NCBI GenBank assembly: GCA_022843445.1
Contig: JALHNS010000016.1
Location: forward strand, 1 to 38,904
Direction: 5' to 3'
Length of the DNA: 38,904 nucleotides
From: Gemmata sp.
Lineage (GTDB): Bacteria; Planctomycetota; Planctomycetia; Gemmatales; Gemmataceae
Part shown: positions 1-38,904 of the stretch, piece by piece
How the letters are laid out: each line of letters starts with the position of its first letter
How positions within the stretch are numbered: position 1 is the stretch's first letter
The notes under the pieces: generated by a model
Told to the model about the DNA's origin: nothing
Seen by the model: the letters and a program-made list of their open reading frames with translations, nothing else
The model's database searches: none
Position numbers and translations under genes: made by a program

Positions 1-786
1 GCCGATCCGCGGCGCGCCGGTGGTGGCGGAGTAGTGGAACGCGAGCGCTTCGCGGTCGGCCGCGCCGCCGGACTCGGCGTCGGAGAGCGCCTTGCGGTCG
101 AAGCACGCCGCCGCCCGCGAGAACAGGTCGAGCAGTTGCGCGGCGTCGGCCGGGAGCGGCGGCAGGCTGGGCCGTTTGTCCAGTTCCGCGAAGAGCAGCG
201 CTTGTTCGGCGAAATCTTCCCACGAACCGGGCGGCCCCGGCACGCGGTCCGGCCCGAACCGCTTCGCGGTGGCGGCCTTCACGGCGGGTTCGGCGTAGCG
301 GTCGCGGCGGTACACCAGCACCGCCGCGTCGCCGGTGAGCGGCAGCGCCACGGCGTCGGTTCCCCAGTTCACGAGCCGCTCGCCGTAAGCGGGCAGCAGG
401 TCGCGCCACTGGAACGCGGGGTCCGAGCGCAGCGCCGGCGGCACCGGGGCGAGGCGACCGGGGTCGGCCCACGCCCCGAGTTCGGTGGCGGGGACGAGGC
501 CGATGTCGGTGGCGTCGTCGTCGGTCATGGGCGCGGGGGAAAGCGTCACCTTCGCGCCGGTGCGGACCTCCCACGAGCGCACCATCGGCGCGAGGGCGCG
601 CGCCAGCGCGGGGTCCGGGCAACTCGCGGTGAGGGGGACGCCCTCGTGAGCCCGTTTGGGCGCGCTAAACCCGGTGGGGCCGTACGGGCCGCAGCCGGTC
701 TGTGTCGCGCACCAGACGAGCCAGACGGTTAAGACTCGGCGAAAAGTGTGAGGGTTGCGCGGAATCGGTGGAACTGCCCGTTGCAT
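1..786 (-). CDS. Extracellular solute-binding (lipo)protein, ABC transporter type; C-terminus runs off the window
   Basis: Hand translation of the minus strand from ATG at 786 is open to base 1: MQRAVPPIPRNPHTFRRVLTVWLVWCATQTGCGPYGPTG...SCPDPALARALAPMVRSWEVRTGAKVTL...DIGLVPATELGAWADPGRLAPVP...ERLVNWGTDAVALPLTGDAAVLVYRRD. Hydrophobic N-terminus followed by Cys, and a family-1-like solute-binding pattern. Missing from the ORF track because it has no stop inside the window. Confidence 0.7.
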   Translation of the reverse strand, partial: MQRAVPPIPRNPHTFRRVLTVWLVWCATQTGCGPYGPTGFSAPKRAHEGVPLTASCPDPALARALAPMVRSWEVRTGAKVTLSPAPMTDDDATDIGLVPATELGAWADPGRLAPVPPALRSDPAFQWRDLLPAYGERLVNWGTDAVALPLTGDAAVLVYRRDRYAEPAVKAATAKRFGPDRVPGPPGSWEDFAEQALLFAELDKRPSLPPLPADAAQLLDLFSRAAACFDRKALSDAESGGAADREALAFHYSATTGAPRIG

Positions 787-988
787 CGTGTCGCCCCGCT
801 CGCATACAATCTGAACACACTCGCCGGGTTGACCGAGTTAACCCGTACTCGCACCCTGTCTGAGCGTACCCCGGTTCGGGAGCGCGGCAAGAAGGGCGGC
901 TCCTCGCATACGCCCGCGAGGGTTCACCGGTTCGCGTCCCCGTTCGCCGCGCCTGTCGTGCGCGGTCACTGTCTGAAGGCGTACACCC

Positions 989-1693
989 ATGAAGGTTAGT
1001 CTCGTCGTTTCGTCGGGCGCGCACCAAGGACGCGTGATCCCGATCACCATCGCGGAGTTCCTCATCGGCCGCGACCCGCAGTGCCACCTGCGCCCGGCCA
1101 GTCAAGCCATCAGCAAGCAGCACTGCGGCGTTGTCGTTCGCAACGGGCGCGTGTTCGTGAAAGATTACGGCAGCACGAACGGCACGCAAGTGAACGGCGA
1201 ACTGGTGCAGAGCGCCGAAGTGGAAGTGGAGAACGGCGCGGCCATCGCCGTGGGGCCGCTGGAGTTCACCCTGATGGTGGAAGCGACCGTAGCGAAGGCC
1301 GACGGCACCCCACTGCCCGGCTCCAAGGAAATGGCCGCGCTCGCCGCGGTGAAAGCCGCTTCCGCCGGCTCGAAGCCCGGCACTGCGCCGGCCCGTGACA
1401 CCACGCCGAACCCCGCGTCCAAACCCCCGGTGAAGCCGGTCGCCGGTCAGTCCGAAGAGGACCGCATCGCCGCGATGATCCTCAACATGGAGAACGACGA
1501 CGACAGTTCTCCTTCCGGCAGCGCCGTCCCGGACGGCAGCACGGTGATGGACATGCCCCTGCCCGCGGGCGCGACCGCCGAAGGCGCGAAGGACGGCAAG
1601 GCCGACGACAAGCCGAAGAAGGCCCAAACGCGCGAAGAGATGAGCAGCGCCGCGAACGACTTGCTCCGCAAGTACATCCGCCGCCCCAAGTAG
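989..1693 (+). CDS. FHA domain-containing protein with a low-complexity C-terminal tail
   Basis: N-terminal FHA motifs: FLIGRDPQCHLRPAS..ISKQHCGVVVRNGRVFVKDYGSTNGTQVNG. Confidence 0.92.
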   Translation: MKVSLVVSSGAHQGRVIPITIAEFLIGRDPQCHLRPASQAISKQHCGVVVRNGRVFVKDYGSTNGTQVNGELVQSAEVEVENGAAIAVGPLEFTLMVEATVAKADGTPLPGSKEMAALAAVKAASAGSKPGTAPARDTTPNPASKPPVKPVAGQSEEDRIAAMILNMENDDDSSPSGSAVPDGSTVMDMPLPAGATAEGAKDGKADDKPKKAQTREEMSSAANDLLRKYIRRPK

Positions 1694-1700
1694 GCCGCAC

Positions 1701-2189
1701 TCACCCGCGCACCGGCTTGCCGAAGCGCTCCGCGACGCCGTCCGTGTCGCGGTAGTTGCCGAGGTGCAGCGCGTCGAATTCGTCCGACCCGGTGTTCGCC
1801 ACCGCGCCCATCCACGCGAGCACCCTGTTGATGGGCGACACATCCGGCCCCGAAAACAGCACCCCACACGCGACCTCACCGTTCTCCCACCCGATTGCGC
1901 CCTGCGTGCCCATCCCGCCGAAATAGTCCGTTTCGATGTACGCGAGTCGCGCGCCATGCGAGGCGGCGCGGATCGCGTGTTCCAACGCCGTCGAGAGGCG
2001 AATCAGTTCCGCGTGCGACGACGCCAAATCTTCCGCGAACACTTCGATCAACTCTTCGTGCAGCGCGCGCGTAACCGGGACCAGCGCGAAGCCCTGCGGC
2101 AACACCACGAGCCGCGCGTGCGCCCAGCCGAGCGCGAGCTGCGCGACCGGTTGCACGCTCCCGATGACGGCCTGAATGTGGTGGCCCAT
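1701..2189 (-). CDS. Conserved hypothetical protein (about 162 aa)
   Basis: Start MGHHIQAVIGSVQPVAQLALGWAHARLVVLPQG inside ORF 1701..2408. The start codon overlaps the stop of the upstream ribF-like gene (2189), consistent with translational coupling. Confidence 0.75.
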   Translation of the reverse strand: MGHHIQAVIGSVQPVAQLALGWAHARLVVLPQGFALVPVTRALHEELIEVFAEDLASSHAELIRLSTALEHAIRAASHGARLAYIETDYFGGMGTQGAIGWENGEVACGVLFSGPDVSPINRVLAWMGAVANTGSDEFDALHLGNYRDTDGVAERFGKPVRG

Positions 2190-3103
2190 TACTGAAGCGC
2201 GTTCTGCGCGTCGGCGATGTCCTTCTGAAGTTGCGCGGTCAGTTCCGCGACGCCCGCGAACGGGCGCGTGTCGCGCAGCCGCGCCACGAACTCCACACGC
2301 ATCGGCTTCCCGTACACGTCGCCGCTGAAGCCGAGCAGGTGAACTTCGATCTTGCGCGCGTCTTCGCCGAAGGTCGGGTTCGGGCCGACGTTCGCCGCCG
2401 CCGGCCACACCGCGCCGCCCACGAGCGCGCGCACCGCGTACACGCCGTTCGCGGGAAGGAGCGTCGGCACGTCGCCGAGGTTCGCCGTGGGGAACCCGAT
2501 GGTGCGCCCGCGGCGCGCCCCGGCAATCACGGTGCCCGCGATGCGGTACGAGCGGCCGAGCAACTGCGCGGCGCGCGCCACGTCGCCCGCGTCGAGCGCC
2601 GAGCGCACGCGACTGCTGCTCACCGCTGCGCCGCCGTCCGCGTATTCCGGCACTTCGGTGAAGGCGAGGCCCGCGTCGCGGCAGAGCGCGCGGAGCGTGT
2701 CGTTCGAACCGGCGCGCCCGCGGCCGAACCGGAAGTTGAACCCTTCCACCACCGCTTTCGCGCCGAGTTGCCGCGCGATCACGTCTTCAAAGAACGCTTC
2801 GGGGCTGAGCGCCAGCAGCGCCGCGCTGGCCTTCAGCACCACCACGCGATCGGCCCCGGCCGCGAGCAGCAACTCGGCGCGATCCGCGATCGTGGTGAGC
2901 GGCGGGCGGTGCGCGTGCGCGTGCAGCACCTCGTGCGGCGGCGGGTCGAACGTGACCAGCACCGCCGGGCGCGCCGTTTCGCGCGCCGCGCGCACGAGGG
3001 CCGCGTGCCCGCGGTGAACGCCGTCGAAGTTGCCCACACTCACGGCCCCGCCCGCGAACCCCGGCGGCGGGTACTCGTGCCATTCCAAATGCGCGATCGA
3101 CAT
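2189..3103 (-). CDS. ribF: Bifunctional riboflavin kinase / FAD synthetase
   Basis: VSVGNFDGVHRGHAALV, LVTFDPPPHEV, VEGFNFRFGRGRAG, SSSRVRSALDAGDVARAAQLLGRSYRIAGTVIAGARRGRTIGFPTANL: classic RibF motifs. Confidence 0.95.
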   Translation of the reverse strand: MSIAHLEWHEYPPPGFAGGAVSVGNFDGVHRGHAALVRAARETARPAVLVTFDPPPHEVLHAHAHRPPLTTIADRAELLLAAGADRVVVLKASAALLALSPEAFFEDVIARQLGAKAVVEGFNFRFGRGRAGSNDTLRALCRDAGLAFTEVPEYADGGAAVSSSRVRSALDAGDVARAAQLLGRSYRIAGTVIAGARRGRTIGFPTANLGDVPTLLPANGVYAVRALVGGAVWPAAANVGPNPTFGEDARKIEVHLLGFSGDVYGKPMRVEFVARLRDTRPFAGVAELTAQLQKDIADAQNALQ

Positions 3104-3168
3104 ACCGAAATGATATGCGCGCCGCCGCGCGGCGTGCGCGCTCGTATTGCAGAAGGGAGGGAGGCGCG

Positions 3169-4125
3169 ATGGCCGACGTTCCGCTGCTGCTGTTCGAGCA
3201 CGTTTCCAAGTGGTACGGGAGCGTGCTCGCGCTGAACCAAGTCACGCTCGAACTCACCGGCGGCATCACCGGCTTGGTGGGCGCGAACGGCGCGGGCAAG
3301 TCCACGCTGTTGCGCCTCGCCACCGGCCAACTGAAGCCCACGCTCGGCCGCGTGAGCGTGTGCGGCACCGACGCGTGGGACTGGCGCGCGCGCCGCTTGG
3401 TCGGCTACTGCCCGGACGCGGACGCCTTTTACGAAGACATGTCCGGCCGCCGGTTCGTGTGGACGATGGCGCGGTTGTGCGGCTACGACCGCGCCGAAGC
3501 CGGCCGGCGCACCGAAGCCGAACTCGAACGCGTGGGCATGAGCGCCCGCGCCGACCGGCCCCTGCGCGGCTACTCGAAGGGCATGCGCCAGCGCATCAAG
3601 CTCGCGCAAGCGCTGCTGCACGAACCGCGGTTGCTGATTCTGGACGAACCGCTTTCGGGCATCGACCCGGTGGGCCGGCAGGAAATGCTCGACCTGTTTC
3701 AGGCGCTCGCGGGGCAGGGGAAGTGCCTGCTCATTTCGAGTCACGAACTCGAAGCGCTGGAGAGGCTCACGAACCACGTCGCGATCATGGCCCGCGGGCG
3801 CGTCGCGGCGGTCGGCACACTTCAGCAGATTCGCGATTTGTTGGACGATCACCCGGTTTCCGTGCGCGTCGATGTGGACGACGCGCGCGCCGTGGCGCGG
3901 CTGCTGTTGGACGTGCCCGAAGTGCTGTCTGTGGACGTGTCGCCGAAGTTGCCGGACGCGCCGGCGGGCGCGCTGGTGGTGCGCGCCCGGCACCCGCGGC
4001 GGTTCTTCGAGGCGCTCGGGAAACTGGTGGCCGAACGCGGGATCGAAGTGCGCAGGCTCGAACCGCTGGACGAATCCGCGCACGCGATCCTCGGCTACCT
4101 CCTCGGCGGCTCCGGCAAGACGTGA
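3169..4125 (+). CDS. ABC transporter ATP-binding protein
   Basis: Walker A GANGAGKSTLLRLATG; signature-like YSKGMRQRIKLAQAL; Walker B LLILDEPLSGIDPVG. Purine-rich RBS-like gaagggagggagg just upstream of ATG 3169. Confidence 0.93.
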   Translation: MADVPLLLFEHVSKWYGSVLALNQVTLELTGGITGLVGANGAGKSTLLRLATGQLKPTLGRVSVCGTDAWDWRARRLVGYCPDADAFYEDMSGRRFVWTMARLCGYDRAEAGRRTEAELERVGMSARADRPLRGYSKGMRQRIKLAQALLHEPRLLILDEPLSGIDPVGRQEMLDLFQALAGQGKCLLISSHELEALERLTNHVAIMARGRVAAVGTLQQIRDLLDDHPVSVRVDVDDARAVARLLLDVPEVLSVDVSPKLPDAPAGALVVRARHPRRFFEALGKLVAERGIEVRRLEPLDESAHAILGYLLGGSGKT

Positions 4126-4136
4126 CGCGCCGAGCT

Positions 4137-5183
4137 TCACCCGCCGGCTGTCCACGTTTGCGGCGTCCACTTGCCGGTTTCCCACGCGTCGGCGGTCTGG
4201 TACTCGCGCACCGTCACGCGCTTCCCGGCGATCTCCACATAGAAGAGCGCTTGCGCTTGGCTGTTGAAGTGCGAACTGTTATCGACGTTGAACGCGGGCA
4301 GCCCACTCGCGGCCGGCTTCGCGGTGCCGTCCCACTTGTACACGTTGCGCGCGTGCGTGTGACCGTAGAAGATGGCCGCGACGGTGTAGCCCTTTAGTGC
4401 CTCGTAGTAGCCCTTCACATCGGCCGGGTCCCATTCCTTGCTCGCGGCGGCTTTGTCGTCGGCCGCGGGCGCGGCGTACCGCAGCATGTCCACGTGGTGC
4501 AGAATCACCACCGGCTTCCCGCTGGTGCCGACCTTCTCCTTCAGATCGGACACGAGGAACGCCAAGCTGTCGAGCGGGGCGTAGCGGCGCTTGCGCGCCA
4601 CCTCTTTCACCTCTCCCACCACGATGCCGAGGGCGACGAAGTGGACGCCGCCGCGGTCCCACGAGTAGTGGACGCCGTTCGTCGACACGTTGACGACGCC
4701 GGGCCGGTTCTTGTTGCGCTCGGCGATCTTCTTCACCGCGAGGCCGTCGCCGCGGGGGCTGTCGTGGTTGCCGTGAACCTCGTACACGGGCACCTTCAGC
4801 TTGCCGTCTTTCCCGGTGAGACCGAACCCGTCGGCGAACGCGGCCCATTCGGTCTGTTGCATCTTCACGTTGGCCTTGTCGCCGGTGTCGATGCAATCGC
4901 CGGCGTGCAAGAGCGCGAACGGCGCGCGCACGGTGCCGCCCCCGGCGTCGTTCGGAATTGCGGTACCGGGCAGCTTGTTCAGTGCGTCGAGGAGGCGCGC
5001 GTTCGTGCCCGCGGAGCGCGTGTCCAACTTCGCCGTGTCGTCCTTGTCCGCGAGGTAGTGGGTGTCGCCGACAACGAAGAACGCGACCGGGTCGTCGGCC
5101 TTCGGCTGGTCGGCGCGGGCGCGCGCGACGGCGGGAAGAGTGGCAGCGGACGCGAGGAACGCGCGACGGGATGGGCGCGGCAT
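4137..5183 (-). CDS. Calcineurin-like metallophosphoesterase with Tat-type signal peptide
   Basis: MPRPSRRAFLASAATLPAVARA leader; VGDTHYLAD, HAGDCIDTGD, VHGNHDSPRGDG, YGHTHARNVY metal-binding motifs. Confidence 0.9.
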   Translation of the reverse strand: MPRPSRRAFLASAATLPAVARARADQPKADDPVAFFVVGDTHYLADKDDTAKLDTRSAGTNARLLDALNKLPGTAIPNDAGGGTVRAPFALLHAGDCIDTGDKANVKMQQTEWAAFADGFGLTGKDGKLKVPVYEVHGNHDSPRGDGLAVKKIAERNKNRPGVVNVSTNGVHYSWDRGGVHFVALGIVVGEVKEVARKRRYAPLDSLAFLVSDLKEKVGTSGKPVVILHHVDMLRYAAPAADDKAAASKEWDPADVKGYYEALKGYTVAAIFYGHTHARNVYKWDGTAKPAASGLPAFNVDNSSHFNSQAQALFYVEIAGKRVTVREYQTADAWETGKWTPQTWTAGG

Positions 5184-5364
5184 GTGCGACTCCGGTTGGA
5201 AAAGGTGACTCGCATTGTACGCCCCGCGCCGCCGTCGAGCCTCGGCGCGGAATGCGAATTTCATGCTGATTTGACCACATTTGGCCGCGCTTCGAGTTCG
5301 CGCCGGTCAACGAAGTGCCCGACACCGGCGCGCGGTGCGATTCAATCAAATAGTATACGTGTGT

Positions 5365-6009
5365 TCAATTCGTGTCAACGGGCGGTGTGCGAAACTCCGT
5401 CTCGCTCGTGCCCGGTAGCAACTCGACCCCAGCGGCGCGCAGGAACGCGACCACCGACGCGAACAGTTCCGCCGTGCGCGCGCGCTCGCGCGCCGGGCCG
5501 ACGACGTACACCTCGTCGAGCGCGTGCCCTTCGTTCGGCACCGCGCGAGCGGCACGGTACCGCAGCACGACCGACCAGTCCCGCATGTCGCGCCCCGCGA
5601 GCGCGGTCGCTTGCCCAGTGTTCATCGTCACCGACACCAGCAGTTCCGGGCGCAGGCGGAGGAAGTACCAGCGGCGGCCGAACAGCTCGTAGCCGAAACC
5701 GAGTAGGGGCGCGTCGCCCGCGCGGCGCGCGTCGGCGAAGTGCCGCTTCGAGAACGGCCCCAAGCACGCGACCGCGGTGCCGCGCAAGCCCGCGCTCCAG
5801 AGAGCGAGGCCGACGCACAGCGCGACCAGCGCGAGCCACAGCACCGAGGCGACGTGCCCGACCAGCGGAACGCCGGTACCGGAAGTGAGGTTGACGATTG
5901 CGAGTGCGACGAACGCACCCACGAACACCAGCGCGCAGCCCGCGCCGCAGGCGCTGTTGTCCGGCGGTAGGGCGAGTTCGGCGAGCGGCAGGTCCGGTTC
6001 GCGGGCCAT
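5365..6009 (-). CDS. Hypothetical membrane protein
   Basis: ORF with two hydrophobic segments (ALVFVGAFVALAIVNL, SVLWLALVALCVGLALWSAG). Confidence 0.7.
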   Translation of the reverse strand: MAREPDLPLAELALPPDNSACGAGCALVFVGAFVALAIVNLTSGTGVPLVGHVASVLWLALVALCVGLALWSAGLRGTAVACLGPFSKRHFADARRAGDAPLLGFGYELFGRRWYFLRLRPELLVSVTMNTGQATALAGRDMRDWSVVLRYRAARAVPNEGHALDEVYVVGPARERARTAELFASVVAFLRAAGVELLPGTSETEFRTPPVDTN

Positions 6010-6053
6010 CCGTTCACACTAACCCGCCGGGCCGCGCGCGCCAACGCGCCGCT

Positions 6054-7164
6054 CTACACCAGCAGCGCCCCGGTGTCTGGGTCGAAGTCGCACGTCTCCG
6101 GTTCATCGTCGTTTGCCATCCCGCGGAACCAGAAGCCCAGTGCCACGCGCGGGTCGCCGTGGAGCCAGTACAACTCGTAGCGCCCGCGGCGCGGCTTGCC
6201 GCGCTTCCAACCCGCCACGACCGCTTTTGCTTGTTCGATGTACGCCTTCGAGTTCGAGACGAACGCGCGCAGCAACTCGAAGGTGCGCTCCGGCGGGTCG
6301 AACAGGCCGACGCCGCACCCGACGTGCTCCTCGGTCCCGGCTTCCACGCTCGCGCACAGCTCGAATGGCACCCACGACCGGTCGACGCCCACGGGGTGCG
6401 CCCACGCGAGCGTGAGCACCGTGTTCTCGTTCCGCTCCTCCCACGCGCCGAAGGCGTCGAGCGCCGCGCGGTGCCGCTCCAAGAACGCCGGCGACAGGCG
6501 CACCGTGTTGTCGTCGCGGGCCGCGAAGATTTGCTCCCACTCGCCGCGCGCCCCGGTCTCGCCGGTCCACAGTTCGTACTGGAACTGCAGTGCTTCGGTG
6601 CGGTCGGCCGGTACGCGATCGGCGCGCACGAACAGGCGGTCGCGCACCCCTTCGCCGAGCAACTTCGCCGCGCGGTCCCACTCGCGGGCGCTCAGCACGC
6701 GCGTGACGGTGTCATCGCCGTCGAGCCATCGCAGGTCGAGGTACACGCCCAACCCGAAGGCCCGCAGCGCCGCGTCGAGGTCGCGCGCGGGCGAACTGCG
6801 CGTCCCCGTCCGGGTCGCGGGTGAACAGGTGCCGCACCGGCGGGAGTTTCTTGTACGCGAACTCCGCGAAGTGCGCCTCGTGCCCCGGCGGCACGCCCTT
6901 CTTGGGCTTCGGCAACTTGCGAACCGTGACGCCGGCGCGGGTCAGTTCCGGCGCGAGCGTCTTGAAGAACTGGGCGAGCGTCTGGTACGGGTAACTCGGG
7001 TGCGCGAGCGCGTCGTGCTGGTAGTACAGCACTTCGGAGACGTCCTCGGCCCAGTCGATGTGCGGTGCGCTTACGAAGTGCCGCACCACCGCCGGCGGCA
7101 CCTTCCACGACAGGAGGAACTTGCGCACGTTGATCGGGTTCGGGGCCGGGGGCAGTTGGAGCAT
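6054..7164 (-). pseudogene. Hypothetical protein split across two frames (apparent frameshift near 6782-6793)
   Basis: ORF 6712..7164 (MLQLPPAPNPINVRKFLLSWKVPP...RHLFTRDPDGDAQFA) continues sensibly in the next frame as RDLDAALRAFGLGVYLDLRWLDGDDTVTRV.. (ORF 6054..6752). The switch lies in a gcgcgcggg tract. Confidence 0.65.
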
Positions 7165-7171
7165 GGGCGGT

Positions 7172-7894
7172 TCACTTTTTCGGTGCGAGGAGTTCGTCTG
7201 CCTTTTTCGGGTTCCGCTGCACGTAGTCGGCGATGCCGTTGAAGAACTCCAAGAACTGCTCCGCGCCCTGTTCGGCCACCTTCGGCGCGGTCGGGCCGAC
7301 CAACTTCAGCGCGAGGGTCGCGGCGCGGCTGTCGCTCTGCAAGTAGATCTGCACGCTGGTGCTGAACGCCGCGACGCCGTCCTTCTGCGCCTTCTGCGCG
7401 CGCGTCAGCACCGCGACCGCCTTCACCGGCAGGCTCGGGCCGACCGCGGCGGCCTTCACCTTCCCGGTCGCGTACCACACCAACCCGTCGGCGAACGAAC
7501 CCACCTTCTGCCACGTCACCTCGCTGCCGTTCTCGTCGGTCCACACGAACTTGCCGTTGCCCGCGTCCGCGATGGGCACCGCGGCCACCTTCATCCGCTG
7601 CCACGCGAGCGAGACGCGGTCCGGGTGGTCGAAGAGCCACTCGTACATGGCGACCGTGCACACCACGTCCGGCGCGGTCGCGCGCGTGGAAACGGTGGGC
7701 TTCTGTACCACCTTCATCACCGCGTCGCGGTAGTCGGCGGTCACGACCTCGCCGAGCGGCACTTTCACCGCGCCCGCGGAGTTCGGGAGCATCGGGGCCG
7801 GCATCGCGGCCGGCTCCGCGCTCGCGGCGAGCGGCACGTGGGCGGCGAACCCGCCGAGCGCGAACAGGAGCGTCCGCAGGCGCGCGTTCAGCAT
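7172..7894 (-). CDS. Hypothetical secreted protein (planctomycete-type)
   Basis: MLNARLRTLLFALGGFAAHVPLAASAEPA signal-peptide-like start; continuous ORF to 7172. Confidence 0.75.
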   Translation of the reverse strand: MLNARLRTLLFALGGFAAHVPLAASAEPAAMPAPMLPNSAGAVKVPLGEVVTADYRDAVMKVVQKPTVSTRATAPDVVCTVAMYEWLFDHPDRVSLAWQRMKVAAVPIADAGNGKFVWTDENGSEVTWQKVGSFADGLVWYATGKVKAAAVGPSLPVKAVAVLTRAQKAQKDGVAAFSTSVQIYLQSDSRAATLALKLVGPTAPKVAEQGAEQFLEFFNGIADYVQRNPKKADELLAPKK

Positions 7895-8372
7895 GGGAAC
7901 CTCGTCCGTGAGGTCGCGCCGCCGCGTGCGGCGCAAGGGGCGCAACCTGCATCGGCGCGCGCGCCCCGGCAACGTGAGCAAAACCGGTACGCGCGGCGCG
8001 AAGGTGCGCAAGCAACAAAGTCGCCGCTCGTTCGATTATGAAGGGTGTGCCGGTCGTTGCGCCGCTCGCGCCCGCGCCGCGCGGGAAAAATCCGCGCGGC
8101 GGGTATTGACTTCCGGTGCTACTGTTAATATTTGGGCGGCCTTCCCGATACGCACGGTCTTGAATTCCGTCCGCGCCACGGCGCGGCGGCGGATCGCGCG
8201 CCGGGAACCGGATCGCCGAGAGCGGGCCGACCGCCGCGCCGTTCACCACGCAGCGGACCCTTTCCACGTCGGCCGCCCGCACCTCCCCGACCCGAACGGG
8301 TTGCGAGTGTTGTTCGTTTTCCCGCGCCAACACGGGCCGCACGCCCGCGCGCGCATTACGAACGGGTGAACC

Positions 8373-8912
8373 ATGTCCGGTCCCGAACTGATGTTGGCCG
8401 CGGCGCTCTTGTGCGCGCCGGTGGACGCTCCCGAACCGGTGCCCGCCGAGGCCGCGTGGCCCGCCGTGCGCGCCGCCGTGCACGCGCTCGCGCTCGAGTG
8501 GCAGGTGATGGACCCGCGCGAGACGCGGTACGTGTTCGCCAACCGCGCCGACTTCGCCGCCGATTTGAACCTGCTGCGCAAGCGCGTGGCGGAACTGGCC
8601 GACGCGCCCAAACTCGAGGCGTGCAAGTGGCTGCCCGAGCGCCGCGCGGTGAACGAACTGGTGCGCCAGAACCGCGCGTTCCGGTGCGAACTCGAGGCGC
8701 GCCGCCCGTGGGAGCCGGACCGCGCCGACCTGCTGCACGACGCGCTGCGCGAGGTGGACCGCCTGTACCGCCCGTGGGACGCGCTCCGCGACGCGCAGTG
8801 CGACTTCTACTACGTGACCGTGCGCCGCGCCGCGCTGAAGAAGGTGCGCGACGCGATCGGCGAAGAGGCGTTCGCGGCCGGCCGCATGCCCTACGCGATC
8901 CCGCCGCGGTAA
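8373..8912 (+). CDS. Hypothetical protein, 179 aa
   Basis: ORF MSGPELMLAAALLCAPVDAPEPVPAEAAWPAV... with high-GC third-position bias. Confidence 0.65.
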   Translation: MSGPELMLAAALLCAPVDAPEPVPAEAAWPAVRAAVHALALEWQVMDPRETRYVFANRADFAADLNLLRKRVAELADAPKLEACKWLPERRAVNELVRQNRAFRCELEARRPWEPDRADLLHDALREVDRLYRPWDALRDAQCDFYYVTVRRAALKKVRDAIGEEAFAAGRMPYAIPPR

Positions 8913-8932
8913 CTGCTCCGACGAACGTCTCT

Positions 8933-9005
8933 CGGCGAACGGCCGGTGTGAACCGGCCGGTGCGCGGCGCGACAGAACCGGCCGGCTCACGCCGGCCGTT
9001 CGCCG
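8933..9005. repeat. Long inverted repeat with nested palindromic arms
   Basis: Left 8933-8961 cggcgaacggccggtgtgaaccggccggt; right 8977-9005 accggccggctcacgccggccgttcgccg. Complementary over 29 nt apart from two positions. Each arm also folds on itself: cggccggt-gtga-accggccg and cggccggc-tcac-gccggccg. Confidence 0.9.
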
Positions 9006-9092
9006 CGCGGGCGCGCTCGGTGCTTGCACGGCACTTCCCGTTGCTGTCTCATCAAGTGCGTCGCTCCTCCCGCGTTCGTTCGGAGTGCCGCC

Positions 9093-10793
9093 ATGCGCCG
9101 GTTCGCAATCGCGTTCCTGTTGGTCGCGGGTGCCGACGACAAACCGCCCCTCGCGCACTTCGACTGCGGCGCGCACTACTATGGCGCGACCGTGTGGCGC
9201 GCCACCGCGGACGGCAAAACGCTCGTCACCATCGGCCACGAAAGCAGCCTCCGCGTGTGGGACACCGCGACCGGCAAACTCGCGCGCACGCTGTGGCTCC
9301 CTCGCGCCGCGGGCGGGAAGAACGCCGGTGCGAAACTGTGGCTCGCGCCGGACGGCAAGCGCGCCGCGGTGCCGTACTACACGCCCGAAGAGCCGCGCGG
9401 CAAACTCGCCCTGATCCCGCTCGACGACAGCGGCACCTATCGCGTGATCGGCGGCGACACGTTCGAAGTGAGCGAAGCCGCGTTCAGCCCGAACGGGAAA
9501 CTCGTGGCGACCACCGCCGGCCCCCTGCCGGTGAACGTGTGGGACACCGCGACCGGCAAGCGCGTCTCGGTGCTGAACTTCGACCCGGACCTGCGCGCCA
9601 CCGGCATCGCGTTCACACCGGACGGCACCAAGATCGCCGTCGGGTTGCCGATGGTGAACTTCAACGAGCTGAAGCGCTCCGTGATCGCGCTTTACGACAC
9701 CGCGACCGGCAAGTGGTAGAGCCAGTTCGCGTACCCGCGCGACGGCTTCCCGCGGCCGGAGTGGTCGCCGGACGGCAAACTGCTACTGGTGGCGAACAAC
9801 GGTTACGCCTTCGACGTGTTCACGCTGAAGGGCGAGCGCAAAGTGCAATTCGATTGGAAGCCCGGGGCGCACCTCACCTCGGTCGGGTTCGACGGCACCG
9901 GCCGCTGCGTGTCCGTAACGCACACGAAAACCGGGCTGAACGTGCGCGACGAATTGGCCGGGCGCGCGCGCTGCGAGGTGCGCGCCGACGACCCCGAATT
10001 CTGGCGCGCGACCGTGCTCGCCGACAAACTGCTCGTGCGCGCGGACCCGTATCGCGTGGGCTTCCGCCTGCACGACCTCGGCACCGGGAAGGAGTTGTCG
10101 CGCGTGACCGCCGACCGCTTCACCGCGTTCCGCGTGTTGGCGTGGGCGAAGACCGGGAGCGTGCTGGCGTGGGCCGACAGCGACCGCCCGTGGAACGGCC
10201 GCGACGTGCCCCCGACGGCCGCCCTCGATCTCGCCGCGCTCGCAAGCCCCACGAAGCTGCCCGACGCGCGCGTTCGCGCGCTGGAGTGGGGCAACGTCAC
10301 GCTGACGCAGGGCGACTACACCGCGAGCACGACCGTGATGGGGAAACCGGTGAAGCTGGCGTACGACGCGGAGTACGACTTCGAGACGATCGTTCACGGC
10401 ACGCTGGTGGGTCAGAAGCACGCGGTGCTGGCCTGCACCACCGGTCTGTTCGGTTACGACGCGCAAACCTGCGCGCGCACCACGAACTACAAGCCGTTCG
10501 ACGCGGCGTACCAAGTGTCGCCGTCGCCGGACGGCCGGCACTTCGCGGCGGCGGCGCACCTGCACCCGGTGGTGTCGATCTTCCGCGCGGGCGTGCCGGA
10601 CCCGGTGCTATTCGTGGTGCCGCGCGGCTCGGAGTGGGTAGCGTGGACGCCGGGCGGCGCGTGGTTCTCGTCCGAAGGCGGCACGAAGTTGGCGGGCAAG
10701 TTGGAGGACCGCGGCGCGGGCAAACTGCCGACGTTCGTGCCCTTCGACCCGAAACTGCGCGACGCGGACAAGGTGAAAGCCGCGCTGAAGTGA
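9093..10793 (+). pseudogene. WD40-like beta-propeller protein gene interrupted by one in-frame TAG (9717-9719)
   Basis: MRRFAIAFLLVAGADDKPP...WDTATGKLARTL...IALYDTATGKW*SQFAYPRDGFPRPEWSPDGKLLLVANNGYAFDVFTLKG... continues in the same frame to 10793. WD-like SPDGK / WDTATGK repeats on both sides of the stop. Confidence 0.85.
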
Positions 10794-10852
10794 ATTCGGT
10801 TGCAATCGACGAATACCTTTGCTTGTATGGTGGGACGCTCAGAGACCCACCA

Positions 10853-12664
10853 ATGCCAACCGCGCACGAAGCCACTCCCGAACCTGACGCACAAGGGACA
10901 GTCGATAGCAACCGCACGAGAAATGCGCGGGTAGGTGATCTGGCGTTCCCGCAAGGTTTTGAACGGTTGTGGTACTGCGGCAGCGGCGGAATGGGGATCG
11001 TGTACGCCGCGCACGACAAGCGCCTGAACCGTCTTGTCGCGGTGAAGTTGCTCAAGAACGACGTGCCGACGGACCCCTTCGCGCGGCGGTTCCAGCAAGA
11101 GACCCGGATCGCGGCCGGCCTCCAGCACCCCGGGATCGTTCCGGTTTACGAAGCCGGGGAATTGCCCGACGGTCGCCCGTACATGGTCATGAAACTCGTT
11201 CGAGGGCGCACGCCCGACGAAAAGGGGCGCACGCTCCGGGACGAACTGCACGAGCGCGGGCCCGATCTGAGTTCGTCACAGGAGCGGTTTCTCCCCATCT
11301 TTGAGTCCATCGTTCGGACCGTGGCCTATGCGCACACGAAAGACACGATTCACCGCGATTTAAAGCCGTCGAACGTTATGGTCGGTGAGCACGGCGAAGT
11401 GTATGTGACCGATTGGGGGCTGGGAAAAGATCAAAGCGCACCGGCAGCGGGCGAGCGCGAATTGACAATCCCCGGCCAAGCCATTGGCACGCCGGCGTAC
11501 ATGGCCCCGGAACAGGCGAAGGGGCAGCGCGCCGCAGCAACCGCCGACGTATTCGGACTCGGCGCGATCTTGTGTCACATCCTGACCGGCGAGCCGCCGT
11601 TTCGGGCGTACGAACCGCTCATGCAAGCGGCCGCGGGTGACGTGCAAGACGCGCACGCGCGCCTCGACCAGTCCGGGGGCGATCCCGAACTCGTCGCCAT
11701 CGCCAAGCGCTGCCTCGACCCGAACCCGGAGGTGCGGTTCGAGAACGCGGGGGCCCTCGCGCGGGAACTCGATAAGTGGCGCGAGGCACTCGCCCGCCGG
11801 ATGACCAGTTGCTTCATCGACGACGCGAAGCGAACCGCACGGGCGGAAACGGAATCCGAATTGCAGCGGGAGCGAGCGGAGCGCGAGGCGACGGAGCGCA
11901 AGTTGCGCGAACTGAATTTGAAGGTCGCGCACCGCCAGTACGAGCGCGCCGCCGCGGGCGAAGGGCTGGTGTTTGAAACCCATGCCGTTCCGCCGAACAC
12001 GCCCGGCGTCCCCGAGTTGCGCGTCCTGCGGCGCGGGCTCCAGATTTTCGTTCCGCCCGACGCGCTCCGCGGTGAGGGTCCGTTGGCGGCCGTCTGGCGC
12101 TGCGTGTACGACGGCGACATCGAAGCCGCGCTGGGCAATTACGACGCCGCGCGGCGCGCCTACGAAGCGGCTCAAGAGCGCGCGAACTTGGAGTTCGAAC
12201 GGGTTCAAGAGCGCCAGAGCGGTCTGGTGTTCGGGGACGATGACGGCGAACACGATCCGGTGTTCGACGCCGAGTGTTTTGCCGCGCACCGGGTGCGCTG
12301 GATCAGCGCGCTGAAGTTGAGCGATCTCGCGATGTGGGAGGGTAAGACGGCCGAGATGCGTGCCGAATACTCCAGAGCGAAACTGTGGCTCGAGACGGGA
12401 AAAACGCTCTACCCGCAACGGAGCGATTGCATTCGAGATTACGTCGTGTGCTGCACCATTCCTGCCCAACTCGCGGCAGATCGCGCGAAACCCGCTCAAG
12501 CAACGAAAGCGTATCAGGAGCTGCGCGAACTACTGAAAGAGTTTCCCGACCTCGCGCGCGAGGCGGCATTCGTTCGGGAACAATTGGACGCCCTCCAAGA
12601 AAAAGTTCCGATCACGACGACACCGCGCCGCGAGCAACACGGCTACAACGTGTCGGCCGACTGA
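10853..12664 (+). CDS. Serine/threonine protein kinase with C-terminal coiled-coil/repeat region
   Basis: YCGSGGMGIVYAAHDKRLNRLVAVKLL, IHRDLKPSNVMVGEHGEVYVTDWGLGKD, GTPAYMAPEQAKG. DWG replaces DFG. No obvious transmembrane segment. Confidence 0.93.
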   Translation: MPTAHEATPEPDAQGTVDSNRTRNARVGDLAFPQGFERLWYCGSGGMGIVYAAHDKRLNRLVAVKLLKNDVPTDPFARRFQQETRIAAGLQHPGIVPVYEAGELPDGRPYMVMKLVRGRTPDEKGRTLRDELHERGPDLSSSQERFLPIFESIVRTVAYAHTKDTIHRDLKPSNVMVGEHGEVYVTDWGLGKDQSAPAAGERELTIPGQAIGTPAYMAPEQAKGQRAAATADVFGLGAILCHILTGEPPFRAYEPLMQAAAGDVQDAHARLDQSGGDPELVAIAKRCLDPNPEVRFENAGALARELDKWREALARRMTSCFIDDAKRTARAETESELQRERAEREATERKLRELNLKVAHRQYERAAAGEGLVFETHAVPPNTPGVPELRVLRRGLQIFVPPDALRGEGPLAAVWRCVYDGDIEAALGNYDAARRAYEAAQERANLEFERVQERQSGLVFGDDDGEHDPVFDAECFAAHRVRWISALKLSDLAMWEGKTAEMRAEYSRAKLWLETGKTLYPQRSDCIRDYVVCCTIPAQLAADRAKPAQATKAYQELRELLKEFPDLAREAAFVREQLDALQEKVPITTTPRREQHGYNVSAD

Positions 12665-12703
12665 CCTTTCGCTCCCCGCGCGCACCCGGCACAATACGCG
12701 GGT

Positions 12704-13933
12704 ATGCGCATCCTCCACACCGCCGACTGGCACCTCGGCGACCGGCTCGGCCGGATCGACCGCACCGACGACCTGCGCCGCGCCGTCGAGCGCGTCGCCA
12801 AGCACTGCCACGAACAGAAGGCCGACGTGCTCCTCGTCGCCGGCGACCTGTTCAGCGAACTCGCGCGCCCCGACGGCCTCCGCGACACCATCCGCCACTG
12901 GCAAGACGTGTTCCACCCCTTCCTCGAAGGCGGCGGAACGATCCTCACGCTCACCGGCAACCACGACAACGAGAGCTTCTGCCAAACGCTCGTGAGCGCC
13001 ATGAACCTCGCGTCGCCCACCGTGGGCCGGCCCGGCGAAGTGGTGCCGCCGGGCCGCTTGTACCTCGCGGCCGAACCCACGTTCCTGCGCCTCGAAGACC
13101 GCGAGCGCGGCTTCCCGGTGCAGTTCGTGCTCATGCCGTACCCCACGCCGGCCCGGTTCCTGCGCGGCGAAGGCGGCCTCAAGTACGGCAGCCCGGACGA
13201 GAAGAACAAGTTGCTCGTGCGGGCGTGGGCCGACGAATTGCAGCGCATCCGCAATCACGAGAAGTACGACCAGAGCGCGCCCGCGGTGCTCGGCGCGCAC
13301 GTCCACCTGCACGGCTCGAACGTGGGGCCGAGCCTGTTCCGCATCACCGAAGAGGAAGACGTGGTGGTGCAGGGCGCGGACCTCCCGCGGCAGTTCGATT
13401 ACATCGCGCTGGGCCACATCCACAAGCCGCAGTACCTCGGCGAACCGCACTGCCGCTATTCCGGCAGCATCGAGCGCATGGACCTCGGCGAACAGGCCGA
13501 CCAAAAGGGCGTCGTTTTGGTCGAACTCGGCCCAGACGGCCGGAACAGCGAACCGGAAGTGCTGCCGCTACCCGCGACGCCCATTTACGAAGTGACGGTC
13601 CGCGAACCGAGCGAAGACCTACCGCGGCTGCGCACCGAGTACGCGAACGCGAAGAACGATCTGGTTTCGCTCCAAATTCGCTACACCGCGGGCACGGACA
13701 ACCTCGAAGACGTGTTGCGCGAACTGGACCGCATCTTCCCGCGGTGGTACGCGCGCGACTGGAAGGAAACCGGCGCGCTCGGCCCAGCGCTCAGCACCGA
13801 ACCCGGCGCGCCGGGCAAAGGGTTCGCGGAAACCGTGCGCGACTACTTGGGCCAAGAGTTGATCCAACACGACGAAACCGAACGCGACGCCATCCTGCGC
13901 ATCGCGGACGATTTGTTGAAGGACATGGAATAG
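12704..13933 (+). CDS. sbcD: Exonuclease subunit SbcD / Mre11-like phosphoesterase
   Basis: MRILHTADWHLGDRLGRIDR..., DVLLVAGDLFSE, LTGNHDNESF, ALGHIHKPQYLG; immediately upstream of sbcC. Confidence 0.9.
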   Translation: MRILHTADWHLGDRLGRIDRTDDLRRAVERVAKHCHEQKADVLLVAGDLFSELARPDGLRDTIRHWQDVFHPFLEGGGTILTLTGNHDNESFCQTLVSAMNLASPTVGRPGEVVPPGRLYLAAEPTFLRLEDRERGFPVQFVLMPYPTPARFLRGEGGLKYGSPDEKNKLLVRAWADELQRIRNHEKYDQSAPAVLGAHVHLHGSNVGPSLFRITEEEDVVVQGADLPRQFDYIALGHIHKPQYLGEPHCRYSGSIERMDLGEQADQKGVVLVELGPDGRNSEPEVLPLPATPIYEVTVREPSEDLPRLRTEYANAKNDLVSLQIRYTAGTDNLEDVLRELDRIFPRWYARDWKETGALGPALSTEPGAPGKGFAETVRDYLGQELIQHDETERDAILRIADDLLKDME

Positions 13934-13936
13934 GCG

Positions 13937-16900
13937 ATGATCCCGCAACGCATCAAGATGTCCGGGTTCCTGTCGTACAAAGACGAGCAGGAAATCCGGT
14001 TCGACGAGGCCCCGCTGTGGATGCTCTCCGGCACCAACGGCAGCGGGAAATCCAGCGTATTCGACGCGGTCACGTTCGCGCTCTTCGGCCACCACCGCGG
14101 CGGCAGTCAGAGCGCCATTGAGTTAATCAATAAAGAATCCGCGACGCTCACTGTGGAATTCGATTTCACCAGTGAGAAACAGTTGTATCGCATTCGGCGC
14201 ACGGTGAAGCGCCAGAAGAACGACAAGATCGCCAGTACACAGCAAGTGTTGAAACGCACTCATAGTGAGATTGTGAGTGAGGCGTGGGAAGCGATTTCCG
14301 GCACCGAGTATAAAGCGAAATTCGACGCATGGATTAAAGACAAGATCGGCCTCGATTACGAGACATTTACATCCTCAGTTCTGTTGCTTCAGGGCAAATC
14401 GGAAAAGCTCCTCGACAGCACCCCGGCCGGGCGCGCGGGCGTGCTCGCGCGCATCGTGGACCTCGAGCGCTACCAAAAGCTGCACGGCAAGGCCGACGAG
14501 AAGCGCCGCGCGCTCAAGGGCGAACTGGAAGGCATCGCCAACCAACTCGAAGGCATCCGCGACGTGAGCGAAGAGGAGTACGCGGAGGCGCAGGCGCAGA
14601 TCGTTTCGGCCGAAGCCGCCCGCGACACGGCGCAAGAGCGCATTGATACACTCGTCGCGCTCGAACAGCGCGCGCGGAACTGGTCCGGGATTCAGACGAA
14701 GCTCGCCGGGTTCCGCGCGAAGCTGACCGAAGCGGAGAAGTTGCTCGGCTCCGCGCTCACCATTCAGCAGCAGTACGAACGGTACAGCGAACTAAAAGCG
14801 GTGATGCCGGCGGTGAGCACGATCGTCACCGAACGCGGGCGCGTGAACGAGAGCGAGCGCAAGACCGAAACACTCACCAAGGCGCGCGCCGCCGCGTCCG
14901 AAAAGCGCGACAAGATCGAGCACGCGCTCGATCAACTGCGCACCAAACTCGGCAAGCTCAAGAAGGCGCTCGCGGAAGACGAGGCCAAGAAATCCAAGCT
15001 CGAAACGCGGCTCCGCGAACTCGCGGGCGTTCTGGAAAAGGTGCGCGTCGTTGACGACGCCGAGGCCGAACTGAAACGCCTCGACGACGAGGTGAAGCGC
15101 CTCCCCGCGGACCCGGACGGCGCGGTGCGCGCGCTTCAGAGCGAGCAAGAGCGGCTCGCGCTGCTCGCGCAGCACGTCGCGCTTCTGGAGCGCCTGCACC
15201 AAGACCGGTCCGAACTGACGAAGGTGGTCGCGGCGGAGAAGACCGCCCGCGCGGACGAGGCGCGCCTCAAGGCCGAAGGCGTGAAGGCGAAGGGCGAGTT
15301 CGCGCAACTGGAAACGAAAGCGAAGGCCGCACGCGAGGACCGCGCCGCGAAGGACAGCGCCGCGGCCGAGGCCCGCGCGCTCGCGCGGCAGGCGCGCGAA
15401 CTGGCGAACGAGTTCACCACCCTCACCGGCGAAACGAAATGCCGGGCGTGCGGCCAGCCGCTCACGCCGGCTCACTTCGCCAAGGAAAAGAAGGACCGCG
15501 AGACCGCCGCCGTTGCCGCCGAGAAGAAGGAAAAGGAACTCGCGGCGGCCGCGAGTTCGGCCCGGAAGCTCGAAGACGAACTGACCACGAAAGAGGCGAG
15601 CGAGCGCGAGCGACTGAACAAGTTGCGCGACGACTGGAAGGACGCGGACGCGACCGTGAAGCGCACCGCGCTGGACGCGAAGCGGCTCACGGAATCGTGC
15701 CGGCAAACGTATTTCGCGCTGCCGCAAGAGTACAAGGACAAACTCGGTGCGGGCGAACCGGCGGATTGGTCCGCGGTGACGTACCCGGACCGGCACGACA
15801 TCACGGAACTGAACAAGCAAGCCGGCGGGATCGACGGCGTGAAGCGCAAGTTAAAGGTCGCGCAAGAAGAAGCCGCGAAGGCTCAGGCGCTGCGCGCGAA
15901 GGTGGAATCGGCGCGCGAGCGCCTCGCGCGCGCGAAGCAGGCGCTGCCCGCGGGCGACCCGGTCGCGCTGCGCCAAGAGTACGCGTCGAAGCAGGCCGAC
16001 GAGAAATCCCTCGCGGACACCATCGCCGCGGGAAAGAAGGAGATCACTTCGACCGAAACGGACAGCGATCGCGGGCAGCGCGCGCTGAGCGAAACCGATC
16101 GCGAACTCACTGAAATCGCGGGCAAGTTGCACACCGAAGAGGTGAGCCGCAACCAGAGCCGCGAGAGCATCGAGCGCGCGAAGAAGGCGCTGCCGGCCGC
16201 GTGGCAGCAACCGCTCGAAGTGGCCGGGTTCGCGGACCGCTCGAAGTGGCAAGACGAACTCGACCTGCTCACGCGCAACAACATCGAAGCGCAGTTCACG
16301 CGCCTGCAAGCGGCTCGCGGCGGTCTGGATTCGGTGCGCGCGGACATCGCGCTGCTCGAAGGCGAGGCCGAAGCGTTCCCGGCCACCGACCGCCGTAACC
16401 CGGACGAAGTGCGGGCCGAGATCGCGGACGCGCGCAAGGCACTCGACGCCCGCAACAGCGAACTCCTCGACGCACAGGGCAAAAAGCGCCTGCTGGACGG
16501 CTACCTGCAGCAGCGCGGCGAACTCGGCGTGCGGTACAAGGCGGTGGACGCGGAGCACAACCGGCACAAGTTGCTCGCGGAGCTGCTCGGCCGCGACCGG
16601 TTGCAGCGGCACCTCGTGCGCCGCGCGGAGCGGCAGATCGTGGACTACGCGAACGCGGTGCTGGACCGGCTGAGCGGCGGGCAACTGTTCCTGAAACTGG
16701 TGGAGGCCGAAGCCGGCACCGACAAGGCGCTGGACTTGGAGTGCGCGAACCGCGTGACCGGCGGGAGCGCGATCAACGTGGCGTTCCTGAGCGGGAGCCA
16801 GCGGTTCCGCGTCGCGGTGGCGCTCGCGTTGGGCATCGGGCAGTACGCGAGCAAGCAGCACCGGCCGATCGAGAGCGTGATTATCGACGAGGGCTTCGGC

Positions 16901-17074
16901 TGCTTGGACCGCGCGGGCCGTCAGGTGATGATTCAGGAACTGCAAAACCTCCGCGGCCACCTGCACTGCATCCTGCTGGTGAGCCACCAAGAGGAGTTCG
17001 CCGACGCCTTCCCCGACGGCTACCGCTTCGAACTGCACGAAGGGGCAACGCGCGTGAGCCGCTTCGTGCGGTGA
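13937..17074 (+). CDS. sbcC: SbcC / Rad50-like SMC-family ATPase
   Basis: IKMSGFLSYKDEQEIRFDEAPLWMLSGTNGSGKSSVFDAVTFALFG (Walker A), long coiled coils, CRACGQ zinc-hook motif, FLSGSQRFRVAVALALG signature, VIIDEGFGCLD Walker B. Confidence 0.93.
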   Translation: MIPQRIKMSGFLSYKDEQEIRFDEAPLWMLSGTNGSGKSSVFDAVTFALFGHHRGGSQSAIELINKESATLTVEFDFTSEKQLYRIRRTVKRQKNDKIASTQQVLKRTHSEIVSEAWEAISGTEYKAKFDAWIKDKIGLDYETFTSSVLLLQGKSEKLLDSTPAGRAGVLARIVDLERYQKLHGKADEKRRALKGELEGIANQLEGIRDVSEEEYAEAQAQIVSAEAARDTAQERIDTLVALEQRARNWSGIQTKLAGFRAKLTEAEKLLGSALTIQQQYERYSELKAVMPAVSTIVTERGRVNESERKTETLTKARAAASEKRDKIEHALDQLRTKLGKLKKALAEDEAKKSKLETRLRELAGVLEKVRVVDDAEAELKRLDDEVKRLPADPDGAVRALQSEQERLALLAQHVALLERLHQDRSELTKVVAAEKTARADEARLKAEGVKAKGEFAQLETKAKAAREDRAAKDSAAAEARALARQARELANEFTTLTGETKCRACGQPLTPAHFAKEKKDRETAAVAAEKKEKELAAAASSARKLEDELTTKEASERERLNKLRDDWKDADATVKRTALDAKRLTESCRQTYFALPQEYKDKLGAGEPADWSAVTYPDRHDITELNKQAGGIDGVKRKLKVAQEEAAKAQALRAKVESARERLARAKQALPAGDPVALRQEYASKQADEKSLADTIAAGKKEITSTETDSDRGQRALSETDRELTEIAGKLHTEEVSRNQSRESIERAKKALPAAWQQPLEVAGFADRSKWQDELDLLTRNNIEAQFTRLQAARGGLDSVRADIALLEGEAEAFPATDRRNPDEVRAEIADARKALDARNSELLDAQGKKRLLDGYLQQRGELGVRYKAVDAEHNRHKLLAELLGRDRLQRHLVRRAERQIVDYANAVLDRLSGGQLFLKLVEAEAGTDKALDLECANRVTGGSAINVAFLSGSQRFRVAVALALGIGQYASKQHRPIESVIIDEGFGCLDRAGRQVMIQELQNLRGHLHCILLVSHQEEFADAFPDGYRFELHEGATRVSRFVR

Positions 17075-17105
17075 GGCGACCACAAACCACCACGGAGGGT
17101 GAATC

Positions 17106-18116
17106 ATGCGCAAGCGCATCCGGTATTCGGTCGTCGTACTGATCGTGATCGGTGGCACGGTGTTCGCAACCGCACCGCGAGCCGCGCACTACCGCCACCA
17201 CTCGGCGCGCGTGAACGGAGCGGTCTTCAGTCCCGACGGGAGCCGGTTCGCGACGTGGGACCAGAACACACTTCGCATCTACGACACCGGTTCGACTCGG
17301 GATCGCGCCGCGCTGCCGCCAACCGCTTACCACTTCGACTTCAGTTGGGACGCCAAGTTGATCGTCTCAGGCTCGGAAGGGAAAGAGCTCGCGGTCCGTA
17401 GCGCAGACAACGGGAGCGAACTGTTTCGCTTGCCTCACTTCCCGGAGCGCGTCGCCGAAATCGCGTGTAACCGAAGCGGTACACTCGCTGTCGGGTGCTC
17501 TGATGGTATCGTTCACCTTTACGAATTCTCAACGGGCAAAAGTGCCGGTTCGATTCGCGCGGATGGCTCGGGGCTTAGGAGACTCGCGCTCAGCCCGGAC
17601 GGGCGGCAGTTGGTCAGCTGTGGGCAAGATGGGTTGTGCTTCTGGGACGTGGTGACGCGAACGCGCCGGCACGCACTCCCGGTGAATTTGTTTACATGGC
17701 GGCTAGCGTTCAGCCCTGATGGCTCGGTGCTGTGCGCGTTCGGTCCCGGCGGGTGTCGCCTGTACGACGTGGCGACCGCGGTCGAACTGCCGTGCGAGCG
17801 CCCGGACTGGTTCGAGGGTGGCGACTGGGCGAGCGCGCTCGCGTTCAACCCGGACGGGCGCACGCTGCTCGCCGCGAACGAGTCCGTTGCCGGTTTGTGG
17901 GACGTGCGCACCGGGGCGAACACGCACCGCTTCCCGAAGCGATCTGGCGAGATGTTCCTGCGGTTCAGTGACCGGTTTCTCTTGAGTTCAGACCTTCTAG
18001 ATACGAACCCGTGCCTCGAAGCGGGCACGATCACGGCGAAGGGCGATGTGATGATGTTGGCGACGCGCCGCAATGCGGTTGTGGTGTGGCGGCTCGCGTC
18101 CGTGGGCGTTCGGTAG
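17106..18116 (+). CDS. WD40 repeat-like protein
   Basis: Repeated SPDGS / WDxxT-type blades: HSARVNGAVFSPDGSRFATWDQNTLRIYDTGS, LALSPDGRQLVSCGQDGLCFWDVVTRT, LAFNPDGRTLLAANESVAGLWDVRTG. Confidence 0.88.
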   Translation: MRKRIRYSVVVLIVIGGTVFATAPRAAHYRHHSARVNGAVFSPDGSRFATWDQNTLRIYDTGSTRDRAALPPTAYHFDFSWDAKLIVSGSEGKELAVRSADNGSELFRLPHFPERVAEIACNRSGTLAVGCSDGIVHLYEFSTGKSAGSIRADGSGLRRLALSPDGRQLVSCGQDGLCFWDVVTRTRRHALPVNLFTWRLAFSPDGSVLCAFGPGGCRLYDVATAVELPCERPDWFEGGDWASALAFNPDGRTLLAANESVAGLWDVRTGANTHRFPKRSGEMFLRFSDRFLLSSDLLDTNPCLEAGTITAKGDVMMLATRRNAVVVWRLASVGVR

Positions 18117-18121
18117 CGTGA

Positions 18122-18169
18122 CCCTCGCTCACGCGTCGGGCTACGAGAACCCCTCGCTCACGCGTCGGG
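18122..18169. repeat. Direct repeat of a 19-mer between convergent genes
   Basis: ccctcgctcacgcgtcggg at 18122-18140 and again at 18151-18169. Confidence 0.85.
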
Positions 18170-18170
18170 T

Positions 18171-18518
18171 TCAGTCCACGATCTTCACGTTCAGCTTGCG
18201 CTGGCCGGCCATCCACGGTTGGCTCGGCATTTCTTTTAGCCAGTCGCTCAGGCTCGGGATGAAGCCCAAGTCTTCCAGAACGTGCTGCTCCGCGATGTCG
18301 CGCACGAACACCTGCTTGCCGTCCGAGTTCGTCAGGAACCGGCCGAACAGCTCTTCGATGATGTAGATGCCGAACGCACTGTGGAACACGCACCGGTGCG
18401 TGACCTCCGCGTGCGCGCTCTTCGTGCTGTCCATGCGCTCGTGAATCGCAATGTAATCCTCCGGCGTGCCGCCCCAGCGCTTCGCCGAAGATTGCGCGTG
18501 AACCCATGCCTTCGACAC
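18171..18518 (-). CDS. Small hypothetical protein (DUF6915-like by eye)
   Basis: GTG start; MSKAWVHAQSSAKRWGGTPEDYIAIHERMDSTKSAHAEVTHRCVFHSAFGIYIIEELFGR. Family assignment is from memory of the pattern. Confidence 0.75.
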   Translation of the reverse strand: MSKAWVHAQSSAKRWGGTPEDYIAIHERMDSTKSAHAEVTHRCVFHSAFGIYIIEELFGRFLTNSDGKQVFVRDIAEQHVLEDLGFIPSLSDWLKEMPSQPWMAGQRKLNVKIVD

Positions 18519-18521
18519 GGC

Positions 18522-18956
18522 TCAGCCCTCCAGAGTCGTTTCGCGCACCGTGTACCAGTTAAACTTCGTCAGCGCGTCCCAGATCGCGTCGCGCTGCGCG
18601 TCGGTCATGTCGAAGTAGTGCGCGTCCCACCACGCGGCCCAGTCGGTGTAGGCGGAGCCGTACATCTTGGTCGGCTTCGGGAGCGGCAGTTTCAGTTTCG
18701 TCAACAGTTTCTTCAGTGCCGTCTCTCCACCGTACGCGACGTAGCCGGCGTCCGCTTCGGCGAACGGGTTCAGCAGCTTGCGCAGCTCGGCGTTGCGCGC
18801 GTCGGCGTCGGCGCGGGCCGCGGCCTCGGTCGCGTACACGCGGTCGGGCGCGGTATGGGTCGTCGTCTCGCCGCGCACCTCGCGCACCACCACGTACACC
18901 TTCGCCTTGCCCGCCTTCTGCTTCGGCGCGGCATTTTTCTTCGCGGGGGAACTCAT
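18522..18956 (-). CDS. Uncharacterised protein, short paralogue of the 18953-19702 gene
   Basis: LNPF...DWAAWWDAHYFDMTDAQRDAIWDALTKFNWYTVRET shared pattern with the upstream gene; ATGA overlap with that gene's stop. Confidence 0.8.
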   Translation of the reverse strand: MSSPAKKNAAPKQKAGKAKVYVVVREVRGETTTHTAPDRVYATEAAARADADARNAELRKLLNPFAEADAGYVAYGGETALKKLLTKLKLPLPKPTKMYGSAYTDWAAWWDAHYFDMTDAQRDAIWDALTKFNWYTVRETTLEG

Positions 18957-19702
18957 TCCACGCCCTCCAGTTCCACCTCGATCACCTCGAAGAACGGCAC
19001 CTGAGCCACGCTGTTGTACAGCCCTTCGTTCTTGCCGAGCTTTTCGTCCCGGGCGAGGCCGCGCTTGCGCCGCACGCGGTCTTGCATGTCGAACATCGCC
19101 ATGTCGTATTCTTCGTCTTCGTCCGGTTCGATCTCGTCACCGACGAAATCGCCCCACCGCCCGCGTTCCGCCGCGTTCAGTTCGGCGCACCGCTGTTCGG
19201 CGCGCTCGCGGGTGCGATACACGCTCAGCAGTTGTCCGCCGTCCGGGTCCGCGTCGTAGGTCTCGTCGTTGTACTCCCAGTTGATGCCCACCACCGCGTA
19301 GCCCACCGGGCGCACCGGTTCCTCGCGCACCGCGAAGAACCGCACCTTGTCGCACGCTTCCCACACCGCGGCGCGCTGCGTGTCGCTCAGTTTCTTGTGG
19401 TGCTTCTTCCACCAGTCGGCCCACGCCTGATTCGGGGGCGGCGGGTCTATGCCGCGATCGTTCAGCCAGTCGCGCAGCCGCGGTTCGTCCAAGTGGCTCC
19501 AGTACTGAACCGCGGGGCCGCACTCGAACGGGTTCAGCCCGTTGCGCCGCGCGGCCTCGCGCTTGGCACGTTCGGCGTCGGCCGCCTCGAACGTGTCGAA
19601 CGACGCGAGTGCCACTTCGCCCGGCGCGCGGCTCGGGCCGCGCTGCCAGTGTTCGGACCAGTTCAGGCGCTTCAGCACGAAGCGCGTTTTCGCGTCCGCC
19701 AT
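18953..19702 (-). CDS. Uncharacterised protein, long paralogue with W-x-x-WW motif
   Basis: LNPFECGPAVQYW...AWADWWKKHHKKLSDTQRAAVWEACDKVRFFAVREEP; overlaps the downstream gene start by 4 nt. Confidence 0.8.
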   Translation of the reverse strand: MADAKTRFVLKRLNWSEHWQRGPSRAPGEVALASFDTFEAADAERAKREAARRNGLNPFECGPAVQYWSHLDEPRLRDWLNDRGIDPPPPNQAWADWWKKHHKKLSDTQRAAVWEACDKVRFFAVREEPVRPVGYAVVGINWEYNDETYDADPDGGQLLSVYRTRERAEQRCAELNAAERGRWGDFVGDEIEPDEDEEYDMAMFDMQDRVRRKRGLARDEKLGKNEGLYNSVAQVPFFEVIEVELEGVE

Positions 19703-19826
19703 GCGTCAGTCTCCACTTGCGGAGTTGGTTCGTTTGGGGGAATTGTAAAGGCGCGAGTGCCCCGCGGTCGATGTCGGAAAGACGGAACCGCGCCGCGCTC
19801 GCGCAGCGCTTCACACTGGTGAAGAC

Positions 19827-20768
19827 ATGCCCGATGCCGTGAAATGGGAGCCCACCGCGTGCCCGGTGTGTCGCTGCGCCGACGCCGGCGAGTTCCTGCG
19901 CGCGCCGGGCGACGACGGCAAAGAGTATCGGCTCGCCAAGTGCCGCGCCTGCGAACTCGTGTTCCTCGACCCGCGACCGACCGAAGACACCGTCGGCCTG
20001 CTGTACACCGAAGACTACCCGCAGTATCGCGGATCGAAGCTGAAGAACGGCCCGCTGCGCCGGCTGCGCGCGAAGCTGTTCGGGCACCGCGAGCGCAGCT
20101 TGGCCGACCGCATCCCGGTCGTGCCCGGCGGCGCGCTGCTCGATTACGGCTGCGGCGCGGGGCACTTCGTCGCGCAGATGCGCGACCGCGGCTGGAACGC
20201 GTTCGGCATGGACTTCAGCCCGCACGCGGTGCAGAGCGCGAAAGAGAGCTACGGCGTGCGCGCCGTGTGCGGCACGCTCCCGCACCCGGACGTGCCGCCG
20301 AACTCGCTCGACGCGCTCACGCTGCGAATGGTGCTCGAACACGTCCACGACCCCGCGGCGCTGCTGCGTCACGCGCTGGTGGCGCTGAAACCCGGCGGCG
20401 CGCTGTGCGTGGCGGTGCCGAACCTCGCGGCGTGGGGCTTCGGCGCGTTCGGGAAGGCGTGGTTCCCCTTGCGCTTGCCGTGGCACTTGTCCCACTTCAC
20501 GCCCGATACACTGGCCCGCACGGTGCGCGCGTCCGGGTTCGAGGTGGAGACGGTGGCGACGAAAGGTCACACGAACTGGACCGGCTACTCGGTGCGCCGG
20601 GCGCGCGAACTGAACCCGAAGTGGTGGACGCCGTTCGCCCGCGTGCGCCTCGTGCGCAGCGCGCTCTCGAAGTGGACCGAGCGCCGCGGGGCCGGTGACG
20701 AACTGTGCCTGCTGGCGCGAAAGCCGCTTCGCGCGGCACTGGAAGTGCCCATGCGCCGCGCGGCCTAA
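19827..20768 (+). CDS. Class I SAM-dependent methyltransferase with N-terminal zinc-ribbon-like cysteines
   Basis: CPVCRCADAG...KCRACELVFLDPRP; LLDYGCGAGHFVAQMRDRGWNAFGMDFSP; LRMVLEHVHDPAALL. Confidence 0.92.
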   Translation: MPDAVKWEPTACPVCRCADAGEFLRAPGDDGKEYRLAKCRACELVFLDPRPTEDTVGLLYTEDYPQYRGSKLKNGPLRRLRAKLFGHRERSLADRIPVVPGGALLDYGCGAGHFVAQMRDRGWNAFGMDFSPHAVQSAKESYGVRAVCGTLPHPDVPPNSLDALTLRMVLEHVHDPAALLRHALVALKPGGALCVAVPNLAAWGFGAFGKAWFPLRLPWHLSHFTPDTLARTVRASGFEVETVATKGHTNWTGYSVRRARELNPKWWTPFARVRLVRSALSKWTERRGAGDELCLLARKPLRAALEVPMRRAA

Positions 20769-20773
20769 GCGTT

Positions 20774-20859
20774 CAACGAACGAGCCGGAAGCGTGAGCGA
20801 CGGTCTTCATTCTTCAGGTGAAGAGAAGACAGTCGCTCACGCTTCCGGCTCGTTCGTTG
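20774..20859. terminator. Long hairpin between convergent gene ends (candidate bidirectional terminator / intergenic repeat)
   Basis: Left 20774-20808 caacgaacgagccggaagcgtgagcgacggtcttc; right 20825-20859 gaagacagtcgctcacgcttccggctcgttcgttg. 35-nt arms with one mismatch and a 16-nt loop. Confidence 0.85.
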
Positions 20860-20869
20860 GGCGCGCCGT

Positions 20870-20980
20870 TTAGCGCACGCCGCCGCGATACTTCTTGCTG
20901 CTGCGCAGCTTGTGCTTGCGGGCCTTGCGGCGCTTCTTGGACGCGTTGCGGACGCTCTTCGGCTTGTGCTGAATGCCCAT
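20870..20980 (-). CDS. 36-aa highly basic protein, possibly ribosome/RNA-associated
   Basis: Hand translation: MGIQHKPKSVRNASKKRRKARKHKLRSSKKYRGGVR*. GAGG-type RBS a few nt upstream. Not in the ORF track. Confidence 0.72.
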   Translation of the reverse strand: MGIQHKPKSVRNASKKRRKARKHKLRSSKKYRGGVR

Positions 20981-21045
20981 TCGAACCTCGGCGGGGTGTT
21001 TCGGAAAGCCAGTATTCTAGGTGCGGCACTCGCGCGCGGCACTAC

Positions 21046-22449
21046 TCACCACGGTTGCCCGATCGCTTTCGCGACGAGGTCGTAGCCGTCGGCGGCGGTG
21101 ACCTTCGCGCGCACGAAGTCGCCCGGTTGCAGGTTCTTCGCTTTCACGCGCACTTCGCAGTCGATCTCGGGTGCGTCGGCGGTGGTGCGCCCGCGGAAGT
21201 GGTTCGCGAACTCCGGGTCCGGGCCGTCGATTACCACCGCGTGCTCTTTGCCCACCTGCGCGTTCGCCCACCCGAACGCCACCTGCTGTTGCACTTCCAT
21301 GATCGCGGCCACGCGGGCCGCTTTCACGTCTTCGGGCAGGTGGCCGTCGAGCTTCTCCGCCGGCGTGCCGGGTTCGAGCGAGTACGGGAACACCCCCACG
21401 CGCTCGAACTTGAAGTCCCGCACGAACGCGCGCAGCTCCTCGAACTCGGCGTCCGTTTCGCCGGGGAAGCCGGTGATGAACGTGGTGCGGATCGCGAGGT
21501 CCGTCCACTTCGCCCGTAGCCGGTGCAGCAGGCTTTCCGTCGCGGCGCGGTCCACGCGGCGAATCATGCGCTTCAGCACGCGGTCGTTGATGTGCTGAAG
21601 CGGCATGTCCAGATACGGGATGATCTTCTTCGCGCCCGCGAACGTCTCGATGATCTCGTCCGAGATGTGTTCGGGGTAGGCGTACAACGTGCGAATCCAC
21701 TCGATGCCCGGCACCTTGTCGAGTTCGCGCAGCAGTTCCGCGAGCCGCGAGCGGCCGTACAGGTCGAAGCCGTAATACGTCGTGTCTTGGGCGACGATGA
21801 TGAGCTCGCGCACGCCGTCGGCCGCGAGTTCGTGCGCCTCGCGGATCACTTCCTCGATCGGCTTCGTGACGTGCTTGCCGCGCATCTTCGGGATCGCGCA
21901 GTAGGTGCAAAGCCGGTCGCAGCCCTCGCTGATTTTTAGGTACGCGAAGTGCCGCGGGGTGATGCGCAGCCGCGCGGTGTCTTCGAGCGCCCGCACCGGC
22001 GCGGGGCGGAACAAACTGCGCTGTTCGCTCTGCTGCGAAACGGCGCGATCGACCACTGCGGCGATGTCTTCGCGGCCGAAGACGCCCACGATCTGATCGA
22101 CTTCGGGCACCTGTTCGAGCAGTACCTCGCGCTGGCGCTCGGCCATGCACCCGGCGACGACGACCGCGCCGACCTTCCCGGCCTTCTTGAGCGCGAGCAT
22201 TTCGCGGATGACCGCGAGCGACTCTTGGCGCGCCGGTTCGATGAACCCGCAGGTGTTCACGACTACAACGTCCGCGCCGTCGGCGTCCGGTTGGAACGCG
22301 TAGCCGTCTTGCGCGAGTTTGCCGAGCATGCGCTCGCTATCGACGGTGTTCTTCGGGCAGCCGAGCGAAATGAACGCGTAGCTGCCTTTGCCCTCGGCGC
22401 TCGTCGCCGGTGCCGAAGGAGTGGTGAGCGGAAGCGACTTCACGGACAT
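21046..22449 (-). CDS. rimO: Ribosomal protein S12 methylthiotransferase RimO
   Basis: SLGCPKNTVDSERMLG, VNTCGFIEPARQES, AGCMAERQ, ISEGCDRLCTYCAIPKMRG (radical SAM CxxxCxxC), C-terminal TRAM-like region. Confidence 0.96.
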   Translation of the reverse strand: MSVKSLPLTTPSAPATSAEGKGSYAFISLGCPKNTVDSERMLGKLAQDGYAFQPDADGADVVVVNTCGFIEPARQESLAVIREMLALKKAGKVGAVVVAGCMAERQREVLLEQVPEVDQIVGVFGREDIAAVVDRAVSQQSEQRSLFRPAPVRALEDTARLRITPRHFAYLKISEGCDRLCTYCAIPKMRGKHVTKPIEEVIREAHELAADGVRELIIVAQDTTYYGFDLYGRSRLAELLRELDKVPGIEWIRTLYAYPEHISDEIIETFAGAKKIIPYLDMPLQHINDRVLKRMIRRVDRAATESLLHRLRAKWTDLAIRTTFITGFPGETDAEFEELRAFVRDFKFERVGVFPYSLEPGTPAEKLDGHLPEDVKAARVAAIMEVQQQVAFGWANAQVGKEHAVVIDGPDPEFANHFRGRTTADAPEIDCEVRVKAKNLQPGDFVRAKVTAADGYDLVAKAIGQPW

Positions 22450-22500
22450 GCGGGTGCGGCTCGTGGTGCGGCGAAGTTCAAATGGGCATTGTAGGTGAGG

Positions 22501-22585
22501 CGCGGTCGTAGGACAGGCTTCCAGCCTGTCCCGGTACGCGCGTTGGCAGCGCCGGGACAGGCTGGAAGCCTGTCCTACGACCGCG
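22501..22585. repeat. Perfect 34-bp inverted repeat, nested palindromic arms, overlapping a gene 3' end
   Basis: Left 22501-22534 cgcggtcgtaggacaggcttccagcctgtcccgg; right 22552-22585 is its exact reverse complement; 17-nt loop. Each arm contains ggacaggct-tcc/gga-agcctgtcc. Confidence 0.95.
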
Positions 22586-23264
22586 CCAACAACGCGTCGC
22601 ACACCCAGCAACCGCGGGCGTGGTCGCGGGCGTCGCGGCAGTGCGCGAGTACCTGTTCGTTCTCGCACCCGGCTTCTTGGAGCGCGTCCGCGAGGATCGG
22701 CATCGCAGAAAAGTCGCGCGATTCGTACATGCTCTGCGCGAGGGCGACCGCGTCCGAGGTGCGCCACCCGGGGTCGAAGGAAACCGGCGCGAACGGGTTC
22801 CCGATGATGCAGCGGAGGAGTTCGCATTGCGCCGCGAACTCCGCGAGCAGTTCCGCCGGTTCTCTGCTGCCTGACGCGAACAGTGGTAGGTCAGCCGCAG
22901 CGTACGCAGCGGATTGCGCTACATCTCGCGCCATATCGCCGGGATTGCTGGGAAAACACGCCACTCGGCAAGCATCCAGTAGGTGGAGCAGATAGCCGAT
23001 GGAGTTCGCGTCGCGGCCAGCGGCGCTCGCACTCGCGTCGAGCGTGTGGAGCACGTGTTCGAGTGTGCCCGTCTTCAGTGCGCTGTCGGCGAACAGTTCC
23101 GCTGCCACCAGCGCTCGCTCCGCGATACCCGGCGCGAACTCGTTCAACGCCGACCGGCAGCAGGCGCACGAGAACAACCGCAACTTTCGCGCGCTGGCGC
23201 GCTCGCGAGCGAAGTTGATCATCTGCCATGGCCGCTCGGCGGTCAGCCACTCGCGTTCGGTCAT
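22575..23264 (-). CDS. Gemmata-type paralogous family protein of unknown function
   Basis: MTEREWLTAERPWQMINFARERASARKLRLFSCACCR ... RCIIGNPFAPVSFDPGWRTSDAVALAQSMYESRDFSAMPILADALQEAGCENEQVLAHCRDARDHARGCWVCDALLARS resembles a protein family I recall as expanded in Gemmataceae. Confidence 0.82.
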   Translation of the reverse strand: MTEREWLTAERPWQMINFARERASARKLRLFSCACCRSALNEFAPGIAERALVAAELFADSALKTGTLEHVLHTLDASASAAGRDANSIGYLLHLLDACRVACFPSNPGDMARDVAQSAAYAAADLPLFASGSREPAELLAEFAAQCELLRCIIGNPFAPVSFDPGWRTSDAVALAQSMYESRDFSAMPILADALQEAGCENEQVLAHCRDARDHARGCWVCDALLARS

Positions 23265-23347
23265 GGCTCCACCATATCGCGCGGCGCTTCCCCTTCGCTA
23301 CGGTCGCGGGTATCGTTGGGGCAACTTCCCCTTCCCCCGAGGCCGAC

Positions 23348-25012
23348 GTGAAACCGCTCCTCTCCTTCGCACTCGTGTACGCGCTCGCAGCAGTGCCCGT
23401 GCGCGGCGCGGAACCGGAATACGATCTGCTCGTCACCGGCGGGCGAATCCTCGACGGCACCGGGAACCCGTGGTTCTACGGCGATGTCGCCACCAAAGGC
23501 GAAAAGCTTGTCGCCGTGGGCCGCGTGCCGGCAGGGAAGGCCAAGCGCACCATCGACGCGAAGGGGTTGGTCGTCGCGCCCGGGTTCATCGACATTCACT
23601 CGCACTCGGACGATCTCATCCTCGAAGACGGCAAAGCGCAGAGCAAAATCCGGCAGGGCGTGACGACGGAAGTGCTCGGCGAAGGGCGCTCCGCCGCGCC
23701 GCTGAAGGGGCAACTCGGGGCGCGCAAGTTTCCCGCGCGCGGGAAGGTGTTCGAGTGGAGTACGCTCGAAGGCTACTTCGATGTGCTCGACAAAGAAGGC
23801 GCGAGCGTGAACGTCGCGAGCTACGTCGGCCTCGACAACGTGTGGGAGTGCGTGATGGGCAAGTCGCACGAGCGGCCCACACCGAAGCAAATTGCCGCGA
23901 TGAAGGAGTTGATCGAAGAGGCGATGAAGGACGGCGCGTTCGGGCTGTCGTCGCTGCTGATGATGCCGCCCGGGTCGCTCGCTACTACCGACGACCTCGT
24001 AGAACTGTGCGGCGCGGTGAAGAAGCACGGCGGCATCTTCTCGACGCACATTCGCAGCGAAGGGTTGGACGTGTTCGCGTCGGTGAAGCAGGCGATTGAA
24101 GTGGGCGAGCGCGCCGGCGTCCCGGTGGACATCATTCACCTGAAGATCGCTGACGAGAAACTGTGGGGCAAGATGAACGAAGTCGTGGCGCTGATCGAAG
24201 CCGCCCGCAAGCGCGGCGTGAACGTGCAGGCCAACGTGTACCCGTACACGCGCGGGAACAACAACCTCGCCAGCATCATTCCGCCGTGGGCGCACGAAGG
24301 CGGCACGGCCAAGATGCTCGAGCGCCTCAAAGACGCGAAGCAGCGCGAGCGCCTCAAGTTCGACATCTTGAAGGGCATTGAGGGCTGGTACAACCACTAC
24401 ACCGCGGTCGGCGGGGACTGGTCGCGGATGCTGGTGAGCGGGCGCGGCACTTACGAAGGGCTGACGATGGACCGCGTGATGGCCGCGAAACAGAAGGGGA
24501 AGGAGCCGAAGCCGGACCCGCTCGACATCCTCTTCGACATCTTGATTGAGCAAGGCGGGTCGGTGCCGACGGTGTTCGCGCACCACGACGAAAAGGACAT
24601 GCTCTTCGCGCTGAAGCAACCGTGGTGCTCGGTCGGCTCCGACGGTTCGGCCTACGCGACCGAAGGCCCGCTGAAGCGCGGCAACCCGCACCCGCGGAAC
24701 TTCGGCACCTTCCCCCGCGTACTCGGCCTGTACGCGCGCGACCGCGGCGCTCTCACCCTCGAAGACGCGGTGCGCAAAATGACCTCGCTGAACGCGGCCA
24801 AGATCGGCATCACCGATCGCGGCACGCTGCGCGCCGGCGCGTTCGCGGACGTAACCGTCTTCGACGCGGCGACGGTGATCGACAAGTCGACCTACGAAGC
24901 GCCGTTCGCGTACAACGCGGGCATCGAATACGTGATCGTGAACGGCAGCGTGGTGCTGGACCGCGGCACCCACACCGGGGCGCTGCCTGGGCGCGCGCTG
25001 CGCGCGAAGTAG
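23348..25012 (+). CDS. N-acyl-D-amino-acid deacylase-like amidohydrolase, secreted
   Basis: GTG start after a gagg RBS; signal-like N-terminus; YDLLVTGGRILDGTGNPWFYGDVA, VAPGFIDIHSHSDD, RQGVTTEVLGE, SDGSAYATEGPL, GALTLEDAVRKMTSLNAAKIGITDRGTLRAGAFADVTVFD. Confidence 0.9.
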   Translation: MKPLLSFALVYALAAVPVRGAEPEYDLLVTGGRILDGTGNPWFYGDVATKGEKLVAVGRVPAGKAKRTIDAKGLVVAPGFIDIHSHSDDLILEDGKAQSKIRQGVTTEVLGEGRSAAPLKGQLGARKFPARGKVFEWSTLEGYFDVLDKEGASVNVASYVGLDNVWECVMGKSHERPTPKQIAAMKELIEEAMKDGAFGLSSLLMMPPGSLATTDDLVELCGAVKKHGGIFSTHIRSEGLDVFASVKQAIEVGERAGVPVDIIHLKIADEKLWGKMNEVVALIEAARKRGVNVQANVYPYTRGNNNLASIIPPWAHEGGTAKMLERLKDAKQRERLKFDILKGIEGWYNHYTAVGGDWSRMLVSGRGTYEGLTMDRVMAAKQKGKEPKPDPLDILFDILIEQGGSVPTVFAHHDEKDMLFALKQPWCSVGSDGSAYATEGPLKRGNPHPRNFGTFPRVLGLYARDRGALTLEDAVRKMTSLNAAKIGITDRGTLRAGAFADVTVFDAATVIDKSTYEAPFAYNAGIEYVIVNGSVVLDRGTHTGALPGRALRAK

Positions 25013-25308
25013 CCCGACGCTGTCGTGTTCACAGGGTGGGGGGTGCCAAACAGTGAACACCACCCCCGGCGGGCGCCGCGCGAAAAAAGTGACGAAATAC
25101 CGCGGAAGTCGCGCTCTTTTCACTTGAAGTCACCCCGGCCGGTCGATTGTAATCAACTCATCCATTTGTAACGTCCGTCGATTCGTTGCGGTTCCCGATG
25201 TCGGTTCGATCATCACCCGCGCTCACGTTCGTCGCTCGCTGCCGCTCGGCAACACTCTACCGAAGCCCCAAGTCCGCTTAACACGGTCCCGTGGAAGGAG
25301 CGCCTGTC

Positions 25309-27033
25309 ATGGCCAAAGGTCGCGGTGATTTCACCGACCTGCTTCTGAAGAAAAAGCTCATCAGCCCGGACCAGCTCAGCGAGGCCGAGAGCATCGCGAG
25401 CGCGACCGGCATCAAGCTGCAAGACGCGCTGGTGAAGCAGCAGTACCTCTCGGCGAACGAGGTCATGTCCGCGGTGGCCGAGTTCAACGGCCTCCAGTTC
25501 GTGGACATGACCGATCTAACGATTCCGAAATCGGTCATCGAACTCGTGCCGGAGTCGGTGGCGCGCGAAAACGTCGTGCTGCCGCTCGAACTGGAAGGCA
25601 ACACGCTCAAGATTCTGACCGCGGACCCCACGAACTACGACACCGTTCAGAAGTTGCAGTTCATTCTGAACAAGGACATCGTGCCGGTGCTCGCGGTGCA
25701 GGAGCAGATTCAGGAAGCGATCAACAAGAACTACGGGCAGACCGAAACCGAGTCGGTGGACTCACTTCTGGTCGAATTCACCGACACCGCGATCGAGTTC
25801 ACGCAGACCGAATCGGCCGGGTCGATGGCGAACGCCGACGATTCGGACGCCCCGGTCGTGCGGCTGGTGAACCTCATTATCTCGGAAGCCATCAGCCTCC
25901 GGGCGTCCGACATCCACATCGAGCCGTTCGCCGACCGCGTCCGGGTGCGATACCGCATCGACGGAGTGCTAGTTGAGCGCGACGCCGCGCCCCGGCGCCT
26001 CCTGCTGCCCCTGCTCTCCCGTTTGAAGATCATGGGGAGCATCGACATCAGCGAGAAGCGACGCCCGCAGGACGGCCGGATCAAGATGACGGTCCACGGT
26101 AAGCACTTCGACCTTCGTGTGAGCATGCTGCCGTCGGTCCACGGGCAGTCCGCGGTGATGCGGATTCTGGACCGGGGCAACATTCAGGTGAGCATTAAAG
26201 ATCTCGGCTTTGCGGAAGACGATTACATCCGGTTCCAACAGATCATCAAGCGGCCGAACGGCATCTTCCTCGTAACCGGGCCGACCGGGTCCGGGAAGAC
26301 GACGACGCTCTATTCGGCGCTCAACGAACTCAACCGGCCCGACCGGAAGATCATCACGGCCGAAGACCCGGTGGAATACTACCTGCCGGGTATCAACCAA
26401 GTCGAAGTGAAGCACGGGATCGGGTTGGACTTCGCCCGCATCATCCGGGCCATGCTGCGGCAAGCGCCGAACATCATTCTCGTGGGCGAAATCCGCGACA
26501 AAGAAACCGCAGAAATCGCCGTGCAGGCGTCTCTGACCGGACACTTAGTTTTCAGTACACTGCACACGAACGACGCGCCTAGCGCTGTGACTCGCCTCGC
26601 GGACATCGGCGTGCCCCCGTTCCTCATCGCCAGTTCGGTTATCGCGATCATGGGGCAGCGCCTCGTGCGCGTGAACTGCCCGAAGTGCAAGGAGCCGTAC
26701 CGACCGGAAGCGGCCGAGATCCGCGCCTCCGGCATCACGCAAGAACAGATCGAAAAGGCGACCTTTATGAAGGGCCGCGGGTGCAACCACTGCCGGCAAA
26801 CCGGCTACCGCGGGCGACAGGGCATCTTCGAGATGCTCCGCATGACTTCGATCATCCGCGAACTGACGTTCGCTCAGGCTCCGACGCAGGAAATCCGGCG
26901 CAAGGCCCGCGCCCAAGCCGGGATGCGCTCGCTCCTCGAAGACGGCGTGCTGAAAATCGTGAAGGGGACCACCACGTTCGACGAGGTGCTCAGCACCTGT
27001 CACGCCGAAGTGCTGGTGGCGAAAGAGGATTAG
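25309..27033 (+). CDS. Type IV pilus / type II secretion assembly ATPase (GspE/PilB), copy 1
   Basis: N-terminal GspE-N/MshEN-like region; LVTGPTGSGKTTTLYSALNEL, ITAEDPVEYYLPGINQVEV, ILVGEIRDKETAEIAVQASLTGHLVFSTLHTND; CPKCKEPY...CNHC zinc tetracysteine. Confidence 0.95.
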   Translation: MAKGRGDFTDLLLKKKLISPDQLSEAESIASATGIKLQDALVKQQYLSANEVMSAVAEFNGLQFVDMTDLTIPKSVIELVPESVARENVVLPLELEGNTLKILTADPTNYDTVQKLQFILNKDIVPVLAVQEQIQEAINKNYGQTETESVDSLLVEFTDTAIEFTQTESAGSMANADDSDAPVVRLVNLIISEAISLRASDIHIEPFADRVRVRYRIDGVLVERDAAPRRLLLPLLSRLKIMGSIDISEKRRPQDGRIKMTVHGKHFDLRVSMLPSVHGQSAVMRILDRGNIQVSIKDLGFAEDDYIRFQQIIKRPNGIFLVTGPTGSGKTTTLYSALNELNRPDRKIITAEDPVEYYLPGINQVEVKHGIGLDFARIIRAMLRQAPNIILVGEIRDKETAEIAVQASLTGHLVFSTLHTNDAPSAVTRLADIGVPPFLIASSVIAIMGQRLVRVNCPKCKEPYRPEAAEIRASGITQEQIEKATFMKGRGCNHCRQTGYRGRQGIFEMLRMTSIIRELTFAQAPTQEIRRKARAQAGMRSLLEDGVLKIVKGTTTFDEVLSTCHAEVLVAKED

Positions 27034-27106
27034 GTTCCGAGTTCCGAGTTCCAGAGTTCCAAGTCGAAGACAGTGCAAAACTTGGAACTTGGAACTTGGA
27101 ACTTGG
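27034..27106. repeat. Heptamer-based imperfect inverted repeat
   Basis: 27034-27064 gttccgagttccgagttccagagttccaagt pairs with 27080-27106 acttggaacttggaacttggaacttgg; begins at the base after the gspE stop codon. Confidence 0.85.
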
Positions 27107-27206
27107 GGATCCGCGGTGATAATGCGACACCGGTTCGCGGCGGGCGTGCTCCCGCTGCGCGCCGGGCTGGCTTCCCGACCGTTCACCCGCAACAGGAGAC
27201 GCAACC

Positions 27207-28394
27207 GTGCCCGGTCCCGGTAGAGTCTCGATGGAAAAGCTGTTGGCTACGGTCATTCAGCTCAAAGCCAGCGACTTGCACATTAGCGTCGGGCAGCCGC
27301 CGGTGGTGCGCCACCAAGGGCGGATGAAAAAGCTCGACCTCGGCGGCATCGTGCTCGACAACGACGACACGACGGCGCTGATGAAGTCGATCACGCCCGA
27401 CCGCTGCCAGCAGGAGCTGCAAACCAAAGGCGGGGCCGACTTTGCCATCGAGTACGTCGATGGGTTCCGGTTCCGCGTCGCGGTGTTCAAGCAAAAGGGA
27501 ACTGTGGGCATGGTGATGCGGCGCATCCCCAGCCAGTTCCTCACGTTCGAGCAGTTGGGCACGCCGGAAGCGATTCGGTCGCTCATCATCCGGCCGCGGG
27601 GCTTGTTGCTCGTCACCGGGCCGACCGGGTCCGGCAAGACGACCTCGCTCGCGTCGATGATTAACTTCCTGAACGACAACTACGACCGGCACATCATCAC
27701 GTTGGAAGACCCAATCGAGTACTTCCACAAGCACAAGAAGAGCACGGTCAACCAGCGCGAGATCGGCATCGACGTGCCGGACTTCAAAGAGGGGCTGCGG
27801 CGGGCGCTGCGGATGGACCCGGACTGCATCCTCGTGGGCGAAATGCGGGACTTGGAAACGATCCGCGCCGCGCTCGAAGCCGCCGAAACCGGGCACTTGG
27901 TGTTCGGCACCCTGCACACCTCCGGTGCCGCGTCCACGGTCGACCGCGTGGTGACGGTGTTCCCCGAAAACGAGCAAGATCAGATCCGCACGCAACTTGC
28001 GGGTTCGCTGATCGGCGTGCTGTCGCAGGCGCTCTTGCCGCGGAAGCCGGAAGGGCTGATCGCGGCTTACGAGATGATGGTCGTCACGCCCGCGATCCGG
28101 AACCTGATTCGCGAGAACAAGACGTACCGCATTAACTCGTCGGTGCAAACCGGCCGCAAACACGGCATGTTCTTGCTCGATGATGCACTCTTCCGCTTGT
28201 GGCGCGAGGACTTGTGCGACAAGGAAGAGGTGCTGCTGAAGGCGAACCAGCCGAACGAACTGGCGGCAAAGATCGCGCAAGCCGAGCGCGGGCTTGAGGA
28301 CGACGATGAAGAAGGGGGCGACGAGGACGAGGACGAAGACGACGACGACGACGATGACGACGACGACGATCAGCCGCGGCGCCGCCGGACGTAG
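27207..28394 (+). CDS. pilT: PilT-like twitching motility ATPase with polyaspartate C-terminal tail
   Basis: MEKLLATVIQLKASDLHISVGQPPVVRHQGRM, LVTGPTGSGKTTSLASMINFLN, ILVGEMRDLETIRAALEAAETGHLVFGTLHTSGAASTVDRVV; tail EDDDEEGGDEDEDEDDDDDDDDDDDQPRRRRT. Confidence 0.94.
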   Translation: MPGPGRVSMEKLLATVIQLKASDLHISVGQPPVVRHQGRMKKLDLGGIVLDNDDTTALMKSITPDRCQQELQTKGGADFAIEYVDGFRFRVAVFKQKGTVGMVMRRIPSQFLTFEQLGTPEAIRSLIIRPRGLLLVTGPTGSGKTTSLASMINFLNDNYDRHIITLEDPIEYFHKHKKSTVNQREIGIDVPDFKEGLRRALRMDPDCILVGEMRDLETIRAALEAAETGHLVFGTLHTSGAASTVDRVVTVFPENEQDQIRTQLAGSLIGVLSQALLPRKPEGLIAAYEMMVVTPAIRNLIRENKTYRINSSVQTGRKHGMFLLDDALFRLWREDLCDKEEVLLKANQPNELAAKIAQAERGLEDDDEEGGDEDEDEDDDDDDDDDDDQPRRRRT

Positions 28395-28489
28395 CCGCCC
28401 GCCGCGCCGAGCGCAACTGTCCTGCGGTCCGCCCTTTTGGGCGGGGCCGCGTTTCGAATCCGACGCGAACTCACGACCCCCGAAGACAC

Positions 28490-30460
28490 ATGGCTACCCC
28501 GAACCAGCCGAACCAGCCGAAAAAGACCGGTGACGGCTCGCAGAACAAGACCGAAGGCGCGAAGGGCGAGGGCGCGAAGGGGCAGCCGACCAACAAGCCC
28601 ACCGGCCCCGCGCCCGTGAACAAGCCCGGCGCGAAACCGGCGGCGCAAAGTGGCGCCGGCGGCGGCGCGGCCAAAGTGCCGCAACCCGCGCCGGCCGCGA
28701 AGAAGCCCGCGCCCGCGAAGAACCGCTTCGCGCACATCGACGCCAACACGCTCCAACTCGCCCGCAAACTCGAAGACCTCGGCTTCCTCGACGGCGCGCA
28801 AATCGAGTCGCTGTACGAGGAAATGCGCACCTCCGACGCCACCCTCGGCGAACTCGCGCAGCAGCGCAACCTGCTGAACGAGGAGCAGTTGCTTCAGGCG
28901 CTCGCCGAACTGCACGGCATGCGCGTCGCCAACCTCGAAGAGACCAAGCCGCACCCGGCCGCGGTCAAACTCGTGCAGAAGCAGATGGCCGAGTTGTACA
29001 AGCTGGTGCCGCTGACGTACGAGAACGAGACGCTCACCGTGGCGATGTCGGACCCGAACAACATGCAGGCGATGGACGACCTGCGCAACCTGCTGAATAT
29101 CAAGCAAGTGCAGCCGGTTCTCGCGCCGCCCAAACAGATCGAAACCCTTCTGGCGAAAGCGTATTCGACCGAGAAAGAGGAGTCGATCAGCTCGCTGATT
29201 ACCGCCCTTGAAGCCTCCGACATCGGCACCGTGGCTTACGGGCGCGAGAACTCCATCGACCTCGACGACATGATCGAGATGGCGAACGCCGCCCCCGTGC
29301 GGAAGCTCATCAACATGGTGATGTTGATGGCGATCCGCGACCACGCCTCGGACGTTCACTTCGAGCCGTTCGAAGACGAGTACAAGATGCGGTACCGGTG
29401 CGACGGCGTGCTGTACGAGATGGTCCCGCCCCCGCGGCACCTCGCGACGGCCATCGCGTCGCGCATCAAGGTTATGGCGAACCTCGACATCGCGGAGCGC
29501 CGCGTGCCGCAGGACGGGCGCATCGAACTGAACGTCGGCGGCAACCCAGTCGACATGCGCGTGAGCGTGCTGCCCACCCTGTTCGGCGAGAGCGTCGTCA
29601 TTCGGGTGCTGGACCGCACGAACGTGGGCCTGTCGCTCGACCGCATCGGGATGCAACCCGACATCCTCGCGCAGTTCCGGGCGGTCATTAAGAAGCCCAA
29701 CGGCATCGTGCTCGTGACCGGGCCGACCGGGGCCGGCAAGACCACCACGCTCTACTCCGCGCTCAGCGAACTGAACGACATCGAGACCAAGATCATCACC
29801 ACCGAAGACCCGGTGGAGTACGAAATCGACGGCATCGTGCAGTGCCCGATCAACCACGAGATCGACCTGACGTTCGCCGCGGCGCTGCGCAGCATCTTGC
29901 GCCAAGACCCGGACGTGATTCTGGTGGGCGAGATCCGCGACCTCGAGACGGCCGGCATTTCGATTCAGGCCTCGCTCACCGGGCACTTGGTGTTCAGCAC
30001 CCTGCACACCAACGACGCGCCCTCGTCCATCACGCGCCTCCGCGACATGGGCGTGGAACCGTTCCTCATCACCGCGACGGTCGAAGCCATCGAGGCGCAG
30101 CGGCTGGTGCGGAAGGTGTGCGTGCACTGCCGCACGCCCTACGAGCCGACCCGCGAGCAGATGATGGAACTGAACCTCACGCCGGAGATGGTCAAGGGCC
30201 GGCCCTTCTTCTACGGCGAGGGGTGCGACAAGTGCAACAACCTCGGCTTCAAGGGCCGCACCGGTCTGTACGAGCTGCTGATCATGAACGACGACCTGCG
30301 GGACATGGTGAGCCGCGGCGCGAGCACCGACGCGATCCGGGCCTACACCCGCAAGCAGGGCACGCACAGCCTGCGCGACGCCGGCCTGCGGGCGCTGTTC
30401 GGCGGCCTCACCACGCTCGACGAGGTGGTGCGCGAGACCGTGATGGAAGACGACAACTAG
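28490..30460 (+). CDS. Type IV pilus / type II secretion assembly ATPase (GspE/PilB), copy 2, with disordered N-terminus
   Basis: Pro/Ala/Lys-rich first ~75 aa, then GspE-N region; LVTGPTGAGKTTTLYSALSEL, ILVGEIRDLETAGISIQASLTGHLVFSTLHTND. Confidence 0.95.
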   Translation: MATPNQPNQPKKTGDGSQNKTEGAKGEGAKGQPTNKPTGPAPVNKPGAKPAAQSGAGGGAAKVPQPAPAAKKPAPAKNRFAHIDANTLQLARKLEDLGFLDGAQIESLYEEMRTSDATLGELAQQRNLLNEEQLLQALAELHGMRVANLEETKPHPAAVKLVQKQMAELYKLVPLTYENETLTVAMSDPNNMQAMDDLRNLLNIKQVQPVLAPPKQIETLLAKAYSTEKEESISSLITALEASDIGTVAYGRENSIDLDDMIEMANAAPVRKLINMVMLMAIRDHASDVHFEPFEDEYKMRYRCDGVLYEMVPPPRHLATAIASRIKVMANLDIAERRVPQDGRIELNVGGNPVDMRVSVLPTLFGESVVIRVLDRTNVGLSLDRIGMQPDILAQFRAVIKKPNGIVLVTGPTGAGKTTTLYSALSELNDIETKIITTEDPVEYEIDGIVQCPINHEIDLTFAAALRSILRQDPDVILVGEIRDLETAGISIQASLTGHLVFSTLHTNDAPSSITRLRDMGVEPFLITATVEAIEAQRLVRKVCVHCRTPYEPTREQMMELNLTPEMVKGRPFFYGEGCDKCNNLGFKGRTGLYELLIMNDDLRDMVSRGASTDAIRAYTRKQGTHSLRDAGLRALFGGLTTLDEVVRETVMEDDN

Positions 30461-30463
30461 CGC

Positions 30464-30541
30464 CGTAGGACGGGCTTCGCCTGTCCCGTCTCGCGCCTTC
30501 GGATCGCCGGGACAGGCGAAGCCCGTCCGACGGGATTTTTT
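30464..30541 (+). terminator. Candidate intrinsic terminator built from a nested inverted repeat
   Basis: Left 30464-30488 cgtaggacgggcttcgcctgtcccg; right 30508-30532 cgggacaggcgaagcccgtccgacg (one mismatch); followed by ggattttttgg. Starts 3 nt after a stop codon. Confidence 0.75.
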
Positions 30542-30693
30542 GGCCGCTTCGAGCGGCCCGCGTAGAGTGGGGTGCTCGCACGCCCCGCGCACCGAGTTGG
30601 AATGCGTTCCCGCGACAAACGTTAGCCCCTTTGAACGCGAAGGGGCGACCGGACCCGGCCCGCGCCGACGCACACCACGGCAGAGGTAGCAGA

Positions 30694-31935
30694 ATGCCAA
30701 CGTACAAGTACGAAGCGCTCGACACGTCGGGGGCCGAGGTCAAGGACTCGGTCGAGGCGACCAACGAGGAAGAGGCGCAGCAGAAGGTCAAGGCGATGGG
30801 CTACTTCGTCACCAAGCTCACCGCCACGGCCGGCGGGGGCAAGGCGGCGAAGAAGAAGAAGAAGGCCGGCAAGAGTAAGAAGACGTTCGTCATCGGCGGC
30901 GTGAAGGCCAAGCAGCTCGTCACCTTCACCCGCCAGTTCTCCACGCTCCAAGACGCCGGCCTGCCGGTGCTGCGCAGCCTGCGCATTCTGGAGCGCCAGA
31001 TGCCGCCCAGCGCGCTGAAGAACGCGCTCATCGACGTCGTGGAAGACGTGGAAAGCGGCTCGGCGCTCTCCGAGGCGCTCGGCAAGCACCCGAAGGCGTT
31101 CAGCAAGCTGTACGTGAACATGGTGCGGGCCGGTGAGGCCGGCGGCGCGCTGGAAATCATCCTGCAGCGCCTCGCCGACTTCTTGGAGAAGGCCCAGAGC
31201 CTGAAGTCCAAGATCATCGGCGCGATGGTGTACCCGGCGGTGGTCATCTTCGTCGCGGTGGCGATCCTCACCTTCATCATGGTGTCGATCATCCCGAAGT
31301 TTAAGAAGATCTTCGACGAGTTCGGCATGACCCTGCCGTGGGCCACGCAGAAGCTCATCGCCGTCAGCAACTGGATGAGCGACTACTGGTGGACGATCCC
31401 GCTGTTCCCGATCTCGATCTACTTCTTCTTAAAACTGGTGCGGCTCACGCGGGCCGGGAACTACGCACTCGACAGGGCCGTGCTCTGGATACCGGTCATC
31501 GGCGACCTCGTCGAGAAGACGATCGTCGCCCGGACCATGCGCACGCTGGGCACGCTCATCAGTTCCGGCGTGCCCATCTTGGAGGCCATCAACATCGTGA
31601 AGGAGACCGCGAACAACGCCGTCTTCGAGCGCATGTTCCAGCGGGTGTTCGAGTCCATCCGCGAGGGCGACACCATCGCCGACCCGCTCAAGGAGTCGCG
31701 TTTGGTGGACGACATGGTCGTGAATATGGTGGAGGTGGGCGAAGAAACCGGCGACCTCGACACCATGCTCTACAAGGTCTCGGACTTCTACGACGAACAG
31801 GTCGACATCACCGTCAAGTCGCTGCTGGCGCTGCTCGAACCGATCATGATCGTGTTCCTCGGCTTCACCATCGGTGCGATCGTGATCTCGCTGTTCTTGC
31901 CGCTCATCAAACTGCTAGAAGGCTTGAGCAAGTGA
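30694..31935 (+). CDS. pilC: Type II secretion / type IV pilus inner-membrane platform protein (GspF/PilC)
   Basis: MPTYKYEALDTSGAEVKDSVEA, VTFTRQFSTLQDAGLPVLRSLRILE, tandem GspF domains with TM helices (AMVYPAVVIFVAVAILTFIMVSIIPKF; LLALLEPIMIVFLGFTIGAIVISLFLPLIKL). Confidence 0.95.
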   Translation: MPTYKYEALDTSGAEVKDSVEATNEEEAQQKVKAMGYFVTKLTATAGGGKAAKKKKKAGKSKKTFVIGGVKAKQLVTFTRQFSTLQDAGLPVLRSLRILERQMPPSALKNALIDVVEDVESGSALSEALGKHPKAFSKLYVNMVRAGEAGGALEIILQRLADFLEKAQSLKSKIIGAMVYPAVVIFVAVAILTFIMVSIIPKFKKIFDEFGMTLPWATQKLIAVSNWMSDYWWTIPLFPISIYFFLKLVRLTRAGNYALDRAVLWIPVIGDLVEKTIVARTMRTLGTLISSGVPILEAINIVKETANNAVFERMFQRVFESIREGDTIADPLKESRLVDDMVVNMVEVGEETGDLDTMLYKVSDFYDEQVDITVKSLLALLEPIMIVFLGFTIGAIVISLFLPLIKLLEGLSK

Positions 31936-32009
31936 GCACCGGTGCGGGGCGCGGGGGGTAAGAAGCCCCGCGCCCCGCGCGCCCGACACAACGACAGGAG
32001 ACACCGAAC

Positions 32010-32924
32010 ATGTTGCGGCGGAGCGAGCCGGTTCCCACGCGCGGGCCTTCGCCGGTTCGCGGGCGGGCCGGGTTCACCCTCATCGAACTGCTCGTCGTCA
32101 TCGCGATCATCGCGGTGCTGGCGGGGCTGACCATTGCGGGCGTCATGCGCGTTATCGGCGTCGGCCCGCGGGCCCAAACGTCGTCCACGCTCGCGGCGCT
32201 CTCGAACGCCATCAACACGTTCGGCAGCGAGACCCAAACGCGGTACATCCCGGCGGGCAGCTACGACCTCGCGAACAACCGCTGGGCCGGGCCGTTCCGC
32301 TTGCGGAACTCGTACACGAGCGCCACGAACCCGAGCGACCAGTCGTTCGAAGCGCAGTACATCCAGCGGGTGTTCAGCCAGCAGCGGGTGAACCTCGCGG
32401 ACCTCGGCGGCGGGGCCAACTTCGGTGGCGACCTCGACGCCAACCAGACCCTCCTGTTCTTCCTGAACGGGATCCAAGACACCGACGGGCAGGGCAACGT
32501 CGCGTTCCGCGGGTTCCAGAAGGGCCAGCGGCCGTTCGCGCCGATCGCCACGGGCGAGAACCGGCTCGGGCCGTACTTCGGCGAGATCACCCGGCGGCAG
32601 TACTCGGCGAACGGGCGCGAGTTCGCCCGGATTATCGACGGCTGGAACACGCCGATCGCGTACTTCGCCGTCTACAACGCGAAACAAACGACCGTGGGCA
32701 GCGGGGCCTACGGCGGGTTCCACGCCTTCCCGACGCCGCCGGGCCAACCGGCCGGGCCGTACTTCAGCGGCAGCGGGTACGTCAGCCCGGCGGGGTTCCA
32801 ACTCATTTCGGCGGGCGAGAACCGGCGGTTCGGGGTCGGCGGCACTTGGGCCACCGTGACCGGCGACGGGGCCGACGACCGCGCGAACTTCTCCCCCCTC
32901 AACCTCGGCGCGGGGCCGCAGTAA
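32010..32924 (+). CDS. Prepilin-type N-terminal cleavage domain protein (pseudopilin 1)
   Basis: GRAGFTLIELLVVIAIIAVLAGLTIAGVMRVI. Confidence 0.93.
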   Translation: MLRRSEPVPTRGPSPVRGRAGFTLIELLVVIAIIAVLAGLTIAGVMRVIGVGPRAQTSSTLAALSNAINTFGSETQTRYIPAGSYDLANNRWAGPFRLRNSYTSATNPSDQSFEAQYIQRVFSQQRVNLADLGGGANFGGDLDANQTLLFFLNGIQDTDGQGNVAFRGFQKGQRPFAPIATGENRLGPYFGEITRRQYSANGREFARIIDGWNTPIAYFAVYNAKQTTVGSGAYGGFHAFPTPPGQPAGPYFSGSGYVSPAGFQLISAGENRRFGVGGTWATVTGDGADDRANFSPLNLGAGPQ

Positions 32925-32938
32925 CCGGAGGCTTTCCC

Positions 32939-33817
32939 ATGACGGGCACGCACGCGACGCGCCGGGCCGGGTTCACGCTGATCGAACTGCTGGTGGTCAT
33001 CTCGATCATCGCGGTCATCGCCGCGCTCGCGGGCGTGGCGCTGCTCAGCACCAGCGAGAGCCAGCGCCGCAACAGCGTCGATCAGCAGGTGGACAAGCTG
33101 CAAAAGGCGCTCGACTCGGAATACGGCACGGTGCTCGCGAACGCGTCGAAGGAGGCGAACATTCCGCCGGCGGTCGTCACCTACGCCGACGGCGTTCCCC
33201 GCGCGCGGGCGCTCTGGGCCGCGGCCAACCTGCGGCGCAACTTCCCGGACACGTTCGCCGAGGCCGGCGCGCGGGTCACGGTGGTGCCCGGCTTTCAGCT
33301 CGAAGCGCTCGCCCCGTTCAACGGGCTGGCGGGTGCCGGCAACCCGCACGAGGAAAGCGCGGCGCTGCTGTACATCGTCCTCACGCAGAAGTCGGCGAGC
33401 GGGGGCGGCAGCACCGCGGGCAGCGGCGACGAACTGGGCCAGACCCGCGACGTGACGCTGAACGGCCGCCCGTTCAAGGTGTTCGTGGACGCGTGGGGCA
33501 ACTCGATCGGGTTCGTGCGCTGGGAAACCGGCACCGAGGCGGTGAACCGGCGCGTGCCGGGCGTCGGGGGCAACTTCGATCCGCTCGACACGTCGAACCT
33601 CGTGTCCGGGTGGACCGACACGACCAAGCGCGCGTGGGCGGCGAGTAGCGGTATGTTCAACACCGGCCGGCCGACGCCGAACTGGCCCAACAACGGGGCC
33701 CCGCCGATGAACCGCATGGTGTCGGTGTACTCGCCCGGCAAAGACAAGGCCGTTGGCACCGCCGACGACCAACTCGGCATCCGGCTCAAGCAACTCGGCG
33801 CGAAGGGGAAACAATGA
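32939..33817 (+). CDS. Prepilin-type N-terminal cleavage domain protein (pseudopilin 2)
   Basis: MTGTHATRRAGFTLIELLVVISIIAVIAALAGVALLSTSESQRRNSVDQQV. Confidence 0.93.
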   Translation: MTGTHATRRAGFTLIELLVVISIIAVIAALAGVALLSTSESQRRNSVDQQVDKLQKALDSEYGTVLANASKEANIPPAVVTYADGVPRARALWAAANLRRNFPDTFAEAGARVTVVPGFQLEALAPFNGLAGAGNPHEESAALLYIVLTQKSASGGGSTAGSGDELGQTRDVTLNGRPFKVFVDAWGNSIGFVRWETGTEAVNRRVPGVGGNFDPLDTSNLVSGWTDTTKRAWAASSGMFNTGRPTPNWPNNGAPPMNRMVSVYSPGKDKAVGTADDQLGIRLKQLGAKGKQ

Positions 33818-34929
33818 TCACGCACACTAACGCGCGCCAGTTCGCGCCGACCCCGCGTTCGCTGTCTCGGCCGCGTGCGGGGTTCACGCTCATCGAACTG
33901 CTGGTGGTGATGGCGCTCACCGCGGCGCTGGGCGCGCTGACGCTCGGCCTGCTGCCGGGCATCGTGAACAAGGACAACACGCTGAAGGCCACCGCGGAGG
34001 TGCAGGGCGCGCTGCGCATCGCGCAGGGGCACGCGGCCTCCACGAAGCAGCCGCGCGGGGTGCGGTTCCTGCCGAACCCGACCAACCCCGCGGTTTCCAC
34101 CGAGATGCAGTACCTCGAAGCGCCCGAGGTGGTCGTTTCCGATCTGCAAGTGCTCGTGCAAGGCCGGCCGCAACCCTATGTGCAGTTCAATTACGACTAC
34201 GACGCGCAGGGGCGCATCGTGAACCGGCACTGCTACCTCATCAACCTGACCGCGGACCAAATCGCGGTGCTCGGCGGCGGTGCCACCGTCTCCAGTCCCG
34301 GCGCGACGTTGAGCATTCCCCCGCTCGGCACGTGGTCGCAAATCAGCGGGTTCACGCCGACGAGCGCGACGAGCGGCGAAGCCCTGTTGGACGTGTACCC
34401 GGACCCGTACTTGGGCGCGGCCGGGCCGCCGCCAAACGGCAGCCCGCAGAACAACGTCGCGATCTACCGCAGCTACCACTTCGGCATCTACGGCGCGCCG
34501 GTGCCGCAACTCGGCGAGCCGACCGTGCCGCTACCGAAGGACATCGCGGTCGATTTGCCGCTGTGCCTGCCGCAGGGCCTCGCGAACGCGAACTACGACG
34601 TCATGTTCGCGCCGAACGGGCAGACGATTACCTCGCGGTTCACCAACGGCACACAGACGACGCAGATCGCGGCCAACGCGGGCGTGTACCTGTGGGTGCG
34701 CGACGTGACGAAGGTGCCGGGGCTGACCCCGCTCTCGCGGCCGACCGTTGCCGCTCCCGGCGCGCCGTGGGTGTTCACGTACAACGACTTTTTGCGCGGC
34801 GGCGAGCAACAGATCGTGGGCGTTCGCAACGGATACGTCGGCACGGCCCCGGTCCTTTGGCCGGTCGCGGGCGGCGGATACGGTCCCGGACAAGACCCGT
34901 ACACTCTGGCCCGGCAGCAGTTGGATTGA
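33814..34929 (+). CDS. Prepilin-type N-terminal cleavage domain protein (pseudopilin 3)
   Basis: RPRAGFTLIELLVVMALTAALGALTLGLLPGIV; overlaps the previous gene by 4 nt (ATGA). Confidence 0.93.
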   Translation: MITHTNARQFAPTPRSLSRPRAGFTLIELLVVMALTAALGALTLGLLPGIVNKDNTLKATAEVQGALRIAQGHAASTKQPRGVRFLPNPTNPAVSTEMQYLEAPEVVVSDLQVLVQGRPQPYVQFNYDYDAQGRIVNRHCYLINLTADQIAVLGGGATVSSPGATLSIPPLGTWSQISGFTPTSATSGEALLDVYPDPYLGAAGPPPNGSPQNNVAIYRSYHFGIYGAPVPQLGEPTVPLPKDIAVDLPLCLPQGLANANYDVMFAPNGQTITSRFTNGTQTTQIAANAGVYLWVRDVTKVPGLTPLSRPTVAAPGAPWVFTYNDFLRGGEQQIVGVRNGYVGTAPVLWPVAGGGYGPGQDPYTLARQQLD

Positions 34930-34935
34930 GTGAGG

Positions 34936-35012
34936 CTTCTGTAGCCGGGGTCTGTGAGGCCGGTGCTACCTTCACAAGCCAGCACCGGCCTCACAGAGGC
35001 CGGCTACAGAAG
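34936..35012. repeat. Long inverted repeat 6 nt after a stop codon
   Basis: Left 34936-34967 cttctgtagccggggtctgtgaggccggtgct; right 34981-35012 agcaccggcctcacagaggccggctacagaag. 32-nt arms with two adjacent mismatches, 13-nt loop. The right arm is itself a hairpin (ccggcctc-aca-gaggccgg). Confidence 0.9.
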
Positions 35013-35174
35013 AGAGTTGGTCGGCTCCAGAAGCGGATTCGCCCACAACTGAAACGCCGGCGGTTCGCTGTCATTTCGCGCGATTCGGGGCGGCGAGCCG
35101 TTTTTTGGGATTCGCAGCCCGCGGCCTATGATTCCGCCGACCGCACTGCCGCGGTCGGTTCGAGGGCGACACCG

Positions 35175-36113
35175 ATGATGCGTTCCGCGCACCGCCGCCG
35201 ACCGGGAACCTCGCTGATGGAGGTGCTCGTCGGGTTCGGCATTTTGGGCATCGGGGTGGCGAGCGTGATCTCGCTGTACCCGTTCGCGGCGCTGGCCGCG
35301 GGCAACGCGCTCATCCGGGACCGCACCACCACCAGCGCGCTGATCGCCGACGGCCAACTGCGCGAGATCCACAAGCGGATGGTGGTGGAAGTGGGCGAAG
35401 CGAGCAACGAGCCGTACTACCCGTCGCTGGACCGGGGGGCCGGCGGCGCGCCGGTGCCGCGCGACAGCGGCGAACCGAGCTACCCGGTGTTCATCGACCC
35501 GATGGGGTTCGCCGCGGGCCTGACCGGGCCGGTGGGCGGCACCACGGGTATTCCGCGGGTGAACCTGAGCGTCGTGACCAACTCCGGCGACCCGGTGCGG
35601 CACGCGCTGCGGTTCTGCAGCCAGCTCGACGGCCTCGGCTACAACGACGACGGCGCGGTGCAGGCCGGCCCGGAGATGCGCGAGCTGCGCTACAACTGGC
35701 TGTGGGTGGTGCAGCGCCCGGTGAACCGCGACCGGTTCAACCTGCGCGCGCAAGTTGTGGTGTTCAACCAGCGCATCCACCAGTACCGCCCGTCGATGAC
35801 CGAAACGGTGTACCCGGGGACGCTCACGGTCGGTCAGACGATCCTCACCGGCATCCCCCTCGCCGCGGAAGTGCGCAAGGGCTCGTGGCTCATGGACGCG
35901 GGCCGGACCGCCGGCGCAACCGCGCCGTTCCCGCTGCGGCACGCGGAGTTCTACCGCGTGGTGAGCATCGCCGACGACGGGCGCATCGAACTGCACCGCC
36001 CGGTGCAGTCGCCGCACGGCAACGTCGGCACCTACACGGCCAACATCGTGGTGATGCCCGGCATCATAGACGTGTACGAGCGGCCCCAACTGAGCGCCGG
36101 GTTCGGCCCCTGA
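35175..36113 (+). CDS. Prepilin-like protein (GspI/PilV-type N-terminus)
   Basis: MMRSAHRRRPGTSLMEVLVGFGILGIGVASVISLYPFAALAAGNALIRDR; contained in the over-extended ORF 34332..36113. Confidence 0.88.
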   Translation: MMRSAHRRRPGTSLMEVLVGFGILGIGVASVISLYPFAALAAGNALIRDRTTTSALIADGQLREIHKRMVVEVGEASNEPYYPSLDRGAGGAPVPRDSGEPSYPVFIDPMGFAAGLTGPVGGTTGIPRVNLSVVTNSGDPVRHALRFCSQLDGLGYNDDGAVQAGPEMRELRYNWLWVVQRPVNRDRFNLRAQVVVFNQRIHQYRPSMTETVYPGTLTVGQTILTGIPLAAEVRKGSWLMDAGRTAGATAPFPLRHAEFYRVVSIADDGRIELHRPVQSPHGNVGTYTANIVVMPGIIDVYERPQLSAGFGP

Positions 36114-36196
36114 TTGGTGTTCCGGGTTATTGGTTCTTCGTTGTTAAGCGTCGCCAACAACCGGTAACAACCAACAAATAACAACTAACGACTCCC
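36114..36196. other. AT-rich low-complexity intergenic segment with AACAAC-type repeats
   Basis: gttattggttcttcgttgttaagcgtcgccaacaaccggtaacaaccaacaaataacaactaac; short complementary gttgtta/taacaac. Marked drop in GC relative to flanks, judged by eye. Confidence 0.65.
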
Positions 36197-37225
36197 ATGA
36201 TTCTCACCGCAAATGCACGAGCGCGGCGCGGGTTCACGCTGGTGGAACTCATGGTGGCCGCGTCCATGTGCGTTCTGGGCATGTGGCTGTTCACGTGGCT
36301 GTACAAGCAGGGCTTGGACAGCTTCCGCACGGCGAAGGCCCAAGCCGACCTGATGTCGCAAGAGCGCTCGGTGATCGAGCTGCTGCGCCGCGACCTGAGT
36401 GCCGACCACTTCTTGGACGAGGACCGCAAACCGAACCACGGGCGCAGGCTGAGCGACCAACTGCGCACCCTCGGCCCCGGCTACGCACTGCCGCGCGGCG
36501 GGTACTTCCAAGCCAACGGCACCGGGCCGACGAACACCGAGGCGACCGACGCCGACGGGTTCGTGTCGTGGCGCGCGAACCACGCGCTGCGGTTCACGGT
36601 GGTGCTGCCCGGCGGCACGCCGGACAAGCAGTTCAGCGTGCAAACGCCGGCGGCCGGCGGGCAGCAGTACGGCGGCGTGGGGGCCGAGGTCGCGTACTTC
36701 CTCGTCGTGGCCGGCCGCACCCCCGGCGGCGTGCAACTGTACGACCTGTACCGCCGGCAGCGGCTCGTGGCGCTCAACGACGACTACGCGCAAGCGTACA
36801 GCGGGTTCCTCAACCGGCCCGGCCCGGTGCTGAACATGCCCGACGTGGGTGAAGTGTTCGCGCTCCGCTCCACCGCGGGCCCGGCCCAAGTCGCCACGTT
36901 CGCCGACCTCCGCGCGAACCCGGCGCTGCGGGTGCCGTTTACACCCGTGACCGCCGCCGGGCGCGTGGGCGACGACAAGATCCTCTCGAACGTGGTGTCG
37001 TTCGAGACGAAGTACACCGGCACCCGCGGCCCGACGTACACCGGGCGCGCGTTCCCGGACTTGTTCACCACGACGAACTCCGATTACCCCTACGATTGGC
37101 TCCCCGCGAACTTTGACACCGGCAACAACCCGCAACTGCGGCTGACCGGCGTGCAGGTGCGGTTGCGCGTGTGGAACCCGAAGACGCTGCACGCCCGGCA
37201 AACGTCCGTCGTCGTCGACCTGTGA
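36197..37225 (+). CDS. Prepilin-like protein (GspJ/PilW-type N-terminus)
   Basis: RARRGFTLVELMVAASMCVLGMWLFTWLYKQGLDSFRTAKAQADLMSQERSVIELLRRDLSADHF. Confidence 0.9.
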   Translation: MILTANARARRGFTLVELMVAASMCVLGMWLFTWLYKQGLDSFRTAKAQADLMSQERSVIELLRRDLSADHFLDEDRKPNHGRRLSDQLRTLGPGYALPRGGYFQANGTGPTNTEATDADGFVSWRANHALRFTVVLPGGTPDKQFSVQTPAAGGQQYGGVGAEVAYFLVVAGRTPGGVQLYDLYRRQRLVALNDDYAQAYSGFLNRPGPVLNMPDVGEVFALRSTAGPAQVATFADLRANPALRVPFTPVTAAGRVGDDKILSNVVSFETKYTGTRGPTYTGRAFPDLFTTTNSDYPYDWLPANFDTGNNPQLRLTGVQVRLRVWNPKTLHARQTSVVVDL

Positions 37226-37303
37226 GCCGCGCGGGCGCACTCCGCTGACGAGAAGCGCCCCGGCTGATCCCGAACCCCGGACCTCCGCCCGGAGACCGCT
37301 ACC

Positions 37304-38904
37304 ATGTTCCGGCCGCTCGCTCGCTCGCACCGCCGACCGCCGCGCAAGGGTACCAGCTTCACGCTCATCGCGGTCTCCATGCTCACGCTGTTCGCGGCGG
37401 TGGGCATGGGGTACGCGCTGTTCGGGCACACGGTGAACAAGCAGGCGACGCGCAACGCCGAAGCGCAAGGGCAGGGCGGCGCGCCGTCAATCGTCGTGCC
37501 GGACCCCACCGGCACGATGAACCGGTTCCTCGGCGCGCTCATCTACGACGACGCGAACGACGGCACGGCCCTCTGGAACACCCTCCGCGGCCACAGTGTC
37601 GCGCGCTCGATGTACGGCGCGGACTGGGCGCTGCTGAACGCCGGCACCCCCATCACGACGGCGTGGGCCGGCGTGGGCATCACGCACGAGCAGCTCACAC
37701 TGCCGAACGGCACGCCGATCGACCGGTCGCGGGTGGTCAACTTCACGCCCGCCATCATTAACGGCGGGCCGTTCTTGGTCGATCCCGAGTACACCGGCAC
37801 GCGGCCCGTCACGGGCACCGCGCTCGCGCCGTTCGACCCGAACGCGCGCAACTACGTGAACAAGGCCGCCGGCTACAGCTTCGCGGACCTCAAAGACTTC
37901 TTCCTCGGCGCGGTGGACCCGGTGACGGGCCAAGTGCTGGTACAATCGTTCCACCGGGAATCGCTGTTCGGCCCCCTCGCGCCGAACAACCCGAACTGGA
38001 ACAGCGCCGAAGGGAAGTTCCTCACGCTGCGCCCGCGCCCGCTGGAACACCCGCAGTTCCCGCGCGTCCCGCCGGACGCGGACGGTCAGTATCGGGGCGA
38101 CGTGCAGAACCTGCCCGGCGGCGTGGGCGTGCAGCGCAACGACAGCCTCTGGATGGACATTGGCGCGCCGGTGTTCACGTGGAACAACAAGCGCATCAAG
38201 CCGATGGTCGCGCCGCTCATCGTGCCGCTGAACGGCCTGCTGAACGCCAGCGCGCACGGGCGCGCCGGGGTGCCGTCGCAAGCCGGGTTCGGGCCGCACG
38301 AAGTGAACCTCGCTTCGGCGCTGCCGAACAACGGCGCGAACGTCGTGGCGGCCCGCGGCACGCCGCAGCAGCGCAGCGGCCTGAACCAGCGCGCGTTCGC
38401 CCCGTTCGCGGCCGGCGCGCTGCCCGCCTACAGCCCGGTCGCGTGGCGCACCGCGCACGGCGCGCCGACGTACCCCGCCGGCGCGGACCTGAGCGGCCAA
38501 CCGAACTTCAACGGCCTCGAGACCGACAACACCCCGGTGGCGAACCACGCGAGCCTGTTCAACCCGAACCAGTGGCCGAGCACCGGTACCCCGCGCGCGT
38601 TCGCCACGACCGACGTGAAGCGCCTGCACCTGCGCTACGCGTTCATGCGCAACTTCTACCTCGACGGCGACCTGCCGCCGCAAGCGACCAACGACCTGCT
38701 CGGCACGCAACCGTTCCTCGCCGCGCCGACGCAGACCCAAGCGCACGCGTGGCGCACCGACCCGGCGCACGCGAACCGCCTGCTCGTGACGCCGTTCGGC
38801 TTCGACCTGCAGCGCCCGAAGGTGGCCCCGCAGCACCTCGGCGGCGCGCTGGCGCTGGCCGCGGGCGGCTTCAAGCCCACGAACCCGGAGCACGGTCGCC
38901 CGTA
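37304..38904 (+). CDS. Large pilus/secretion-associated protein with degenerate prepilin-like N-terminus; C-terminus runs off the window
   Basis: ATG 37304: MFRPLARSHRRPPRKGTSFTLIAVSMLTLFAAVGMGYALFGHTVNKQATRNAEAQGQGG...; frame open to the window end. Absent from the ORF track (no stop); the 468-aa minus ORF listed there is antisense. Confidence 0.85.
   Translation, partial: MFRPLARSHRRPPRKGTSFTLIAVSMLTLFAAVGMGYALFGHTVNKQATRNAEAQGQGGAPSIVVPDPTGTMNRFLGALIYDDANDGTALWNTLRGHSVARSMYGADWALLNAGTPITTAWAGVGITHEQLTLPNGTPIDRSRVVNFTPAIINGGPFLVDPEYTGTRPVTGTALAPFDPNARNYVNKAAGYSFADLKDFFLGAVDPVTGQVLVQSFHRESLFGPLAPNNPNWNSAEGKFLTLRPRPLEHPQFPRVPPDADGQYRGDVQNLPGGVGVQRNDSLWMDIGAPVFTWNNKRIKPMVAPLIVPLNGLLNASAHGRAGVPSQAGFGPHEVNLASALPNNGANVVAARGTPQQRSGLNQRAFAPFAAGALPAYSPVAWRTAHGAPTYPAGADLSGQPNFNGLETDNTPVANHASLFNPNQWPSTGTPRAFATTDVKRLHLRYAFMRNFYLDGDLPPQATNDLLGTQPFLAAPTQTQAHAWRTDPAHANRLLVTPFGFDLQRPKVAPQHLGGALALAAGGFKPTNPEHGRP

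Follow-up and report, generated by a model that had tools for sequence, protein, structure and literature searches.

The perfect inverted repeat at positions 22499–22587 of the window (the whole stretch of Gemmata sp. DNA analysed here, 38,904 nucleotides) is very probably a non-autonomous REP doublet of the BIME/REPIN type, belonging to the GTAG superfamily, whose copies would have been spread by a RAYT and one of which would have been inserted at the final codon of the gene 22575–23264. The structure of the element, its copy number, the pairing of its copies, their position at gene 3' ends, the use of their TAG as a stop codon and the presence of a RAYT beside a sister REP family were directly observed.

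The inverted repeat and its setting

The two arms of the repeat, 22499–22534 and 22552–22587, were 36 nt each and 100% complementary, with 17 nt between them. The original prediction had placed a perfect 34-bp repeat at 22501–22585; the perfection and the 17-nt gap were confirmed, and the arms proved to be two pairs longer on the outside. The REP unit consisted of GTAG followed by a 9-bp stem with a 3-nt loop, GGACAGGCT-TCC-AGCCTGTCC. Folded as RNA, the 89-nt element reached −90.8 kcal/mol (z = −17.5 versus dinucleotide shuffles), and the hairpin of a single REP unit, with its 9-bp stem and 3-nt loop, reached −15.2 kcal/mol. The repeat sits between two co-directional minus-strand genes, one encoding a 229-aa protein and the other being rimO. 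The features were the following:

21046–22449, minus strand: rimO (30S ribosomal protein S12 methylthiotransferase; TIGR01125, 499.9 bits), downstream and co-directional, with about 50 nt between its start and the left arm
22499–22534, plus strand: left arm, with the REP unit GTAG...TCC at 22508–22531, bordered by CGG on the inner side and by 9 nt on the outer side
22499–22507, plus strand: left outer stretch GGCGCGGTC, beyond the REP core, inverted-identical to 22579–22587
22535–22551, no strand: linker of 17 nt between both REP units
22552–22587, minus strand: right arm, with the REP unit GTAG...TCC at 22578–22555
22575–22578, minus strand: GTAG head of the right REP unit, in which TAG (22577–22575) is the stop codon of the gene 22575–23264
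22579–22587, minus strand: right outer stretch GGCGCGGTC, coding (end of a Leu codon, Ala, Arg and the first two bases of Ser), matching 22499–22507
22575–23264, minus strand: gene of the 229-aa protein, from a large genus-specific paralogous family with 62 matches in its own genome, ended by the REP head
30465–30532, no strand: a second pair from the REP family of 22499–22587, with its GTAG head 4 nt past the TAG stop (30458–30460) of the gene 28490–30460

The 229-aa protein matched no family in Pfam or NCBIfam, and a scan of the window with Rfam gave zero hits at gathering thresholds. In another genome, a homologue of this protein was found at 12 equal-scoring places of a single contig (G016:C1, e.g., 81105–81812), which suggests a recently multiplied gene, perhaps on a mobile element.

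Further hairpins were seen in the window. The second pair of the family, viewed over 30446–30550, had a degenerate right head (GTCG). A different GTAG-headed inverted repeat (GTAGCCGGGGTCTGTGAGGCCGG...) occupied positions 34936–35012, about 6 nt past the gene 33814–34929, with 37-nt arms that were 89% complementary. At 20769–20864, a 40-nt inverted repeat (AACGAACGAGCCGGAAGCGTGAGCGACGG) of −83 kcal/mol directly followed the TAA stop of the gene 19839–20768, in a gap between convergent genes, and a 29-nt inverted repeat at 8933–9005, about 20 nt past the gene 8391–8912, gave a further case of a hairpin at the 3' end of a gene.

A hairpin of such stability immediately following a gene could simply be an intrinsic terminator, or a local and immobile hairpin specific to 22575–23264, and the element does share with Rho-independent terminators a stable GC-rich hairpin located after the gene. 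It differs from them in that the T-run of an intrinsic terminator was absent from both strands at the element and in that the repeat is dispersed; its core pattern had 68 genomic matches and homologous loci of the 229-aa protein gene lacked the repeat, all of which make this explanation highly improbable.

Copies, pairing and a candidate mobiliser

When the element was used to search the own genome (7.39 Mb, 636 contigs) at the DNA level, 79 matches were obtained. Allowing at most 3 mismatches, the pattern GTAGGACAGGCTTNCAGCCTGTCC produced the 68 matches mentioned above, 34 forward and 34 reverse, compared to 0 for the reversed control pattern. Such a recurrence, like the folding energy, is far more than chance would produce. 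The aligned copies had in common the GTAG, the 9-bp stem and the 3-nt loop, and CCG was usually present after the stem. The flanks outside GTAG were unconserved, save for a C (76–79%) usually preceded by T or C, and this (Y)C was also present before heads that do not serve as stop codons. The copies were mostly arranged as head-to-head pairs, 29 of which were counted in the own genome, with linkers of 8–87 nt between the 23-nt cores. Identical cores were present in 11 of these 29 pairs, and the arms within a pair were more alike than arms from different pairs (permutation p = 1e-4), which is what the spread of pairs as units, or their mutual conversion, would produce. An exact match of the arms is therefore frequent within the family and points to such spread or conversion rather than to a peculiarity of this gene, so that the earlier inference from the perfect arms to something special is weak. 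The unusual feature of the locus is the extra outer identity of 7–9 nt, which does fit copying between the arms.

Perfect arms in a draft assembly of 636 contigs might also point to an assembly artefact, namely a false inverted join. This seems extremely improbable: the sequence beyond the arms differs between the two sides, the same architecture recurs, with mismatched arms, at independent loci and in other genomes, and such joins would not yield in-frame stops genome-wide.

The distribution of the GTAG family was patchy across the genus, with copies in 7 of 19 genomes (the genus relatives compared were planctomycete MAGs), and a search of 22 more distant relatives found none. One relative, G003, held 131 matches to the GTAG REP pattern at up to 2 mismatches. 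Exact matches were also found in planctomycete, verrucomicrobial, acidobacterial, deltaproteobacterial and chloroflexi assemblies.

Several features of known REPs were present: the GTAG at the foot of the hairpin, a short palindrome within the 6–13-bp stem range, and a high number of dispersed copies. The copies were mostly extragenic and downstream of genes, since 36 of the 38 gene-abutting heads were at the stop or at most 13 nt past it; 23 of 61 heads had no same-strand gene end within 200 nt. According to the available text of Di Nocera et al. 2013 (PMC3733652), the termini of GTAG REPs often give a TAG stop to flanking ORFs, and GTAG repeats were reported in the PVC superphylum. The members of the GTAG superfamily described there resemble the present copies in the terminal GTAG, the 6–13-bp stem, the short loop, the head-to-head dimers and the location just past gene 3' ends, a likeness that is one of description and not of consensus sequence. 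That text, as far as available, gives no rate at which stops are supplied; what was measured here is that rate, together with the last-codon signature and the difference from GTGG repeats.

The element also agrees with the BIME/REPIN and RAYT (TnpAREP) system (PMC2817692, PMC8266576) in its two inverted REPs behaving as a unit, the variable linker, and the occurrence in the genome of a RAYT flanked by GT[AG]G hairpins. A single protein of the own genome scored above the NCBIfam cut-off for REP-associated transposases (NF047646, C172:4479–4904, 91.6 bits for a cut-off of 80). It was flanked by GTGGCACAGGCTTTCCAGCCTGTGC REP hairpins, which belong to a sister family (GTGGCACAGGCT...) with 88 pattern matches, and several other RAYTs of the genus were likewise flanked by GT[AG]G hairpins. 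The difference from BIME/REPIN is that this RAYT sits in the GTGGCACAGGCT sister family and not in the GTAGGACAGGCT family, for which it therefore does not count as cognate. A RAYT flanked by the GTAGGACAGGC family itself was found neither in the own genome, a 94.6% complete draft in which the gene may be missing, nor at the examined RAYT/Y1_Tnp loci of the genus. The mobilisation by a RAYT is therefore an inference; not all REPs are physically associated with a rayt gene (PMC2817692, table 1). The copies may have spread as single-stranded hairpins moved by a RAYT-like HuH transposase.

Two other arrangements were noted at transposase loci. On contig C172 (L133, G000:C172, approximately 1960–1990), the RAYT's own stop (AAQAF-TAG) was inside the loop of the downstream REP, of its own family. 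An IS200-type Y1 transposase gene (L008, G000:C241:298–633) had on both sides inverted copies of two other palindromes, TTGCGGTCTGAAGGACCGCGCTTCC and CCCCGGCCACCGGCCGGGG.

GTAG heads as stop codons

The minus-strand ORF 22575–23264 ends within the right arm as TTG GCG CGG TCG TAG (L-A-R-S-stop), so the original prediction read the sequence correctly in calling the repeat partly coding, with A-R-S-stop in the right arm. This was not an isolated case. With the first codon-usage gene calling, the TAG of GTAG was the in-frame stop of the adjoining gene at 29 of 41 gene-abutting heads. In a stricter rerun, 26 of 38 such heads supplied the stop, 10 more were located 5–13 nt past it and 2 were farther. 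All the gene-overlapping GTAG heads were in the stop frame (p = 4e-13). The GTGG sister family, also present in this genome, behaved differently, with 0 overlaps for 41 heads and gene ends located 7–126 nt before the head (median 21); the difference in overlap between the two families was highly significant (Fisher p = 5e-12). When the overlaps were left out, the GTAG heads were still nearer to the stops (median 8.5 versus 21 nt, p = 0.001). In G003, TAG was the stop at 13 of 19 heads, and the pattern was seen again, in smaller numbers, in other genomes. The gene calls were computational, made with a simple codon-usage model, and the gene statistics cover approximately 41 fetched loci per REP family rather than the whole genome. 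That GTAG REPs serve as TAG stops is already reported in the available text of PMC3733652; the rate, the exactness and the contrast between sister families are measured here.

Two accounts of this pattern were weighed, both concerning the mechanism within the REP reading. It is quite possible, although short of an even chance, that the pattern is a survival bias, in which copies land anywhere and those falling on a last codon are kept only with an in-frame TAG, because GTAG brings a stop and GTGG does not. The strictly in-frame overlaps of GTAG heads and the absence of GTGG heads overlapping a gene end are explained in this way, and some REP-ended genes were a few residues shorter than their homologues. 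A survival bias also predicts many GTAG copies farther downstream, as in the GTGG family, but only 2 of 38 were beyond 13 nt. This scarcity, which selection against frame-breaking insertions alone leaves unexplained, fits instead a target choice, in which GTAG copies are inserted by their mobiliser at or beside native gene ends and the GTGG family has no such preference. The concentration of GTAG heads (26 of 38 at the stop, a further 10 no more than 13 nt away) compared to the 7–126 nt spread of the GTGG family, and the closeness of even the non-overlapping heads, argue for such a choice. We nevertheless consider it rather unlikely, as the stops of homologues show that a native TAG is not the general target, the last codons look element-derived and not native, and no empty site was found.

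The comparison with homologues bears on what the element did to the gene ends. The genus homologues of the 229-aa protein end in RGCWVVDLLLGKx, with the Gly-Lys nearly invariant among those displayed, and the own protein ends in RGCWVCDALLARS (LLARS-stop) at the same alignment column. REP-ended genes were compared with their best matches in five REP-less genomes, the loci being located with concatenated C-terminal segments as the query, for location only. The proteins ended at exactly the same residue in 41 of 75 comparisons and mostly within a few residues in the remainder, with a skew toward slightly longer homologues; one FKBP gene, for which the large apparent length differences are due to homologues that are tandem fusions, was kept in the counts. 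The homologues used TGA in 36 of the 75 comparisons, TAG in 20 and TAA in 19.

The last codon was TCG or CCG (Ser or Pro) in 17 of 31 REP-ended genes versus 2 of 56 other genes with an nnG last codon (Fisher p = 6e-8). Since the (Y)C was also present at heads that are not stops, this bias indicates that the last codon plus the stop is supplied by the element edge, or else by a target preference. In G003, the dinucleotide upstream of GTAG was more often AA, and the (Y)C could be a target preference and not part of the element. At 22575–23264, the stop and the last codon are best read as derived from the element. Of the proposed insertion into, or replacement of, the original 3' end, the element-derived last codon and stop are upheld by the TCG/CCG bias and by ARS in place of GKx, and a truncation or extension is contradicted by the common end column. 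The sharing of C-terminal residues with homologues lacking the repeat, which had been named as evidence against such an event, was seen in part: the end position is the same and the last residues differ.

An element always landing on a pre-existing TAG was considered as well, and is disfavoured by the homologue stops and the last-codon bias. An empty site with both flanks conserved was not found among the relatives, in the nearest of which the 229-aa protein was about 50% identical. In two relatives (loci L043 and L045), the neighbourhood with an amidohydrolase gene was kept, the element was absent and rimO was elsewhere. In another genome (L041, G004:C18), the 3' flank of the homologue had a different inverted repeat, GAGCCGCGACCGCAAGGGAGTGG ... 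CCACTTCCTTGGGGTCGCGGCTCG.

Outer identity, proposed origin and possible role in the mRNA

The outer inverted identity GGCGCGGTC, 9 nt long including the TC, was the longest among 93 pairs, the next one being of 5 nt. The Ala and Arg codons of the LLARS end fall in its remaining 7 nt, which have their inverted match on the opposite flank of the element, and this suggests that one arm was copied from the other with the hairpin as template. Given the nearly invariant Gly-Lys of the homologues displayed, it may be the coding side of 22575–23264 that was overwritten by such copying, although the direction is not proven.

We propose that a copy with the edge (Y)C-GTAG landed on the last codon of 22575–23264 in phase to give TC-G TAG. 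The landed copy would thereby have provided a Ser and a stop, leaving the length of the protein unchanged, and copying of one arm from the other, templated by the hairpin, would account for the 7–9 nt of extra outer identity.

Within the transcript, the two 9-bp hairpins might form a structure at the 3' end, as might the long hairpin that combines them and starts at the stop; such a structure could slow ribosomes during termination or hinder 3' exonucleases. REPs of E. coli located within 15 nt of a stop codon were reported to stall ribosomes and reduce translation (Liang et al. 2015, as cited in the available text of PMC12306157). The present stem begins directly at the stop codon and is thus within that distance. 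By analogy, an E. coli-like effect of the REP on ribosomes terminating at this gene is plausible.

It is also conceivable, although we hold it doubtful, that GTAG REPs are steered to native gene ends by their mobiliser or by a link with translation termination, where they replace the last codon and the stop while the length is kept, and that GTGG repeats insert loosely downstream. The GTAG head would in that case serve as a stop codon that each copy carries with it, so that an insertion at a gene end would be neutral. The odd perfect palindrome leads to a measurable genome-wide rule, in which a mobile hairpin carrying its own stop is found exactly at gene ends and its TAG-less sister family is not. 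The two sister families within one genome constitute a natural experiment on target choice, survival or a termination function at 3' ends.
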